Origin: Noviherbaspirillum massiliense JC206
Lineage (GTDB): Bacteria > Pseudomonadota > Gammaproteobacteria > Burkholderiales > Burkholderiaceae_D
Assembly (NCBI RefSeq): GCF_000312045.1
Contig: NZ_HE978635.1
Span: 610,774 to 674,773 of the forward strand
Direction: 5' to 3'
DNA length: 64,000 nt
Under the pieces are notes generated by a model. The model searched no databases, was not told the origin of the DNA, and saw nothing but the letters and a program-made list of their open reading frames with translations. Shown here piece after piece: positions 1-64,000 of this stretch. How positions within the stretch are numbered: position 1 is the first letter of the stretch; each line of letters opens with the position of its first letter. Position numbers and translations under genes: made by a program.

Positions 1-117
1 GGTAACTATGTATTGGGTACCAACCGGTTCCAGGCGGAGATTGAAAGAATGGTGGGGCGGCGAGTGGTAAAGGGAAAGGCGGGCCGACCTAGGGAGCGAC
101 AGCACCAAAAAGAATAA
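1..117 (+). CDS. REP-associated tyrosine transposase (RAYT), C-terminal fragment
   Basis: The frame is open from the window edge and encodes 38 residues ending in a basic tail (LGTNRF, then RRVVKGKAGRPRE) before TAA at 115-117. This resembles the C-terminal tail of Y1/RAYT transposases, where LGS-RF and GRPRK-type endings are common. The text just after the stop (TGGTCTGTCCCCTATTTA) is the kind of tail often seen next to these genes. The catalytic HUH and Tyr part lies outside the window, so this rests on the tail alone. Confidence 0.55.
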   Translation, partial: GNYVLGTNRFQAEIERMVGRRVVKGKAGRPRERQHQKE

Positions 118-294
118 TCGTGGTCTGTCCCCTATTTATGATTTTGAACTCGCCGCTTCATGACAATCATATGCACATAGGGCGAAGCCTTGGCAGATGG
201 GAGGCATTGCATAAAAAACGACTTTTGCACATGCTCACCGTCTTCTTAAGATTTTCTATATGAACGCAGGACTTCTGAATTGGTTAGGTAACTC

Positions 295-843
295 ATGATT
301 AGAAAAAATTTGTTGACCATCGCGATCGTTGCAACGACTACGTTACCAATCTCTAGCTTCGGACAAGGGTCTGCTAAGGGCACGAACTTTTCAAAACCTG
401 AGAGTCTAGCTTTCTCCGGGCCTGAGAACTTGTATGAGTGTGTAAAGCGTAGAAACGACAAAGAGCTCTACACTCTATCTGACAAGCTCAATCCCTTCTA
501 TCTTCGGCTTGACTTAGACGGAGATGGGAAATTGGATTTCGCTGTATTGATCGAGCGCGCGCGCGACAAAAAACTCGGAATGTTGGTGTGTTGGGCTAAT
601 AAAAGGTCGGAGATTGTGTTCGCTGGAACCCAAGTGGAGTTCTTCGGAACAGAATCTTCGGATGATCTCGCGGAGGCCGGTATGGACTACTGGTGGGTGT
701 ACTCCGGCAAGATTAGAAAACTTGAAGAACTGCCAGCTCCGCCACCAAAGGCTGGTGAGGCCATTTTTTTCGGGAAGAGCGAGGCTTGGGGCGGAACTTT
801 GTATTGGACCGGAAAGAAATTCGTGGTGTACATGGGCGAATAG
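295..843 (+). CDS. Secreted hypothetical protein with one Asp-rich loop
   Basis: The 182-residue protein has a likely Sec signal peptide (basic MIRK, hydrophobic 5-20, cleavage near SFG-Q), so it is probably periplasmic. Residues 73-79 (DLDGDGK) form a calcium-loop or FG-GAP-like turn followed by a beta strand. The C-terminus is aromatic and Gly-rich (GGTLYWTGKKF). AGG lies 6 bases before the ATG. The gene is clearly more AT-rich than those after 1200 and sits beside a transposase fragment, so it may be acquired DNA. No family is recognised. Confidence 0.7.
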   Translation: MIRKNLLTIAIVATTTLPISSFGQGSAKGTNFSKPESLAFSGPENLYECVKRRNDKELYTLSDKLNPFYLRLDLDGDGKLDFAVLIERARDKKLGMLVCWANKRSEIVFAGTQVEFFGTESSDDLAEAGMDYWWVYSGKIRKLEELPAPPPKAGEAIFFGKSEAWGGTLYWTGKKFVVYMGE

Positions 844-1208
844 CCTGGCCGCGTTCAGCAAGCTTAGGGTTAGTATCACACATCATTCCACAGCTACACA
901 CGATACGTCTTTAACAAATTCGTTTTAATGAGCTGGCGATCTAAGTAGGAACGGGGCAGGAATATTTCGTCTTTGCTTGATACTGTCCTACAGATGAGAG
1001 ATTTACGGAACAAGATTGCGCTATTCGCCATCTCCTCGGATTCGCGAGTTTCCGACTGATCAATATAGTCCGAGTAAAAGACAAATCCTGACTCGAACTA
1101 CAAATTGAACGACAAGACAGGATTACGGCTAAGCGAAAGAAAAGCAATTGCTCCTACAGAAGCCAGCATCCAGCTTCAAACTAAATACTTGTAAGGAAGA
1201 CTCGTGCG
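844..1208. other. Intergenic region without a recognisable gene
   Basis: These 365 bases are AT-rich and hold only short, unconvincing frames. The last 20 bases carry AGGAAG, which can serve the lipoprotein gene at 1209. Nothing else was recognised. Confidence 0.4.
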
Positions 1209-1814
1209 ATGGTACCCATAAAGCCGCTGGCTGCACTGGCATCTTGCTTGGCCATTGCCCTGTCAATGGCGGGCTGTGAAACCGTCAAGCCCGAAGCCAA
1301 CAGTTGGCGCCTGCCCAAAAAGGAAGGCACCGACACGGGGATGATCATCGGCCGGCTGGAATACCCGAGCGATCCCGCCCTCAACCCGGACAAACTGGTG
1401 CTGAACCTGCGCAACGTGGAATTCCGGAATGAGGCGCAAGCGGTGCGCTTCGGGAATGTAGGCGAGGAAAGCTACATCATGGACAACAATTATTTTGTGG
1501 TCCCGAACCTGAAGCCCGGCACTTACCGTCTGGTCTCGTTCCGCGTCGGCCAGCTGTTTCATGGCTTGCATCGCGAAGAAGGTTTTACGTATGAGGTCAA
1601 GCCGGGGCAGATCAAATATATCGGCAGCCTGGAATATTCCCAGTACCAGCAAAGCTTGTTGCAAAAGATGGGCAAGACGCTGAACTACAGCGTCACCAGG
1701 GTGCAGCACCCAACCGAGCTGGACATGCTGCAGTGGCTGAACAAGGCCAGCACCGGCAGCGGCTGGGAGCCCGCGATCAGGAAACGCATGCTTGAGTTGG
1801 GGCGGCGGCCTTAG
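1209..1814 (+). CDS. Lipoprotein, transthyretin-like fold suspected (paralog 1)
   Basis: The 201-residue protein has a lipoprotein signal (lipobox LSMAGC, Cys23). The body is beta-rich with IIGRLEY near residue 48, KPGTYRLVSFRVG and VKPGQIKYIGSLEY. This arrangement (strand, PG-turn, then G-s-l-y strand) recurs in the lipoproteins at 3752 and 4312, so I regard the three as divergent paralogs. AGGAAG lies about 10 bases before ATG. Function is unknown; an outer-membrane or periplasmic location is inferred from the lipobox. Confidence 0.75.
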   Translation: MVPIKPLAALASCLAIALSMAGCETVKPEANSWRLPKKEGTDTGMIIGRLEYPSDPALNPDKLVLNLRNVEFRNEAQAVRFGNVGEESYIMDNNYFVVPNLKPGTYRLVSFRVGQLFHGLHREEGFTYEVKPGQIKYIGSLEYSQYQQSLLQKMGKTLNYSVTRVQHPTELDMLQWLNKASTGSGWEPAIRKRMLELGRRP

Positions 1815-1996
1815 CGTAAAGGACAGACTGCAACCTCAAGAACGCTCATTTCCGGTTGATGTGCTACCACTGATGAACGCAGAATGGGCTTGCCAAGTTG
1901 GGAGGCGGTAAGACTTAACCGACCTCGTCATCCAACACATAGGTACCTGTTGGTGCCGAAAAATTCAAATCTTCGACTGAAAGAACAATACCAACC

Positions 1997-2509
1997 ATGA
2001 AATCAATCATCTCCAGCCTTATTTCGGTTTTCTTGGCATCAGCGCTCTTGTCTGGTTGCGGCGGCGGAGGCGGTAGCTCCGATTCCAGTTCTAACCCGGG
2101 CACGTCGACCCAGCAACCTTCAACCAGCAGCGGCGGCAATTACGGCACATTGACCCTGTCAGGTTCAGGTACGGCGGAAGCCGGAACATCGTTCACAGGC
2201 CGGACCCGCCTCGGAGGAGCTTCGATGGGCCAGTGGTACAACATCAATCTGGCGGCAGGAGTAACGTATCCCTATGTCGTGATAATCGTAAATGTAGACA
2301 GTTCAGGGAACGTTGATTTTGTAGATATCAACAAGATGACCGGCGAGAATAGCGCGTCCGGTGAATGGTCGCAGCTGACGGTACCTGCGGGCACGGCGAC
2401 TGTTACGGCAACAGGCGTCACATTCAATAATCTGACTGCCCCGGGTTATGGAGCATCCCCTGGAACTTCACTTGTTTTGAACGGCACGCTACGCTTTGAT
2501 CCACAATGA
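1997..2509 (+). CDS. Small Gly/Ser-rich lipoprotein, hypothetical
   Basis: The 170-residue protein has a lipobox (LLSGC, Cys21) followed by a GGGGG-SSDSSS linker that would let the body stand off the membrane. The rest is short beta-prone segments rich in Gly, Thr and Ser, with a single compact domain after residue 55. No catalytic motif is visible. The Shine-Dalgarno sequence is weak. The poly-Gly start resembles the lipoprotein at 7837 but the bodies do not match by eye. Confidence 0.7.
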   Translation: MKSIISSLISVFLASALLSGCGGGGGSSDSSSNPGTSTQQPSTSSGGNYGTLTLSGSGTAEAGTSFTGRTRLGGASMGQWYNINLAAGVTYPYVVIIVNVDSSGNVDFVDINKMTGENSASGEWSQLTVPAGTATVTATGVTFNNLTAPGYGASPGTSLVLNGTLRFDPQ

Positions 2510-2657
2510 GTTGTTCTATGCTTACATAAGCAAATCCCCGATAACGTAATAAAGAGCAGGCCACGATTAGTTGCTCGTCGACGAAACGATTTGCTTCGCA
2601 TCTTTTGTGACCGCAGTAGCTCTGTAAAAAATTGATTTGATTTATAGGAAGGTAATA

Positions 2658-3212
2658 ATGATTCGAACCAATGGAGCCACGATCCGAGCAACCCTGAAAA
2701 TCATGACTATTGCGGGTGTGCTCACGCTATCAGCATGCGCGGCCCTTGAACAGCCGAAGACCAGGGAAGAATTCACGAAGTTTGTCGTCGATAGTCCAAA
2801 GATGATGCTGACGGATACTTACACGGTGAATCGGCGCTTTGAGGATGTTGTGCAGTCTCTGGATCGCAGGTGGCAGGAGTGCTACAGGATCACCAAGTCT
2901 ATGTCCAGTTCTTCCGGCAGCGTCACGACCATGCAGTACCGGGATACTTACATTCCTTTTACCCATCGGATCAGCAACTCGCGGGCAGAACTGACGCTCC
3001 AGACTTCCACCATCCACATGAAAATGGTGAATAACGTGCCAACGGGTGGCGACTACATCATGGCACTGGACATTGATCGCCTGTCTGCCAACAAGACCAA
3101 ACTGACCTGGTACTCTCCCGCCCTTTTGGGACGTTGGAAGGAGCACTGGGCGAGGAATAAGAAATGGGGCGAGGGCAGTAATATCGGGTGTAATGATGAG
3201 CAGGAAAAATAA
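2658..3212 (+). CDS. Hypothetical lipoprotein
   Basis: I place the start at 2658 rather than the in-frame ATG at 2637, because TAGGAAGG lies just before 2658 and this gives a normal signal peptide. The 184-residue product has a lipobox (TLSACA, Cys27) and a body with YTVNRRFEDVVQSLDRRW and a mixed alpha/beta pattern. The AT content is higher than in the catabolic genes. The four-TM protein gene starts 30 bases downstream, so they may be co-transcribed. The family is not recognised. Confidence 0.7.
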   Translation: MIRTNGATIRATLKIMTIAGVLTLSACAALEQPKTREEFTKFVVDSPKMMLTDTYTVNRRFEDVVQSLDRRWQECYRITKSMSSSSGSVTTMQYRDTYIPFTHRISNSRAELTLQTSTIHMKMVNNVPTGGDYIMALDIDRLSANKTKLTWYSPALLGRWKEHWARNKKWGEGSNIGCNDEQEK

Positions 3213-3242
3213 GAAAAAGACCAATAAAGGGATGTCCCCAAG

Positions 3243-3662
3243 ATGAAGAAACCAACATCCATAAAAGCCGGTTTTACTTTGTATTTGTTGGCCGTGCTAA
3301 TAGGAATTCCATCCCTATTGATAAACGCAGTATATGCGCCGGAAGAGCAATCCAAGTCTGCAATTATCGATACCGGCCTTGTGTTTCAAGGTTTGGTGGC
3401 TCTGTTGGGGTACATGATTTATTTGGGGCGGAACTGGGCAAGGAATTTGAACGCTGTAGTTTTCGTATTGGGTACACTGACCATGCTCACGTCGGAGCAA
3501 GCAGGCATACATCATGAAGCAGTAAGGTGGTTGGGCTGGGTAGCGACGGTCCTGTATGGGGCAGCGACTATCTTGTTTTTTATGCCATCTTCAAATTTAT
3601 GGTTCAGCAAAATAAAGAACGAAAAAAAGCTTAATAGACAATTTCGGAAGCGGCTCTGCTAG
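3243..3662 (+). CDS. Small four-TM inner-membrane protein, hypothetical
   Basis: The 139-residue protein has four hydrophobic segments (about 10-30, 42-62, 68-85, 95-115) and a very basic C-terminal tail (KIKNEKKLNRQFRKR), which by the positive-inside rule would be cytoplasmic. AAAGGGA precedes the ATG at 3243, 30 bases after the lipoprotein stop. No conserved motif was recognised. Confidence 0.7.
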   Translation: MKKPTSIKAGFTLYLLAVLIGIPSLLINAVYAPEEQSKSAIIDTGLVFQGLVALLGYMIYLGRNWARNLNAVVFVLGTLTMLTSEQAGIHHEAVRWLGWVATVLYGAATILFFMPSSNLWFSKIKNEKKLNRQFRKRLC

Positions 3663-3751
3663 GCATTGAGAAACGGCTAATACCAGGTAGATACCTGTAA
3701 CAGGATTTATAAGTGGAATTTGCAGCTATTTTTAGAAAGGGAAAATTCTCA

Positions 3752-4315
3752 ATGCTGAAGCGTCTTGCGCTCGTTCTATCCGTGCTGTTGCTCACAGCCT
3801 GTGCCAGCGGACCACGGGTCACTGACTTTACCGACCGTTCGGTGGGCTACGGCTGGCTGAACATCGACGATGTCGACGCCAGCCGCTTGCATGCGGTCTA
3901 CATCTATCAATTCCGGCCGCTCACCAAGGAGCCTTACTATTTGTCGTCGGTCAGGAAGTTCAAGGACGGCTATCTCTATTACACGGAAACGCTCCCTGTT
4001 GGTTCATTCAAGACCGAATCCGCATCCGGTCAGCGTTGCCTGCTCATCTTTTGCGGCAACACCATCTACACCTATTCGTTCGGCAAGCAAGGCGACGATG
4101 TGGGCGCGGTGGTCATCAAGACACCCGGCGTCTATCACATGGGCTCGTACGACCTGAAGCATGTGAAGACCGGATGGTTTGAACAGGGCAAGTTCGGCGT
4201 GGTGCCTGCCGCCAATGCGCCATCCAAGCGTGAGATGCTCGAAGAGATCCTCAAGGATGTGGAAGAACCGGTCATCATCGAGCGGCTCAAGCGCGAGCTT
4301 GCGCAAGTGCGATGA
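3752..4315 (+). CDS. Lipoprotein (paralog 2), coupled to the next gene
   Basis: I start at 3752 (GAAAGGG upstream) because the longer frame from 3713 puts 13 extra residues before the signal peptide. The 187-residue product has a lipobox (LLTACA, Cys17). The body contains GYGWLNID, VYIYQFRPL and KTPGVYHMGSYDL, matching the strand/PG/G-s-l pattern of the lipoprotein at 1209. The C-terminus is a charged helix. Its stop overlaps the next start as ATGA (4312-4315), indicating translational coupling. Confidence 0.75.
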   Translation: MLKRLALVLSVLLLTACASGPRVTDFTDRSVGYGWLNIDDVDASRLHAVYIYQFRPLTKEPYYLSSVRKFKDGYLYYTETLPVGSFKTESASGQRCLLIFCGNTIYTYSFGKQGDDVGAVVIKTPGVYHMGSYDLKHVKTGWFEQGKFGVVPAANAPSKREMLEEILKDVEEPVIIERLKRELAQVR

Positions 4316-4896
4316 AAGCGATTCTTTCCCTCCTGGCCTGCCTGGCGCTCGCGGCATGCACGCTGCCGCGTGCCTTGCCCGAAACGACGGACTTGAAAGC
4401 CGACCCATCGGAAGTGGTCGTCATCGGCAAGATGGAACTGATTCCGCCGATCGATTCCGAGTACGAGCAGAGATCGCACTGGAACGTCATCGGTGAAAAG
4501 CGCATGCTGACTCGCGTCTGGATGTCTACCGGCGGCGAATTCCAGCCGGTGAACACGGCGAACATGGACTTCGGCGACTTCCAGGACAGCCTCGAAGCGC
4601 AGTGGGGCGTGCCGTTCATGGTCAAGGTCAAGCGCCAGCGCACCTATTTGAATGGAGGCGTGTTCCACCTCGATGTCGGAGACAACGCCAAGCTCTGGTT
4701 CCCGGGCGGCCTTTACTTCGACGTGCCTAAGGATGCGAAGGCCGTCTACATCGGCACGCTGCGTTACTACCGTAACGATTTCAATGCGATCACCAGCGTA
4801 GAGGTTGTCGACGAACGCAAGGACATTGCGGCAGCGCTGAAGACGGGCGGCTCGCCATCCGAGGTGCGGACCTCGCTGCTGAAGAGGATTCGCTAG
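4312..4896 (+). CDS. Lipoprotein (paralog 3)
   Basis: The 194-residue protein has a lipobox (LALAACT, Cys16). The body includes VVVIGKMELIPP near residue 40 and VPKDAKAVYIGTLRYY near 140, which line up with the IIGRLEY and VKPGQIKYIGSLEY motifs of the lipoprotein at 1209. It is the second gene of an ATGA-coupled pair with 3752-4315, suggesting that the two products act together. Function is unknown. Confidence 0.75.
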   Translation: MKAILSLLACLALAACTLPRALPETTDLKADPSEVVVIGKMELIPPIDSEYEQRSHWNVIGEKRMLTRVWMSTGGEFQPVNTANMDFGDFQDSLEAQWGVPFMVKVKRQRTYLNGGVFHLDVGDNAKLWFPGGLYFDVPKDAKAVYIGTLRYYRNDFNAITSVEVVDERKDIAAALKTGGSPSEVRTSLLKRIR

Positions 4897-5064
4897 TGCA
4901 AGCCCGAGGCGGCTGGCTGCATGAAACGGCCTTGCGCAAAACGCAGCCTCGCCTCATTCATTTGCTTCAGTTCATCTTTGAAAAGTCATTGCAACCGGCC
5001 CGAAACAATATCGGTTCACTATCTGAGTAACAAATCACTGTCATCCCGAGGGAGTCAATAAGAA

Positions 5065-5946
5065 ATGAAAAAAGCCGCCATATTTCTAATGTCGTTCCTG
5101 GTTTCCCTGGGCAGCGCCATGGCCCAGCCCGGCGCTTCACTGTCGTCCGTGGAAGACCTCATGCATCAATCCGGCATATGGGTACAGGTCGCCCAATACG
5201 AGCCCATGGTTCAGCTTGGGCTGACACAGGCACAGAACCAGGACAAGCAGGCCGACAAGAACGACAACCTGTGGGCAGTGCGCCAGGCGGTTGCCACCTA
5301 CTATGCCGCGGATCGGCTGAGAGAAGAAGTCAAGAATCAGCTTGCCGCATCTCTGTCGCAGAAGGACATCAACAGTGTCCTGAAGTGGCTGTCCACGGAT
5401 TTGGGCAAGCGTTTGACCGCACTGGAAGAGCAGGCCGGCGAGCATCAGCCGGATCCGGAGCAGGCCGCGCAAGCGGTGCAGGCGCTCTCACCGAAGCGGC
5501 GAAAACTCATCGACCAGTTTGTCAAGGCAACACGCGTCGGTGAATCCTCCGCATCAGTGGTCATCAATACCACGCTTGGAATGACGCATGGGATGTCCCT
5601 CGTCATGAGCCCCGAGAAGAAATCCGATCTTCAAGAGCTGAAAAAGACCTTGCTGGCCCAGAAGCCGAAGATGGTCAAGATGTTCAGCGAATACAGCGTC
5701 ACCACGTTTGCGTTGATCTATGAGTCCGTCTCGGACCGCGACTTCCAAAAGTACCTGAGCTTTGCCGAGTCGGCAGCCGGGCGGAAATATCATGAAGCCG
5801 TGATCCAGGCGATAGATGCAGCAATGACCAAGGCGGCCACCGACATGGGGCGCGAAATCGGCAAGGGAATCAAGGCAGCCGGCATCGCTGGAGAAGGTCT
5901 GGTGCTTGCATCCTATCCTCGGAATATGGCGTGTTTCGTCTCTTGA
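5065..5946 (+). CDS. DUF2059-like secreted protein
   Basis: The 293-residue protein has a Sec signal peptide (MKKAAIFLMSFLVSLGSAMA, cleavage before QPG). The mature part is almost all alpha-helical, with repeated patterns such as LKWLSTDLGKRLTALE and FAESAAGRKYHEAVIQAI. The latter resembles the DUF2059 motif (short helix, s-p-GrKy). The family's function is unknown and a periplasmic location is inferred. GGGAG precedes the ATG by about 12 bases. Confidence 0.65.
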   Translation: MKKAAIFLMSFLVSLGSAMAQPGASLSSVEDLMHQSGIWVQVAQYEPMVQLGLTQAQNQDKQADKNDNLWAVRQAVATYYAADRLREEVKNQLAASLSQKDINSVLKWLSTDLGKRLTALEEQAGEHQPDPEQAAQAVQALSPKRRKLIDQFVKATRVGESSASVVINTTLGMTHGMSLVMSPEKKSDLQELKKTLLAQKPKMVKMFSEYSVTTFALIYESVSDRDFQKYLSFAESAAGRKYHEAVIQAIDAAMTKAATDMGREIGKGIKAAGIAGEGLVLASYPRNMACFVS

Positions 5947-6077
5947 TGCCTGGTATCGAGGGGAGCGCGGCGCATATTGCTGCGCCTGGGAGCACCCGGC
6001 TTTCCAATTGGTTTTAAAGCAGCGAATCCAGAAACAAAAATTAGATACCAATCCAATTACTGCGAAGGGGAGCAGCG

Positions 6078-6881
6078 ATGAAAATGAAATGGGAGGTGGA
6101 TGCAGCCACTACCGTCGAATTCAAGATCGGCGTATTCGGCGGCAAGCGCATTCTTGTCAATGGCACGCGACTGGATATCGAGCGCAGTCTGCGAAAGAAA
6201 GCCGAAATTCCATTTGCCTTGCCGGACGGCCGGGCCGCGACGGTCCAGATTCTTAAAAGCTACGTCGGCTATCCGGATATCCTGCTCCGGGTTGACGGAC
6301 ACATGATTGTGGCGAGCGAGAAGAAGCCGATAAAGTGCTCCTCATGTAGTGCTGTTGCGAAACCTTACGACCGCTTCTGCGGTGCATGCGGCCATGCGAT
6401 GCCGACCGCTGAAGATTATCTGCACAAAAAGCATGTCAGGAATGCTTCGGGCGCGATGAAGATTCTGGCGGTGCTGTTTGTGTTGTCGGGCATTGCCATG
6501 TTCTTTGTGACGAAGATGCAATCCGAAGAGGCACTCGGCAAGCTGCAATCCATGGACCCGGAGGCGGTATTGTCCACGCCGATTAATGGCGAGATCTATA
6601 CCGTGGAAGCTTTGACGAATCAACTCCTGTGGGAGCCGTGGGGCGTGCTGATCATTAATGTGATCCTGGCGGCCACAATGGGTGTCCTGGCGCTCTGGAG
6701 CAAGCGTGCGCCACTCGCCGCGATTCTGATCGCCACCGCCACCTATGTGGTGGTCATTGTCGGAAACGCGATCGCCGACCCCATCACGCTGACACAAGGA
6801 ATGATCATGAAGATCATCGTGATTGCCTTTCTCCTGAAGGGCATCAAGTCGGCGCTGACACTGCGGTCTGCGTATGCCTGA
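6078..6881 (+). CDS. Zinc-ribbon membrane protein, hypothetical
   Basis: The 267-residue protein has three parts. An N-terminal beta-rich region (1-75) contains a repeated VxGGKRILVNG-like segment. A zinc ribbon follows at about 86-107 (KCSSC ... FCGACG). Four hydrophobic segments follow at about 130-150, 195-213, 216-235 and 240-258. AGGGGAG precedes the start. Its end overlaps the next gene by 8 bases, and that gene also begins with a zinc ribbon, so the two are probably translated together and may share a complex. Confidence 0.7.
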   Translation: MKMKWEVDAATTVEFKIGVFGGKRILVNGTRLDIERSLRKKAEIPFALPDGRAATVQILKSYVGYPDILLRVDGHMIVASEKKPIKCSSCSAVAKPYDRFCGACGHAMPTAEDYLHKKHVRNASGAMKILAVLFVLSGIAMFFVTKMQSEEALGKLQSMDPEAVLSTPINGEIYTVEALTNQLLWEPWGVLIINVILAATMGVLALWSKRAPLAAILIATATYVVVIVGNAIADPITLTQGMIMKIIVIAFLLKGIKSALTLRSAYA

Positions 6882-7680
6882 ATTGCGGCCCGGCGAACCT
6901 GAGTCTTTCTGTGGTTCGTGCGGGCAGGCGCTGCGGCTGGGAGCGCAGTTTTGTTCCGCCTGTGGTTATAGTCACCTGACAGAGCCTGCGTCTCCTTCGG
7001 GCACTGAAACTCGGCTGCCTGTTACTCAGGTCAATGGGCTCGCCAATGCGCATTTGAATGCGCTTATGCAGGTTGGCGAACTGTTCGGGCTGCTGCTCTG
7101 CAGTTCGTTGGTGCTGGGATTAATCTCACGGTCTACGTCATCGCCCTGGGCGGATGTGGTCTTCAACGGTATCGATGCGCTCGTTGCGGGCGTATTCCTG
7201 ATGATGACCCGCCGGGATGTATCGCCCTTGCTGCGTGCTCCTGCGATCAGTCTTCGCCAGGCATCCGGCCTTGCCGGATCCGCCCTGGTATTCATGCTGG
7301 CAATGGCCGCATACTTTCAGCTCATTGAAAAAGCCGGCGTTCCCTTTTATCGTGCTACGGCTTCTTACCTGGAGCATGGATGGCCGCTATGGTCCATGTT
7401 CCTGATGATCAGCGTGCTGCCTGCGGTAGTGGAGGAAATCGCATTCCGGGGTGTGATTCAGTGTTCCCTGGAACATGTACTCGGCGCCCGCGAAGCATGG
7501 CTGATCCAGGCCGCCTTGTTCAGCGTATTGCATCTCCTGCCGATCATCTTTCCCAGTCACTTCGCCATGGGCCTGTTCTTCGGATATCTGAGGCTGCGAT
7601 CGAAGAGTCTTTATCCCGGCATGCTGGTGCATGCGAGCTGGAATGCGCTTAGCTTGTGTGAAGAGCTTTATTGGACGTAG
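6874..7680 (+). CDS. Zinc-ribbon CPBP-family intramembrane protease
   Basis: The 268-residue protein starts with a soluble zinc ribbon (FCGSCG ... FCSACGYSH, about 13-36), then about seven TM segments. The CPBP (Abi, type II CAAX protease-like) motifs are present: VVEEIAFRG (motif 1, EExxxR), a His in SVLHLLPI and HASWNALS (motif 3). These supply the glutamate and histidine metal ligands of the family. Substrate is unknown. The overlap with the upstream zinc-ribbon protein suggests a functional pair. Confidence 0.85.
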   Translation: MPELRPGEPESFCGSCGQALRLGAQFCSACGYSHLTEPASPSGTETRLPVTQVNGLANAHLNALMQVGELFGLLLCSSLVLGLISRSTSSPWADVVFNGIDALVAGVFLMMTRRDVSPLLRAPAISLRQASGLAGSALVFMLAMAAYFQLIEKAGVPFYRATASYLEHGWPLWSMFLMISVLPAVVEEIAFRGVIQCSLEHVLGAREAWLIQAALFSVLHLLPIIFPSHFAMGLFFGYLRLRSKSLYPGMLVHASWNALSLCEELYWT

Positions 7681-7836
7681 AGCGCCGATGGCTTTAACAA
7701 CAGTGCTGTAGGGAGGGTGCGCACTGCGTTTTACGAGCGATATTTCGCTTTATTTCATGGAACAGTCTTTCGCACAGTATCGGGGCGATTCTAGCCAGCT
7801 TGGTACCCCTTCACGGAAACAGAAAGAGTTCGCGGC

Positions 7837-8628
7837 TTAACGGGGACGCTTGCCGACTAGTGCAGCCGCCATGTCACGACCGTCAGTTACGCCGGCAATA
7901 ATTAGTTGGCGATTGGAGCCACCTGGCAGAAGGTACTCTACAGCGACACCGCTTACGGTTTTCGGCATGCTACATGTTGAGCCAAAGCTCAGGGCAACAT
8001 CAAATACATTTTTACCTGAAGAGCGTGGGACGATGGTTCCATTGATGCTACAACCGTTAGAGAAGCCAGTAAGTGTTCCGTCGGTCAGCACAGTTAGCGC
8101 GTATCCAGCACCCTCCAAGTCCGTAACAGACCAGCCGCCTGTGATATTGCCGAGATTGGCAGGCATATCATAGTCGTACTCGGTTTTGGGCAATACCGCG
8201 CTGGTGAACGTTGCAGTGTCGACGCCGTCTGATAACGACCCATTGAAACTGCTACGTACCTGATAGCTCGCGCTTAATGAGCGTGTTTCCACCGCGCCCT
8301 TGAAATCGAAGTCTCGCAGATTGCGAGCCGAGTAGCTGCCGTTATTGGCGAAGCCATTTCCTTGGATCAGCCCATAGGCCTCTAAATCGTAAATCTGAGA
8401 ATACCCGTAAACAGACAAGTATTGATCTTTTTCCAGAATCAGGGTCTTGATGTCATAGCCGGTTGAGGTGGTTCCTGCATAGAAGCCTTGCGCGGCACTG
8501 GAGTAGCCAGGATCAAGGATGGGGTTGTACCCGTTATCTGCGCTGTTGCCATCACCGCCGCCACCCCCGCCACAAGCTGCGAGCAAGGCAGAAAGAAGGA
8601 GTGAGCAAGCAAGCGCAGTCTTATTCAT
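7837..8628 (-). CDS. Gly-rich lipoprotein, hypothetical
   Basis: The 263-residue protein has a lipobox (LLAACG, Cys19) followed by six glycines and a polar linker. The body alternates short strands with Asn, Ser and Tyr-rich turns, as in beta-sandwich or beta-barrel-like surface lipoproteins. Two Cys pairs occur in the C-terminal half (FSNGCSINGT and GSTCSM), a possible disulphide. AGGATCGG lies before the start. It is convergent with the CPBP protease gene. The family is not recognised. Confidence 0.75.
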   Translation of the reverse strand: MNKTALACSLLLSALLAACGGGGGGDGNSADNGYNPILDPGYSSAAQGFYAGTTSTGYDIKTLILEKDQYLSVYGYSQIYDLEAYGLIQGNGFANNGSYSARNLRDFDFKGAVETRSLSASYQVRSSFNGSLSDGVDTATFTSAVLPKTEYDYDMPANLGNITGGWSVTDLEGAGYALTVLTDGTLTGFSNGCSINGTIVPRSSGKNVFDVALSFGSTCSMPKTVSGVAVEYLLPGGSNRQLIIAGVTDGRDMAAALVGKRPR

Positions 8629-8962
8629 CGAATGTCCGATCCTGGTTTTTAGCTATGAGGGCATGAAAAGCTGCGTCATGTTAGTCGGCAATATATTTTC
8701 AGTAAAGAAAAGCGGGTGAAAGTTGGGCACTTCGTTGCATACTTCCCACGACGTTTGATTTGCCAGAATCTGAAAGGCCTCGACAAGAGGAGAATTCATT
8801 GCCGGAGTGCCGACATGCTGACGAGTCAAGACCCACGCCGCTTTATGAGCTACGTGGGAGAATCCTGCGAGTTATTCGGGGACGAAAGGCTGCCGGCCCC
8901 GCAAAGGAATTGAAAGCTGCCTGGTTCAAGATGAGCGTATTACCCGACATCGCAATCACGAA
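8629..8962. other. Intergenic region, divergent promoters expected
   Basis: This stretch separates the lipoprotein (-) and the DUF2007 gene (+), so it should carry both promoters. The frames at 8716-8913 and 8760-8966 have no signal, domain or good ribosome site, and I do not call them genes. Confidence 0.35.
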
Positions 8963-9769
8963 ATGATGAAAACCTTATACCAGGCCTCCAACAGCATCGA
9001 GGCGCACATGATTCTCCACCTGCTGAAGCAGGAAGGCTTCACGGGCTGGGTGGAAGGCGAGTACCTGCAGGGCGCCGTGGGTGAGCTCCCGGCCACGGGG
9101 CTGGTACGTGTCGTCGTCGCGGAGGAAGATTATGCAGCGGCGAAATCCCTGGTGGATCGATGGGAGGCGACCCAGCCTGCCGAGGCGCCGAAACCCGCGG
9201 CTTCGATCAAGGCGGGCAGCGCTTCGGGTTACCGCTTCCGCGCACTCGTTGCTGCCTTTGCCGCCGGGGTCCTGCTCACGTATGCCTTCTACCGCGCGCC
9301 GGTCAGTGTGGATGGCATCGACCACAACCATGACGGCGTGCTGGATGACCGCTGGACATCTGCGCCGGGCGGTCGCGTCGTCAGGGAAGAAGTCGACCGC
9401 AACCTGGATGGCAAGGCGGATTACATCGCGACGTATGGCCGGGACGGGTCCGTGGAAATGGTGGAGACCGACGACAATTTCGACGGCATCTTCGAATCCA
9501 GGACCACGTACCGGCGAGGCAATCCGGTGCTGACCGAAACCGATACGGATGGCGACGGCTACCGGGATTTCAAAACCAATTTCGAGAACGGCGTAGTGAT
9601 GTCCACCGAGTACATCAATCCGACCACAGGGCTGCCGCAGAAGATCGATTATTTCAAACTCGGGAAGCTGACGTATTCCGAAACCGACAGCGACAGGGAT
9701 GGCAGGATGGACAAGCGCACGCGCTACAACGCGCTTGGGGAAGCGGTGTCGGTGCAGGACATCAGGTAA
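8963..9769 (+). CDS. DUF2007 domain protein with TM anchor and Asp-rich repeats
   Basis: The 268-residue protein begins with a DUF2007 (putative signal-transducing) domain: YQASNSIEAHMILHLLKQEG and VVVAEEDYAAAKSLVDRW, residues 5-72. A TM segment follows (about 92-107, ALVAAFAAGVLLTYAFY). The exported part has repeated Asp/Asn loops (DHNHDGVLDD, DRNLDGKADY, DDNFDGIFES, DTDGDGYRDF, DSDRDGRMDK), like EF-hand or dockerin-type calcium loops. Two ATGs (8963 and 8966) are possible. DUF2007 would be cytosolic and the repeats periplasmic. Confidence 0.8.
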   Translation: MMKTLYQASNSIEAHMILHLLKQEGFTGWVEGEYLQGAVGELPATGLVRVVVAEEDYAAAKSLVDRWEATQPAEAPKPAASIKAGSASGYRFRALVAAFAAGVLLTYAFYRAPVSVDGIDHNHDGVLDDRWTSAPGGRVVREEVDRNLDGKADYIATYGRDGSVEMVETDDNFDGIFESRTTYRRGNPVLTETDTDGDGYRDFKTNFENGVVMSTEYINPTTGLPQKIDYFKLGKLTYSETDSDRDGRMDKRTRYNALGEAVSVQDIR

Positions 9770-9835
9770 AACAAGCTCGCACCTTGTCCACGCCGGCATT
9801 GCCCTGCAGCGATCCGGCCGAATGCAAGGGCAGGA

Positions 9836-10522
9836 TCAGGATTCCACCGGCTTTTGCGGCGCGCGCAACAGGAACTGGATGGCCTGCTCCGCCAGGTCTT
9901 CGATGCTCGTGCCGGCGCCGCTCCTGAACCATTGAGCAGTCCAGTTCAGCGTGCCGAACAGGAACAGCCGGTCGAACCTGGTGGGCGACGGCCACTCGCC
10001 CGAACTGTGGAGCGCTTCGATCACGCCGTCCCACAGCGCTTCATAACGGTCGGTCAATGCAACGATCCTGGTGCGCGCCTGTTCGTCCAGCGAGCGGCCT
10101 TCGTAAAGCAGGACTGCGATGAAATCATTGTTCGGGGCGAGCAGGGTTTGCAGATGCGTCCGCACCAGCTGGCGAAACGTTTCGCGCGGCGGCAGGCCGC
10201 GGGCAAGGATGGCTTCGATGTCTTGCAGCGAACGGGTCATGCCCTGTTCCATGACTGCCACCAGGATGTCCTGCTTGGTCTTGAAATGATAAAACCAGCT
10301 GCCGGCCTGCATGCCGGCAGCGGCAGCGATGTCGCGAACGGTAGTTTTCTCGTAGCCCTTTTCCCGGAACAGCCGGGCCGACTTGGTAATCAGCTCGCTG
10401 CGGCGGCTATCCTCTTCCTGACGCGGGTACTGCTCCTGCTGCGGCTGTGTCTGCAGGTTTTGCTCATGAGTCCGGGATTTTGCAGAACTGAGCTGCACGG
10501 GCATGTCTTTCAGGTTTTTCAT
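9836..10522 (-). CDS. TetR-family regulator of the acyl-CoA cluster
   Basis: The 228-residue protein has a polar, Gln-rich N-terminal tail (1-40), then a TetR helix-turn-helix (about 45-90, with TTVRDIAAAAG and GSWFYHFKTKQDIL) and a ligand domain. It lies 56 bases downstream of the BKACE gene on the same strand, so it is probably in that operon and autoregulated. A 19-bp palindrome-centred motif precedes the three transcription units of the cluster (11525, 11709, 21776) and is the best operator candidate. The ligand is probably an acyl-CoA, by analogy with AtuR-like regulators. Confidence 0.88.
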   Translation of the reverse strand: MKNLKDMPVQLSSAKSRTHEQNLQTQPQQEQYPRQEEDSRRSELITKSARLFREKGYEKTTVRDIAAAAGMQAGSWFYHFKTKQDILVAVMEQGMTRSLQDIEAILARGLPPRETFRQLVRTHLQTLLAPNNDFIAVLLYEGRSLDEQARTRIVALTDRYEALWDGVIEALHSSGEWPSPTRFDRLFLFGTLNWTAQWFRSGAGTSIEDLAEQAIQFLLRAPQKPVES

Positions 10523-10578
10523 CTCTTAACAATTCAGGGGCATGCTTGCGGTGCTGCTCCAGCGTGCCGGTTCTCCAT

Positions 10579-11463
10579 TCAGGCCGCGGCAACTGCGGAA
10601 GGTGCCAGGCCCATCATCCGGCGCGCTTCATGGACATCGGCAATCTCGCGTCCGGCTTTGCGGGCATAAGACGCGATCGCCTCGACCAGTTGGGCATTGG
10701 AGGTCGCCTTGCGCCCGTCCGGCAGATAAAAGGTGTCTTCCAGGCCGGTGCGCAGATGCCCACCCATCTCGGCTGCGCGCCGGTGCAGCGGCCAGATGTT
10801 GTCGCGGCCGATGGCCGTCACCTGCCATGCACTGCCGGCAGGTATCAGGCCGGTCAGGATAGGCAGCAGCGCAGGATCGGCCGGCATGCCGGACTCGACG
10901 CCCATGACGAAATTGTAGTGCGCGCTTCCCGCATACATGCCGGTTTTCGCAAACATTTCGACGCAGCGCACGATGCCGACATCGAAGCATTCGAATTCCG
11001 GCAGGGTGCCGGTTTCGCGCATGCCCGTGAGGAAGGACGAGATCTTGTCTACCGGATTGTCAAACAGCATCGGCGGCCAGGCCCATTTCCCTGCTGCTGT
11101 CGCTTTGAGATAGTTCAGCGAACCCGCATTGCAGGCTGCGATTTCGGGGCGAATCGCCTGCATGCAGGCCAGCGGCCCGCTGATGTCGGGACCGACGACG
11201 CCGGTGGACTGGTTGAAGATCACGCCGGGACAGGTTTCACGAATGGCTTGTGCGATATCCGATGCGACTTGCGGCTCCCATGAAGGAAAGCGCCCCATGC
11301 CCGGTTGCTGGTTGCGGAAATGCACGTGCATGACGGTCGCCCCGGCATCGAAAGCGGCTTTCGCTTCGCGTGCCATTTCTTCCGGCGTCACCGGCACCGG
11401 ATGCTGGGCAGGATCGGTGAGGACGCCGGTCAGGGCACAGGTGATGATGGCTTTCTCGCTCAT
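10579..11463 (-). CDS. BKACE family (DUF849) beta-keto acid cleavage enzyme
   Basis: The 294-residue protein has the metal-binding HVHFRN near the N-terminus (after AGATVM) and the hallmark GGHLRTGLED near residue 235. BKACE enzymes condense a beta-keto acid with acetyl-CoA and split it to acetoacetate plus a new CoA ester; the substrate here is not readable from sequence. I start at 11463 because AAGGA lies about 10 bases upstream and the longer frame (to 11550) would cover the operator. It is the first gene of a unit with the TetR gene, divergent from the catabolic operon. Confidence 0.88.
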   Translation of the reverse strand: MSEKAIITCALTGVLTDPAQHPVPVTPEEMAREAKAAFDAGATVMHVHFRNQQPGMGRFPSWEPQVASDIAQAIRETCPGVIFNQSTGVVGPDISGPLACMQAIRPEIAACNAGSLNYLKATAAGKWAWPPMLFDNPVDKISSFLTGMRETGTLPEFECFDVGIVRCVEMFAKTGMYAGSAHYNFVMGVESGMPADPALLPILTGLIPAGSAWQVTAIGRDNIWPLHRRAAEMGGHLRTGLEDTFYLPDGRKATSNAQLVEAIASYARKAGREIADVHEARRMMGLAPSAVAAA

Positions 11464-11524
11464 GGGTCTCATCCTTGTAATGAACTCGCAGGAACCGAAA
11501 CGGCGATCCGGGTTGGCAGATAGT

Positions 11525-11543
11525 AAAGCAACCGATTGATTGA
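11525..11543 (+). promoter_or_regulatory. Candidate TetR operator, copy 1
   Basis: AAAGCAACCGATTGATTGA contains the near-palindrome CAAnCGATTG. It lies 62 bases upstream of the BKACE start codon. The same 19-mer with one or two changes is at 11709 and 21776, each in front of a transcription unit of this cluster. Confidence 0.65.
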
Positions 11544-11708
11544 GGCCCATGGTTCACACGGATTCTGCGCAAATCTTGTTTTTCCTCAATAACGGTAAAG
11601 AAATGCTGCCAGGAGTCACTGTTCGGTACTGATGCGAAAACAGGCAGGTGTTGATGTAAATCATGCGAAACGCATTCGGGCCGGGATGTCATGGGAATCG
11701 GTTTGAGC

Positions 11709-11727
11709 AAAGCAAGCGATTGACTTA
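11709..11727 (+). promoter_or_regulatory. Candidate TetR operator, copy 2
   Basis: AAAGCAAGCGATTGACTTA matches copy 1 at 16 of 19 positions. It lies 115 bases upstream of the enoyl-CoA hydratase start codon, in the control region of the large catabolic operon. Confidence 0.65.
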
Positions 11728-11842
11728 GGATGGCCTCACCACCTTTGTCACTGCCAGCCAAAAATGATTGCCCACCAAGGCGTCCCGAAAAAAACAATGG
11801 CAAGGGCCCGCTTGAACCGACTGAATGGGGATGGGAGACAGG

Positions 11843-12610
11843 ATGAACGACGACTTGCTGGTAGAAGTGCGGGACCGCGTCATGCATGTGACGATCAACC
11901 GGCCGGAACGGCGCAATGCCATCAACGCCAATGTCCTCGCCGGCCTGATGCAGGCACTGGAAAATGCCGGCAAGAGCAGGGAGGTACGAGCTGTCGTGAT
12001 CACCGGTGCCGGTGACAGTGCCTTCTGTTCCGGCGCGGACCTGCGGGAGCCTTCCTTCCGCTTCGACTATTCGGAGCCGCATCAATGGCTGGCCGACCTC
12101 TTGCGCCAGTCGCGGCGCTGCCTCGTCCCGCTGATTGCACGCGTCAACGGCGCCTGCCTCGCCGGCGGCATGGGCTTGCTGGCCATGTGCGACATGGCAG
12201 TGGCCAGCCCCAATGCCGTGTTCGGCCTGCCCGAAGTCAAGGTCGGCGTGTTCCCGGCCCAGGTCCTGTCCGTGCTCCAGCATCAGTTGCCGCGGCGCGT
12301 ACTGACCGAAATGTGCATTACGGGTGAAACCATCGATGCGCAACAGGCACTGGCTTACAGGCTGGTGAATCATCTTGCCGAGGATGATCTCGATGCCAAG
12401 CTCGACTGGCTGCTGGCGCGCTTGCTGGACAAGTCGCCCGCCGCGATCCGCCGCGGCCTGTACACCATCAAGCAGATCGAGGCCATGCCCTTCGAAGCCT
12501 CGATGGCCTTTACCGAAAGCCAGATCGGCCTGTTTGCACTGACCCAGGATTTCCAGGAAGGGATGGCGGCGTTCATCGAAAAGCGCAGGCCGAACTGGAG
12601 CGGGCGCTGA
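11843..12610 (+). CDS. Enoyl-CoA hydratase/isomerase family protein
   Basis: The 255-residue crotonase-fold protein has VTINRPERRNAIN, the oxyanion-hole region GAGDSAFCSGADLRE, and NGACLAGGMGLLAMCDMAVA. FGLPEVKVGVFP supplies the second catalytic-site Glu. I start at 11843 because GGGAGACAGG lies just before it; an in-frame ATG at 11825 would lack such a site. It heads a seven-gene plus-strand operon. By position it may act as the AtuE-type hydratase of the methyl-branched glutaconyl-CoA product, which is inference. Confidence 0.85.
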   Translation: MNDDLLVEVRDRVMHVTINRPERRNAINANVLAGLMQALENAGKSREVRAVVITGAGDSAFCSGADLREPSFRFDYSEPHQWLADLLRQSRRCLVPLIARVNGACLAGGMGLLAMCDMAVASPNAVFGLPEVKVGVFPAQVLSVLQHQLPRRVLTEMCITGETIDAQQALAYRLVNHLAEDDLDAKLDWLLARLLDKSPAAIRRGLYTIKQIEAMPFEASMAFTESQIGLFALTQDFQEGMAAFIEKRRPNWSGR

Positions 12611-12686
12611 GCAGCGCCTGCCACACCACGCGGCCCGCTGCCGAACAATGGAAAGCAGGCCAGGGCAATCCACCAAGGGATCAATC

Positions 12687-13844
12687 ATGTACCCGACACT
12701 GCCCCCTCTGGCACCTTGCAATAATGAAGAATACCGGGCCTTCCGCGAAACCGTGCGGCGTTTCGTCGACAAGGAAATCCTGCCTCACGTCGATGCATGG
12801 GATGAGGCCGGCGAGTTTCCGCGCGAGCTTTATGGCCACGCCGCGGAACTGGGACTGTTCGGACTCGGCTTTCCAGAAGAGTACGGCGGCACGTCCGGCC
12901 ACCTGTTCCACGGCCTGGTCATGATCGAGGAAATGACGCGCGCGGCCAGCGGCGGCCTGCTGGCATCACTGTTCAGCCATACCATCGGCGCGCCGCCGAT
13001 CGTCGCCGGCGGATCGGCGGAACTGAAAGCGCGCGTGCTGCCCGAGATCCTTGGCGGGCGCAAGATCAGCGCGCTCGCCGTGACCGAACCTTCCGGCGGC
13101 TCGGATGTCGCCAACCTGCGGCTGCGCGCCGAGCGCGACGGCGACTACTACATCCTCAATGGCAGCAAGACCTTCATCACTTCCGGCATGCGCGCCGACT
13201 ACATCACGGTAGCGGCGCGCACAGGTGGCGCTGGCGCCGGCGGCGTATCCGCGCTGCTGGTCGAAGGCAACAGTCCGGGTCTTACACGCACGCCGCTCAA
13301 GAAGATGGGCTGGTGGTGCTCGGATACGGCGCAGCTGCATTTCGATAATTGTCGCGTGCCGGTCGCCAACCGGCTCGGACCAGAAAACGGCGCCTTCCCG
13401 ATCTTCATGCTCAACTTCAATCAGGAGCGGCTCGCGCTTGCCATGCAGGCATATGGCTTTGCGCGCGTTTGCCTGGACGAGGCATCCGACTGGGCTTCCG
13501 GCCGTACCGCTTTTGGCAAGCGCCTGGTCGGGCATCAGGTGGTGCGGCACAAGCTGGTCGCAATGGCCACGCGCATCGAAGCCACCCGCGCCATGATCCT
13601 CGACCTCACCGCAAGGCTGGAGCAGGGCGAATCGCCGATCCCGCAAATCTGCATGCTGAAGAATTTCGCCGCGCAGACCATGCAGTTCTGCGCCGACAGC
13701 GCGGTCCAGATCCTCGGTGGCATGGGTTTCATGCGTGGCATGAAATCGGAAAGGATTTACCGGGAAGTGAAAGTCAACATGATCGGCGGGGGTGCCGAGG
13801 AAGTGCTCACCGAACTGGCGGCACGACAGCTTGGCTGGGCCTGA
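12687..13844 (+). CDS. Acyl-CoA dehydrogenase
   Basis: The 385-residue protein has the standard three-domain family layout: ALAVTEPSGGSDVANLRLRA (FAD/acyl binding), a middle beta domain with TFITSGMRADYITVAAR, and a C-terminal helical domain ending in GGMGFMRGMKSERIYREVK and IGGGAEEVL. I start at 12687, which matches the usual N-terminus (NNEEYRAFRETVRRF). It is one of two such enzymes in the operon, so the pathway likely has two alpha,beta-desaturation steps or a branched acyl chain. Confidence 0.88.
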   Translation: MYPTLPPLAPCNNEEYRAFRETVRRFVDKEILPHVDAWDEAGEFPRELYGHAAELGLFGLGFPEEYGGTSGHLFHGLVMIEEMTRAASGGLLASLFSHTIGAPPIVAGGSAELKARVLPEILGGRKISALAVTEPSGGSDVANLRLRAERDGDYYILNGSKTFITSGMRADYITVAARTGGAGAGGVSALLVEGNSPGLTRTPLKKMGWWCSDTAQLHFDNCRVPVANRLGPENGAFPIFMLNFNQERLALAMQAYGFARVCLDEASDWASGRTAFGKRLVGHQVVRHKLVAMATRIEATRAMILDLTARLEQGESPIPQICMLKNFAAQTMQFCADSAVQILGGMGFMRGMKSERIYREVKVNMIGGGAEEVLTELAARQLGWA

Positions 13845-13895
13845 ACGCCACGCCGCATCCTCATCCGTAGGAACGCATAAAAAAGGAGACGCACT

Positions 13896-14768
13896 GTGTA
13901 TTGCTCAATCTTCAAGCCCGGGCTGTTCGATGGCAAGCTGGTGATCGTGACGGGTAGCGGCAGCGGCATCGGGCGCTGCGTCGCCCATGAACTGGCCGCG
14001 CTCGGCGCCACCGTCGCACTGGTCGGCAGGACACCGGAAAAGCTGGTCACGGTGGCCGCAGAAATTGCGGAAAGCGGCGGCCGCGCCCGTTCTTATCCCG
14101 GCAACATCCGTGATGAAGACACCGTGAAAGCGCTGGTCGCGCAAATCGTGGCCGAACACGGGCACGTCGACGGCCTGGTCAACAATGCCGGCGGCCAGTT
14201 TCCTTCGCTCCTCAGGGGCATTTCCAAAAAGGGATGGGAAGCGGTGGTGCAGACCAACCTGACCGGCGGCTTCCTGATGGCGCGCGAATGCCTGAACCAG
14301 GCCATGCAGCGCAGCGGCGGCGCCATCGTCAATATCGTGGCCGACATGTGGGGCGGCATGCCCGGCATGGGTCATTCGGGCGCGGCGCGCGCCGGCATGA
14401 TCAACTTTACCGAGACTGCCGCCTTCGAGTGGGCGGGCTACGGCGTGCGCGTCAACGCGGTGGCGCCGGGCTATGTCGCGTCGTCCGGACTCGATGCCTA
14501 TCCACCTGCAATGGCCGAGCTGATCCGGCAGGCCGGCAAGCAGTGCGCGCTGCAGCGCATGGCAACCGAAGCGGAAATCTCGGCGGCAATCGTGTTCCTG
14601 CTGTCGGAAGCTGCTTCCTTCATTACCGGCGCGGTACTGCGGGTCGACGGCGGCCGGCCGAATGTGCGCACCGGATTCCCGCTGGAGATGCAGCGCAAGA
14701 CCGCGCCCTTCAACGGTTTTCACCTCGCGCGCATGCCGAAGGTGCTGGCGGAACGGGAGCCGGAATAA
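13896..14768 (+). CDS. Short-chain dehydrogenase/reductase (SDR)
   Basis: The 290-residue protein starts at GTG 13896 behind a strong AAAAGGAGA. It shows the Rossmann TGSGSGIG, NNAGG, and a C-terminal ITGAVLRVDGGRP. The catalytic Tyr-x-x-x-Lys of classical SDRs is not in its usual form: the region after NIVADMWG reads MGHSGAARAGM, where HxxxR sits in place of YxxxK. This matches the divergent 2,4-dienoyl-CoA reductase-like or AtuB/AtuG-type SDRs. Its stop overlaps the next start (TAATG). Confidence 0.82.
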   Translation: MYCSIFKPGLFDGKLVIVTGSGSGIGRCVAHELAALGATVALVGRTPEKLVTVAAEIAESGGRARSYPGNIRDEDTVKALVAQIVAEHGHVDGLVNNAGGQFPSLLRGISKKGWEAVVQTNLTGGFLMARECLNQAMQRSGGAIVNIVADMWGGMPGMGHSGAARAGMINFTETAAFEWAGYGVRVNAVAPGYVASSGLDAYPPAMAELIRQAGKQCALQRMATEAEISAAIVFLLSEAASFITGAVLRVDGGRPNVRTGFPLEMQRKTAPFNGFHLARMPKVLAEREPE

Positions 14769-16387
14769 TGCCTGCCATCGAATCCCGCATCGCAGTCCAG
14801 CGCGAAAGCTTTCAGAAGAACCGTGCTGCCCTGCTGGAGCAGGTCGAGCAGCTGCGCACTTTGGAGCGCCGCACGCGCGACAAGTCGGCGGCCTCGCGCG
14901 AGCGCTTTGCAAAGAAGGGCAAGCTGCTGCCGCGCGAGCGACTGGGGCGGCTGCTCGACCCGGGCGCGCCTTTCCTCGAATTGTCGACGCTTGCCGGCTT
15001 CTGCCTCGACAAGCCTGATCCTGCGAAGTCCATCCCGGGCGGCGGCGTGGTGATCGGCATCGGCTATGTCAGCGGCGTGCGCGCGATGATCGCAGTCGAC
15101 GATGCCGGCATCGAAGCCGGCGCGGTGCAGCCGATGGGCGTGGAGAAATTCCAGCGCGCGCAGCAGATCGCATTGCAGCAGAAGCTGCCCTTCATTCACC
15201 TGGTCGAAAGCGCCGGCGCCAACCTGCTCAACTACAAGGTGGAAACCTTCGTCCTCGGCGGCAGCGGCTTTTACTGGCTGGCGCGCCTGTCGGCGGCCGG
15301 CCTGCCGGTGCTGACCGTGGTGCACGGGCCGAGCACCGCTGGCGGCGCCTACATGCCGGGCCTGTCGGACTACGTGGTGATGGTGCGCCAGCAGGGGCAG
15401 GCCTTTCTCGCCGGCCCCCCGCTGCTGATGGCAGCGACCGGCGAAGTCGCTACCGAGGAAGAACTGGGCGGCGCCGAAATGCATGCCACCACATCCGGTC
15501 TGGCCGAATACCTGGCGGAAGATGACGCGGATGCATTGCGCATCGCGCGCGAACTGATGGCTACGCTCGACTGGAACCGCGACCTGCCGCCGCCGAACAG
15601 GCAATATGTACCGCCGCGTTACGACGCCGAGGAATTGCTGGGCATCGCTTCCACCGACCACAAGAAGCCGCTCGACATGCGCGAAGTCATTGCGCGCATC
15701 GTTGATGATTCCGACTTCCTGGAATTCAAGCCCAACTATGGACCCGCCACGCTGACCGGCCATGCCGCGGTATGTGGCATGCGCATCGGCATCATCAGCA
15801 ATAACGGGCCGCTCGATCCGGCCGGCGCCAACAAGGTCACGCATTTCATCCAGGCCTGCTGCCAGTCCGGCACGCCCCTGCTGTATCTGCAGAACACCAC
15901 CGGCTTCATCGTCGGCAAGGCGTCCGAGCAGGCCGGCATGATCAAGCATGGCTCGAAAATGATCCAGGCTATGTCCAATGCCACCGTGCCGCGCATTACC
16001 GTGCATTGCGGCGCATCCTTCGGCGCCGGCAACTTCGGCATGTCCGGGCGTGGTTTCTTCCCTGACTTCTGCTTCACCTGGCCGAATGCGCGCACCGCGG
16101 TGATGGGACCGGAACAGGCGGCCAACACGATGGCGATCGTGATGGAAGGCAGCATGCGCCGCAAGGGCCTGGAAGTGGACAGGAATTCGATCGAGGCGAT
16201 GCGCCTGATGGTGATCGACACCTTTGAAAAGCAGACAAGCGCTACGCACATTTCAGCGCGCCTGCTGGACGACGGTGTAATCGACCCGCGCGATACGCGC
16301 AAGGTGCTGGCGATCGTCTTGTCGGTTTGCGAGGAAAGCCGGCGGCGCAAGCTTTATCCGGTGCAGTTCGGCGTAGCGCGTCCTTAA
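14768..16387 (+). CDS. Acyl-CoA carboxylase beta subunit (geranyl- or methylcrotonyl-CoA type)
   Basis: The 539-residue carboxyltransferase starts at 14768, coupled to the SDR stop; a much longer in-frame reading from 14234 is out of the family range. Motifs include ESAGANLLNYKVE, GPSTAGGAYMPGLSDYV, FLAGPPLLMAATGE, GGAEMHATTSG and LQNTTGFIVGKASE. From memory, the loop after VETFVLGGSGF is shorter than in methylcrotonyl-CoA carboxylase and matches AtuC-type geranyl-CoA carboxylase, as do the MPAI start and FGVARP end. Its partner is the biotin subunit two genes on. Confidence 0.9.
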   Translation: MPAIESRIAVQRESFQKNRAALLEQVEQLRTLERRTRDKSAASRERFAKKGKLLPRERLGRLLDPGAPFLELSTLAGFCLDKPDPAKSIPGGGVVIGIGYVSGVRAMIAVDDAGIEAGAVQPMGVEKFQRAQQIALQQKLPFIHLVESAGANLLNYKVETFVLGGSGFYWLARLSAAGLPVLTVVHGPSTAGGAYMPGLSDYVVMVRQQGQAFLAGPPLLMAATGEVATEEELGGAEMHATTSGLAEYLAEDDADALRIARELMATLDWNRDLPPPNRQYVPPRYDAEELLGIASTDHKKPLDMREVIARIVDDSDFLEFKPNYGPATLTGHAAVCGMRIGIISNNGPLDPAGANKVTHFIQACCQSGTPLLYLQNTTGFIVGKASEQAGMIKHGSKMIQAMSNATVPRITVHCGASFGAGNFGMSGRGFFPDFCFTWPNARTAVMGPEQAANTMAIVMEGSMRRKGLEVDRNSIEAMRLMVIDTFEKQTSATHISARLLDDGVIDPRDTRKVLAIVLSVCEESRRRKLYPVQFGVARP

Positions 16388-16431
16388 TGTCGAACTGAAA
16401 AACTTCCAATATCAAGAACAAGGAGACGGCA

Positions 16432-17592
16432 ATGCAATTCACCCATGAACACCAGGAACTGAAGCGCAACGTGCGGCGCTTCATCGACAACGAGATCAAT
16501 CCCTTCGTCGATGAATGGGAAGAGGCGGAAATTTTTCCGGCGAAGGAATTGTTCAGAAAGATGGGGACGCAGGGCTTCCTCGGCGTGACCAAGCCGGCCG
16601 AATATGGCGGCCTCGGGCTCGACTATTCCTATTCCGTGGCAATGGCTGAAGCGCTCGGACATATCCGCTGCGGCGGCGTGCCGATGGCGATCGGCGTGCA
16701 AACCGACATGGCCACGCCCGCGCTGGCACGCTTCGGCTCGGATGAGTTGCGCCGGGAATTCCTCGCGCCGGCGATCAGCGGCGAGGCCGTCGCCTGCATC
16801 GGCGTTTCCGAGCCGGGTGCCGGCTCCGACGTGGCGTCGATCAAGACCACGGCGCGCAAGGATGGCGACGATTATGTGATCAATGGCAGCAAGATGTGGA
16901 TCACCAACAGCCTGCAGGCCGACTGGATGTGCCTGCTGGCCAATACTTCCGACGAGGGGCGCTACCGCAACAAGTCGCTGATCATCGTGCCGATGAATAC
17001 CAAGGGCATCTCGGTCGGAAAGAAGATCCGGAAGATCGGCATGAATTCCTCGGATACCGGACTCATCTACTTTGACAATGTGCGCGTGCCGCGGCGCAAC
17101 CGCGTCGGCGAAGAAGGGCAGGGCTTCCTCTATCAGATGCTGCAATTCCAGGAAGAGCGGTTGTGGGGCGCGGCCAACGCGATGCAGGGAATGATGGATT
17201 GCATCGATGTGACGATCGAATACGCGCGCGAGCGCAAGGCCTTCGACATGCCTCTGATCGATAACCAGTGGGTGCATTTCCGCCTGGCGGAGCTGAAGAC
17301 GGAAGTCGAATCGCTGCGTGCCCTGGTCTACCGCGCCTGCGAACTGTATGTGGGCGGCCAGGACGTGACCGAGCTTGCCTCCATGGCCAAGCTCAAGGCG
17401 GGCCGTCTTGCGCGCATCGTGCCCGACAGTTGCCTGCAGTTCTGGGGCGGCATGGGTTACACCTGGGAAAACCCGGTATCGCGCTTTTTCCGCGATGGGC
17501 GGCTGATATCAATCGGCGGCGGCGCCGATGAAGTCATGCTCGGCATCATTTGCAAGTACATGAACATCCTGCCGGGCAAGAAGAAAGCATGA
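16432..17592 (+). CDS. Acyl-CoA dehydrogenase, citronellyl-CoA dehydrogenase-like
   Basis: The 386-residue protein begins MQFTHEHQELKRNVRRFID, with CIGVSEPGAGSDVASIKTTA and SKMWITNSLQADWMCLLA. The C-terminal SRFFRDGRLISIGGGADEVM resembles AtuD-type enzymes rather than isovaleryl-CoA dehydrogenases (memory-based comparison). AAGGAGA precedes the ATG. Its stop overlaps the start of the biotin carboxylase gene (ATGA at 17589), so the two are coupled. Its likely role is to make the alpha,beta-unsaturated substrate for the carboxylase. Confidence 0.88.
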   Translation: MQFTHEHQELKRNVRRFIDNEINPFVDEWEEAEIFPAKELFRKMGTQGFLGVTKPAEYGGLGLDYSYSVAMAEALGHIRCGGVPMAIGVQTDMATPALARFGSDELRREFLAPAISGEAVACIGVSEPGAGSDVASIKTTARKDGDDYVINGSKMWITNSLQADWMCLLANTSDEGRYRNKSLIIVPMNTKGISVGKKIRKIGMNSSDTGLIYFDNVRVPRRNRVGEEGQGFLYQMLQFQEERLWGAANAMQGMMDCIDVTIEYARERKAFDMPLIDNQWVHFRLAELKTEVESLRALVYRACELYVGGQDVTELASMAKLKAGRLARIVPDSCLQFWGGMGYTWENPVSRFFRDGRLISIGGGADEVMLGIICKYMNILPGKKKA

Positions 17593-19589
17593 GTGCCGCC
17601 CGCTTCCATTCCGTGCTGGTGGCGAACCGCGGTGAAATCGCGCTGCGCATCATGCGTACCGCGCACCGGCTCGGTTATCGTACCGTCGCGGTGTATTCCG
17701 ATGCGGACCGCAACGCGCCGCATGTGCGGGCCGCGCACACCGCCGTGCATATCGGCGCCGCGCCGCCTGCTGCTTCCTACCTGAACATTCCGGCGCTGCT
17801 CGACGCTGCGCGGCGCACCGGCGCCGACGCGATCCATCCGGGCTACGGCTTCCTTGCCGAGAATGCGGACTTCGCCCAGGCCTGTGCCGATGCCGGCCTG
17901 GTATTCATCGGCCCCGGCGCCGATGCGATCCGCGCCATGGGCAACAAGGCGGGCGCCAAGCTCCTGATGCGTCAGGCGGGCGTGCCCTGCGTGCCGGGCT
18001 ACCAGGGCGCCGACCAGTCCGATGCCCGCATGCTGGAAGAAGCCGGGCTGATCGGCTATCCGGTCATGATCAAGGCTGCCGCAGGCGGCGGCGGGCGCGG
18101 CATGCGGCGGGTCGATCGCGCCGATGATTTCATGCCGGCCTTGCGCTCCGCGCGTTCCGAAGCGGCAAGCGCTTTCGGCAGCGACGAGCTGATCCTCGAA
18201 AAAGCCATCGTCGAGCCACGCCACATCGAAATCCAGGTATTCGCCGACATGCACGGCAATGCGGTTCACCTCGGCGAACGCGACTGCTCGGTGCAGCGCC
18301 GCCACCAGAAGCTGATCGAGGAAAGCCCTTCGCCGGCGGTATCGGCGGAACTGCGCGCTCGCATGGGCCAGGTATCGGTGGCCGCAGCGAAGGCAATCGG
18401 CTATGTCGGTGCCGGAACGCTGGAATTCCTGCTCGGCGGCGACGGCAATTTCCATTTCATGGAAATGAACACGCGCCTGCAGGTCGAGCATGCGGTGACG
18501 GAAGCGGTTGCCGGCGTCGACCTGGTGGAATGGCAGCTACACGTGGCGCAGGGCGCTACACTGCCGCTGGCGCAGGCGCAGATCGATGCGCGGCTTGCCA
18601 GCGGCGGACATGCGATCGAAGTGCGCCTGTGTGCGGAAGATCCGCAGCAGGACTTCCTGCCGCAGAGCGGCACAGTCGCGCACTGGCGGCCGCCAACGTC
18701 ACTGCGCTGCGACCATGCGCTGGAAGACGGGGCGGCGATCCCGCCTTACTATGATTCGATGGTCGCAAAGGTCATTGCGCATGGCAGCGATCGCGCGGAT
18801 GCCCTGCGCCGCCTCGCGCACGGCTTGGATGAATGCGCCTTGCTCGGCGTAAAAAACAACCGGAATTTCCTCTCGCGCTGCCTGCGCCATGCAGCCTTCA
18901 CGGCCGGACAGGGCACGACAGCTTTCATCGAAACCCACTTCCCGGCGGCAGCGCGTACCTCAGCCCCCGACGACACGGCCCCTGCCATCGCTGCCGTACT
19001 GCTGGCGCTGCAAAAAACGGCAGCGGTGGAGTCGCGCTATCCGCTGGAATTGCAAGGCTGGTCGAGCAGCTTTTCCTATCCCCAGCCTCGCACCTTCATG
19101 CTCGACGACGCAAAGATCGCGTTGCAGGTAACGACCCTGCCGGGCAGGTCATGGCAGGTGGAGCAGGAAGGAAAATCGACCACGATGTCGGCGACCGTTC
19201 TCGGCGCGCATGAAACGGCCCTGGTCGTCGACGGCCGAACCCGGCATGCCTTCCATGCAGGGGCTGGCACGACGCTGCACTTTGCGCTGGATGGGAACGA
19301 GCATGCAGTGATCGATCTCACCTATGCACCGGCAGCGGGCGACAGGCGCGGCGCCGGCAGCGGGCAGGTGGTCGCTCCGATGAACGGGCAGGTGGTGGCG
19401 CTGCATGTGGAGCAGGGCGCGCAGGTGAAGGCCGGCCAGGTCCTGCTGGTGATCGAAGCAATGAAGATGGAGCATGGCGTGCTGGCCGAGATCGACGGCC
19501 AGGTTGGGAGCCTGCTGGTTGGCGTGGGGGATCAGGTCGCGCCCGGGCGACTATTGGCGGAGATTTCTCCGCCGCAGCAAACACAGTAA
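17589..19589 (+). CDS. Acyl-CoA carboxylase alpha subunit (biotin carboxylase plus BCCP)
   Basis: The 666-residue protein contains a biotin carboxylase (VLVANRGEIALRIMRTA, IHPGYGFLAENADFA, KAAAGGGGRGMR, MEMNTRLQVEHAVTE) and a C-terminal biotinyl domain with VIEAMKMEH, where Lys626 carries biotin. It provides carboxybiotin to the transferase at 14768. The start at 17589 overlaps the upstream stop; the frame from 17550 would add 13 residues before the conserved N-terminus. A strong hairpin terminator follows at 19601. Confidence 0.92.
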   Translation: MSAARFHSVLVANRGEIALRIMRTAHRLGYRTVAVYSDADRNAPHVRAAHTAVHIGAAPPAASYLNIPALLDAARRTGADAIHPGYGFLAENADFAQACADAGLVFIGPGADAIRAMGNKAGAKLLMRQAGVPCVPGYQGADQSDARMLEEAGLIGYPVMIKAAAGGGGRGMRRVDRADDFMPALRSARSEAASAFGSDELILEKAIVEPRHIEIQVFADMHGNAVHLGERDCSVQRRHQKLIEESPSPAVSAELRARMGQVSVAAAKAIGYVGAGTLEFLLGGDGNFHFMEMNTRLQVEHAVTEAVAGVDLVEWQLHVAQGATLPLAQAQIDARLASGGHAIEVRLCAEDPQQDFLPQSGTVAHWRPPTSLRCDHALEDGAAIPPYYDSMVAKVIAHGSDRADALRRLAHGLDECALLGVKNNRNFLSRCLRHAAFTAGQGTTAFIETHFPAAARTSAPDDTAPAIAAVLLALQKTAAVESRYPLELQGWSSSFSYPQPRTFMLDDAKIALQVTTLPGRSWQVEQEGKSTTMSATVLGAHETALVVDGRTRHAFHAGAGTTLHFALDGNEHAVIDLTYAPAAGDRRGAGSGQVVAPMNGQVVALHVEQGAQVKAGQVLLVIEAMKMEHGVLAEIDGQVGSLLVGVGDQVAPGRLLAEISPPQQTQ

Positions 19590-19600
19590 CCGTAACAAGA

Positions 19601-19638
19601 AAAATGCCGTCCGGTACAAAACCGGCCGGCATTTTTTT
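19601..19638. terminator. Bidirectional Rho-independent terminator
   Basis: The stem AAAATGCCGTCCGGT pairs with ACCGGCCGGCATTTTT across an ACAAA loop, with one T/C mismatch. An A-run on one side and a T-run on the other let it work for both the carboxylase operon (+) and the convergent SCP2 gene (-). Confidence 0.88.
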
Positions 19639-19655
19639 GGCCTTGGCCGAGAGCC

Positions 19656-19973
19656 TCAGGACAGCTTGCTCGTGTCGAACAGGCTCGGCAGGCGCTGCGC
19701 CAGCATCATGTCGCCTTCGACTTTCAGCTTGCCGCTCATGAAGGCGGAGATGCCGTTCAATTCACCCTTCAGCATGGCTGCCAGGTTTTCATCGCTGATG
19801 ATCAGTGACAGGTCGGGGGATGGGGCCAGACCGTCGTGTGCGGTGCATTTGCCGTCATCGATGACCAGGTACATCGGTTGCGTAATTTTGTACTGGATGG
19901 TGGAATGCATGTTCGCGGTGGCGGCAGGATTGATCGCCTCAGGCATTTTCCTGATCAGTTCATTGACAGACAT
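19656..19973 (-). CDS. SCP2 sterol-binding domain protein
   Basis: The 105-residue protein starts at 19973 behind TTTGGAG; the longer frame to 20171 runs into the ligase gene. It has the SCP2 pattern: IQYKITQPMYLVIDDGKCTA, PDLSLIISDENLAAMLKGEL and GKLKVEGDMMLAQRLP. SCP2 domains bind lipids and acyl-CoAs. It follows the acyl-CoA ligase by about 77 bases on the same strand, so it may carry that enzyme's product or substrate. Confidence 0.88.
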   Translation of the reverse strand: MSVNELIRKMPEAINPAATANMHSTIQYKITQPMYLVIDDGKCTAHDGLAPSPDLSLIISDENLAAMLKGELNGISAFMSGKLKVEGDMMLAQRLPSLFDTSKLS

Positions 19974-20050
19974 GTTTACTCCAAAAATGAAAACGCCCTT
20001 TGCTTCAGCCGTCATCATGCGCGTAAAGGGCTTCCGCGCACAGGCGAAAA

Positions 20051-21724
20051 CTATCTCGCCGCGGTCTCGCGCAATGCGCGGCGCAGTATCTTCCCGATCG
20101 GTGTTTTGGGAAGCTCGGAGCGAAACTCGATCTGCTTCGGAATCTTGTAGCGGGTGAGGTTGCTGCCGCAATGGGCCAGCAGATCGGCTGCGGTCAGTCT
20201 CGGATCGCGCGGCACCACGAACAACTTCACCGCTTCCCCCGAATGGGCGTCGGCAATCCCTATGGCTGCGGCTTCGAGCACGCCAGGGTGGGTGGCGACG
20301 ACCGCTTCAATTTCGGCCGGATAGACGTTGAATCCGGACACGATGATCATGTCCTTTTTCCGGTCGGTGATGGTGACCCACCCATTCTCGTCCATGGTGC
20401 CGATGTCGCCGGTCTTGAGCCAGCCGTCGGCGGAAAGCACCTCTGCCGTTTCCTTCGGGCGTTTCCAGTAGCCCTTCATCACTTGCGGTCCGCGCACCAC
20501 AATCTCGCCGTCTTCGCCGGGCGCGCAGAGGCTGTCGTCATCGCGCCGGATCTGCACGTCGGTCGAAGGCAGGGGAATCCCGACCGAGCCGAGCCGGGGC
20601 TTGCCCAAGGGGTTGATGCAAACGCCCGCGGTAGCTTCGCTCAGGCCGTAGCCTTCGATCATCGGCACGCCGGTAAGCGAGGTCCAGTGTTCCATGACCG
20701 GTCGCAGCATTGCCGCGCCGGCGCCGATCGCGAGCTTGGCCTTGCGTGCGCATGCACGGTCGAAGCCGGGTGTGTTCGCCAGCGCGTTGTACAGCGTGTT
20801 CACGCCGGTCATGACCGTCCACGGATACGCCTGCATCGTCTTGACGAAGGCCGGCAGATCCTTCGGGTTGGTGATCAGCACGTTGAGGCCGCCGAGCGGC
20901 ATGAAGGTCAGGCAATTCGCCACCAGGGAAAACACGTGATACAGCGGCAGCGGGGTCAGCACCACTTCTTCGCGCTCGCGCAGGGTCTTGCCGATCCACG
21001 CGCTGCACTGCAGGACATTGGCCACCACGTTCGCATGCGTCAGCATCACGCCCTTCGATACGCCAGTGGTTCCGCCGGTGTACTGAAGGAAGGCAATGTC
21101 GGCGGCATTCGCCTCGGGATAGGAGCGCCGCATCTGCTGCCCGGCCGACAGCGCCTGGCGGAACGGTACCGCGTCCCTGATATACCAGCTCGGGACCATT
21201 TTCTTCACATGGCGCACGGCGATATTGGCCAACAGGCGCTTCGGCATGTCGAGCATGTCGCCGATCTGGGTCACGATCACATGCCTGAGCTCGGTGGCCC
21301 GCATCACCTTTTCGACCTTGGCCGCGAAGTTTTCCAGCACCAGGATGGCACGCGCCCCCGAATCCTTCAGCTGATGTTCGAGCTCGCGCTCGGTATAGAG
21401 GGGATTGACGCTGACGACCACCAGGCCCGCGCGCAGGATGCCGAAGATCGCCACCGGGTACTGCAGCAGGTTCGGCAGCATGATCGCGACCCGTTCGCCA
21501 CGGGCCATGCCCGGCAGGGAAAGCAGGAATGCGGCAAATCCGTTGCAGAGCTGATCGAGCTCGCCATACGTGATCGTCTGCCCCATGTTCGTGAAGGCGG
21601 GCAGGTCGCGGTACTTGCGGCTAGCTGTCTCGAACAGCTGGTTCACCGAGTGATACCGTCCGGGATCAATCCCTTCCGGTATGCCCGGTGGATAGTCCTT
21701 GAGCCAGGGTTTGCTTGTCTCCAT
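20051..21724 (-). CDS. Long- or medium-chain acyl-CoA ligase (AMP-forming)
   Basis: The 557-residue ANL-family protein has the P-loop YTGGTTGVSKGVMLTH, the A5 motif GYGLSEATAG, TGDIGTMDENGW, and a C-terminal KTPIGKILRR with the adenylation lysine. It resembles FadD and AtuH-type enzymes and would activate the acid that feeds the cluster. The 19-bp motif shared with the BKACE and hydratase control regions lies 52 bases upstream of the start codon, so it should belong to the same regulon. Confidence 0.9.
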   Translation of the reverse strand: METSKPWLKDYPPGIPEGIDPGRYHSVNQLFETASRKYRDLPAFTNMGQTITYGELDQLCNGFAAFLLSLPGMARGERVAIMLPNLLQYPVAIFGILRAGLVVVSVNPLYTERELEHQLKDSGARAILVLENFAAKVEKVMRATELRHVIVTQIGDMLDMPKRLLANIAVRHVKKMVPSWYIRDAVPFRQALSAGQQMRRSYPEANAADIAFLQYTGGTTGVSKGVMLTHANVVANVLQCSAWIGKTLREREEVVLTPLPLYHVFSLVANCLTFMPLGGLNVLITNPKDLPAFVKTMQAYPWTVMTGVNTLYNALANTPGFDRACARKAKLAIGAGAAMLRPVMEHWTSLTGVPMIEGYGLSEATAGVCINPLGKPRLGSVGIPLPSTDVQIRRDDDSLCAPGEDGEIVVRGPQVMKGYWKRPKETAEVLSADGWLKTGDIGTMDENGWVTITDRKKDMIIVSGFNVYPAEIEAVVATHPGVLEAAAIGIADAHSGEAVKLFVVPRDPRLTAADLLAHCGSNLTRYKIPKQIEFRSELPKTPIGKILRRALRETAAR

Positions 21725-22131
21725 CGCCTTGCCCTTTGTAGATGTTTTGACAAGATCCTACGCGGCTCGATGGATAAAGCAATCGATTGATTGAACTAGA
21801 ACGGCCAATCCGGCGAGATATTGATTTACATCTAATGCTTATCTAAGCCATAGCAGGCCGAAGCAGCCTTGGTTTCTTGCAGAGCGAGGCACGCGCGACG
21901 CGCTGCCCGATGAAGCCTGACTCAAAGGGTAGGTGGTCGCGTTGGCGAACCGGCTTCTCAGCCACATGGGAATTTTGCCCGGCACCAGGGACGGCAAGCT
22001 GCCGGGCATCGAGAAGCATTGAGCGCAGGCCGCAATCCATTGTGATGCCGATCCGCTGATTGCAGCCTGGTGTGGGCGTGAGGCTTCATGCTGGCCGGTC
22101 GCTCTTCCGGCGATGAAAAAACGAGTTGGGC
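21725..22131. other. Intergenic region between ligase and MscS genes
   Basis: These 407 bases contain the acyl-CoA ligase promoter side with one operator copy (21776-21794). No coding signal was seen in the rest; the frame at 21839-22393 (-) overlaps MscS and has no domain. Confidence 0.4.
21776..21794 (+). promoter_or_regulatory. Candidate TetR operator, copy 3
   Basis: AAAGCAATCGATTGATTGA contains the perfect palindrome CAATCGATTG and matches copy 1 at 18 of 19 positions. It lies 52 bases upstream of the acyl-CoA ligase, in the same orientation and at almost the same distance as copy 1 is from the BKACE start. Confidence 0.68.
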
Positions 22132-23019
22132 TTATGCCTCGGCGGCGAGCGGCATCTTCGCCACGCTGGCGCCCATTGCAGGCCCTTCGCGATAGCACAG
22201 GTACCGGCGCAGGATGTCCTGCTCCACCTTCACCCGGTCGTTCGGCCGGCAGGTGTAGCGCAGCGCCAGCGTATATTCCTGGGCGTCGTGCAGTTGCAGC
22301 AGCACGCGCGGTTCGGCCGACGGCAGGTCGATGAATTCGCGCGACTCGATGCTCTTGAGATGGGCATTGGCCGCCTCCGTCCAGGGATCGCATACTTCCC
22401 TGGCCGCCTGCAGGAGCGCCTTTTCCAGTCGCGGAATGTTTTCCGAAGACGGCACCACGACATTGAGCAGGTTGACCACGAATGTGCCGGTCGCGGTCAG
22501 GTTTCTTACCGGGCTGGTCAGCAGGAGGGAGTTGGGAATGGATACCGTCCTGCCGGTCAGCTGATGGCCTTCCAGGGTTTCGGCAATCGTCGTCACCAAC
22601 AGGTCGGTATCGAGGACGCGCCCGCGCACGTTGGCCATTTCGATGAAGTCGCCAACGCGATAGGGGCGGGATGCGGCGAGAACGGCCGAGCCGAGAATGT
22701 TGGCCAAAAAGTCCTTGCTGACGATGAGGATGGCGCCGGCGACGGCGGCCAGCGAGAGAGCGGCGCCGGCGATCTTGGTCGCCCAGATCGAGACGACGGC
22801 AAGCAGCGTCAGGCAGAAGATGAGGTTCTTGGCAAGGACGAAATTCTCGCGGCGCAGTTCCTTGTTTTCATGGCCGCCGACTTCGGCGAAGTTGCGTTCC
22901 CTGAAAATGCGCCAGGCCAGCGCGCCTACGGCGACTGTCAGCAGGGTTGCCAGAATGCGGCCGAATTCGGTTTGTGCGAAGGCGCCGAGGCCGCCGGTAA
23001 AGAAAGACCAATCAATCAT
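22132..23019 (-). CDS. MscS-family mechanosensitive channel
   Basis: The 295-residue protein has three TM segments (about 20-36, 64-82, 86-112). The third is the pore-lining helix with a Gly/Ala-rich start (AGAALSLAAVAGAILIVSKDFLANILGS). The beta domain follows (RPYRVGDFIEMANVRGRVLDTDLLVTTI; TVSIPNSLLL). Such channels open under membrane tension to release solutes. The C-terminal domain is longer and more acidic-basic patterned than in the E. coli protein. It stands alone on the minus strand. Confidence 0.88.
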   Translation of the reverse strand: MIDWSFFTGGLGAFAQTEFGRILATLLTVAVGALAWRIFRERNFAEVGGHENKELRRENFVLAKNLIFCLTLLAVVSIWATKIAGAALSLAAVAGAILIVSKDFLANILGSAVLAASRPYRVGDFIEMANVRGRVLDTDLLVTTIAETLEGHQLTGRTVSIPNSLLLTSPVRNLTATGTFVVNLLNVVVPSSENIPRLEKALLQAAREVCDPWTEAANAHLKSIESREFIDLPSAEPRVLLQLHDAQEYTLALRYTCRPNDRVKVEQDILRRYLCYREGPAMGASVAKMPLAAEA

Positions 23020-23103
23020 AGTTGAATTTGAGCAATTGATCCCCGGAAAAGTTCATCCCTGTTTCAATCTGAGCCGAGGCAGGCAGCCATAGTGGCAAAG
23101 CTG

Positions 23104-23259
23104 CTAGTGAAAGCGCAGATTGCCCAGGCCAAGCAAGCCGATCAGGCCGACTGCGATCAGGTAAAAAGCAACGATGAAGCTGAGCAGCTTGGGCCGGACC
23201 AGTATCAGGATGCCGGCGATGAGTGAAATCAGTGGAACGAGAGAGAAATGAGGATGCAT
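23104..23259 (-). CDS. DUF3096 small membrane protein
   Basis: The 51-residue protein starts at 23259. It has two hydrophobic helices with SLIAGILILVRPKLLSFIVAFYLIAVGLIGLLG, positions 10-44, matching the DUF3096 layout (LIAGILIL-P-LL--IVA-YLI-VGL). Function is unknown. The longer frame to 23328 adds a polar stretch without support. Confidence 0.72.
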   Translation of the reverse strand: MHPHFSLVPLISLIAGILILVRPKLLSFIVAFYLIAVGLIGLLGLGNLRFH

Positions 23260-23311
23260 GTTTTTTATTTGTCGGTTCTGGGGCTTGAGGGCTGAAAGGA
23301 ATATGGGCCAG

Positions 23312-23647
23312 TCATGCAAGGGCGTCACTGCATTCGTCGGCTTCTTCCTCGTGGCAGGACAAGAGCAGGTTCATGCTCGCCTTGCCGGCCAGTTCCTGTT
23401 CGATCTGCGGCAGCAGGTCGGTCAGGAAGGTGAGGGCGGTCATGCCGCGTGCCAGAAGGCGGTTCTTTCCTTCGGCATCGCCGCCATGCACCAGATTGCG
23501 ATAGTTCTTGATCAGCAGTTCATTCAATTCGATCAGGCCGAGCAAGCCGGATTTTTCAAAGCTGATCCTTTGCAGATTCTGAATTTGCTTCCAGGCGGCC
23601 TGTTCTGCAATCAGGACGGCTTCGGAGCGGATATCTGGAGTAGCCAT
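23312..23647 (-). CDS. Small helical protein, hypothetical
   Basis: The 111-residue protein, starting at 23647, is predicted all-helical with a Leu-rich core (GLLGLIELNELLIKNYRNLVHGG) and an acidic C-terminus (CHEEEADECSDALA). It has no signal peptide or TM segment. The longer frame to 23815 would run through an AT-rich promoter-like stretch. No family was recognised. Confidence 0.6.
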   Translation of the reverse strand: MATPDIRSEAVLIAEQAAWKQIQNLQRISFEKSGLLGLIELNELLIKNYRNLVHGGDAEGKNRLLARGMTALTFLTDLLPQIEQELAGKASMNLLLSCHEEEADECSDALA

Positions 23648-23947
23648 GGTTGTGCCAATCTTGAAATTGTTGGATGGAAAGCTTAGCAAGTGAGGGCAAT
23701 GTTGACCGTAACAAATGGTGAGCGAATATGTCTGCGCAGGGAGGCCTATTGCGCACTTCCTTGTCGCCAGCCGCCATGCCGCCGCAAGTATGGCGGGCAA
23801 ATATGACTGGAACATGAAACCGGCTTTCCAAAAACGAGCGCGTTATTTTCTCGCGCTGGCGTTGTAAAAACCCACAGTCCCTCGGCCTTGCTGCATTGAT
23901 TTTCATCAATAGCAGCGCAAGCCATGCCAGTTATGGACTTGCCATTC

Positions 23948-24002
23948 TTATCCCCGCGTTCTCCACAGCTTGTCGACAGCTTATCCACGGCCTGTCCACA
24001 GT
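23948..24002 (+). repeat. Five tandem 11-bp DnaA-box-like iterons
   Basis: Units start at 23948, 23959, 23970, 23981 and 23992, exactly 11 bases apart and all on the same strand. Their first nine bases are TTATCCCCG, TTCTCCACA, TTGTCGACA, TTATCCACG and CTGTCCACA, i.e. 7, 8, 7, 8 and 7 matches to the DnaA box TTATCCACA. The period is about one DNA turn, so bound proteins would lie on one face. They end about 50 bases before the LexA box. Confidence 0.7.
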
Positions 24003-24051
24003 TTTCCTGAATAAGTTTTTATGCATTTCGCAAAGTTGGGCTTGCGTAAAC

Positions 24052-24071
24052 TACTGTAAATTTATACAGTA
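24052..24071 (+). promoter_or_regulatory. LexA (SOS) box
   Basis: TACTGTAAATTTATACAGTA has the core CTGT-N8-ACAG (24054-24069) and is palindromic over nearly all of its 20 bases, very close to the E. coli SOS consensus. It lies 35 bases upstream of imuA and should hold the imuA-imuB-dnaE2 operon off until DNA damage. Confidence 0.93.
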
Positions 24072-24105
24072 AAACATAACAAGCATTCCTTACAAGAAGT
24101 CCAAC

Positions 24106-24849
24106 ATGACCCTGCCTCTTTCTTTCGCTGCGGCGTCCGGTGCCGCCGGCGTGGCCGCTGCCTTGCCCGACGTCTGGCTGGCGAACCAGATGGCGTCGTA
24201 CCGCACCGCGGCCATCGCCACCGGACAGGCCTTGCTCGATCGCGAACTGCCGGACGGTGGCTGGCCGCCGGGCGCCCTGATCGAATTGCTGGCGCAGCAG
24301 CCGGGCATCGGGGAAATGCGCCTGCTGCAGCCGGCGCTGCGGCAGCGCGCAAGCCGCGCCCTGGCCCTGGTCCAGCCGCCGCATCTGCCGCAGGCGGCGG
24401 CCTGGGCGGTCGAAGCCTTTCCGGTCGAGCGCATGCTCTGGATAAAAGCTTCCCGTGCTGCCGATGCCTTGTGGGCTGCCGAGCAAATCCTGCGCAACCG
24501 GGCCTGCGGCGCACTGGTGCTGTGGCAGCCGCATATCCGCCATGAATCCCTGCGCCGCCTGCATCTGGCTGCGCAAGCGGCGGATACCCTGTTCTGGATG
24601 ATTCGCCCGCTGACCGCCGCCCAGGAAGCGTCGCCGGCGCCGCTGCGCCTGGCATTGCGGCCGGCAGCCGGCGGCATCCGCATCGACATCCTGAAGCGGC
24701 GCGGCCCGCGCCGCGATGAACCGCTCCTCGTGCCGCTCGAGCGCATGCCGGCGGCAACTTCCTTTCCCACCGAGACCAGCCATGCGTTTGTGGATCAGCG
24801 TGCATCTTCCCCTGCTGCCCCTCGAGACCTATCGTCCGCGCTGGTCTGA
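24106..24849 (+). CDS. imuA: ImuA, SOS mutagenesis protein
   Basis: The 247-residue protein is the ImuA (RecA/SulA-like) member of the mutasome. Typical features are the VWLANQMASYRTAAIATGQALLD region and DRELPDGGWPPGALIELLAQQPGIGEMRLL, which matches the family's G-WP-GaL-ElL--q-GiGElrLL block. LexA control (box at 24054) and the order imuA-imuB-dnaE2 make the assignment secure. It overlaps imuB by 68 bases in another frame. Confidence 0.93.
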   Translation: MTLPLSFAAASGAAGVAAALPDVWLANQMASYRTAAIATGQALLDRELPDGGWPPGALIELLAQQPGIGEMRLLQPALRQRASRALALVQPPHLPQAAAWAVEAFPVERMLWIKASRAADALWAAEQILRNRACGALVLWQPHIRHESLRRLHLAAQAADTLFWMIRPLTAAQEASPAPLRLALRPAAGGIRIDILKRRGPRRDEPLLVPLERMPAATSFPTETSHAFVDQRASSPAAPRDLSSALV

Positions 24850-26356
24850 GCCGGGGCCGCATGCCGTCCTCGAACGGGAGCGCGTGCTGGCCGCCAGCGG
24901 CGCCGCCCTGCAAGCCGGCGTGCGCCCCGGCATGAAGCGCAATGGCGCACTCGCCCTTTGTCCCGATACGCGCTTTTACGAGCGCGATGCCCAGCGCGAG
25001 CGCCAGGCCATCGACAGCATCGCCCTGTGCCTGCTGCAGTACACGCCGGAAGTCGCGCTCGCGGCGCTGCACAACCTGATGATGGATATCAGCGCGAGCC
25101 TGCGCGCCTTCGGCGGCTTGCGCCGCTTGTTCCGCCTGGTAGAGAAGGATGTGCGCGAACTCGGATTCACGGCCCGCCTGGCCCTGGCGCCCACCGCCCA
25201 GGGGGCATGGCTGCTTGCGCAGGCAACTGGTGCCGCAATCCGCCGGCGCCGCGCCGTCAAGCTGGCCACGCTCATGCACAGGCTCGACCGCATTCCCTGC
25301 CATTTCCTGCCAGCGCTGGAACCTTATGCGGATTGGATTGCCGGCATCGGCTGCCGGACCCTGGGCGATGTGCGGCGCCTGCCGCGCGCCGGCCTGAAGC
25401 GGCGCTGCAATGAAGCGGTGCTGGATGCGCTGGATCGGGCCTATGGCGAGGCGCCGGAAATGTTCAACTGGATTGTTGCGCCGGAAGTCTTTTCCACACG
25501 GCTGGAACTGCCGGACCGCATCGAGCATGCGGAAGCGCTGCTGTTCGGCGCGCGGCGCCTGCTCCTGCAAATGACGGGATGGCTGGCGGCGCGGCAGCTG
25601 GCAGTCGAGCGCCTGGTCCTGGCACTGGAGCATGAGCGCGGCCGGCAGGCGATACCGCCAACCTTGCTGGAACTGGCGCTGGCCGAGGCGACATGGCAGG
25701 AAGCGCATGTGACGCGCCTGCTCAAGGAACGGCTGGGGCGCATCGAACTGGCGGCGCCCGTCATTGCCTTGCGGCTGGAAGCGACCCACACCACGGCGAT
25801 GGCAGCGCCATCCGGATCGCTGTTTCCCGAGCCGGGCGGCACGCCTGCCGACTTCGCCCGCCTGGTCGAACTCTTGTCCGCCCGCCTGGGCAGCGATAAT
25901 GTGCTGATGCCTGCGCTGCATGCGGACCATCGTCCGGAAGCCTGCAACCGCTGGCAGCCTGCCGGCCTCGCTGCCACGGCGATTTCCGCAAGCCTGAAAG
26001 GGACGGAAAGCAGGGGGCGCCGTGCGCACCGGGATGACATGGTGCGCGCGGCGCACCCTACTTCCCCATCGCAAATTGAAATTCGTTCCAAGCAGCCGGA
26101 GCTGCCGGCATATGAACGCCCGTTCTGGCTGCTCGCCTCGCCCGTCGAACTGATGCTGCGCGAGCATCGGCCGTTTTATGGCTCGCCCCTGCGCCTGGCG
26201 GGCAGCCCGGAACGCATCGAGTGCGGCTGGTGGGATGGCAGGCTGGTGGTGCGGGATTATTTCATCGCTCAGGGCGCGGACCAGGCCTGGTACTGGATTT
26301 ACCGCGAGCGGCAGGGAGATGACATCCGCTGGTACCTGCATGGTCTCTTCGGATAA
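24782..26356 (+). CDS. imuB: ImuB, Y-family polymerase-like mutasome subunit
   Basis: The 524-residue protein starts at 24782 (MRLWISVHLPLLPLE). It is Y-family-like but lacks the acidic catalytic motifs: the N-terminal strand reads SVHLPLLPLE and the second motif LMMDISASLRAFGG has no DE pair. It is therefore probably a non-catalytic adaptor that binds the beta clamp and DnaE2, as known for ImuB. Residues about 410-436 are encoded by a dispersed repeat (26008-26089). The stop is 3 bases before dnaE2. Confidence 0.93.
   Translation: MRLWISVHLPLLPLETYRPRWSEPGPHAVLERERVLAASGAALQAGVRPGMKRNGALALCPDTRFYERDAQRERQAIDSIALCLLQYTPEVALAALHNLMMDISASLRAFGGLRRLFRLVEKDVRELGFTARLALAPTAQGAWLLAQATGAAIRRRRAVKLATLMHRLDRIPCHFLPALEPYADWIAGIGCRTLGDVRRLPRAGLKRRCNEAVLDALDRAYGEAPEMFNWIVAPEVFSTRLELPDRIEHAEALLFGARRLLLQMTGWLAARQLAVERLVLALEHERGRQAIPPTLLELALAEATWQEAHVTRLLKERLGRIELAAPVIALRLEATHTTAMAAPSGSLFPEPGGTPADFARLVELLSARLGSDNVLMPALHADHRPEACNRWQPAGLAATAISASLKGTESRGRRAHRDDMVRAAHPTSPSQIEIRSKQPELPAYERPFWLLASPVELMLREHRPFYGSPLRLAGSPERIECGWWDGRLVVRDYFIAQGADQAWYWIYRERQGDDIRWYLHGLFG
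26008..26089 (+). repeat. Dispersed hairpin repeat, copy A, inside imuB
   Basis: A left arm GGCGCCGTGCGCACC (26016-26030), a 10-base loop and a right arm (26041-26054) form a strong stem, followed by a tail with CCCTACTTC and ATTGAAATTCGTT. The right arm and tail match copy B (61174-61254) with about 7 differences in 49 bases. It is in frame with imuB and adds about 27 residues rich in Arg, Ala and His. Confidence 0.8.
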
Positions 26357-26359
26357 GCC

Positions 26360-29300
26360 ATGGCAGCCATGCCCGAAATCCTGCCGGCCTATGCCGAATT
26401 GCAGTGTGTCTCCAACTTCACTTTCCTGCGCGGCGCTTCCCATCCGGAAGAGCTTGCGGCGCGGGCGGCGAAACTGGGCTACCGCGCGCTTGCGCCGACA
26501 GATGAATGTTCGGTGGCCGGCGTCGTGCGCGCCCATGTCGAAGCGAAGAAGCTCGGCTTGCACCTGATTGTCGGCAGCCAGTTCCGGGTGACCGACGACA
26601 CCGGCCGGCCCGTCTTCACGCTCATCGTGCTGGCGCAAAACCGCGAAGGCTACGGCAACCTGTGCGAACTCATCACGCTCGGGCGCACGCGGGCGGACAA
26701 GGGCAGTTACCGCATCACGCTGGCGGACTTCACTCATCCCGACAAGCCGCATGCGCACTTGCGCGGCATGCCCGGCTGCCTCGTGCTCCTCGCTCCCGCT
26801 TACCGCATCCGGGAAGCGGAATTGCAGCAGCAGGCGCAGTGGCTGCGCACCGCCTTTCCCGGCCGTGCCTGGCTGGCCCTGACCCTGCTGCACCAGGCGC
26901 GCGATGTGCAGCACCGCTATGTGATCGAGCAGGTTGCACAGAATCTCGGGCTGCCCGTCGCTGCCACCGGCGATGTGTGCATGCATGTGCGTTCGCGCAA
27001 GCCCCTGCAGGACATCCTGACCGCCATTCGCCTGTGCAAGCCGGTTGCCGAGTGCGGCTTCGAACTCGCGCCGAATGCGGAGCAGCATTTGCGTTCCCGG
27101 CTGCGGCTGGGGAATATCTATCCGCCGGCCGCACTCGCCGAGACGATCCGGATAGCCGATCTGTGTACCTTTTCGCTGGATGAATTGCGCTATGAATACC
27201 CGGATGAACTGGTGCCGCCGGGCGAAACCGCAGCGAGCTATCTGCGCAAGGAAACCTACATCGGCGCACAGCACCGCTTCCCCCATGGCATCCCGGCCAG
27301 CGTGCAACAGCAGGTCGAACATGAACTGACGCTGATCGGCGAGATGGCGTATGAACCGTACTTCCTGACGGTGTACGACATCGTCCGTTTCGCCCGCAGC
27401 CGCCACATCCTGTGCCAGGGCCGCGGGTCCGCCGCCAACAGCGCCGTCTGCTATTGCCTGGGCATTACCGAAGTCGACCCGGCGCGTGGCAATCTCCTGT
27501 TCGAGCGCTTCATCTCGAAGGAGCGCAATGAACCGCCGGACATCGATGTCGATTTCGAGCACCAGCGGCGGGAAGAAGTCATCCAGTACATCTACGAAAA
27601 ATACGGCCGACAGCGCGCGGCATTGACGGGCGTCGTCATCAGTTACCGGCCGAGGAGCGCGCTGCGGGATGTCGGCAAGGCGCTCGGCGTGGACCTGAGC
27701 ATCGTCGACCAGGTGGCGAAATCGCATCGCTGGTGGGATGGCAAGACGGCATTGGCCGAACGCTTGCAGGAATGCGGCATGGACCCGGATTCGCCGATTG
27801 CCCGGCACTGGGTCGGCCTCGCCCAAACCCTGCTGGGTTTTCCGCGCCACCTGTCGCAGCATCCGGGCGGCTTCGTCATCGCGCGCGGCAAGCTGTCGCG
27901 CCTGGTGCCGATCGAAAACGCGGCCATGGCGGACAGGAGCGTCGTGCAATGGGACAAGGATGACCTGGATGCCTTGGGCCTGCTCAAGGTCGACATCCTC
28001 GCGCTGGGCATGCTGAGCATGATTCGCCGCGCACTGGACCTCATCTCGCAGCAGCGCGGCGAACGCTTCGAATTGCAGGATATCCCGGCGGAAGACCCGG
28101 CGACCTATGCCATGATCAGCCGCGCCGATACCGTCGGCGTGTTCCAGATCGAAAGCCGGGCGCAGATGTCGATGCTGCCGCGCATGCAGCCATGCACTTT
28201 CTATGACCTGGTGATTGAAGTGGCGATCATCCGCCCCGGTCCCATCCAGGGCGGGATGGTGCATCCCTATCTCAAGCGCCGGCAGGGCCTGGAGCCGGTC
28301 ACCTATCCCAGCGCCGAAGTAGAGCAGGCGCTGTCGCGCACGCTGGGCGTGCCGATCTTCCAGGAACAGGTGATGCAGATTGCGATGCTGGCCGGCGGCT
28401 TTTCGCCCGGAGAAGCCGACCAGCTGCGGCGCGCCATGGCCGCGTGGAAGCGCAAGGGACAGCTCGATAAATTCCAGGACAAGCTCACGCAGGGGATGCT
28501 CGCGCGCGACTATTCGGAAGAGTTCGCGCAACAGATTTGCCAGCAGGTGCAGGGCTTCGCGGAATACGGCTTCCCTGAAAGCCATGCGGCGAGCTTCGCC
28601 TTGCTCGCCTATGCCAGCAGCTGGCTGAAATGCCACGAGCCGGAAGCCTTCCTCGCGGCGCTGCTGAATTCGCAGCCGATGGGTTTTTATGCGCCGGCGC
28701 AGCTGGTGCAGGATGCGCGCCGGCATGGCGTCGAAGTCTTGCCGGTGGAAGTGCAGGCGAGCCAATGGGAAGCGGTGCTCGAAGACACCGGGCGCAGCCG
28801 GACAGCCGTGCGGCTCGGCTTGAACATGGTGTCGGGCCTGTCGCAGGAAGCAGGCTTGCGCATCGAGGAAGCGCGCGCCATCCGGCCGTTTGCCGACCTG
28901 CGCGACCTCGCATTGCGGGCACAGCTGACGCGCACGGAACTCGAAAAGCTGGCGCAGGCGAATGCCCTGGTCTCGCTGGCCGGCCACCGGCGCGAGGCGC
29001 TGTGGCATGCCCTGGCGGCCGCGCCGGAGCGCGGCTTGCTGAAGCGAGCGGCGATAGCGGAAGAGGAAGTGCAGTTGCCCGCGCCCTCGGAAGCGGAAAA
29101 CATCGCCGGCGACTATCGTTCCATCGGCCTGACGCTCGGGCGCCATCCGGTGGCGCTGCTGCGGCCGACTCTCGCCAGGATGCGCTTCCTGCCGGCCGAA
29201 GTGCTCAATACCTTTGCCGACCGCCAGATTGCGCGCGGCTGCGGCATCGTGACGGTGCGCCAGCGCCCGGAAACCGCCAGGGGCGTGGTCTTCATCACGA

Positions 29301-29506
29301 TGGAGGACGAGACCGGGCCGATCAACGTGATCGTGTGGCCGGACCTGGTCGAGAAGCAGCGCAAAGAAGTCCTGAGCGCATCGCTGCTCGGCGTGTATGG
29401 CATCTGGCAGTGCGAAGCCCAAGTGCGGCATCTGGTCGCCAAGCGCCTGGTCGACTTGTCGCACCTGCTGGGGAAGCTGGAGTCGGGCAGTCGGGATTTT
29501 TGCTAG
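26360..29506 (+). CDS. dnaE2: DnaE2, error-prone DNA polymerase III alpha-like
   Basis: The 1048-residue C-family polymerase has an N-terminal PHP domain (AYAELQCVSNFTFLRGASHPEEL), the palm motifs RGSAANSAVCYCLGIT and PPDIDVDFEHQRREEVI (catalytic Asp cluster), and a C-terminal OB-fold (RGCGIVTVRQRPETARGVVF). It does translesion synthesis with ImuA/B. It starts three bases after imuB; an alternative ATG is at 26369. It is convergent with the GntR gene. Confidence 0.94.
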   Translation: MAAMPEILPAYAELQCVSNFTFLRGASHPEELAARAAKLGYRALAPTDECSVAGVVRAHVEAKKLGLHLIVGSQFRVTDDTGRPVFTLIVLAQNREGYGNLCELITLGRTRADKGSYRITLADFTHPDKPHAHLRGMPGCLVLLAPAYRIREAELQQQAQWLRTAFPGRAWLALTLLHQARDVQHRYVIEQVAQNLGLPVAATGDVCMHVRSRKPLQDILTAIRLCKPVAECGFELAPNAEQHLRSRLRLGNIYPPAALAETIRIADLCTFSLDELRYEYPDELVPPGETAASYLRKETYIGAQHRFPHGIPASVQQQVEHELTLIGEMAYEPYFLTVYDIVRFARSRHILCQGRGSAANSAVCYCLGITEVDPARGNLLFERFISKERNEPPDIDVDFEHQRREEVIQYIYEKYGRQRAALTGVVISYRPRSALRDVGKALGVDLSIVDQVAKSHRWWDGKTALAERLQECGMDPDSPIARHWVGLAQTLLGFPRHLSQHPGGFVIARGKLSRLVPIENAAMADRSVVQWDKDDLDALGLLKVDILALGMLSMIRRALDLISQQRGERFELQDIPAEDPATYAMISRADTVGVFQIESRAQMSMLPRMQPCTFYDLVIEVAIIRPGPIQGGMVHPYLKRRQGLEPVTYPSAEVEQALSRTLGVPIFQEQVMQIAMLAGGFSPGEADQLRRAMAAWKRKGQLDKFQDKLTQGMLARDYSEEFAQQICQQVQGFAEYGFPESHAASFALLAYASSWLKCHEPEAFLAALLNSQPMGFYAPAQLVQDARRHGVEVLPVEVQASQWEAVLEDTGRSRTAVRLGLNMVSGLSQEAGLRIEEARAIRPFADLRDLALRAQLTRTELEKLAQANALVSLAGHRREALWHALAAAPERGLLKRAAIAEEEVQLPAPSEAENIAGDYRSIGLTLGRHPVALLRPTLARMRFLPAEVLNTFADRQIARGCGIVTVRQRPETARGVVFITMEDETGPINVIVWPDLVEKQRKEVLSASLLGVYGIWQCEAQVRHLVAKRLVDLSHLLGKLESGSRDFC

Positions 29507-29565
29507 CGGCTGTCATGAACCGGCGCCGGCGCTTCCTGCCGGCGCTGCTTCATGGCCGCTGTGCT

Positions 29566-30318
29566 TCATGGATGGCCTTCAGTGGTTCCGGCCCATCTCA
29601 GCTCGCTTAGATAGACGTGCGCCTCGGTAGACATCCATGAGCGCCGAAATTCAACCGGTTCACCATGCAGGTCGTAAGCCGTACGAATGGACAGCAATAC
29701 CGGGTGACCGGCGGGCAATGCAAAATCCTCTGCAAGCTCCGGGGGCAGGAGGCAAGCCTGGAGCCGATCCTGCACCCGGCTTATCGAGATCCCGCACTGC
29801 TGTTCAAGAAACGAGTAAACCAGATGAAATGGCGAGCTATCGTCACCCCATTCCTTGGTTCCCACGCGGGCGAAAGGAAATGCGATGGTTTCCAGGACCA
29901 GCGGCACACCATCAAGGACGCGTCGCCGTCGAAGACGATAGACCATCTCGTCTTCCTTCAAGTTAAGGGCTGCCCGTTCCTCGGGGTCGGCTGTCGTGCG
30001 CTCACGTGCCAGAATCGTATCCGATGGCAATTGACGCGCGTTGCTATCACGATCCACCAAGCGGAAAAAACTGGTAAAAGCGCGTTCATCCGTCGCTCGC
30101 GCCACGAATGTGCCCCGGCCGCGATGGCGCGTCACCAGGCCTTGTCCACTCAGCACATCGAAGGCCTTGCGCACCGTGCCGACACTGACCTTCATTTCAC
30201 GCGCAAGGGCTTCTTCTCCCGGGAGAAGCTGGCCGGGCAGCCACTCTCCGCCAACGATGCGTTCACGAATATGCCGGGCAAGCCGTACGAATACAGGACT
30301 GAGGTCGATTGCGGTCAT
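29566..30318 (-). CDS. GntR-family regulator (HutC/UTRA subfamily)
   Basis: The 250-residue protein has an N-terminal winged helix (LARHIRERIVGGEWLPGQLLPGEEALAREMKVSVGTVRKAFDVLSGQGLVTRHRGRGTFVA) and a UTRA ligand domain (about 95-240, with YRLRRRRVLDGVPLVLETIAFPF). An inverted repeat with a third half-site (30326-30358) overlaps its start region, so it probably represses itself. Divergent to the enolase-superfamily operon, which it most likely controls in response to a sugar acid or related ligand. Confidence 0.92.
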   Translation of the reverse strand: MTAIDLSPVFVRLARHIRERIVGGEWLPGQLLPGEEALAREMKVSVGTVRKAFDVLSGQGLVTRHRGRGTFVARATDERAFTSFFRLVDRDSNARQLPSDTILARERTTADPEERAALNLKEDEMVYRLRRRRVLDGVPLVLETIAFPFARVGTKEWGDDSSPFHLVYSFLEQQCGISISRVQDRLQACLLPPELAEDFALPAGHPVLLSIRTAYDLHGEPVEFRRSWMSTEAHVYLSELRWAGTTEGHP

Positions 30319-30619
30319 CGCCGTATTCTATACAGAATATAGAAATTACTCTATAGAATTTGATTCTCAGCGCGTTTTTCGAATCGTATAGTTCATTGCA
30401 CCAAGACCAGCAAGACCGGCAGGCGCCGAGAGGCGGAAACAGTGATTCATTTATTTACGCATCCGCATTCTGCCACCGGCGAGCCCCAGCATGACAACGC
30501 GTCGTGCTTCGGTTGCCGGGAGAGGGGAGTCATTGGCTAAGCGCGTTGCAGCCGCTGACACAGTGAATTAGCACCGAATTTCCTACCTAAAACATCATAC
30601 TGAGGCCTGAGATATCGTT
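30319..30619. other. Divergent control region, GntR/enolase locus
   Basis: These 301 bases hold the GntR operator and both promoters. The middle (30390-30560) shows no coding or hairpin signal of note. Confidence 0.5.
30326..30358 (+). promoter_or_regulatory. Candidate GntR operator: inverted plus direct TATAGAA half-sites
   Basis: TTCTATA (30326-30332) and TATAGAA (30338-30344) form an inverted repeat with a 5-base spacer, and a second TATAGAA (30352-30358) lies 14 bases on as a direct repeat. The block begins 8 bases upstream of the GntR start codon, fitting autoregulation. Confidence 0.65.
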
Positions 30620-31798
30620 ATGACTAAGCCGTTCCACCGCATTGAATCCGTTGAAGCTCTTCACGTTGGACAATTCCTGTACGCCCGCATTCGCACCGAA
30701 GCCGGGCTGGTAGGGTACGGCGAGGCGGGCTCATGGGGACACATCGAAGCCGCCAAGGCGGCCTTGGAAAAATTTGGCCGCTACCTCGTTGGCAAGGATG
30801 CCAATCAAATCGAACTGCATTGGAATGTGATGCAGCGCTTTTCGCACTTCCGTGGAACAGCCGTAAATGCCGCCGTCTCGGCAATCGACATCGCGCTGTG
30901 GGATTTGCTAGGAAAGCGGCTGCAGGTACCGGTATGGCAATTGCTGGGCGGTGGCTATCGGGACAAATTGCGTGTCTACGGCCATGTCTATGCAGAGACG
31001 CTTGACGAAGTGCTGGCCGAATGCCGGCGCCTGCGCTCGGAAGGCTTCACTGCAGTGGGCCACATCAATCCCTTCCTTGATGAGCCGGAAGGCGAAACCT
31101 ATTTCCGGTCACACGTCGGCAAGGTGCGCGATGCGAAAGAACGCGTGATGGCATTTCGGGAGGCGGTCGGTCCCGACGTCGACTTGCTGATCGAGATGCA
31201 TCGCCGCCTCAGTCCCGCAGAAGCGATTGCCATCGGCCAGGCGCTGGAGCCGCTCACCCCCATGTGGCTTGAGGACCCCCTTCGTCCCGAGTTCTATCCG
31301 CAAATGACCACGGTGGGCCACTCCATCAAGGTGCCGATTGCGACGGGTGAACGCTTCTGTACTCCGGCCGAGTTTCAGCAGCAGCTTGCCGGTGGCAGCG
31401 TCCGGTTTGCCCGGACCTCGGTCTGCGTGTGCGGCGGTATCACAGGAGCGAAGAAGATCGCCGCCCTGGCCGAAGCACAGAACGTCGACATTGCACCGCA
31501 TAATCCGCTTTCGCCAATCAGCCTGGCCGCATGCATGCAGGTTGCTGCGGCCGTACCGAATTTTGCGATTCAGGAATATCCGACCGGATTCGAAAATCTG
31601 GTTCTCAAGTCAGGACAAAAGCTGCTGGGTTCGGATCTCGTCAAGAGCCATCCAGTCCCGCAAGCCGGATTTATCACGGTACCGGACGCACCCGGCATCG
31701 GCGTTGAACTAGTCGATGATGTGGAGCATAAGCGCGCTCCCTTGTACCGCCCTGTCTCAATGCGCCGCACCGTCGACGGCGCTCCTTTAGATCAGTAA
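30620..31798 (+). CDS. Enolase-superfamily dehydratase-like protein (DgoD-related)
   Basis: The 392-residue protein has an N-terminal capping domain and a barrel. Metal-ligand positions read LIEMHRR (Glu where DgoD has Asp), MWLEDPL and PIATGER; the general-base His is in IAPHNPLSP, followed by the family's LAACMQVAAAVPNFAIQE. Two usual residues look altered: the second-strand Lys position reads AVGHIN, and the Asp of the His-Asp pair reads RTSVCVCGGIT. A sugar-acid or lactone role is inferred, substrate open. Confidence 0.82.
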   Translation: MTKPFHRIESVEALHVGQFLYARIRTEAGLVGYGEAGSWGHIEAAKAALEKFGRYLVGKDANQIELHWNVMQRFSHFRGTAVNAAVSAIDIALWDLLGKRLQVPVWQLLGGGYRDKLRVYGHVYAETLDEVLAECRRLRSEGFTAVGHINPFLDEPEGETYFRSHVGKVRDAKERVMAFREAVGPDVDLLIEMHRRLSPAEAIAIGQALEPLTPMWLEDPLRPEFYPQMTTVGHSIKVPIATGERFCTPAEFQQQLAGGSVRFARTSVCVCGGITGAKKIAALAEAQNVDIAPHNPLSPISLAACMQVAAAVPNFAIQEYPTGFENLVLKSGQKLLGSDLVKSHPVPQAGFITVPDAPGIGVELVDDVEHKRAPLYRPVSMRRTVDGAPLDQ

Positions 31799-31839
31799 CA
31801 CGAACTGGCGCCGCATTTTCCAAGGCGCCTGGGAACCAT

Positions 31840-32202
31840 ATGCCACATCTCACAATTGAATACTCGCCTGGCGTCCTTCAGGAGACAGACCTGGAAAGCA
31901 CGTTAAGGAATGTCAACGCGTCCCTCCTGGCCAGTGGCGCGATTCAAAGGGAAAGCGACCTCAAGTCGCGCATCGTGCTGCGCGACGTAATTCGAATCGG
32001 CACTGGCGAAGGCAGCCGCGGCTTCGTCTATGCGCAGCTGCGCATTTTGCCCGGCCGCACACCTCAGGTGCGATCCGATCTTTCCGCGCGAATTGCGGCA
32101 GTCCTCAGGGAACACTGCCAGCGGCCTCCCGGAATGACGGTTCAGCTGAGCGTGGAAATCGCGGAAATGGAGAAAGAGTCCTACATCAAGGAAGTTCTTT
32201 GA
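31840..32202 (+). CDS. CHMI-type tautomerase (5-carboxymethyl-2-hydroxymuconate isomerase family)
   Basis: The 120-residue protein starts MPHLTIEYS, exposing the N-terminal Pro used as catalytic base in the tautomerase superfamily. The RGFVYAQLRILPGRTPQVRSDLS segment and C-terminal TVQLSVEIAEMEKESYIK match CHMI proteins. It follows the enolase-family gene by 41 bases in the same operon, so it may isomerise the keto-acid product. Classical homoprotocatechuate genes are absent nearby. Confidence 0.85.
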   Translation: MPHLTIEYSPGVLQETDLESTLRNVNASLLASGAIQRESDLKSRIVLRDVIRIGTGEGSRGFVYAQLRILPGRTPQVRSDLSARIAAVLREHCQRPPGMTVQLSVEIAEMEKESYIKEVL

Positions 32203-32361
32203 TCCGGGCTATGACTTTGCTTTTGCAACGGCGTCGATATTCCAATGCGTCGTGCAGCCAGCGCCTGCTCGCTGATAGATATTGCAGAGCCAATGACGGC
32301 GGCGGCGGAGACATCCGCACTGGCGCCTTTTAGAGAAATATAGAGACAAGGAGACTCCGGA

Positions 32362-33681
32362 ATGGATCACTCACTAGAAAGTGTTCTGAAAATTGGAAAA
32401 TACCGTTGGTTCACCGTCCTTCCCACGGTATTCATGGTGTACATGCTGTCGTATTTCGACCGCGTGAATATCGGGATGGCGTTGCCGCACATGACAAAGG
32501 AGCTCGGGCTTACCTCCGTGCAAGGCGGGTGGATCGGCGGCGCCTTCGCCTGGGGCTACGCTTTCACGCAGTTGCTGGCTGGCTGGCTCGCGCTGAAGTT
32601 CGGCTCGAGACGACTCATTGCCATCTGCCTGTTCCTCTTTGGCGGTGCGGCCATGATGACAGGAATGGCGCATACCTTCTGGGAAGTCATCGCGGTTCGC
32701 ATACTCCTGGGCTTGGCCGAAGGGCCAGTCTATGCAGCCACATCCATGCTGCTGGCACAATGGTTCATGAAAGCCGAACGTGGGCGAGCGTTTGGAATCT
32801 GGAACCTCGGTGCGCCCTTGGGCGGCTTCCTCGCGGGACCGATATCCGGTGCCATTATCGCCCACTATGATTGGCGCATCATGCTGGTCGTTGAAGGGCT
32901 GCCGGCATGGCTGTTCTGTGTCATCTTGTTCAAAGCCATCCCGAAAAACCTCGATAGCGCGAATTGGCTGCCTGCACAAGACCGGACACTGATCAAGGAC
33001 ACGCTCGATCAAGAGCAAGCGAACTACAAGAAGCCGGAAGTAGACCCGTGGTGGACCATTTTCAGCGAACCTGCCGTCTGGTGGCTGACCGCCGGTTTCG
33101 GCCTCAATACGATTCTTCTGTACGGCATAACGCTTTGGCTGCCGACCATTATGAAATCATACGGTCAGCTGAGCGAAACGATGATCGGTCTTTTCGCTGG
33201 CGCGCCCTTTGTCATGACGATGCTGGGTATCTACTACATTAGCCGCCGCTCGGACAGGCATGGACAGGAACGGCGTTGGCATGCCGCGGTGCCGACAATG
33301 ATTACCGGCCTGTTGGTCATTGCCGCCGCATTTGTACCCTTGTCCCTGTACTACGTCCAAATCTGCCTCTTCATTTTGATGGGATTCACCCTGAAAATGC
33401 TCATGCCACTCGTCTTCTCGCGGCTGACAGAAATTCTTCCACTGCGTAAAGCGATGCCGGCGGTTGCCGTTGTCAGCGGTGTAGGCAATCTCATTGGCCA
33501 ATTCCTGGGGCCGCTGTTGGTTGGTTACGTGAGATCGATTTCGTCGGACTACAAGACGTCACTGTTGATGCTGGGCGGATTTGCCTTGCTCGGCGGAGTT
33601 GCGATCGCCTTGTCCAAAACCAAAGAAGAGCGCACTCGGACAAAAAGCGCACTGATTCATAACCCGACAACCGCACGCTAG
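32362..33681 (+). CDS. MFS transporter, anion:cation symporter type
   Basis: The 439-residue protein has 12 predicted TM segments and the ACS-type N-terminus SYFDRVNIGMALPHM with the loop motif LKFGSRRLI. The ACS group carries organic anions such as hexuronates, tartrate and hydroxyphenylacetate. AAGGAGA lies before the ATG. As the third gene of the GntR-controlled unit it probably imports the acid used by the dehydratase-like enzyme. Confidence 0.9.
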   Translation: MDHSLESVLKIGKYRWFTVLPTVFMVYMLSYFDRVNIGMALPHMTKELGLTSVQGGWIGGAFAWGYAFTQLLAGWLALKFGSRRLIAICLFLFGGAAMMTGMAHTFWEVIAVRILLGLAEGPVYAATSMLLAQWFMKAERGRAFGIWNLGAPLGGFLAGPISGAIIAHYDWRIMLVVEGLPAWLFCVILFKAIPKNLDSANWLPAQDRTLIKDTLDQEQANYKKPEVDPWWTIFSEPAVWWLTAGFGLNTILLYGITLWLPTIMKSYGQLSETMIGLFAGAPFVMTMLGIYYISRRSDRHGQERRWHAAVPTMITGLLVIAAAFVPLSLYYVQICLFILMGFTLKMLMPLVFSRLTEILPLRKAMPAVAVVSGVGNLIGQFLGPLLVGYVRSISSDYKTSLLMLGGFALLGGVAIALSKTKEERTRTKSALIHNPTTAR

Positions 33682-34294
33682 ACTTTCTTCTTCTCTTGGT
33701 GCCTCTTTCAGCAGGCCCTTGGGAGGGGAAATTGCGGAGTAGATGGCGGTCCAAGCCTGTGTTGAAAGAAGGGCAACATGGGCTTGGTCAAGGGCGCCAG
33801 CTCGAACCCCTTCTTCACCTTGGGTGGCTTCCGCCCGGACACCATCGCACCAGCGCATGCAAGGCATGCCCCATCGTTCCAAAGCATCCAGTGCGCAGCC
33901 CGCGCTGGTTTCGCGATTGATCGGTGTGCCACCCGTGGAATATCGCGTGGCAGCCGGCGCCGGAAAGCCTCACTCCAGAGCAGACAGTGCAACGCATGCT
34001 CGCGCTGCCCCGCTTCCAGGGGCGACAAGGCCGGATAGGCATGACGAATTCCCGCTCATCATCTTTTACATTGCTTGCATAAGGCTTTCTAGCATTTACA
34101 CCAGTATCGACGCTTCATGGCCGCGGCAACTCGTAACAGCCTTTGACAGCCTGGACTCGCTAACGTTGTGCGGCTTGCCATCCTCACCGCCCGCTTTGTC
34201 TTCCGATGCAGATTGCCAGGTTCGCATTCCTGTGTCAGCATCCGGCAGGTTTTTGCAAGTCTTCCTCAGACAATCACTTTAGGCGAATCGGACC
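33682..34294. other. Intergenic region with possible decayed coding DNA
   Basis: These 613 bases are GC-rich, with several overlapping frames on the minus strand (33708-34028 and 33559-33882) whose translations look coding-like in pieces (LHCLLWSEAFRRRLP; ERWGMPCMRWCDGVRAE). They lie in different frames, as in a frameshifted remnant. I cannot name a family. Confidence 0.35.
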
Positions 34295-34612
34295 ATGCGC
34301 GAACTTCCCATTCCAACTGAAAACAACGGCGACGCGGACGCCACCGAAATGGCCAGGGTCTGGCTCGGCAATGGCTCCTGCAATGTGTCGCTTCTGCTGG
34401 GGATGTACGAGGATGCCGAGGAATGCGGCGTGGACGAGCTGTGGGCATGGGGGAATATCCTCAGCGACATTGCCCAGCATATTGCCAACGGCTTCAAGCA
34501 AAGCCACGGCTGGGACGAGACGGAAACCATGGCTCGACTGAGGAAGCACTTCAATGCAGCCATCAAGGAGCGCGCTCCGGGTCTGGAAGGGCGATATCTG
34601 GACGAGCACTGA
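34295..34612 (+). CDS. DUF5076-like small protein
   Basis: The 105-residue protein begins MRELPIP and has MARVWLGNGSCNVSLLLGMYEDAEECGVDELWAWGNILSDIAQHIANGF. This fits the DUF5076 outline (short N-terminal ELPIP, R-W-a-g--vsL, D-waWG--L-DiaqHiA). It has no signal or TM segment; the C-terminus is helical and charged. Function is unknown. Confidence 0.7.
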   Translation: MRELPIPTENNGDADATEMARVWLGNGSCNVSLLLGMYEDAEECGVDELWAWGNILSDIAQHIANGFKQSHGWDETETMARLRKHFNAAIKERAPGLEGRYLDEH

Positions 34613-34708
34613 GCATGCATGCCAGCCAGTGCAGGTGCATGAAGCGCAAATCCGACGATCACGAGCAGCGAGATCCGAATCGCCGGAGAGGATGCAGGCC
34701 GAGCCGAC

Positions 34709-35599
34709 TCAGCGCAGCGCGGCATCCTCCGCAGTAGAGAGTTCGATCGCAGTCCAGTCCAGGCCCGCGCGCCCCTTGGCGAGACTGGTGAGCAGGCGGG
34801 CATGGAGCAGGTCCGCCAAAGGCATGGGCACCGTCGCATCCTCCGCAGTGTCGCGCACAAGCCGTACATCTTTCATGCCCAGTTCCAGCTTGAATCCGGC
34901 TGGTTCATAGGCACGTTCCGCGAGGATGCGCCCATAGTTCTGATACAGCGGGCAGGCAAATATCGTCTTGCCGAAGAATGCGGCCAGGTCTTTGCGGTCG
35001 ATACCGTTCTTCTCTCCCAAGGCAAGCGCTTCCGACATGGTTTCGATGGCGGACAGGATCATGAAATTCCCCGCCAGCTTGACGACGTTGGCTGCGCCCG
35101 GGTCTTCGCCAAAGTCGAAGCTTCCCTGGCCCAATGCATCGATGACTGGTTTGGCGCGCTGTTTCGCTTCGGACGTCCCCGACTGGCAAATCCACAGCTT
35201 CTTGCCCGCGGCAGCCTCGGGACGCCCGAAGACCGGCGCACTCAGGAACAGGCTGCCATGCTCGGCATGACTCGCGGCGAGTTTTCTTGAAGTGTCGGGT
35301 GAGACAGTGCTCATGGAAATGTGCAAGCCCCCCTTGCCAAGTTTTTCCAGGATGCCTTCGCTTCCAAGCGTGACGGCTTCCAGCGCGGCATCATTGGCCA
35401 GCATCGTGACAGCAATGCCGCCGGCAGCAACGGCGCCGGCAGGCCTGTCCGCAACCGTTGCACCGGCAGCCGCCAATTCATCCGCACGCGCCCTGGTGCG
35501 GTTGTAGACGCTCAAGCGCAGGCCGCTTGCGAGCAGATTGCGGGCCATGGGAAGTCCCATCTTTCCAAGGCCGAGGAATGCGGCTTTCAATTCAGACAT
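34709..35599 (-). CDS. 3-hydroxyisobutyrate dehydrogenase family NAD(P)-dependent oxidoreductase
   Basis: The 296-residue protein has an N-terminal Rossmann motif FLGLGKMGLPMARNLL with NRTRARADEL (Arg suggests NADP preference). The substrate motif HISMSTVSPDTSRKLA is present and the catalytic Lys lies in AANVVKLAGNFMI. The family includes HIBADH, tartronate semialdehyde reductase and glyoxylate reductase; I cannot choose. AGGAGA precedes the start. Confidence 0.9.
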   Translation of the reverse strand: MSELKAAFLGLGKMGLPMARNLLASGLRLSVYNRTRARADELAAAGATVADRPAGAVAAGGIAVTMLANDAALEAVTLGSEGILEKLGKGGLHISMSTVSPDTSRKLAASHAEHGSLFLSAPVFGRPEAAAGKKLWICQSGTSEAKQRAKPVIDALGQGSFDFGEDPGAANVVKLAGNFMILSAIETMSEALALGEKNGIDRKDLAAFFGKTIFACPLYQNYGRILAERAYEPAGFKLELGMKDVRLVRDTAEDATVPMPLADLLHARLLTSLAKGRAGLDWTAIELSTAEDAALR

Positions 35600-36229
35600 A
35601 GGCTTCTCCTAAGGTTAGTCCGGACGATCAAACCCGATGACTGCGGAACTGTTCTCTGGTTCCTGATACACCTGCATAAGTAACTTCTGGGTGATGAGAG
35701 ACGGGAAAGATGGGATGCCTTGCTGCTCCAAAAGGAGCAGGCAATGCCAGGATTGACTCACGAAAAGATCGCATCCGGGGAAGCACAACCAGCCCTAAGT
35801 ATTAGTCGGCCGTGCTTGTTAGTCGCCTGAGGCCACTAATATCGCCGTGACGATCCCGATATACCTAGGTCTTAGTCTACTGGAATGCCAATAATATTGG
35901 CGCTTATCAATAAAGTGATTCCAAATATGCGGTGGAATGAGTCAATCAGGAACTCGGTCGTCTCCAAGCTGCTAATTTATTAGACTAAATCTCGGTCGAG
36001 AAAGCACAAGACGAAGGCTAAGTAATGTCGCTCGCTTGTCGAGCACTGACGGCAAGCCGATAAGGAATGAAATTTAGTCCAGAACAACCGTCGAATGGAT
36101 AAATCAGGCATCATCTCGAATGCTGCATTGTTGACGCGCAAAAGCAGGGGTGACGCCAGACGCGTAACGGGCCGGAGTGGTAACGGCCGACATAATTAGA
36201 GTAACCGACTGAAAGAGAAAGGAAATGCC
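35600..36229. other. Intergenic region rich in TTAGTC motifs
   Basis: These 630 AT-richer bases separate the dehydrogenase (-) and the small RHH-like gene (+). They hold six TTAGTC/GACTAA motifs (35615, 35802, 35819, 35872, 35983, 36074). No other gene is supported. Confidence 0.45.
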
Positions 36230-36406
36230 ATGCCGAGAACGAAGAGCACGGGCCAGCCTGACGGCTTCATTAATGTACCGGTAACACGGGAAACACGCGA
36301 GGGTTTGCATGAACTGAAGGAATCCATGCAGGTAGCGAGCCAAGCCGAAGTAATCGAGAAGGCAGTTGCGATCCTCCTGGCGATTCAAAACGCAGCGCGC
36401 AATTAA
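36230..36406 (+). CDS. Small ribbon-helix-helix-like protein
   Basis: A 58-residue gene too short for routine ORF lists starts at 36230, 7 bases after AAAGGA. The product begins with a basic MPRTKSTG tail, then a strand GFINVPVTRE and two helices (TREGLHELKESMQ and SQAEVIEKAVAILLAIQNAARN). This is the layout of Arc/CopG-type ribbon-helix-helix DNA-binding proteins. No toxin partner is adjacent. It may bind the TTAGTC motifs upstream, which is speculation. Confidence 0.6.
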   Translation: MPRTKSTGQPDGFINVPVTRETREGLHELKESMQVASQAEVIEKAVAILLAIQNAARN

Positions 36407-36764
36407 TAACAGTTCCCCCCCCCCCGCGTCCCAAAAGGGGCGCGAGGGCGCTGCAACGGGACTTGCACATGCCCGTTACCCAATCCCATTATTGCCGCTA
36501 AAAATAAGCCCGGGCAATATGCAGAACCGCTGACCGGTGGTGAATGGGCTTTTGCGATCGCGCTATCTGGTCTGCTTCAATCAACAATGCTGTAGCAATC
36601 TCGCTGCGAAACCAAATAATAAGAAGCCGCCAATGCATGTCCGGCATCCGGCGGACTTATGACAGCGCAGACAGGCTTTTGCAAGAGATAGCGCTGCGCG
36701 GCTACAGAAGCGCTGCAGATCGAAGCCTGGCCAGAATGTCCTGTAGCGCCGGACCCTGCGGTGC
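36407..36764. other. Intergenic region with poly-C tract
   Basis: These 358 bases hold a C11 tract (36415-36425) followed by a hairpin, and no supported gene. The frame at 36544-37095 runs antisense through the MFS gene. Confidence 0.4.
36415..36445. repeat. C11 homopolymer followed by a GC hairpin
   Basis: Eleven Cs run from 36415 to 36425; CGCGTCCC then pairs with GGGGCGCG across an AAAA loop (one G-T pair). There is no T-run, so termination would not be canonical. The tract is a likely slippage site. Confidence 0.6.
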
Positions 36765-38294
36765 CTACGAGATTTTTTCCTCGGTCTTTTTCGCGGCTGC
36801 CTGCGACCCTGTGCGCAGCGTATTTTCCGGAATCATCCAGGCCAGCACATGCGCCGCCGCTGCAATCAGCGCGCTGCACAACAAGGTCACGCGGAAGGCA
36901 AAGGAAGCATGCGCCGGATCGCTGCTTACCGCATTCTGTATTCCTGCCTCGATCCCCGTGGTCGTGCCACCACCGTGCAACAGCGCAAACAAGATCGAAC
37001 TAAGGATGGCGACCCCAATCGCGCCGCCCATGCTGCGGAACAGCGCGGTCATTGCCGTGGCAATGCCAATGTTCTTCTGCGGCACGGCATTCTGAACGGC
37101 AACCAGAGAGGTCGGCATTGTCATGCCGATCGAGAAACCGGCCAGCGCGAGCACGGCACTATTGGCGAAGTTGGCATGCGGACCGAGATAGGCCAGGATC
37201 AGCGTGGCCAAGGGCAAGAGCGCGGTGCCGGTAACCTGCAACGGCTTGTACCGGCCGGTATGCATCATCCAGCGACCGCCGGTGAAAGCGCCTGCCGGCA
37301 CTGCCAGCGAAAATGCGATCAGGCGCAAGGCCGCGGCATCAGGGCCGATGCCATCCAGTGTCTGCATGCCGAACGGCACCAGCACGGATAGCGACACCAC
37401 CTGAAAGAAGCTGATGAACAGGATGGTGCAGCCGATCCAGACAGTTCGGATCTTGAACAGGCCAAGCGGAATCAGGGGTTCGGCCGTGCGATGCTCCTGC
37501 CGCACGAACACCATCAACAGCACGACCGACACGGCCATCAGCCACAGGGTGTCCGGCGACAACAGCGCCACGCCCTGGCCGACGCGCGTGATTGCGACGA
37601 GCAGCAGGCTGAGACCGGTGGTCAGCAGGATGGCGCCGAAATAATCCACCGGCAGTTTCACGCCCGGCACTGGCAGGCTTTTCAGTGCACGACGGGCGGT
37701 CCACAGTGCCACCACCCCCAGGGGCAAGTTGATCCAGAATACCCAGCGCCAGGACAGCAGATGGGTCAGATAGCCGCCGAGTACCGGGCCGCCAACGCTG
37801 GCCACCGCATACACAACCGAGATGTAACCTTGATAACGCCCGCGCTCGCGCAGCGGGACCACGTCGCCAATAATGGCTTGCGCAGAAGAGATCAAGCCCC
37901 CGCCGCCTATGCCTTGCAGCACTCGCGCAAGTACCAGCATCGGCATGGTCTGCGCCAGCGCACAACCGACCGAAGCGATCAGGAAGATGACGACCGCGAT
38001 CGACAGCAGCATGCGCCGCCCATACAGGTCGCCGAGCTTGCCATAGACCGGCGTCGATACGGTAGAGGCGACGAGGTAGCCCGACACGACCCAGGCCAGC
38101 ATCGATACGCTGCCGAGGTCATGTGCCATCTGCGGCAGAGAAACGGAGACGATGGTCTGGTCGAGGGCGCCGAGAAGAATAATCAGCATCAGGCCGATGA
38201 TGATGCGGCGGATATCACTGATGGTAAAACCGGAAGAGGGCTGAGCAGTCACTTTTGATGTTCTATGCAGAAAGACAAAATCCGCGGTCTGCAT
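36765..38294 (-). CDS. MFS drug-efflux pump, DHA2 (EmrB/QacA) family
   Basis: The 509-residue protein has about 14 TM segments, with ALDQTIVSVSLPQM near the start (motif D1), VYGKLGDLYGRR (motif A) and GGPVLGGYL (motif C, antiporter signature). DHA2 pumps export drugs, dyes or organic acids by proton antiport. The start is uncertain: ATG at 38294 lacks a clear ribosome site and GTG at 38252 is an alternative. No regulator or membrane-fusion partner is adjacent. Confidence 0.9.
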   Translation of the reverse strand: MQTADFVFLHRTSKVTAQPSSGFTISDIRRIIIGLMLIILLGALDQTIVSVSLPQMAHDLGSVSMLAWVVSGYLVASTVSTPVYGKLGDLYGRRMLLSIAVVIFLIASVGCALAQTMPMLVLARVLQGIGGGGLISSAQAIIGDVVPLRERGRYQGYISVVYAVASVGGPVLGGYLTHLLSWRWVFWINLPLGVVALWTARRALKSLPVPGVKLPVDYFGAILLTTGLSLLLVAITRVGQGVALLSPDTLWLMAVSVVLLMVFVRQEHRTAEPLIPLGLFKIRTVWIGCTILFISFFQVVSLSVLVPFGMQTLDGIGPDAAALRLIAFSLAVPAGAFTGGRWMMHTGRYKPLQVTGTALLPLATLILAYLGPHANFANSAVLALAGFSIGMTMPTSLVAVQNAVPQKNIGIATAMTALFRSMGGAIGVAILSSILFALLHGGGTTTGIEAGIQNAVSSDPAHASFAFRVTLLCSALIAAAAHVLAWMIPENTLRTGSQAAAKKTEEKIS

Positions 38295-38753
38295 GCCGGC
38301 AGGAAGGGCAGGTGATGCCGTGACACAATCCGCTTGCGAACCAGCATATTAATGCTTGTTAAAACTTATTGCTGGACGGCGGTCATTTGCCAATGCAGGC
38401 CCGATTTGACGTGCAGTGGATCGTTCAAGCGAACGCGCCATCCGGCGCCTGCGTTTCGTGACTGCATACTTTGAATAGAGCAATTGGTATCAGTTCTGCC
38501 GGCATGTTTGCATCGTCCTGTCAAACCCGCTGCAATCCACACCATCGCGGGAACTGGGCAGTTGGAGAATAACCAAACCATAGTTGCGCCATCGGGCAGC
38601 AACCAGACACTGCGCTCGCTTTTACGGGAATCGACCCAGGCCGGCAGCTGGCTGTCGTGTATTGGGCAAATTCATGCGCAGGACAGAGCGACTACGCGTT
38701 ATTCGCGTGAGCTTCCGGTGAAAAGCGTTCACCGGGCAATGAAGGAGAGACAG
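38295..38753. other. Intergenic region between MFS and CBS genes
   Basis: These 459 bases carry the divergent promoters. The frame from 38484 runs in phase into the CBS gene but the good ribosome site (AAGGAGA at 38742) selects the start at 38754, so this part is treated as non-coding. Confidence 0.4.
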
Positions 38754-39455
38754 ATGCAGATGGTTTCCGAAGTGATGACACGAAACGTCAGATCCATATC
38801 ACCTATGGAAAATGTGCAACGCGCGGCCGCGCTGATGAATGAATTGAATGTCGGCGCGCTGCCTGTGTGCGACGGAGACAGGCTGGTGGGCATGCTAACC
38901 GACCGTGATATCACCATACGTGCCACGGCGGACGGGAAATCGCCGCAGGCTACCCGTGTCGACCAAGTCATGAGTACCGACGTGCGCTGGTGTTTCGATG
39001 ATCAGCCCCTGGACGAAGTGATGGGCCAGATGGCCGACAGCCAGATCCGGCGTATCCCGGTGCTTTCGCATGACGAGCAGCATAAGCTGGTCGGTATCGT
39101 CGCACTGGGAGACGTCGTCACCAGGACGCCGGGGGGCGCGCAGGCGCAGGACGTGGCGCAAGTCGTCGAGACGGTGTCGTCTCCGTCGGCTCCTGTTGAA
39201 GCAGGAACGGCTGGCAATGTGCGAGACAAGGATGCTGAGCGGAAGGCCGCGGACGTCGCCACGAAACCCTTGGGGCGCCCGCCCGCGACGGGAACCGATA
39301 GCGCAAACGCGCGCGTTCCGTCCGGCGGGGCGGGAGGCACCGGAACGACCGGTCTGGCCGGTGACGGCACGGCTGGCGGCACAAGCGGCACGGGCGCTTC
39401 ATCCAATGCGAAAGAAGCAAATGATGTCGGCCCGGCGGGTGACTACAGCCGGTAG
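38754..39455 (+). CDS. CBS-domain pair protein with Gly-rich tail
   Basis: The 233-residue protein has two CBS domains (residues 4-60 and 68-125: VMTRNVRSISPMENVQRAA, LPVCDGDRLVGMLTDRDI, VMSTDVRWCFDDQPLDEVM, RIPVLSHDEQHKLVGIVALGD). CBS pairs bind adenosyl nucleotides. The last 100 residues are a low-complexity Gly, Ala, Thr, Ser tail with no fold visible. AAGGAGA and spacing select this start. Confidence 0.85.
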   Translation: MQMVSEVMTRNVRSISPMENVQRAAALMNELNVGALPVCDGDRLVGMLTDRDITIRATADGKSPQATRVDQVMSTDVRWCFDDQPLDEVMGQMADSQIRRIPVLSHDEQHKLVGIVALGDVVTRTPGGAQAQDVAQVVETVSSPSAPVEAGTAGNVRDKDAERKAADVATKPLGRPPATGTDSANARVPSGGAGGTGTTGLAGDGTAGGTSGTGASSNAKEANDVGPAGDYSR

Positions 39456-39644
39456 GCTCGCCGCCGTCTCGCGCATTTCGTCGAAGTCTTTGCATCCGCA
39501 AATGCATGCCCGGACCTGCTGGTGGCAGGATGTCGGGATTGTCGCGGTGTCGAGTCTCGTCCAATCAAACCACCTGCAATGCCGAGCGGTGGCCGTACTT
39601 GCCAGCCTGTCCCGGGCAAAAGAATTCAATCGATAATTTCCGAC

Positions 39645-40460
39645 ATGTACCCTGAGTTGAATTACAGATTCCGGAAACTGAAAAGAGGCACGCTGGCGCG
39701 ACTCGCACTGCTCTCTTCCCGGTTCGACCGCATGTTCAAGACGGGCGCGCCGCTGCTGCTCATGGCTTATTCCGGCGGCGCATCGAGCAGGAACCTGATC
39801 GTATTCTTGCCCGGCATCGGCGACCTGGCGGAAGATTTCGAAAGAAGCGGTTTCATCGCCGACTTGCGTCACCATGGAATTACCGCCGATGCGGTCGCCG
39901 TGGACGCGCACTATGGCTATTACTCATCCCGGATAATTCATGCACGGATCGCGGAAGACGTAGTCGCTTCCGCACACGAAGCCGGCTATGAACGAATCTG
40001 GCTGGCCGGGATTTCCCTCGGCGGACTTGGCGCCTTGTCCTTTACGGCATTGCATCCCGCACAAATATCCGGTTTGCTGCTGCTGGCGCCCTATTTGGGA
40101 AATGGAAAGCTGGTGAACGAAATTGCGGCGGCAGGCGGCGTTGAACAGTGGGAGCCGGGACATATTCAAGAAGGCGACTACCTGTGCAGCCTGTGGTCGT
40201 GGCTGAAAAGGGACTATGCAGAAGGGCAGGCGAGGGTGCCGATCTATCTCGGCTATGGCAGGAGCGATGCCTTCGCCCGTGCAAACGCGCTGCTGGCAAC
40301 GCTGCTGCCGAGCACGCATGTCTATTCGCGTCCTGGGGGACACGACTGGCGCACCTGGAAAAAGCTGTGGCGGGAAATGGTGGCAGGCTCCAAGGAGTCG
40401 CTCGATGCCGCTCACTCCCCGAAGTCTTCTTCCCCGGTGAGCGGCAACATGGCTTCATGA
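39645..40460 (+). CDS. Alpha/beta hydrolase
   Basis: The 271-residue protein has the nucleophile elbow LAGISLGGLGAL (Ser in GxSxG), a candidate acid in GYGRSDAF and the His in PGGHDWRTW, giving a complete triad. The region LIVFLPGIGDLAEDF holds the oxyanion strand. The start at 39645 is chosen over 39522 because earlier residues lack any domain pattern. It overlaps the convergent acyltransferase gene by 49 bases, and a lipid substrate is possible. Confidence 0.82.
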   Translation: MYPELNYRFRKLKRGTLARLALLSSRFDRMFKTGAPLLLMAYSGGASSRNLIVFLPGIGDLAEDFERSGFIADLRHHGITADAVAVDAHYGYYSSRIIHARIAEDVVASAHEAGYERIWLAGISLGGLGALSFTALHPAQISGLLLLAPYLGNGKLVNEIAAAGGVEQWEPGHIQEGDYLCSLWSWLKRDYAEGQARVPIYLGYGRSDAFARANALLATLLPSTHVYSRPGGHDWRTWKKLWREMVAGSKESLDAAHSPKSSSPVSGNMAS

Positions 40461-41143
40461 GCTGCCTTCGATAAGTTCAGCTCCGGCTCCATGCCTTTGA
40501 CATCCGGTGTCAGCACCGCACCGATTTCCAGCGTAATCGGAATGCGGCGCGTCAGCCACGTTCCCAGTCTCAGTGCCCGACGTGATCCGCGCAGGCCTGC
40601 AACGACCACTGGGACGTTTTCTGCTACTGCGGCAACAAACGCTCCCGAATGGAAGGCTTTCAATCCGGCGTCCGGAGCAATGCCGCCCTCCGGAAACACG
40701 ATAAGGTTTTTTCCGCGGCGCAGTGCCTTCCGCAGGCGCCTGGTATTGATGGCGGCATGGAGATGAGGGCGGCCCAGGACCACGGTCCCCAGTGCCCTGA
40801 GCAATGGGCACAGCACGCGCTGGGCAGCATGCTGTTGGCGCACAACGAACGCGTACCCGGGCTGCGCGGGAAGCAGCGCCGTGAGCACAAGCCCGTCGAG
40901 GAAACTCGTGTGATTGACCAGCAGGATATGCGGTGTGCGCGGCAGCCGCTCCTTGTCATGGATGGCCAGCGGCAGGGCGGCGAAACGGAAAAGCAGTCGC
41001 GTGCCGGTGCGGGCAACCGGCCGCGCATGGCGTGGCGTGCGCACCAGCATGATCAGGCTGCCGAAGATCAGCAGAACTAGGATGAACAGGAGCCATGCAT
41101 AGCATCCGTAGCTCCATGCCGAAATCGTTCGTATCTCCTTCAT
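40412..41143 (-). CDS. PlsC-type lysophospholipid acyltransferase
   Basis: The 243-residue protein has an N-terminal TM segment (about 12-32) and the acyltransferase motifs NHTSFLDGLVL (HxxxxD), then FPEGGIAPDAG (motif III) and VPVVVAGLRGSRRAL (motif IV). It would acylate the sn-2 position of a lysolipid at the inner membrane. The 3' end overlaps the hydrolase gene, head to tail. Confidence 0.88.
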   Translation of the reverse strand: MKEIRTISAWSYGCYAWLLFILVLLIFGSLIMLVRTPRHARPVARTGTRLLFRFAALPLAIHDKERLPRTPHILLVNHTSFLDGLVLTALLPAQPGYAFVVRQQHAAQRVLCPLLRALGTVVLGRPHLHAAINTRRLRKALRRGKNLIVFPEGGIAPDAGLKAFHSGAFVAAVAENVPVVVAGLRGSRRALRLGTWLTRRIPITLEIGAVLTPDVKGMEPELNLSKAAHEAMLPLTGEEDFGE

Positions 41144-41380
41144 CGCCGCCTTGTGTCATCAGCGCGTAACTAACCTAAAAAGAATATCGGGGTTGGGTCG
41201 CGTGTGCGGCATACCCAGAGGCGGGAGTTGCGCAGCATCAAATTCCCCGACCCTCGGGGCGAATCTTGCAGTGCGTCGACAGCATATGGCTGATAAGCGG
41301 GATGAGCGATATCAAGGCCAACGCTCTGCTTGTGCTTTAGGTTGGCAAAAGGGCAATCGTAACGCGGCACGATGGCAGTC

Positions 41381-41848
41381 ATGAAACTTATTTCCCGTTC
41401 TATGCTTTTGGCGCTTTTTGCGCTGGCGCTGGGCATGCCCGCAGCAGCCCAGCACGATCGCGGAGAACATTCCAGGAACGGGCCTCGTCCGGAGCGCGGC
41501 GAACACGGCCGGCGTGTCGTGCCGTGGCATGGAGACATCCATCGCTTTCATGACCGTGACCTGCCTTTCTGGCGCGGTGGCCGCTGGGTCCATGGCAGGC
41601 ATGGCGCACACGAAGGCTGGTGGTGGGTGGTCGGGCCCACCTGGTATTGGTATCCTGCGCCGGTTTATCCCTATCCCGATCCCTACCTGCCGCCTCCCGC
41701 GGCGCTGATCACGCCGCCCGAGCCCGCAGCCCAGCCACAGTACTGGTACTACTGCGTCAATCCTCCAGGGTACTATCCGTATGTCCCGCAGTGCAATGGC
41801 AATTGGGAACGCGTGCCGGCGACGCCGCCACCACCGCCTCCGCGCTAA
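41381..41848 (+). CDS. Secreted Tyr/Pro/Trp-rich protein, hypothetical
   Basis: The 155-residue protein has a signal peptide (KLISRSMLLALFALALGMPAAA, cleavage before QHDR). The mature part has His/Arg-rich RGEHGRR and HDRDLPFWRGGRW, a YPAPVYPYPDPYLPPP stretch, and a tail YYCVNPPGYYPYVPQC with NWERVP, a Cys-pair motif often seen at the end of small proteobacterial periplasmic proteins. The alternative ATG is at 41372. Function is unknown. Confidence 0.75.
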   Translation: MKLISRSMLLALFALALGMPAAAQHDRGEHSRNGPRPERGEHGRRVVPWHGDIHRFHDRDLPFWRGGRWVHGRHGAHEGWWWVVGPTWYWYPAPVYPYPDPYLPPPAALITPPEPAAQPQYWYYCVNPPGYYPYVPQCNGNWERVPATPPPPPPR

Positions 41849-42093
41849 TGGGCGAGTCCAAATCCAGGGTTCTGTTCACGGTTGCAAGCTTCATGGGCGA
41901 AGCTTCGTGGCGTGGCGGGGTGCATGTTTTGATACGGATCAAGGGCAAACTCTCCGCTGGAGGATGACAATGATTCGGCGATGCAACGAAGGAAGGATAG
42001 CCATGGTGTGCACTTCCATCATCCGCAAGATCGAAAGAATCCGTGACAAGCAGCACTCCCTGCAAAATGCTGGGGCAGGGCGGGAGGAAAGGC

Positions 42094-42831
42094 ATGACGA
42101 ACCGACATTTCTTGATCACGCTCGTGATTCTGTTTGCCATGGCAGCCGTGCTGGTGTGGATCGGCAGGTACACGAATGTCGACCTCTATCTCGCCGATGC
42201 AGTATTTGACTTCGGCGCCAGGAAATTTCCGCGACGCGACCAGTGGTTCTACCAAAACTTCATGCACCACATGGCGAGTGGCCTGTTGATCGGGGCCGGG
42301 TTGGTGCTGGTCGCAATGCTGCTTATCGACCGCGCAGTCAAAGGAAAGCTATTGGAGGTCAGAACCAGACGAGCATTAATGGTGGTCCTTGGATCGGCAG
42401 TACTGATCCCTCTTACCGTCAGCACCATGAAACTCCTCTCGATCCACCACTGCCCATGGAGCATGGAGCGTTATGGCGGATTTGCCCCGTATTTGCGCAT
42501 CTTTGATACCCTGCCGGCCGGCGCTGCAGCCGGACGCTGCTTCCCGGCCGCCCACGCAAGTGGCGGCCTATGGGTCGCTGCGGTGGCTGCTTTCTGGCTG
42601 CCGGAAAAGCCCTTGAAGGCACTGGCTGCCTTTGTGGTCGGACTCACTCCAGGCATTGCGCTCGGCCTGTCGCAGCAGATGCGCGGCGCGCACTTCCTCA
42701 CGCATACGCTCTGGTCGATATGGATCGCCGCATTCATCATTCTTATTCTCATAAAGGTGTTCATTTTCTCGACTAAGAAAGAACTCGCTGTACGCAAGAC
42801 GATCCTGGCAAATCAACACAATAACTTTTAG
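42094..42831 (+). CDS. PAP2-family membrane phosphatase
   Basis: The 245-residue protein starts at 42094 behind GGAGGAAAGGC. It has six predicted TM segments and the PAP2 signature parts KLLSIHHCPW, CFPAAHASGG and QMRGAHFLTHTLWS with its catalytic His. This is the subfamily that dephosphorylates lipid phosphates at the outer face of the inner membrane. It may relate to the PlsC acyltransferase 1 kb away. Confidence 0.85.
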   Translation: MTNRHFLITLVILFAMAAVLVWIGRYTNVDLYLADAVFDFGARKFPRRDQWFYQNFMHHMASGLLIGAGLVLVAMLLIDRAVKGKLLEVRTRRALMVVLGSAVLIPLTVSTMKLLSIHHCPWSMERYGGFAPYLRIFDTLPAGAAAGRCFPAAHASGGLWVAAVAAFWLPEKPLKALAAFVVGLTPGIALGLSQQMRGAHFLTHTLWSIWIAAFIILILIKVFIFSTKKELAVRKTILANQHNNF

Positions 42832-42978
42832 GGCGGCCATGTTTGATCTTAAATCTCTGTCGCTACGCGGAATTGGATTGGCTTTTTCTTTCTGTCATGT
42901 AGGTGTCGCATTGTCTTTACAGATGAACTAAGGCCTGATCACTACGATCTAACGATCCGATATCTCTGGGAGTCAGCA

Positions 42979-43815
42979 ATGCGTCCTTGGTCCGTCCTAA
43001 ATGTAGCAATGCAAAATCCCATGGAATCTTGGGCATTCTTACGGTGGGCAATACATGACCCCATGGGATCACGCCACTACTTTATTGATCGTTGGAAGCA
43101 TCGTGATTGGCATATTCGTATGTATCCGGTTGATCATGATTGGCGTATGCGAATCGGATCGACTGACGACGACCGCAAGCAGACCGAACAACTATGGCCA
43201 TCAGTTTTGAGACGCTTAGAAGAACAGGGACTTCGGCCAGGGCCGGAAAGCTATTTTTTTTGGAACGATGGCGATCCTGCATTCATTCAGGCTATATGGT
43301 GCTTGGTGCGCCGACTGCAGGCGACAAAGGTGGTTGAGACCGGTGTTGCACACGGAGTGACTAGCCGATTCATTCTTGAGGCGCTCGGTATGCGTGGCGG
43401 ACATCTCTGGAGTATTGACCTTCCGCCGCCCGGCTCGCCCGAAAAGCACCATGAAATCGGTGCTGCCGTGATCGATCGCACGAACTGGACTCTCCTTCTT
43501 GGATCAAGCCGCCAACACTTACCTCACTTGTTGAAGGAAGTCGGGCCTATCGACATCTTCATACATGACAGTGAACATTCCTCGACCAACATGCTGTTCG
43601 AGATGCGCTTAGCGTGGGAAGCGCTGCGACCGGGTGGTGCCCTTATTGTTGACGATATTGATTTGAACTGGGCATTTGGTGAATTTAGCAAGCAGATTAA
43701 ATGTGAGAAGTTGGTCGCAGAAGCGGAACCCATTCGGCCTGACCTGCGAAGATTCAATCAAAAGGGATTGTTCGGAGTCCTGCTGAAGCCTCAAAGTTCA
43801 GCCATGAAGCCTTAA
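42979..43815 (+). CDS. Class I SAM-dependent methyltransferase
   Basis: The 278-residue protein has a methyltransferase core: VVETGVAHGVTSRFIL (motif I), HLWSIDLPP (motif II acid), IDIFIHDSEHSSTNM and LRPGGALIVDDIDLNW, as in Methyltransf_24-type enzymes of O-antigen or natural-product loci. The N-terminal 90 residues are unassigned. Base composition is visibly more AT-rich than the flanking genes. GGGAG precedes the ATG. Confidence 0.82.
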   Translation: MRPWSVLNVAMQNPMESWAFLRWAIHDPMGSRHYFIDRWKHRDWHIRMYPVDHDWRMRIGSTDDDRKQTEQLWPSVLRRLEEQGLRPGPESYFFWNDGDPAFIQAIWCLVRRLQATKVVETGVAHGVTSRFILEALGMRGGHLWSIDLPPPGSPEKHHEIGAAVIDRTNWTLLLGSSRQHLPHLLKEVGPIDIFIHDSEHSSTNMLFEMRLAWEALRPGGALIVDDIDLNWAFGEFSKQIKCEKLVAEAEPIRPDLRRFNQKGLFGVLLKPQSSAMKP

Positions 43816-44696
43816 AGAGGCTGTTTCGATTGGGTTCGAACACAAAGCGATGATTGCGCAGGCAGAGTGCAGCATGGCGAGGCAGGGGTCTTCACGCTTC
43901 TCCCATCGCGCTCGCGGCTGACGAACCCGGTGCGGCCAAGTATGCGTACGCTCGAGAATCCAGTGGCAAGCACGTCCACTACGCTGCTTCTTGTTCTCCT
44001 TGTCGTCGCGACTACGTCCGTTAGTGGAGTCTCCACTCCGGTTAAGTTAACCAAGGACCAAACGGACAAAGTGGTTACTGGATCTGGCGATTACGGGAAA
44101 GCTCTATACCGCTGAAGATTGCTGCCGCCAGTTACAAGAATCGATCGAATGACGGCTTCCTATTCTGGAGCGGACTTTTTCAACTATGTTCGACGGACAG
44201 CTTCTGGCCGTCGTTACCCGTGAATGTTCCGCGATTAGTGGCCGCTTTGCGCCAGCTGCGAACCGATCACAACATCGGCTGGCGCCTGTGGACCGGTAAA
44301 AAAAGGTCATCTCTCTATTCCTGAATGTCACACTTCATTCCTGCCTGCCACGAATCGAATCTTTATCAAGATTCTCTTCGTTTCAGTTTACATAAGACAA
44401 ATTATGCACCTTATCAGGAAAGAGAACGTCGACGAAAAATGGAATCCGTCGCCAATACATCTCTTTTCCGCCCGATACAGAATTGGCGGCGTGGCTGGAT
44501 CTGGTTTGCGTCTGTCGCCGGTATTGGAGAGAACATCTTCATGATCAGCAAGCGGCCGGCAGAATTCATATCCATGGCTTCGAACCGGAAGCCGGCCCGC
44601 TCGAAATGTTCGGACACAATGTGAAGACATCCAAGTTGGGCAAGCACGAAGCCGGTTCACACATGAACCAGTGTGGTAACTGCAATGCTCAACAAG
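43816..44696. other. Gene-poor region
   Basis: These 881 bases have short frames on both strands (e.g. 43867-44115, 44325-44624) without a domain, signal or convincing ribosome site. It may contain decayed DNA. Nothing is called. Confidence 0.4.
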
Positions 44697-45197
44697 CTAT
44701 GTCTTCTTATAAGCAGCCCTTCTCGATATCTCTCCCAGCAATGCCATAATCAATACACCGGAAATAATGGTCAAGGCGGTACGCATGGTGGGCTCCAAGT
44801 TGCCCAATGCGATCAGCAACGTCGTGGCCTCTGCCGGGGGGTGCTTGGCTTTGACCAGGTGCTGTACGATCATCGAAAGGAAAACAGCCAGCACTGCTGC
44901 CGCAATACGCGGCCCTGACAAGGCATGTGCATCTGTGACAGGTAACACGTCAACAGCGTGCGTAAGATGAACAGCGGCGAACCCTGCAGACAGGCCGATC
45001 AGATGGCCCACCACCACATTGAAAGACCGTGAGCCTGGCAGGTCCGGCGCGGCGGTCTGCAGCGCCAGCGTCGGCCCAAGGCTCGGGAAGAGCCACGGCA
45101 TTCCTGAGGCCATACCGATAACGCCAACGATGCCGATCGAGATAGCGGCCAATGCGGGCGGCAGAACCCCGGACTGGAAACCGTTCTCCTGGTTCAT
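44697..45197 (-). CDS. HPP-family integral membrane protein
   Basis: The 166-residue protein has about five TM segments. The family signature is seen in WLFPSLGPTLALQTAAPDLPGSRSFNVVVGHLIGLSAG and AKHPPAEATTLLIALG (the HPP motif). Some plant HPP proteins have been reported to transport nitrite. The ATG overlaps the previous stop as ATGA, so it is coupled to the reading frame ending at 45194, which belongs to the molybdopterin oxidoreductase. A role with that enzyme's substrate or product is inferred. Confidence 0.88.
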   Translation of the reverse strand: MNQENGFQSGVLPPALAAISIGIVGVIGMASGMPWLFPSLGPTLALQTAAPDLPGSRSFNVVVGHLIGLSAGFAAVHLTHAVDVLPVTDAHALSGPRIAAAVLAVFLSMIVQHLVKAKHPPAEATTLLIALGNLEPTMRTALTIISGVLIMALLGEISRRAAYKKT

Positions 45198-45883
45198 GAT
45201 GGCACGACTAGTGTCTGGGGAGCCGCCTGCCGCAATCTTGTTCTCAGCCAGGCACGCTGCCGCTTGTTCTGGTGCCGGATCGATTTGATCGCTGCTTCGA
45301 ATTCCTTGTCATGCATGGACCGCGCAGCCTGTTCGAGTATATCGAGCGAAATCATGCTTTCATTGACCAGAAGCCATAAATCGTGCAGGTCACGCAGCAT
45401 ATCGAAACCGCCCTGGCTACGCTGCGTCATCAGCAGTTTGTCCAGCCTTTCCGGTTCTCCCTCCTTGCGTTCCCCGTAGCGATTGACAAACGGATCGAGT
45501 GACTTGGCTGCCTCGCTGGACCATTGAGCGAAGATCGCGCATAGCGGACCGATGTCAGGCTCGTCGGGATGCGTGTTGCGCACCTGATCGAATGCCTGGA
45601 CCAGGCGGCGTTCGCTTTCCTGCAGCAGGCCGATATAGTCGGCGACATGGGCTCTTGGCTCCTTCGCACGCGCGGCTCCCTCGACGAAGGCATCCTTGAT
45701 TTCCTTCAGCGCATGCATGATGCCGACGCTTTGATCCTGCCCCTGCCCCTGCTCCTGCGATGACGATGCGCCCTGCCTCGGCTCAGGCTGCTGCGAGGCC
45801 GGTTTGTCTATTTTTTCCAATCTGACCGCCGCATACTTGAAGTGCGGCTGCTTGCTGACCGGGTCCCATTCATAAACCGTCAA
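45194..45883 (-). CDS. Shifted C-terminal part of the molybdopterin oxidoreductase plus helical extension
   Basis: This frame opens with TVYEWDPVSKQPHFKYAAVR, which is the usual C-terminal end of NarB/formate-dehydrogenase-like MopB subunits. Upstream codons in this frame read RAANELT, the normal link, whereas the other frame stops at 45885. The +1 shift therefore cuts the gene. About 190 further residues form a helical region with a Gln/Ser-rich linker. As written, translation could only start at TTG 45883. Confidence 0.65.
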   Translation of the reverse strand: MTVYEWDPVSKQPHFKYAAVRLEKIDKPASQQPEPRQGASSSQEQGQGQDQSVGIMHALKEIKDAFVEGAARAKEPRAHVADYIGLLQESERRLVQAFDQVRNTHPDEPDIGPLCAIFAQWSSEAAKSLDPFVNRYGERKEGEPERLDKLLMTQRSQGGFDMLRDLHDLWLLVNESMISLDILEQAARSMHDKEFEAAIKSIRHQNKRQRAWLRTRLRQAAPQTLVVPS

Positions 45884-45884
45884 T

Positions 45885-48101
45885 TCATTGGCCGCCCGAA
45901 CGATCCGGATCGTCCCAGTAACCGTAATGGAAAGGCACGAAGATTTCGCCCGCGCCGATGTCGCCTATCTTCGCCCTTGCCTCCAGCATGCCGCGACGCG
46001 ACGTCAGTCGGACCCAGTCGCCCTCCGAAAGCGTCAGCCGCTGCGCATCCTGTCCGGAAATCTGCACATAGTCATCCGGAGCGGCATCCACGAGCGGCTG
46101 CGACCTGCCCGTCTTGGTGCGAGTGTGAAAGTGATAGACCTGCCGCCCGGTGGTCAGGAAGAATGGATACTCCTCATCGGGCTGCTCGAACGGCGGCATG
46201 TAATGCGTCGCCTTGAGGATGGCGCGTCCGGCAGGATTCATTGCACGGTATTCTTCAGGTGACACCATTCCGCCTGTAATCAGGTCATGACCGTAGCTCT
46301 CGCAATAGTCAGGGTCAGTAGGAAATACCAGCGATTGATAGGGATGGTGCATCCCTTCAGGATATTCGGCATTGCATCGCCACGAGATGCCGGATCCGCC
46401 CGTGAGCTTTGCGTAACTCAAGCCTGTGTAATCGCAGGGGCGCCCTGCGGTGCATTTCTTCCATGCCTCGAATGCCTCCTCGGGCGTAGTCCATTTAATC
46501 AGGGGTGCACCGTCCTTGTCCTTCAAGCCCATGCGGCGGGCGAAATCAAGAAAGATCTCGAAGTCCGACCTCGCTTCGCCTGGCGGCTCTACTGCCTTGT
46601 GGCTGATGTGGACCGTGCGGTCCACATTGGTGAAGGTGCCCGTTTTCTCCCCCCACATGGCGGCAGGAAGTACCACATCAGCCAGTTGCGCAGTCTCGGT
46701 GAGAAAGGCATCCTGTACCACGACAAACAATTCAGGTTTTTGCAGTATGTTGCGAATGCGCCCGAGGTTAGGCAATGAGACGGCCGGATTGGTGCACTGA
46801 ATCCAGAGCATGCGGATCGAGCCTGTCTCGCAATACCGGAATATCTGCAGCGCATGTGTGGGCGGCGTCCAGTGCGGAATGATGGCCGGCTCCACGTTCC
46901 AGAGCCTGGCCAGTTCCTCGATATGTTTTATGTTGTCCCAGTTTCGAAATCCCGGCAGGTCGCCGTCCGCACCAGTCTCCCGGGTATTCTGCGCGGTCGG
47001 CTGGCCGTTCATCTGCAGGATGCCGCAGCCCGGACGACCGATTCGCCCCAGCACAAGATTGATGTTATTAACCTGCACGGCCGCGGCGGTTGCCTGGTTG
47101 GACTGATACACGCCCTGAAGGCAGGTCGAGAGCAGCATTTTCGATGTCCCAATCATCTCGGCGGCGCGCCGCAGGTCAGCCGCGGCAACGCCGCAGATCT
47201 TTTCCACTCGCTCGGGCGGGTATTCTGCGACCGTTTGTTTCAGGGTGGCAAAGCCGATCGTATGCCGGTCGATAAAGTCCTGGTCGATGTAATTGCCTTC
47301 AATCAGGAGATGCAGCAAGCCGTTCAGCAAGGCCATATTGGTTCCCACGCGCGGCGCAAGATGGAGATCGGCCTCCTTTGCCGTCATTGTTTTTCGTGGG
47401 TCGACAACGATCAGTTTGGGTGGGTTGTTGGTACGCCGCCTGTCCAGCACACGCGTCCACAGCACGGTATCGGTACTGGACATGTTGTGCCCAACCATGA
47501 AAATGCAGTCGGTGCTGTCCACATCGAAATACGAACCCGGCTGTCCGTCGCTGCCGAAGGTCTCCTTCAGGGATGCGGCGGCAGTGGCAGTGCAAAGGCG
47601 GGTATTGCCATCCATATGCGGCGTGCCAAGACCGGCTTTCCCGATGACGGCCAGCGTGTAATATTCCTCCAGAAACAGCTGGCCGGTTGTATAGAAACCG
47701 ATCGACCCGGCGGAATATCGCTGATGCGCTTCTTTTGCCTTGGCAACGATTAGTTCCATCGCCTCGTCCCAGCTTGCCGGCTCCAGCCTGCCGGCGCGAC
47801 GGATAAGAGGCCTCGTCAGCCGCTCCGCGCTATTGTTGGCTTCCCAGCCATGCAATCCTTTGGGCCCGAGCCGCCCGCGATTGACAACATCCTGTGCACG
47901 GCCACGCACGCCAACTATGCGTCCATCCTTGACGCCGATATCGCATCCGCAGCCGTTGGAGCACAGTACGCAGGCGGACTGGACCCAACGGTCAGGTTCT
48001 TCAAGTGTGCGCTGGTCGACCCGGACCGGCCATTGGTTTTCCCCTTCGAACGGTGTACGGTCGCCCCAGATATTCGAAATGCTGTCGCGTGTCGTGAGCA
48101 T
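45885..48101 (-). CDS. Molybdopterin oxidoreductase (assimilatory nitrate reductase/formate dehydrogenase-like), frameshifted at the C-terminus
   Basis: The 738-residue protein starts at 48101 behind AAGGAGGG. It has an N-terminal iron-sulfur motif CVLCSNGCGCDIGV (CxxCxxxC), though the usual fourth Cys before xKG reads RLGPKGL. The active-site NTRLCTATA and VFMVGHNMSSTD-type MopB features follow, and the dinucleotide domain FVPFHYGYWDDP is at the end. The frame stops after SGGQ; the conserved tail resumes in the next frame. It would reduce nitrate or oxidise formate; substrate unproven. Confidence 0.85.
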   Translation of the reverse strand: MLTTRDSISNIWGDRTPFEGENQWPVRVDQRTLEEPDRWVQSACVLCSNGCGCDIGVKDGRIVGVRGRAQDVVNRGRLGPKGLHGWEANNSAERLTRPLIRRAGRLEPASWDEAMELIVAKAKEAHQRYSAGSIGFYTTGQLFLEEYYTLAVIGKAGLGTPHMDGNTRLCTATAAASLKETFGSDGQPGSYFDVDSTDCIFMVGHNMSSTDTVLWTRVLDRRRTNNPPKLIVVDPRKTMTAKEADLHLAPRVGTNMALLNGLLHLLIEGNYIDQDFIDRHTIGFATLKQTVAEYPPERVEKICGVAAADLRRAAEMIGTSKMLLSTCLQGVYQSNQATAAAVQVNNINLVLGRIGRPGCGILQMNGQPTAQNTRETGADGDLPGFRNWDNIKHIEELARLWNVEPAIIPHWTPPTHALQIFRYCETGSIRMLWIQCTNPAVSLPNLGRIRNILQKPELFVVVQDAFLTETAQLADVVLPAAMWGEKTGTFTNVDRTVHISHKAVEPPGEARSDFEIFLDFARRMGLKDKDGAPLIKWTTPEEAFEAWKKCTAGRPCDYTGLSYAKLTGGSGISWRCNAEYPEGMHHPYQSLVFPTDPDYCESYGHDLITGGMVSPEEYRAMNPAGRAILKATHYMPPFEQPDEEYPFFLTTGRQVYHFHTRTKTGRSQPLVDAAPDDYVQISGQDAQRLTLSEGDWVRLTSRRGMLEARAKIGDIGAGEIFVPFHYGYWDDPDRSGGQ

Positions 48102-48575
48102 GCGCCCTCCTTATTTCAATTCGGCAAAGCACTATGTCAAGCAAGAATTATTCCGTTTTGCCACGTATGCGGTCGCATTGGGCCTGAATCAGTCCTTTAT
48201 CTGCGCCCTTGCTTGCCAAAGGAAGATGAGATGCATGAGCGCAGGGGTTCTTCAACACAGACGTGCGGCCTCTCCCTGCATACACCGGATCGATTGCTTT
48301 AAAAAAGAATGGGCCTTCTTTGCGAGCGTTGCAATTTGGGGAATTCCTATTCACATACGATAGATGGACGAAGACTGCCTGTTACTTCTGTGTAACCGTC
48401 TTGAACCTGGCGCCATCATGCCTGCCGCCAATATCGCCACGAGACCCTGAATCGCCTGCAGAACAATGAGCTGCTTGCAGACATTGCGGAACCCATAGCT
48501 GTTGTGGGCGTAAAAAAAAGAGGAACCGGCTTTTCGTCCGGTTCCTCTCTACGCATAACGGCGGATCGCCCGCGC
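48102..48575. other. Intergenic region with terminator
   Basis: These 474 bases hold the promoter side of the oxidoreductase gene and the minus-strand terminator (48512-48548) of the flavin-reductase-like gene. No gene is supported. Confidence 0.45.
48512..48548 (-). terminator. Rho-independent terminator
   Basis: AGAGGAACCGG (48519-48529) pairs perfectly with CCGGTTCCTCT (48538-48548) across an 8-base loop. On the minus strand the stem ends in a run of eight Ts (48512-48519 as As). It follows the flavin-reductase-like gene. Confidence 0.92.
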
Positions 48576-49229
48576 TCAGTTGTTCGGTCCGTCGCGGCGC
48601 AGGCGGGTTTCGACTTCGCGCACCCGCACATAATTGGCGCGGCCCAGACGGCCAACCGGCCGGTTTTCGATCTTTTCCAGCAGGTCGATGCGATGGTTCT
48701 GTTCGCCCTTGCGGCCGACGTACACCGCTTCATCGATGTGCACATGCTGCACGCTGCCCATGATCCATTTGTTCGCGCCGGCATCGACGATGTCGTAGAG
48801 CTTGCACTCGTAGGAAATCGGTGCCCATGCGACGCGGGGCGGCTTGACGATGCTGCTGGCCGCCTCCGCCAGGGCGGCATAGCGGAATTCGCTGTCGCCG
48901 GGCGCGAGGTCGGCTGCGGTCTTGACCATCTCGTCCATCAGGTGCTCGGGCACGATGTTCACCACGAATTCGCGCATCGCCACGATGTTGGTGTAGGTAT
49001 CCTTCGGTACCCATTGCCCGGCGTGGTTGTCGCCGCGCGGTCCGCAGCTGAAACCCAGCACCGGCGGATACGGCGAGACCACGTTGAAGAAGCTGAAGGG
49101 AGCAATGTTGGACACACCTTCGGCGGAAATCGTCGATACCCAGGCGATCGGCCGCGGCACGACGGAGTCGCGCAGCAGGAAGTACATTTCGGTCGGCTGG
49201 AAATCGGCAGTGGAAAGCGAAATGGTCAT
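48576..49229 (-). CDS. Flavin reductase-like domain protein
   Basis: The 217-residue protein starts at 49229. It contains the FMN-binding split-barrel pattern DSVVPRPIAWVSTISAEGVSNIAPFSFFNVVSPYPPVLGFSCG and MREFVVNIVPEHLMDEM. Such proteins reduce flavin or serve as the reductase partner of monooxygenases; no oxygenase partner is adjacent. A hairpin terminator lies just before it (49245-49281), so it may have its own promoter although the MFS gene is on the same strand. Confidence 0.88.
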   Translation of the reverse strand: MTISLSTADFQPTEMYFLLRDSVVPRPIAWVSTISAEGVSNIAPFSFFNVVSPYPPVLGFSCGPRGDNHAGQWVPKDTYTNIVAMREFVVNIVPEHLMDEMVKTAADLAPGDSEFRYAALAEAASSIVKPPRVAWAPISYECKLYDIVDAGANKWIMGSVQHVHIDEAVYVGRKGEQNHRIDLLEKIENRPVGRLGRANYVRVREVETRLRRDGPNN

Positions 49230-49244
49230 GGCAGAGGAGTGAAG

Positions 49245-49281
49245 AAAAAAAAGCCGGTCCGTGCATTGCGCAGGAACCGGC
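49245..49281 (-). terminator. Rho-independent terminator after the MFS gene
   Basis: On the minus strand GCCGGTTCC pairs with GGACCGGC (one bulged base) across a loop of about 12 bases and is followed by a T-run (49245-49252 as As). It sits between the MFS and flavin-reductase-like genes. Confidence 0.8.
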
Positions 49282-49297
49282 GGAGACAGGCAGCCTG

Positions 49298-50560
49298 TTA
49301 TTGCTGCGGATCGTAGAGTTTTTCCTTGATGAACAGCGCCGGCACAATCCCGCACAGGAAATACGCCGCACCCATTACCAGGAAGCCGAGGCCAATGGAG
49401 CCATTGGTAGCAAGGTAGCCGATGCACGCCGGCGCGACCGCTGCGCCGACACGGCCGACGTTGTAGGCACCACCGACGGCCGAGCCGCGGATCGAGGTCT
49501 CAAAGCTCTCGGTCATGTAGGTCGCATTTACGCCGTACGGAATCCCGTAGAGGAAGCCGAAGATGGTCAGCAGATACACGATATTGTCCGGCGTGTGCAA
49601 GAACACGATCGCAGGCAGGAAGACCGCTGTACCGAGCGCGCCGAAGGCGAACACCGCCCGGCGGCCGAATTTGTCGGCAAGCCAGCCCGCCACAATCTTG
49701 CCGAGGATCATGGCGACATAGGTGCCGACCATGTAGCCGGTCATCGCCTTGAAGTTCATGTGCAGCTCTTTTTCGAGGTAGGTCGGCATCCAGTTGTTGA
49801 CGCCGTAGTAGCCGAACTGCAGGAAGCCGGCAGCAAGCGCCCAGAGGATGAACATGCGGCGATGAGCAGGATTGGCGAAAATGATTTTCATCGCGCTTTC
49901 CTTCTTCTGTCCTACGATTCCGGCCGCCTTGTCCGCGGCGCGTTTCTGGCGCGCGGCGACCCAGGCTGCCGGCTCCGGGACGATGCGCTGCATCAGCACG
50001 GCCAGCACGACCGGGATGATGGCAATGTAGAACAGCCAGCGCCAGCCATGCGTCGGAAGGATCCAGCCGGCAAGCAGCGTGGCCACGACATAACCAACAG
50101 ACCAGCCTGCCTGCAGGGTGCCGAGCACGGTGGTGCGGCGCTCGGTGGGCACATATTCGGCCATTAGCGTGTTCGACACTACATACACCGCGCCCAGGCC
50201 TAGCGAAGCGATGAAGCGGAAGAAGGCGAACTGTTCGAAGTTGTGGGTCGTGCCCAGTGCCGCGGTACCCACCGAAAACAGGATGATCGTGGCGACGACC
50301 GTGCGCACCCGGCCGAAACGGTCCGAGGCCAGCCCGCCGAAAATGCCGCCGATGGCCATGCCGGCGAGCGTCACGCTGCCGAGTGCGCCGGCCTGCACCT
50401 TGGTCAGCCCGAATTCCTTGGTGAGGCTCGACAGGCTGTAGGACAGGAACATCAGGTCTGCCCCGTCGATCATCAGCGACAGGAACGCGAAGATGAACAC
50501 GGCAATCCATATCTTTTGATTCTCCGCGGTGACCACGGCGCGGTTTGCTGCGACTTCCAT
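49298..50560 (-). CDS. MFS transporter, aromatic acid/H+ symporter-like
   Basis: The 420-residue protein has 12 TM segments. The N-terminal half has MIDGADLMFLSYSLSSL and GGLASDRFGRVRTV (motif A), with VPTERRTTVLGTL after TM4 and LADKFGRRAVFAFG in the second half, as in AAHS permeases of benzoate-type acids. The start at 50560 follows GGAGTA. It follows the acyl-CoA dehydrogenase by about 70 bases and likely imports the pathway's acid. Confidence 0.87.
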   Translation of the reverse strand: MEVAANRAVVTAENQKIWIAVFIFAFLSLMIDGADLMFLSYSLSSLTKEFGLTKVQAGALGSVTLAGMAIGGIFGGLASDRFGRVRTVVATIILFSVGTAALGTTHNFEQFAFFRFIASLGLGAVYVVSNTLMAEYVPTERRTTVLGTLQAGWSVGYVVATLLAGWILPTHGWRWLFYIAIIPVVLAVLMQRIVPEPAAWVAARQKRAADKAAGIVGQKKESAMKIIFANPAHRRMFILWALAAGFLQFGYYGVNNWMPTYLEKELHMNFKAMTGYMVGTYVAMILGKIVAGWLADKFGRRAVFAFGALGTAVFLPAIVFLHTPDNIVYLLTIFGFLYGIPYGVNATYMTESFETSIRGSAVGGAYNVGRVGAAVAPACIGYLATNGSIGLGFLVMGAAYFLCGIVPALFIKEKLYDPQQ

Positions 50561-50630
50561 TACTCCTCCAGGGGTAGAACGCGCGCGGCGACGGAAGCGT
50601 CGCGCGCAAGACAAGTGTGAGAACCGGGAA

Positions 50631-51785
50631 TTACTGTTGCGCGTTCCTGATCATGTTGCGCGCGATGACCAGCTGCTGGATCTGGGTCGTACCCTCGTAG
50701 ATGCGGAACAGGCGCACGTCGCGGTAGAAGCGCTCGATCGAGTATTCGGATACATAGCCCGCACCGCCATGGATCTGTACGGCGCGATCGGCGACACGGC
50801 CGCACATTTCGGAAGCGAACAGCTTGCAGCACGAAGCTTCGGTCGAAATGTCTTCCTTGTTGTCGCGGCGGCGTGCCGCATCAAGAACCATGGAACGGGC
50901 AGCATAGATTTCCGCCTTGCTGTCGGCCAGCATGGCCTGGATCAACTGGAAGTCGGCGATCGGCTTGCCGAACTGCTGGCGCTCGATCGCGTAACGCAGT
51001 GCATCGTCCAGCATGCGCTCGGCGGCGCCAACGCAGATCGCCGCGATATGCAGACGGCCCTTGTCCAGGACCTTCATCGCGGTCTTGAAGCCGACGCCTT
51101 CCTTGCCACCGATGATGTTGACGGCGGGCACGCGGCAATCCTCGAAGATCACATCGCTGGTGTGGGCACCCTTCTGCCCCATCTTCTTGTCGGTCTTGCC
51201 GATATGCAGGCCGGGCGTGCCCTTCTCGACGATGAACGCCGAAATGCCGCCGGCGCCCTTGATATCCGGATTGGTGCGTGCCATCACGGTGAAGACGCCC
51301 GCTTCCGGCGCATTGGTGATGAAGCGCTTGGTGCCGTTGATGACGTAATGGTCGCCGTCGCGCCGGGCGCTGGTACGCAGCGATGCCGCGTCGGAACCTG
51401 AGCCCGGCTCGGTGAGCGCGAACGACGCGATCAGCTCGCCCGATGCCAGCTTCGGCAGGTAATAGCGTTTCTGCTCTTCGGTGCCGTCCACGATCAGGCC
51501 TTGCGACCCGATGCCGTTATTGGTACCGATCAGGGAGCGGAAGGCAGGCGACGTCCTGGCGATCTCGAACGCAACCAGGACCTCTTCTTCCATGGTCAGC
51601 CCGAGGCCGCCGTATTCTTCCGGGATGCACAGGCCGAACAGGCCGATGTCACGCATCTCGGCCACGATATCGGCCGGGATCAGGTCGGTTTCCGCCACTT
51701 CGTTCTCGGCCGGCACCAGGCGTTCGCGCACGAAGCGCGACAGCGTGTCGAGTAGGACGTTGAGGGTTTCTTGATCGCGAATCAT
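50631..51785 (-). CDS. Acyl-CoA dehydrogenase
   Basis: The 384-residue protein has IASFALTEPGSGSDAASLRTSA, a middle beta domain with TKRFITNAPEAGVFTVMA and a C-terminal QIHGGAGYVSEYSIERFYRDVR and IYEGTTQIQQ. The Glu of YEGT is the catalytic base position of the butyryl/short-chain group. It lies 11 bases after iclR in one operon. A role in desaturating a dicarboxyl or similar acyl-CoA is suggested by context only. Confidence 0.9.
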   Translation of the reverse strand: MIRDQETLNVLLDTLSRFVRERLVPAENEVAETDLIPADIVAEMRDIGLFGLCIPEEYGGLGLTMEEEVLVAFEIARTSPAFRSLIGTNNGIGSQGLIVDGTEEQKRYYLPKLASGELIASFALTEPGSGSDAASLRTSARRDGDHYVINGTKRFITNAPEAGVFTVMARTNPDIKGAGGISAFIVEKGTPGLHIGKTDKKMGQKGAHTSDVIFEDCRVPAVNIIGGKEGVGFKTAMKVLDKGRLHIAAICVGAAERMLDDALRYAIERQQFGKPIADFQLIQAMLADSKAEIYAARSMVLDAARRRDNKEDISTEASCCKLFASEMCGRVADRAVQIHGGAGYVSEYSIERFYRDVRLFRIYEGTTQIQQLVIARNMIRNAQQ

Positions 51786-51796
51786 GCTATTTCCTT

Positions 51797-52612
51797 CTAA
51801 ATGCGGCCCATTGCGCCGCTTACACGTTTAACCAGGCTCACCAGCCGCGGCCCGATGTCATTCTCGAGCAGCTCGCGGGTGAGCATGAAGGCGGGACCGC
51901 CGCAGTTGAAGGCCATCATGCCGCCCTCGGGTGCACTGAACGGGACGCCGACGCCCGAAGTACCCTTGTCCCAGTCGCTCATCGAAATGCAGAAGCCGCG
52001 CTCGGCGTAGTCGCGCAAGCCCTGCTCGATGCCCGCCTTCACCTGCGGCCATTGATCGCCGGCACGCAGGCGGATCTGGTCCACCAAAAAATTCCTTTCT
52101 TCTTCCGGCAAGCCTGCCAGATAGGCACGGCCCATCGCGGTCGTTTCGATCGGCAGGCGGGTGCCGATGCCGCGCTGCAGGATGATCGGCGAACTGCTCC
52201 GGACCGATTCCACGTAGACCATGCTGAGGCGGTCGCGCATGCCGATCGACACCGATGCCTGCGAATGCTCCGCCAGTTCCTGCATCAGCGGCTTGGCCAC
52301 CTCGCGCACATCCAGGTTCGACAGCATCGAATAACCGAGCGACAGCACCGCGGCGCCCAGCCGGTATTTGCCCAGCTCCGGCGAGAAATCGAGGTAGCCG
52401 AGCTTGGCCAGCGTGCCTGCCAGGCGCGACACGGACGGCTTCGGGATGCCGGAGCGGCGCGCGAGCTCGGTGATGCCGAGATAGCGCTCCTTCGGCCGGA
52501 AACAGCGCAGCAACTCCAGCCCCCGGGCCAAGGCGGTGACGAACTGCCGGTCCTTGCCCTGCTCCTCTTCATCGAACTGTTCGATGTCGCTGCCGTCATG
52601 TGCCGTATTCAT
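51797..52612 (-). CDS. IclR-family regulator
   Basis: The 271-residue protein has a charged N-terminal tail, an N-terminal winged helix (TALARGLELLRCFRPKERYLGITELARRSGIPKPSVSRLAGTLAKLGYL, about 27-75) and a C-terminal ligand domain (SMVYVESVRSSSPIILQRGIG). It heads the operon with the dehydrogenase and MFS genes and faces the hydratase operon. Two 17-bp palindromes (52723 and 52910) are its probable operators. Confidence 0.92.
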   Translation of the reverse strand: MNTAHDGSDIEQFDEEEQGKDRQFVTALARGLELLRCFRPKERYLGITELARRSGIPKPSVSRLAGTLAKLGYLDFSPELGKYRLGAAVLSLGYSMLSNLDVREVAKPLMQELAEHSQASVSIGMRDRLSMVYVESVRSSSPIILQRGIGTRLPIETTAMGRAYLAGLPEEERNFLVDQIRLRAGDQWPQVKAGIEQGLRDYAERGFCISMSDWDKGTSGVGVPFSAPEGGMMAFNCGGPAFMLTRELLENDIGPRLVSLVKRVSGAMGRI

Positions 52613-52722
52613 GCCTGTCCCTCCTTGTTGTTGTGGACTGCCCGCCTGGCCAGTCTCACCGGTGAAAGCTGAAGGGATCGTGTCATATCAATTCTTGTGA
52701 TGTCAAGTATTTTTAAACCGGC

Positions 52723-52739
52723 GGTCCGCAAAGCGAACC
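52723..52739 (+). promoter_or_regulatory. Candidate IclR operator, site 1
   Basis: GGTCCGCAAAGCGAACC is an imperfect palindrome (GGTyCGC-AAA-GCGrACC), preceded by AAACCGG. It lies about 110 bases upstream of the iclR start codon. Confidence 0.68.
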
Positions 52740-52909
52740 ATACCGGCATCTAACCCGGATAAAGTTGGCAGATCAGACAAGAACCGGCGCGTCCCGGGCA
52801 ATCGTTATGACACATATTCATGCTGAAGTTGCCTGGAGGGCATGGACCATGCTCTTTACAAGCGGGAGAACTTTCCATATCCTGCGGAAATACCGCCTAT
52901 CAAACCGGT

Positions 52910-52926
52910 GGTTCGTTTAGCGGACC
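52910..52926 (+). promoter_or_regulatory. Candidate IclR operator, site 2
   Basis: GGTTCGTTTAGCGGACC matches the reverse complement of site 1 at 15 of 17 positions and is also preceded by AAACCGG. It ends 9 bases before the hydratase start codon and replaces a normal ribosome site, so bound regulator could block initiation of both transcription and translation. Confidence 0.68.
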
Positions 52927-52935
52927 CCAGCCACC

Positions 52936-53706
52936 ATGAACGAGCTTATCCTCTCCCGCCCGGAACCGGGCATCGCCAGTCTCTGCATCAACCGCCCGGA
53001 AGTCCGCAACGCCCTCAACCAGAGCGTACGCCGGCAACTGGCCGAGCAATTCGCCTCCCTTGGCCAGGACCCGGACATCCGCTGCATCATCCTCACCGGC
53101 GGTGACAAGGTGTTCGCTGCCGGCGCAGACCTGCGCGACATCGCCGAGTCCACGCCGATCGACATGCACCTGCGCCAGGTCCAGCGCCTCTGGCAAGCCA
53201 TCGCCGGCTGTCCCAAGCCCGTGATCGCCGCCGTCAACGGTTATGCCTGGGGCGGCGGCTGCGAACTCGCGATGCATGCCGACATCATCGTCGCGGGCGA
53301 AAACGCATCGTTCGGGCAGCCGGAAATCAAGGTCGGCATCATGCCGGGCGCCGGCGGCACGCAGCGACTGACCCGCGCCATCGGCAAGTTCCAGGCGATG
53401 AAGATGCTGCTCACGGGGCAGTCGATCAGCGGCCGCGAGGCATTCGCCTCCGGCCTGGCCAGTGAAGTGGTGGAAGACGACAAGGTGCAGGAGCGCGCGC
53501 TGGAGCTGGCAAGGACGATTGCCAAGATGCCGCCGCTAGCCGCCACCCAGATCAAGGAAGTGCTGCTGGCAGGACAGGATGCTTCGCTCGACGCCGCGCT
53601 GATGCTGGAGAGGAAAGCCTTCCACCTGCTGTTCGCCAGCGAAGACCAGAAGGAAGGCATGCGTGCCTTCTTCGAGAAACGCAAACCCAGTTACACAGGA
53701 CGATAA
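52936..53706 (+). CDS. Enoyl-CoA hydratase (crotonase family)
   Basis: The 256-residue protein has SLCINRPEVRNALNQ, the oxyanion region GGDKVFAAGADLRDI, VNGYAWGGGCELAMHADIIVA and FGQPEIKVGIMPGAGGTQRL with the catalytic Glu pair positions. It hydrates trans-2-enoyl-CoA. No clear Shine-Dalgarno precedes the ATG. It heads a four-gene plus-strand operon (hydratase, hydroxyacyl-CoA dehydrogenase, thiolase, CoA-transferase). Confidence 0.9.
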   Translation: MNELILSRPEPGIASLCINRPEVRNALNQSVRRQLAEQFASLGQDPDIRCIILTGGDKVFAAGADLRDIAESTPIDMHLRQVQRLWQAIAGCPKPVIAAVNGYAWGGGCELAMHADIIVAGENASFGQPEIKVGIMPGAGGTQRLTRAIGKFQAMKMLLTGQSISGREAFASGLASEVVEDDKVQERALELARTIAKMPPLAATQIKEVLLAGQDASLDAALMLERKAFHLLFASEDQKEGMRAFFEKRKPSYTGR

Positions 53707-53709
53707 TCC

Positions 53710-55230
53710 ATGAGTTCAACTTCCCTTGCGCCGGGCCTGCTCGGCATCGTCGGCTGCGGCCTGATGGGCCGCGGCATCGCGCAGATCGCCATCCAGGGCG
53801 GCATTCCGGTCATCCTGCATGACAGCCGTCCCGGCGGGGCGGAAGAAGCGCGCGCGGCAATCGGCGCCACCCTGCAGAAGCTGGCCGACAAGGGCAAAAT
53901 CGGCGCGCAAGATGTCACAGCCGCCTGCGCCCGCCTGTCCGTCGCCGCATCTCTGGCCGATCTCGCTTCGTGCACCACGGTGATCGAGGCGATCGTCGAA
54001 AAGCTCGACGTCAAGCAGGAGCTGTTCCGCCAGCTCGAAGCGGTGGTCGGTGATGAGTGCATCCTCGCCACCAACACCTCCTCGCTGTCGGTCACTGCCA
54101 TCGCCGCCGCCTGCAAGGCGCCGGGCCGGGTGGCCGGCTTCCATTTCTTCAGCCCCGTGCCGCTGATGAAGATCGTTGAAGTCATCGCCGGTCCTCTGAC
54201 CGATGCACATGTGGCCGATCGCCTGACCGCGATGGCGCGCCAGATGGGCCACACCCCGGTGCGGGCCAGCGATACGCCGGGCTTCATCGTCAACCATGCC
54301 GGGCGCGGCTATCTCACCGAATCGCTGCGCCTGCTCGGCGAAAGCATCGCGCCCCATCCGGAGCTGGATCGCATCCTGCGCGAAGCCGCCGGCTTTCGCA
54401 TGGGACCGTTCGAGCTGCTGGACCTGACCGGGCTGGATGTGTCGCAGCCGGTAATGGAATCGATCTACGACCAGTATTACCAGGAACCGCGCTTCCGCCC
54501 GTCGCCGATCGCACGCCAGCGCCTCGCGGCCGGGCTGCTCGGACGCAAGAGCCGGCGCGGCTTCTATCGCTACGAAGACGGCCAGAAGCAGGAGCCGGCC
54601 ACGGTCGCCATTCCGCCGCGCGTCGCCCTTCCCGTCTGGCTCAGCCCGCGCGATGCCGCAGCCTATCCTGCCGTCAGCCAGCTGCTGGACAAGCTCGACG
54701 CCAAACGGGACGAAGGCGCGCGCCCGGGCACCGGCTCGCTCTGTCTGGTGCTGCCAGTGGGCCAGGATGCCACCAGCGCCGCAGTCGCCGCCCAGCTCGA
54801 TCCGACCCGCACCGTTGCGCTGGACCCGCTGTTCCTGGGCGGCCGGCGCACGCTGATGACCACGCCGCTGACCGCCGACACCTACCGCGACGCTGCGCAT
54901 GCGCTGTTCGCATCCGACGGCGTGCCGGTCTCGGTCATCCGCGACAGCGCGGGCCTGGTATGCCAGCGGGTGATTGCCACCATCGTCAATATCGGTGCCG
55001 ATATCGCGCAGCAAGGCATCGCCACTCCGGAAGATATCGACAAGGCGGTAACGCTCGGCCTCGGCTACCCGAAAGGCCCGCTGGCGCTGGGCGATGCGCT
55101 GGGCGCCGCGACCATCCTGCGCATCCTGGACGGCCTGTTCGACTTTTATCGCGACCCGCGCTACCGCCCCAGCCCGTGGCTGAAGCGCCGCGCCATGCTG
55201 GGCGTATCGCTGCTCACGCCGGAAAACTGA
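53710..55230 (+). CDS. 3-hydroxyacyl-CoA dehydrogenase (PaaH/DcaH-like, two-domain)
   Basis: The 506-residue protein has an NAD-binding domain (LGIVGCGLMGRGIAQIA), the catalytic-dyad region (IVEKLDVKQELF; LATNTSSLSVTAIA; GFHFFSPVPLMKIVEVI) and SDTPGFIVNHAGRGYLTESL. A second helical domain of the same type follows (about 420-500: VCQRVIATIVNIGADIAQQGIATPEDIDKAV), as in PaaH-type 3-hydroxyadipyl-CoA dehydrogenases. It follows the hydratase by 3 bases. Confidence 0.9.
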   Translation: MSSTSLAPGLLGIVGCGLMGRGIAQIAIQGGIPVILHDSRPGGAEEARAAIGATLQKLADKGKIGAQDVTAACARLSVAASLADLASCTTVIEAIVEKLDVKQELFRQLEAVVGDECILATNTSSLSVTAIAAACKAPGRVAGFHFFSPVPLMKIVEVIAGPLTDAHVADRLTAMARQMGHTPVRASDTPGFIVNHAGRGYLTESLRLLGESIAPHPELDRILREAAGFRMGPFELLDLTGLDVSQPVMESIYDQYYQEPRFRPSPIARQRLAAGLLGRKSRRGFYRYEDGQKQEPATVAIPPRVALPVWLSPRDAAAYPAVSQLLDKLDAKRDEGARPGTGSLCLVLPVGQDATSAAVAAQLDPTRTVALDPLFLGGRRTLMTTPLTADTYRDAAHALFASDGVPVSVIRDSAGLVCQRVIATIVNIGADIAQQGIATPEDIDKAVTLGLGYPKGPLALGDALGAATILRILDGLFDFYRDPRYRPSPWLKRRAMLGVSLLTPEN

Positions 55231-55254
55231 ACCAACTTTCATTCGAGGAAAAAC

Positions 55255-56457
55255 ATGCTCGACGCCTATCTCTATTCCGGCCTGCGCACCGCGTTCGGCC
55301 GCCATGCCGGCGCCCTCGCCCCGGTCCGTCCGGACGACCTCGTCGCTGCGGTCATCCAGAAGCTGGTTGCCGATTCCCCCTTCGAGGCCTCACAGATCGA
55401 GGATGTCATCCTCGGCTGCGCCTGCCAGGCGGGCGAGGACAGCCGCAACATCGCCCGTCATGCGGTGCTGCTGTCCGGGCTGCCGCACACGATTCCCGGC
55501 CAGACCGTCAACCGCCTCTGCTCCAGCGGCCTGGCTGCGGTACTGGATGCCGCGCGCGCCGTCAACAGCGGCGAAGGCGACCTGTACATCGCCGGTGGCG
55601 TGGAAAGCATGAGCCGTGCGCCCTTCGTGGTCGCCAAGAGCGAGTCCGCCTTTGGCCGCGAATTCAAGGTGTTCGACTCCGCCATCGGCGCGCGCTTCCC
55701 CAATCCGCGCATCACGAAGCAATACGGTGACGACAGCATGCCGCAAACCGCGGACAACGTGGCGCGCGACCTGGGTCTCTCCCGCGAGGAGAGCGACCGC
55801 TTTGCCGCGCTGTCGCAGGCCCGCTTTGAAGCGGCCCGCGCGAGCGGTTTCTTTGCCGGCGAGATCATGCCGATCGAAGTGCCAACCGGGAAGAAGACAC
55901 CGCCGCGTCTCGTGGCCGAGGATGAACATCCGCGTCCCGAGACCACCTTCGAATCGCTGGCCAAGCTCAGGGCGCTGCACGAGGGTGGCGTGGTCACCGC
56001 CGGCAGCGCGTCCGGCGTGAACGACGGCGCCGTCGCCATGTTCGTCGGCAGCCGGGCCGTCGGCGACAAGGCCGGGGTCAAGCCGATGGCACGCATCCTG
56101 GCCGGCGCCGCTGTCGGCGTCGAGCCACGCGTCATGGGCGTCGGCCCTGCCTACGCGATTCCGAAGGCGCTCGAGCGCGCCGGCCTCACGCTGGCCGACA
56201 TGGATGTCATCGAAATCAATGAAGCCTTCTCGGCCCAGGTGCTCGGCTGCCTGAAGCTGATGGGCGTGGCCTTCGACGATGCGCGCGTCAACCCGAACGG
56301 CGGCGCGATCGCCGTCGGCCATCCGCTCGGCGCATCCGGCGCCCGCCTTGCGCTGACCGCCGCCCGCGAGCTGGAACGCCGCAACGGCCGGTACGCGGTG
56401 CTGAGCCTGTGCATCGGCGTCGGCCAGGGCCTGGCCGTCGTCATCGAACGCATCTGA
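55255..56457 (+). CDS. Thiolase, beta-ketoadipyl-CoA thiolase-like
   Basis: The 400-residue protein has the nucleophilic Cys in VNRLCSSGLAAV, IAGGVESMSRAPFVVAK, NEAFSAQ and GGAIAVGHPLGASGARL, with the second Cys in LSLCIGVGQG. The stretch RTAFGRHAGALAPVRPDDL and GEDSRNIARHAVLLSGLP resembles PcaF/PaaJ-type thiolases that cleave 3-oxoadipyl-CoA to succinyl-CoA and acetyl-CoA. GAGG precedes the start. Confidence 0.92.
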   Translation: MLDAYLYSGLRTAFGRHAGALAPVRPDDLVAAVIQKLVADSPFEASQIEDVILGCACQAGEDSRNIARHAVLLSGLPHTIPGQTVNRLCSSGLAAVLDAARAVNSGEGDLYIAGGVESMSRAPFVVAKSESAFGREFKVFDSAIGARFPNPRITKQYGDDSMPQTADNVARDLGLSREESDRFAALSQARFEAARASGFFAGEIMPIEVPTGKKTPPRLVAEDEHPRPETTFESLAKLRALHEGGVVTAGSASGVNDGAVAMFVGSRAVGDKAGVKPMARILAGAAVGVEPRVMGVGPAYAIPKALERAGLTLADMDVIEINEAFSAQVLGCLKLMGVAFDDARVNPNGGAIAVGHPLGASGARLALTAARELERRNGRYAVLSLCIGVGQGLAVVIERI

Positions 56458-56474
56458 TCCAAGGAGAGCTTTGC

Positions 56475-57698
56475 ATGTCTGGAGCACTGTCACACATCCG
56501 CGTCCTCGACCTGACGCGCGTCCTCGCCGGTCCCTGGGCCTGCCAGATTCTGGCCGACCTCGGCGCCGAAGTGATCAAGATCGAACGCCCGGGCAGCGGC
56601 GACGATACCCGCGCCTGGGGGCCGCCCTACCTGAAGGACAGCGACGGCAAGGATACCCGGGAGTCGGCGTACTTCCTGTCCGCCAACCGCGGCAAGAAGT
56701 CCGTGACCCTCGACATTTCGAAGCCCGAGGGACAGGCGATCATCCGCAAGCTCGCGGCCGAAAGCGATGTCTTCATCGAAAACTACAAGGTCGGCGACAT
56801 GGCGCGCTACGGCCTGTCCTATAAGGACCTGAAGGAACTGAACCCGCGCCTGGTCTATTGCTCGGTCACCGGTTTCGGCCAGGACGGCCCGATGTCCGGC
56901 TTTGCCGGCTACGACTTCATCATCCAGGGCATGGGCGGACTGATGAGCATCACCGGCGAACGCGACGACCTGCCGGGCGGCGGCCCGCAAAAGCTCGGCG
57001 TCGCCTTTTCCGACCTGATGACGGGCATGTATTCGACCGTCGCCATCCTGTCGGCGCTGGAAAACCGGCACCAGTCTGGCCAGGGTCAGTACATCGACAT
57101 GGCGCTGCTGGACGTGCAGGTGGCCGCGATGGCCAACATGAACATGAACTACCTGGTGTCCGGCGCCATTCCCAAGCGCCAGGGCAATGCGCATGCCAAC
57201 ATCGTGCCCTACCAGGTATTCCGCTCGAAGGATGGCCACCTCGTGCTGGCGGTCGGCAATGACCGGCAGTTCGCGAAATTCTGCGACATCGCCGGCTGCC
57301 CGGAACTGGCCAAGGACGAGCGCTTCGCGACCAATGCCAACCGGGTGCGGAACCGCGAAATCCTGGTGCCCCTGCTGCAGGAAGTACTCCTGCAGCGCAC
57401 CACGCAGGAATGGGTCGCGCCGCTGGAAACAGCCGGCGTGCCGTCGGGCCCGATCAACAACATCGCGCAGACCTTCGAGCATCCGCAGGTCAAGCATCGC
57501 AAGATGCACGTCGATCTGCCCCATCCGCAATCGGGCACCGTCCCGTCGGTAGCGAACCCGATCAAGTTCTCGGCCACGCCGATCACCTATCGCAGCGCCC
57601 CGCCCATGCTCGGGCAGCACACGCAAGACGTTCTTTCCACGCTGGGCGGGCTGTCCGAGGCCGAGATCAAGGCGCTGAAGGACAAGGGCGTCATCTGA
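56475..57698 (+). CDS. Class III CoA-transferase (CaiB/BaiF)
   Basis: The 407-residue protein starts at 56475 behind AAGGAG. It has IRVLDLTRVLAGPWACQILADLGAEVIKIERP, YFLSANRGKKSVTLDI, and SVTGFGQDGPMSGFAGYDFIIQGMGG, where Asp follows GPMSGFAGY at the catalytic position (YD of the family). It transfers CoA between carboxylates, likely activating the acid for this operon with a downstream CoA ester as donor. Confidence 0.92.
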   Translation: MSGALSHIRVLDLTRVLAGPWACQILADLGAEVIKIERPGSGDDTRAWGPPYLKDSDGKDTRESAYFLSANRGKKSVTLDISKPEGQAIIRKLAAESDVFIENYKVGDMARYGLSYKDLKELNPRLVYCSVTGFGQDGPMSGFAGYDFIIQGMGGLMSITGERDDLPGGGPQKLGVAFSDLMTGMYSTVAILSALENRHQSGQGQYIDMALLDVQVAAMANMNMNYLVSGAIPKRQGNAHANIVPYQVFRSKDGHLVLAVGNDRQFAKFCDIAGCPELAKDERFATNANRVRNREILVPLLQEVLLQRTTQEWVAPLETAGVPSGPINNIAQTFEHPQVKHRKMHVDLPHPQSGTVPSVANPIKFSATPITYRSAPPMLGQHTQDVLSTLGGLSEAEIKALKDKGVI

Positions 57699-57706
57699 AG
57701 CGGCAT

Positions 57707-57732
57707 CCGGCGGGCGGGACCCGCCGGTTTTT
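57707..57732 (+). terminator. Rho-independent terminator
   Basis: CCGGCGGG (57707-57714) pairs perfectly with CCCGCCGG (57720-57727) across CGGGA, followed by TTTTT. It closes the hydratase-to-CoA-transferase operon. Confidence 0.92.
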
Positions 57733-57850
57733 CGTCGCCGGGTCGGAATGGTTCAGGCGGTACAGCCGTGAAGACTGGGCCGCCGGCGGCAGGCTGCGGC
57801 TGATGGCCGGGCGCTGCAATCCATGAGAAAAGGCAGTGCCGGCGCTGCCG

Positions 57851-58681
57851 TCATTGCGTCGATTCGGTTTCCTTCAGCGTTTCCTTGCTGGTCAGCTCCG
57901 CGCGGATCTGACGCAATTTGCTTTTGATTTTTGCCGCATTCTCGGCTCCCATGCGCATCATGATCTTGTGCCCGGCCGAACTGGCTTCCAGCTCCGGATC
58001 GGCAAACTTGTAGAGTACGTGCGGCTGCGTTAGCTGTACCGGCGCCTCGGGTTCGGGTGCGGCCAGCAAGTGGTCGATCACCGCGACCAGGCGATCGTTG
58101 AAGTAGGCGTTCGGGTATCCCTGTTCCCGATAGGCGTGCTGGAACAGGGGATAAAAATGAATGTACAGCGCGACCAGCTTCTTCGCATCGAACTTATCGG
58201 CAAGCCGTACATAAGGTGTGTAGCGCTCCGCATTGCCGGGCGCGATGGCCAGCTCATCTCCCGTTCCGGTCGTGCGGAAGGTGCCTTCAGCCGGCTTCGT
58301 GGGGAGCAGGCGCGCAGCCAGCGTCTTGCGCGGCAGATTATCGACGGTAACCACAATGTGCCGCACGATGTCCTCCGGCCGCAGCAGGGCTTTGATCCCT
58401 CTCTCGCCGAGCATGGCAGCCAGCGCCTTCCACACATCGCTGTCGCTCTCGTTCAGGGCGGGAAGCGCGCTCGCATCCGCCTCTTCCTTCAGGGGATAGC
58501 GGATGGCCGGTTCGGCCGACTCTGCCCGCGGCGGCGGCGAATCTGGCACATCTGCCGGCACGGCTACCGGCTGCAGCACCGGACTTGCCGGCTCCTGCGC
58601 CAGGTAGAGCGCGACGCCCGTCACGGTCCCGGCCAGCAGAACGCCAGCCGCCGTCCATCCTCGCGTTTTCCGTCTCATCAT
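57851..58681 (-). CDS. DUF3014 domain protein
   Basis: The 276-residue protein starts at 58681 or 58678 (GGGAGGT upstream). A basic N-terminus and TM segment (about 9-28) lead to a Pro-rich linker, then the DUF3014 pattern: LNESDSDVWKALAAMLG, HIVVTVDNLPRKTLAARLLP, RYTPYVRLADKFDAKKLVALYIHFYPLFQHAYREQGYP. The bulk would be periplasmic. Function is unknown. Confidence 0.88.
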   Translation of the reverse strand: MMRRKTRGWTAAGVLLAGTVTGVALYLAQEPASPVLQPVAVPADVPDSPPPRAESAEPAIRYPLKEEADASALPALNESDSDVWKALAAMLGERGIKALLRPEDIVRHIVVTVDNLPRKTLAARLLPTKPAEGTFRTTGTGDELAIAPGNAERYTPYVRLADKFDAKKLVALYIHFYPLFQHAYREQGYPNAYFNDRLVAVIDHLLAAPEPEAPVQLTQPHVLYKFADPELEASSAGHKIMMRMGAENAAKIKSKLRQIRAELTSKETLKETESTQ

Positions 58682-58766
58682 GTACCTCCCTGCAGGCAAT
58701 AACTGCTGCCGCCAGCCTGCACTTGCCCTATTCTGGCCCGATTGTCGGCGCCGGGTTTATCCGGGA

Positions 58767-60536
58767 TCAGGAACTTGCACTCTGGCTGGGCCGTTTCCTG
58801 GTCCAGTGAATCAATTTTTCGCGCTGATGTTCTTCTTCATAAAAATGCAGGGAAGTCTTGATCAGGTCGCTGCGCGAAATCAGTCCGACCAGGCGGCGCC
58901 GGGCGGGATGGTCCACGACGGCGACGCGCTCCACCCCATGCACCGCCAGGTAGGTGGCGATGGTGCGGCAGGTCTGGTGCGGAAGCGCAATCAGGGAAGC
59001 CTCTTCCAGCAGCTCGCCGATCCGTGCATGCCCCGAATGCTGCGCCCGCAGGCGATGGAGCGTTTCGCGGTCGACGAGGCCGATGAAGCGGCCTTCGGCA
59101 CTGGTAACGGGATAGCTGCGGAACTTCTGCTGGCCTTCGAAATAGCGCGCCGCCATCTCTTCCAGCGGCATTTCCGCGGGAATCCTGACGATTTCTGTGG
59201 TCATGATGTCTTCGGCGTGCGTGCGTTCCATTGGATCGACGCCGTATTCGCGGTAGATATGGCGGCCGCGCCGGGCAATTTTTTCCGTCATGATGGAGCG
59301 CCGCATGGCCAGCACGGTGAATCCATAGGAAACGCCGGTTGCCAGCAGCAGTGGCAGCAGTGCATTGAAGTCGCCGGTCAGGCCGAGGGCGAAGATCGCG
59401 GCCGTCAGGGGCGCACCCAGCACCCCGGCCAGCACTGCCGCCATGCAGACCAGCGACCACAGCGAGGGATCGCCGCCCGGCGATACCATCGACACCACCG
59501 TTCCCAACCCGGCGCCCAGCATGAGCAGCGGCGCCAGCACACCGCCGGAAGTTCCCGACCCGAGGGCAATCACCCAGATCACGGCTTTCACTGTCAGCAG
59601 GGCCAGCGCTGCGCTCGCAGCGATCTTGTGGTTCAGCAGGTCGGAGATGACGTCGTAACCGACGCCGAACGCACGCGGTTCGAGGTAGCCCCCGATCCCC
59701 ACGACCACGGCACCGAGTGCCGGCCACCACATCCAGTGGACCGGTAGCCTGGCAAACATGTCTTCCACCTTGTAGAGCGCCATCGACATGCCCGCCGACA
59801 GGGCGCCGCAGAGCAGGCCCGCGACCAGGCATACGGCAAGCGCGACCGGCCCGACCGGCTCAGTGTGAAGCGGGAACAGCGGCGCGGCATCCAGCAGCAG
59901 GGGCCGTGCGAATCCCGCCACGGCGCATGCCAGGATGACGGGAAGCAGGCTGCGCGGCCGCCATTCGAAGAGCAGCAATTCGACGGCCAGCAGTACGGCC
60001 GCCACCGGCGTGCCGAACACTGCCGTCATGCCGGCAGTCGCTCCGGCCACCAGCAGCGTCTTGCGCTCGGCGGCGCTCAGCATGAAATGCTGCGCGATCA
60101 GCGAGCCGATGGCGCCGCCAGTCATGATGATCGGACCTTCGGCGCCGAACGGTCCGCCGCTGCCGATAACGATGCCCGACGACAGCGGCTTGAGCACTGC
60201 CACCTTGGCCGACATGCGGCTTTTCCCGAACAGAATGGCTTCGATCGCTTCCGGTATGCCGTGGCCCCGGATCTTGTCCGAGCCGAAGCGTGCAATCAGG
60301 CCGACGACGAGGCTGCCGATCACCGGCACCACAATGACCCATGCCCCCAGAGTGTGCTCGGATGGCGAACGGTTGACGAAGGAAAACGTCTGAAAGAAGA
60401 AAAGATTGGTGAACAGGTGTATCAGGTTCAGCAATACGAAGGCAGCGATGGTCGAGGTCCCGCCAATGACAGCAGCGATGGCGGAAATGTAGAGCAGTCT
60501 CCGGTCGCTGCCGAAGTCGCGTTGATGCAGGCGCAT
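58767..60536 (-). CDS. ClC-family chloride channel/transporter with two CBS domains
   Basis: The 589-residue protein has GHGIPEAIEAI (GxGIPE), GSGGPFGAEGPIIMTGG and GTSGGVLAPLLMLG. The Arg of GREGP is Ala, while the gating Glu is kept. Two CBS domains fill the C-terminus (about 435-560, with MTTEIVRIPAEMPLEEMA and RRLVGLISRSDLIKT). The longer frame to 60773 reads into the MarR gene, so I start at 60536. Confidence 0.92.
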   Translation of the reverse strand: MRLHQRDFGSDRRLLYISAIAAVIGGTSTIAAFVLLNLIHLFTNLFFFQTFSFVNRSPSEHTLGAWVIVVPVIGSLVVGLIARFGSDKIRGHGIPEAIEAILFGKSRMSAKVAVLKPLSSGIVIGSGGPFGAEGPIIMTGGAIGSLIAQHFMLSAAERKTLLVAGATAGMTAVFGTPVAAVLLAVELLLFEWRPRSLLPVILACAVAGFARPLLLDAAPLFPLHTEPVGPVALAVCLVAGLLCGALSAGMSMALYKVEDMFARLPVHWMWWPALGAVVVGIGGYLEPRAFGVGYDVISDLLNHKIAASAALALLTVKAVIWVIALGSGTSGGVLAPLLMLGAGLGTVVSMVSPGGDPSLWSLVCMAAVLAGVLGAPLTAAIFALGLTGDFNALLPLLLATGVSYGFTVLAMRRSIMTEKIARRGRHIYREYGVDPMERTHAEDIMTTEIVRIPAEMPLEEMAARYFEGQQKFRSYPVTSAEGRFIGLVDRETLHRLRAQHSGHARIGELLEEASLIALPHQTCRTIATYLAVHGVERVAVVDHPARRRLVGLISRSDLIKTSLHFYEEEHQREKLIHWTRKRPSQSASS

Positions 60537-60561
60537 GGGTATGGTTGCTTGGATTGGGAAA

Positions 60562-60987
60562 CTAGTTGCGGTCGTTGAACTCGGAAATAGTGGCGACCTT
60601 GAATACCCTGCTAAGGGATTCAAGTTCGGCGCGGTGAAGTTCGGCAAGCTGACGCAGCTTCGACTCGCCGAGTGCGGTAAGACTGACCAGGACCTGGCGG
60701 CGGTCGACTTCGCCGGGAGAGCGCAGCACCAGCCCCGCACTCTCGCAACGCGAGACCAGCGCCACCACACCATGATGCTGCGACTGCAGCCGTTCGGCGA
60801 GCTCGCCCACGGTTGCCGACTCTCGCCCCGGAAATCCCTTTATGTGAAGCAGCAGGAGATATTGCAGCGGAGTCAAACCTTCTGCCTCTGCCGCTGATTC
60901 GCTGAAACGCAGGAAGCGTCGCAGCTGGTACCGGAATTCGGAAAGCGCTTCGAAATCGGCCTTGACGAGTTTTTTCGTGGTTTTCAT
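60562..60987 (-). CDS. MarR-family regulator
   Basis: The 141-residue protein has LRRFLRFSESAAEAEGLTPLQYLLLLHIKGFP, a winged helix (VGELAERLQSQHHGVVALVSRCESAGLV) and the wing RSPGEVDRRQVLVSLT. A palindrome ATCACAATGTGAT (61034) lies about 47 bases upstream of the start. It could regulate the MFS gene or itself. It is 25 bases upstream of the ClC gene on the same strand. Confidence 0.9.
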   Translation of the reverse strand: MKTTKKLVKADFEALSEFRYQLRRFLRFSESAAEAEGLTPLQYLLLLHIKGFPGRESATVGELAERLQSQHHGVVALVSRCESAGLVLRSPGEVDRRQVLVSLTALGESKLRQLAELHRAELESLSRVFKVATISEFNDRN

Positions 60988-61033
60988 GGCGCCCACTACG
61001 GGATGCATGCCGTCGTTGCGAGCGCGTAAATAT

Positions 61034-61046
61034 ATCACAATGTGAT
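61034..61046. promoter_or_regulatory. Candidate MarR operator
   Basis: ATCACAATGTGAT is a 13-bp palindrome apart from its central base. It lies in the AT-rich stretch (TATATCACAATGTGATGTAT) upstream of the MarR gene, as expected for an autoregulatory site. Confidence 0.65.
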
Positions 61047-61173
61047 GTATTGGTGCCGAGACGGGCACTGCTTATGAATCGCCTCTGCCCTGCAATGAAC
61101 GACAAGACAAGGCCCGAGCACAGCGAGGCGCTGCATGCACGTCCCTTGCAGAATGTGGCCGGCGGCCGCCCGA

Positions 61174-61254
61174 CAGCAGGGTGCGCCTGCGCACCATGCA
61201 ATCCCGGTGCGCACGGCGCCCCCTACTTCACCACGGCAGATTGAAATTCGTTAC
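61174..61254 (+). repeat. Dispersed hairpin repeat, copy B
   Basis: The left arm GGTGCGCCTGCGCACC (61180-61195), a 10-base loop ATGCAATCCC and the right arm GGTGCGCACGGCGCC (61206-61220) form a stem, followed by the CCCTACTTC ... ATTGAAATTCGTT tail. The right arm's reverse complement equals copy A's left arm exactly, and the loop's reverse complement matches copy A's loop at 8 of 10. The stem is thus inverted relative to the tail when compared with copy A. Confidence 0.8.
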
Positions 61255-61341
61255 AGGGCGCGGCCTTTGCGAAATCACCGGTTTGATCACTGCACCCGGC
61301 CAAGCCTTGCATTGGCTTGCCTTGTTCATCCGGCATGCCAG

Positions 61342-62784
61342 TCAAGCCCTCGGCGCATTTTCGTCTTCCGCTGCTCCGAGTGGCAGCGCAACCTGTTCCA
61401 GCGGCTTGCGCTCGGCATCCACTGCAAACCGTAAGGCGAGCATGCCGGCAATGATCACCAGGATGGCCGCGATGGCATAGCCGGCGGCGACCGCACCACG
61501 GCTGCCGCTTTCGATCAGCCGGCCGAACAGCGCCGGCGCGGCAAATCCGCCGGCGCCCGTTCCTACCGCATAAAATACGGAAATCGCGACGGCCCTCATC
61601 TCCAGCGGAAACACTTCGCTCACCGTCAGGTAAGCCGAGCTTGCCGCCGCCGATGCCAGGAAAAACACGGCAGACCAGCACAGCGCGAGGCTGCGCGCAT
61701 CCAGCCAGCCCTGCAGGAAAGCCCAGCCGGTGAGCGCGAGACCAATCCCCGACAATATGTAAGTCCATCCGATCATGCTGCGCCGTCCGACATGGTCGAA
61801 CAAGGGGCCGAGCACGAGCGGCCCCAGCACATTGCCGAGGGCAAAAGGAAAGATGTAGAGCGCAACCCGCCCTTCCGGCACCCCGTAAAAGCGCGTCAGC
61901 ACCAGCGCGTAGGTGAAGAAGATCGCGTTGTAGAAGAAGGCCTGCGACAGCATCAGCGCCAGCGCCACCATGCTGCGATGTCGGTAGCGCCGCAGCAGCA
62001 CGTGCACGACTTCAGCCATCGGCGGCGACCCTTTCCTGTGAAAGCCGATGTGGCCGGCGGCCGGTGCCAGCTTGCCGTGCCGGCTGGCGACTTCGGCTTC
62101 GATGCGCTCGATGATGCGCTGCGCCTCCTCGCCACGGCCGTGCGCGAGCAGCCAGCGCGGGCTCTCCGGCACGTCGCGCCGTACCAGCAGGATCGCCACT
62201 GCCAGTACGCCGCCCAGCACGAAGCCGGCACGCCAGCCCAAAGTCGGTCCGAGCACCCGCGTGTCGAGCAGCAGCAGCGACAGGGCTGCACCGAAGGCGG
62301 CGCCGATCCAGAAACTGCCATTGATCGCGAGATTGACCCGGCCGCGCACCCGCGCCGGAATCAGTTCGTCGATGGCGGAATTGATCGCGGCATATTCACC
62401 GCCTATGCCCAGCCCGGTGATGAAGCGACACACTGCAAAGAAGGCGAAGCCATCCGCAAAGCCGGTGGCGAGCGTGGCGCACATGTAGACGGCGAGCGTG
62501 ACCAGGAACAGCTTCTTGCGGCCCAGCCGGTCAGCCAGGCGGCCGAACACCAGTGCACCGATGACCGCGCCTGCCACATACAGCGACCCCGCCCATCCGA
62601 TCTGCCCGGCCGTCAGTCCGAGCGTGTCGGGACGTTCCAGTACGGCGCCAATCGAGCCCACCAGTGTCACTTCCAGGCCATCCAGCACCCAGGCGATGCC
62701 GAGCGCCAGCACCACGCGCCAATGCCAGCGCGACCAGGGCAGGCGGTCGAGGCGGGAAGGAATGTCGCTGCGCGTCAAAGCCAT
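61342..62784 (-). CDS. MFS transporter, sugar-porter/aromatic-acid-like
   Basis: The 480-residue protein starts at 62784 behind GGAGGACAAGGAC. It has 12 TM segments, WVLDGLEVTLVGSIG near TM1, GRLADRLGRKKLFL (motif A) and PARVRGRVNLAIN and PLFDHVGRRSMIG, typical of the SP-type organic acid permeases. Substrate is unknown. It lies upstream of the MarR gene and on the same strand. Confidence 0.87.
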   Translation of the reverse strand: MALTRSDIPSRLDRLPWSRWHWRVVLALGIAWVLDGLEVTLVGSIGAVLERPDTLGLTAGQIGWAGSLYVAGAVIGALVFGRLADRLGRKKLFLVTLAVYMCATLATGFADGFAFFAVCRFITGLGIGGEYAAINSAIDELIPARVRGRVNLAINGSFWIGAAFGAALSLLLLDTRVLGPTLGWRAGFVLGGVLAVAILLVRRDVPESPRWLLAHGRGEEAQRIIERIEAEVASRHGKLAPAAGHIGFHRKGSPPMAEVVHVLLRRYRHRSMVALALMLSQAFFYNAIFFTYALVLTRFYGVPEGRVALYIFPFALGNVLGPLVLGPLFDHVGRRSMIGWTYILSGIGLALTGWAFLQGWLDARSLALCWSAVFFLASAAASSAYLTVSEVFPLEMRAVAISVFYAVGTGAGGFAAPALFGRLIESGSRGAVAAGYAIAAILVIIAGMLALRFAVDAERKPLEQVALPLGAAEDENAPRA

Positions 62785-62931
62785 CTGTCCTTGTCCTCCG
62801 CCCCTGTCTGCTTTTGCCAAAGGATGAAAAAACTATTGTTACCCGCTTGTTGAAAGACGGTATCCATTTGCATCAAACCATGGCCATGCCGGGCACGTCA
62901 TCGTGGCGCACGCCCGGGAAGAAATGCGAAC

Positions 62932-63504
62932 TCAAGCGAGCAGCCCGGTGGCTGCGGTCGCCAGTGCCAGAAGTGCGGCACCTATCGAGCCGGCCAGCAG
63001 CCATCGCTTGCGTGTCAGGACGGTAATCGACGCCAGTGCGATTGCAATCTGGACCAGCGTCATGGCAAGCGCCATCTTGTGGTGCGGCCGCAGCATTGCA
63101 TCCGCTTCCGCATCGAGCTTGTCCGCTTGCGCCTTGAGATGTTCCGCCTCGCGCCGGACCTCTTCCTTCTCCGCCTCGTAGCGCTTGGCATCGTTCAGGA
63201 ATTCATCTCTTTTTTGTGGATCTTCCGTCTGGCGTGCGGCAGAGCGGGAAATGAACTCGCGTGTCGACTTGGCCTGATAGTAGGCCCACTGGTCGCTTGC
63301 CTGCGTGAGTTTTGCAATGCTGGAACTCTTCAGGATCTCGGCTTCGACACTGGTGCTGCCGCTCTGATAGCTGAACACGGCGCCGATCGTCGAAAGAATC
63401 GCGGTCAGCAAGGCAATCCGCTGCGCGAGACGATTTTCCCTGGACTCTTCTTCCAGCATCTGTTCATGCAGTCCCCGGACTTCGATTTCGGTTTCTTCCG
63501 CCAT
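62932..63504 (-). CDS. DUF4337 membrane protein
   Basis: The 190-residue protein starts at 63504 behind GGGAAAGG. It has TM segments at about 27-44, 140-160 and 167-187, enclosing a long charged coiled coil (ARQTEDPQKRDEFLNDAKRYEAEKEEVRREAEHLKAQADKL) with DQWAYYQAKSTR, the DUF4337 hallmark. Function is unknown. Confidence 0.9.
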   Translation of the reverse strand: MAEETEIEVRGLHEQMLEEESRENRLAQRIALLTAILSTIGAVFSYQSGSTSVEAEILKSSSIAKLTQASDQWAYYQAKSTREFISRSAARQTEDPQKRDEFLNDAKRYEAEKEEVRREAEHLKAQADKLDAEADAMLRPHHKMALAMTLVQIAIALASITVLTRKRWLLAGSIGAALLALATAATGLLA

Positions 63505-63615
63505 CGCCTTTCCCCTGCCGTTGCTCCTGCTTTCATCCAAGCGGGAATCTGGCATTTGACCCAATTCAAGGCTTTTCCGTTTCAGGCGCGGCCATGCCGG
63601 CTGATTCGCACCGGT

Positions 63616-64000
63616 TCATGCGCGCAACTTCCTGCAAAGCACATCAAAGCCTGCGCGGTACGCTGCCGCGAGTTCTCCCGCCTTTTCTTCAAGCCGCATC
63701 CGGTCCACCGCCATGGCTTGCCGGATTCCCCGGGCGGTTTCCCATACATCCACGGTCGTCGCCATGCCCTGCTCTTCCCATGCGGCGGCGAAGGCATCCT
63801 GCTTGGTCAGCCGGCCGCTCTGCACAGGATGCATGAGATTAATGCGCGGCATGCCAAAAGCCATGGCGACGATGCGGCCATGCAGGCTGCTGCCGCAATA
63901 GGCGCGGCTGCTGGCGATCAGGGCGCAGATTTCCCACAGATGGACGGACGTGAATATTCTGACGTGCGGGGACCGCATGCATGCCGCAAGCCGCCGGTAG
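63616..64000 (-). CDS. Polysaccharide pyruvyl transferase, C-terminal part (cut by window edge)
   Basis: The frame is open to the window end; codons upstream of the Met at 63978 read YRRLAAC. The segment CALIASSRAYCGSSLHGRIVAMAFGMPRINL is the conserved C-terminal GSRLHG-type motif of polysaccharide pyruvyl transferases, which put pyruvate ketals on cell-surface glycans. The N-terminal part is outside the window. Confidence 0.8.
   Translation of the reverse strand, partial: YRRLAACMRSPHVRIFTSVHLWEICALIASSRAYCGSSLHGRIVAMAFGMPRINLMHPVQSGRLTKQDAFAAAWEEQGMATTVDVWETARGIRQAMAVDRMRLEEKAGELAAAYRAGFDVLCRKLRA

Follow-up and report, generated by a model that had tools for sequence, protein, structure and literature searches.

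A GTAG-type REPIN lies in frame in the linker of imuB in Noviherbaspirillum massiliense and was probably spread by the genome's own RAYT

The imuB gene of Noviherbaspirillum massiliense JC206 contains, in frame and in the variable linker of its product, a copy of a short palindromic repeat that is dispersed through the genome and belongs to the GTAG-type REPINs. Very probably this element was spread by the genome's own REP-associated tyrosine transposase (RAYT), landed in the ImuB linker without breaking the frame, and was tolerated there. The window analysed, a stretch of 64,000 nucleotides, places imuB between imuA and a dnaE2-type gene, forming an imuA-imuB-dnaE2 cassette with the following features.

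24054..24069, forward strand: LexA-box-like palindrome CTGTAAATTTATACAG, 36 bases before imuA and the only match in the window
24106..24849, forward strand: imuA, first gene of the cassette (NF033429 ImuA, 218.1 bits, cutoff 150; no Pfam match)
24716..26356, forward strand: imuB, 546 amino acids, with about 36 extra residues near 421-456 (Pfam IMS; alignment to relatives)
26360..29506, forward strand: dnaE2-type error-prone DNA polymerase gene directly downstream of imuB (NF004225, 1569.8 bits, cutoff 939)

The palindrome was called with what is presumably the LexA box consensus, and because at least one such match also arises in 36 of 100 shuffles of the window, its position before imuA is the main evidence for a LexA box.

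The repeat within imuB, copy A, is a head-out doublet of GTAG-type REPs, or REPIN, in which two 21-nt units flank a 10-nt spacer. With the repeated tail on either side it measures about 118 bp (25974-26092) and is built as follows.

25974..26009, forward strand: left tail T1, within imuB; the same tail stands beside many genome copies
26010..26061, no strand assigned: REPIN core of two inverted 21-nt GTAG-type REP units and a 10-nt spacer
26062..26092, forward strand: right tail T2, containing ATTGAAATTCGTT (T2 pattern matches, alignment of copies)

The initial annotation had placed a palindromic element at 26008-26089; the repeat is real, but that extent is too short, for the right tail was seen and the equally repeated left tail was overlooked. 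Likewise, the insertion is indeed without a frameshift, yet it adds about 36 residues relative to the closest relative rather than the roughly 27 proposed. Copy A has drifted from the consensus in the outermost bases of T1, its left head reads GCAG and its right head GTAG, and as RNA it is predicted to fold into a hairpin of -46.4 kcal/mol (z -5.9).

Copy A and a second copy, copy B, were the only two copies originally described, and direct reading of the sequence finds both in place, but a search of the 4.19-Mb genome (3 contigs) with copy A, a rebuilt consensus and the REP head uncovers dozens. As a query, copy A returned 82 match rows on two contigs, the other full-length matches being 78-90% identical (E 4.2e-24 to 7.6e-12), while the 107-nt consensus, to which copy A is 91% identical over 106 nt (E 2.5e-36), gave 86 rows in this genome and, among 14 further genomes of the genus, 2 weak rows in a single one. 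The core being palindromic, many of these places are matched on both strands. For the REP head GTAGGGTGCGC, 90 exact occurrences in the genome stand against 2 of the reversed control. Each core consists of two inverted copies of the 21-nt unit GTAGGGTGCGCCGTGCGCACC, heads outward, separated by a directional 10-nt spacer resembling GGGATTGCAT, and 38 of the 57 head-out doublets in the fetched loci are exactly 52 nt long. In an alignment of 15 two-tailed copies the consensus fold is a hairpin of 23 pairs that does not extend beyond the core; in it the GTAG head bases, by definition unpaired in a REP unit, pair with each other, and 4 pairs are changed on both sides, with a covariation energy term of 0. 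A comparison with Rfam returned only 2 matches, to miRNA models and far below gathering, and identity with an Rfam family was rejected.

The left tail T1 (CTAAAGCGGTTTCCACAAGCCTGAAAGGGAAAG) and the right tail T2 (CCCATGGCAAATTGAAATTCGCTCTAG) occur, singly or together, on many copies: among 46 scored doublets, 17 carry both, 14 T1 only, 4 T2 only and 11 none. Pattern searches gave 18 matches to T1 and 11 to T2, with 0 in the reversed control in either case. The idea that the tails are repeats in their own right was discarded, as all of these matches adjoin a REP or a degenerate core, bar one T1 match at C2:908835 that has 3 mismatches and looks like chance. Elsewhere in the genome (locus L106, 1001-1060) a single REP hairpin with a T2 tail represents a one-unit version of the element, and the open reading frame just downstream of it presumably encodes a TerC-like protein.

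Copy B is intergenic and consists of two recognisable parts.

61176..61226, no strand assigned: REPIN core of 51 nt, its spacer reversed relative to T2
61227..61257, forward strand: right tail T2

On the left side of copy B there is no T1 above threshold. The stem had been described as inverted between the two copies, and this is borne out: the left arm and loop start of copy A (GGGGGCGCCGTGCGCACCGGGAT) equal the reverse complement of the right arm of copy B, and the loops agree at 8 of 10 positions as reverse complements. The right arm and tail are shared as well, with 6 differences in 47 positions in place of the earlier estimate of about 7 in 49. In part this apparent flip arises because the core consists of one unit and its inverted copy; the 10-nt spacer is nevertheless directional, and in copy B it is reversed with respect to the tail. 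The flip is real and recurrent in the family, because spacer orientation splits 25 to 10 among the 35 tailed doublets (15:2 in two-tailed copies and 10:8 in one-tailed ones). Near-identical arms may let the inverted repeat be re-inserted or exchanged in either orientation, although the way in which this would happen is inferred.

Genome-wide, the element is found mostly between genes. This holds for 46 of the 50 placed copies; 3 more overlap gene ends, and the imuB copy is the only one inside a called gene; these counts are approximate, since genes were called with a crude codon model trained on the window (coding fraction 0.78), degenerate copies inside genes could escape the count, and 10 of 60 matches, lying at the RAYT locus, are omitted from it, the heads there having been checked separately. 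Another 31 exact heads (29 distinct) were placed in other loci, every one of them outside called genes. At 40 distinct sites the element stands between convergent genes in 24 cases, between tandem genes in 12, between divergent genes in 3 and inside a gene in 1, whereas only 7 of the window's own 51 gene pairs are convergent. One T1-bearing copy (locus L030, 1479-1569) lies at the 3' end of a gene whose called reading frame runs a few bases into the element, from which its stop codon seems to come; the gene product we take to be an RND-efflux outer-membrane protein.

That the segment in ImuB is an insertion, as first suggested, is supported by alignment to its orthologs. Most tblastn matches of relatives to ImuB are interrupted from about residues 410-425 to about 456-467, and in G003, the closest relative, the parts on either side lie directly next to each other. 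Among 29 relatives' loci aligned, 27 are without the segment; one of the other two (L055) has unread bases at the site, and the second (L045) was read separately. By blastn, element DNA is present in none of 33 relatives' imuB loci, L055 being unread at the site: these are the same 29 and L120-L123, which were read as extra relatives, three of the four chosen because their match was unbroken through the linker. The best chance match was E 0.007 over 16 nt, against 5e-38 for copy A as positive control. A GTAG palindrome with an exact stem is likewise absent from the 29 loci. Thus orthologs do not all carry the segment, and further copies of the repeat do exist in the genome, so that neither observation proposed as grounds for rejecting the insertion was made. 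Because the nearest relative's ImuB is only 71% identical in protein and no precise empty site was found, the insert boundaries and any target duplication are not fixed exactly.

At this place the linkers of other ImuBs differ greatly in both length and sequence, and unrelated linkers of similar length occur in L045, L065, L069, L070 and L120-L122. (An order-wide survey of ImuB linkers, with matches in at least 190 of 399 genomes, enters no linker count given here.) The L045 linker, from another genus (G032; 2716-2850), is almost as long as that of the window and is rich in Gly, Ala and Arg and in G+C; tblastn counted one TGA inside the match. It folds strongly, but with a z of only -2.2 and with 7 of 200 shuffles folding equally well; elsewhere in that genome its best match reaches E 3.5e-4 over 42 nt and is not a clear repeat. 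No second REP insertion is seen in L045, whose strong fold is not beyond its G+C-rich make-up. As to the interrupted protein itself, relative-rate counts with 11 outgroups assign 21-34 changes in the N-terminal part to the window's branch as against 26-41 on the other, and 0-6 as against 2-5 in the C-terminal part. As the window's branch has no consistent surplus of changes, ImuB gives no clear sign of decay; the counts do not date the insertion.

The initial annotation had nominated a RAYT fragment at the left edge of the window as a possible mobiliser. A RAYT is likely, but the best candidate is an intact gene elsewhere in the same genome, where two Y1_Tnp matches exceed the cut-off.

C1:799068-799610: intact RAYT, 181 amino acids (NF047646 REP-associated tyrosine transposase, 201.9 bits, cutoff 80)

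The fragment (window positions 1-114, forward strand) opens inside a reading frame and ends GNYVLGTNRFQAEIERMVGRRVVKGKAGRPRE; its 38 residues have no NCBIfam match, and their ending is presumably typical of a RAYT C-terminus. The intact RAYT sits amid the same REPs, its 3.4-kb locus containing 9 REP heads when one mismatch is allowed, whereas the second Y1_Tnp match reaches 65.3 bits, below the NF047646 cutoff of 80, and has none of the same REP nearby. Around the RAYT (C1 ~798.8-803.0 kb; loci L102, 500-1600, and L084, 2270-3350) the REPs form BIME-like arrays of near-identical repeated units in which head-out pairs are spaced 77-92 nt. The repeats at the RAYT locus carry no tails and are mostly spaced more widely, so the tailed subfamily is not directly tied to this RAYT. 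Within the family, five genomes from another genus contain RAYTs 67-73% identical to it, and each of the five fetched loci (L109-L113) holds GTAGGGTGCGC, one of the genes having stops. Matches essentially to the core alone were found in at least 6 of 245 family genomes, this one included, with three candidates scored per genome. Other RAYTs of the family (L114, L117, L118) lie near different GTAG palindromes (GTAGCGTGCGC..., GTAGGGCGGGT... and GTAGGGTGCGCGCC...), so RAYT and REP sequence appear to co-vary.

The mobile palindromic element that tolerates coding insertion had at first been thought novel. It is a known kind, and its interest lies in the target gene, imuB. As described in the available text of PMC3116915 and PMC3733652, GTAG REPs and REPINs share with the present family the GTAG head, the palindromic unit, the head-out doublet able to form a hairpin, dispersal, a mostly extragenic position often between convergent genes, and a RAYT among the same REPs. 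The testable features are thus present here: a GTAG-tagged palindromic unit, an inverted doublet with a short spacer and a hairpin, dispersed and mostly extragenic copies, and a cognate RAYT. The family differs from those elements in its short non-REP tails, one or two of which are present on 35 of 46 doublets and bring the unit to about 118 bp, and it differs from the other-genus genomes, where essentially the core alone was matched. Intragenic REPs inserted in frame, too, have been reported: the available text of PMC3733652 places many of them in genes for replication, repair and error-prone polymerases, naming excinuclease ABC, recBCD, DNA polymerase I and dnaE2 among others, notes that REPs often lie between convergent genes and that some intragenic REPs strike the only coding sequences hit in their species, and speculates on mutators while leaving the reason open. 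The present case fits that pattern closely, as a REP dimer in frame in a gene of an error-prone polymerase cassette and, by the crude gene calls, in the only coding sequence hit, and it is for this reason filed as a REPIN of known kind. What differs is the target, imuB, a name with 0 occurrences in the main text of PMC3733652, although it may stand in the supplementary lists. Rickettsia palindromic elements also are small palindromic repeats lying in frame in protein genes; nearly half of those first reported sit in open reading frames according to the available text of PMC10969869, a share far from the 1 of 50 copies found inside a gene here.

How the element moves may be read in part from its ends. 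Cleavage by TnpA-REP falls at C|T on the 5' and the 3' side of REPs, according to the available text of PMC8266576, and the consensus outer ends bear CT, which by eye is kept at the left in 8 of 15 two-tailed copies and at the right in 7 of 15; copy A has CT at neither outer end. Several one-tailed copies stop just past the core near CTACTTCC, where CT is available too, and we infer that the use of either outer or inner CT sites underlies the tailed and one-tailed forms. On single-stranded DNA two inverted GTAG-headed units could fold into one long hairpin. RAYT (TnpA-REP) would act on it, being a single-strand tyrosine transposase with specificity for GTAG hairpins and with cut sites at neighbouring C|T dinucleotides. 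The genome's own RAYT most likely spread the REPIN with its two short tails, and one copy would then have entered imuB in frame, at the variable linker that joins the polymerase-like part of the protein to its C-terminal domain. It would have been tolerated there because the element can be read through in that phase and the linker can vary freely. Movement itself was not observed, and that this RAYT moved copy A, that the outer CT ends served as its cut sites, and that the insert is tolerated instead of useful are readings of the sequence.

The matching outer ends leave some room for another transposase, one of the DDE type, for which T1 and T2 would be the terminal inverted repeats of a MITE carrying the REPIN core as passenger. 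Over their outer 14 bases the tails agree at 10 positions (p 0.00015, anchored, the tail consensus having been chosen by eye beforehand), and 17 of 46 doublets have a tail on either side of the core. Local alignment of the two tails is weak (p 0.035), however, the tails lie outside the consensus fold, 18 doublets have one tail only and 11 have none. The proposed check for target duplications, made by eye in the 15 two-tailed copies, finds none that is consistent, and there is no clean empty site to compare. A MITE is an unlikely account beside spread by RAYT. Unlikeliest of all is a coincidental resemblance to the repeat in what would be an ordinary lineage-specific linker: linkers do vary among homologs, but the near-full-length identity of copy A to the consensus and the genome matches to both refute it.

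A different question is whether the insertion, once made, matters to its host. Added ImuB linker residues or a hairpin in the transcript might tune mutagenesis and be kept by selection, and it can be said for this that the only one of 50 copies in a called gene falls within the imuA-imuB-dnaE2 cassette, that the RNA hairpin is stable, that ImuB is not evidently decaying, and that, for the intragenic REPs of repair and dnaE2 genes, the available text of PMC3733652 considers targeting by chance hard to believe. Against it stand a single instance in this genome, the absence of the GTAG palindrome and of element DNA from the relatives' loci, the unrelated linkers of similar length elsewhere, L045 with its unexceptional fold among them, and the sufficiency of neutral tolerance; altered mutasome function is accordingly slightly more doubtful than the MITE. 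The broader proposition that mutagenesis genes are a recurrent, non-random site of REPIN landing or retention, and that the imuB insertion altered mutasome output and was kept for it, is slightly less credible again; if true, REPINs would be evolvable modifiers of their host's own mutation rate. Since linkers of comparable length but unrelated sequence occupy this position in some other ImuBs, neutral tolerance is the likeliest reading of the insert.

The window adds an imuB instance to the intragenic REPs, with no other placed copy inside a called gene in this genome. Whether such insertions are tolerated in flexible linkers of dispensable genes or alter mutagenesis is a question that a clean case with insert-free relatives makes testable, and the tailed copies with their reversible core offer a handle on where RAYTs cut.
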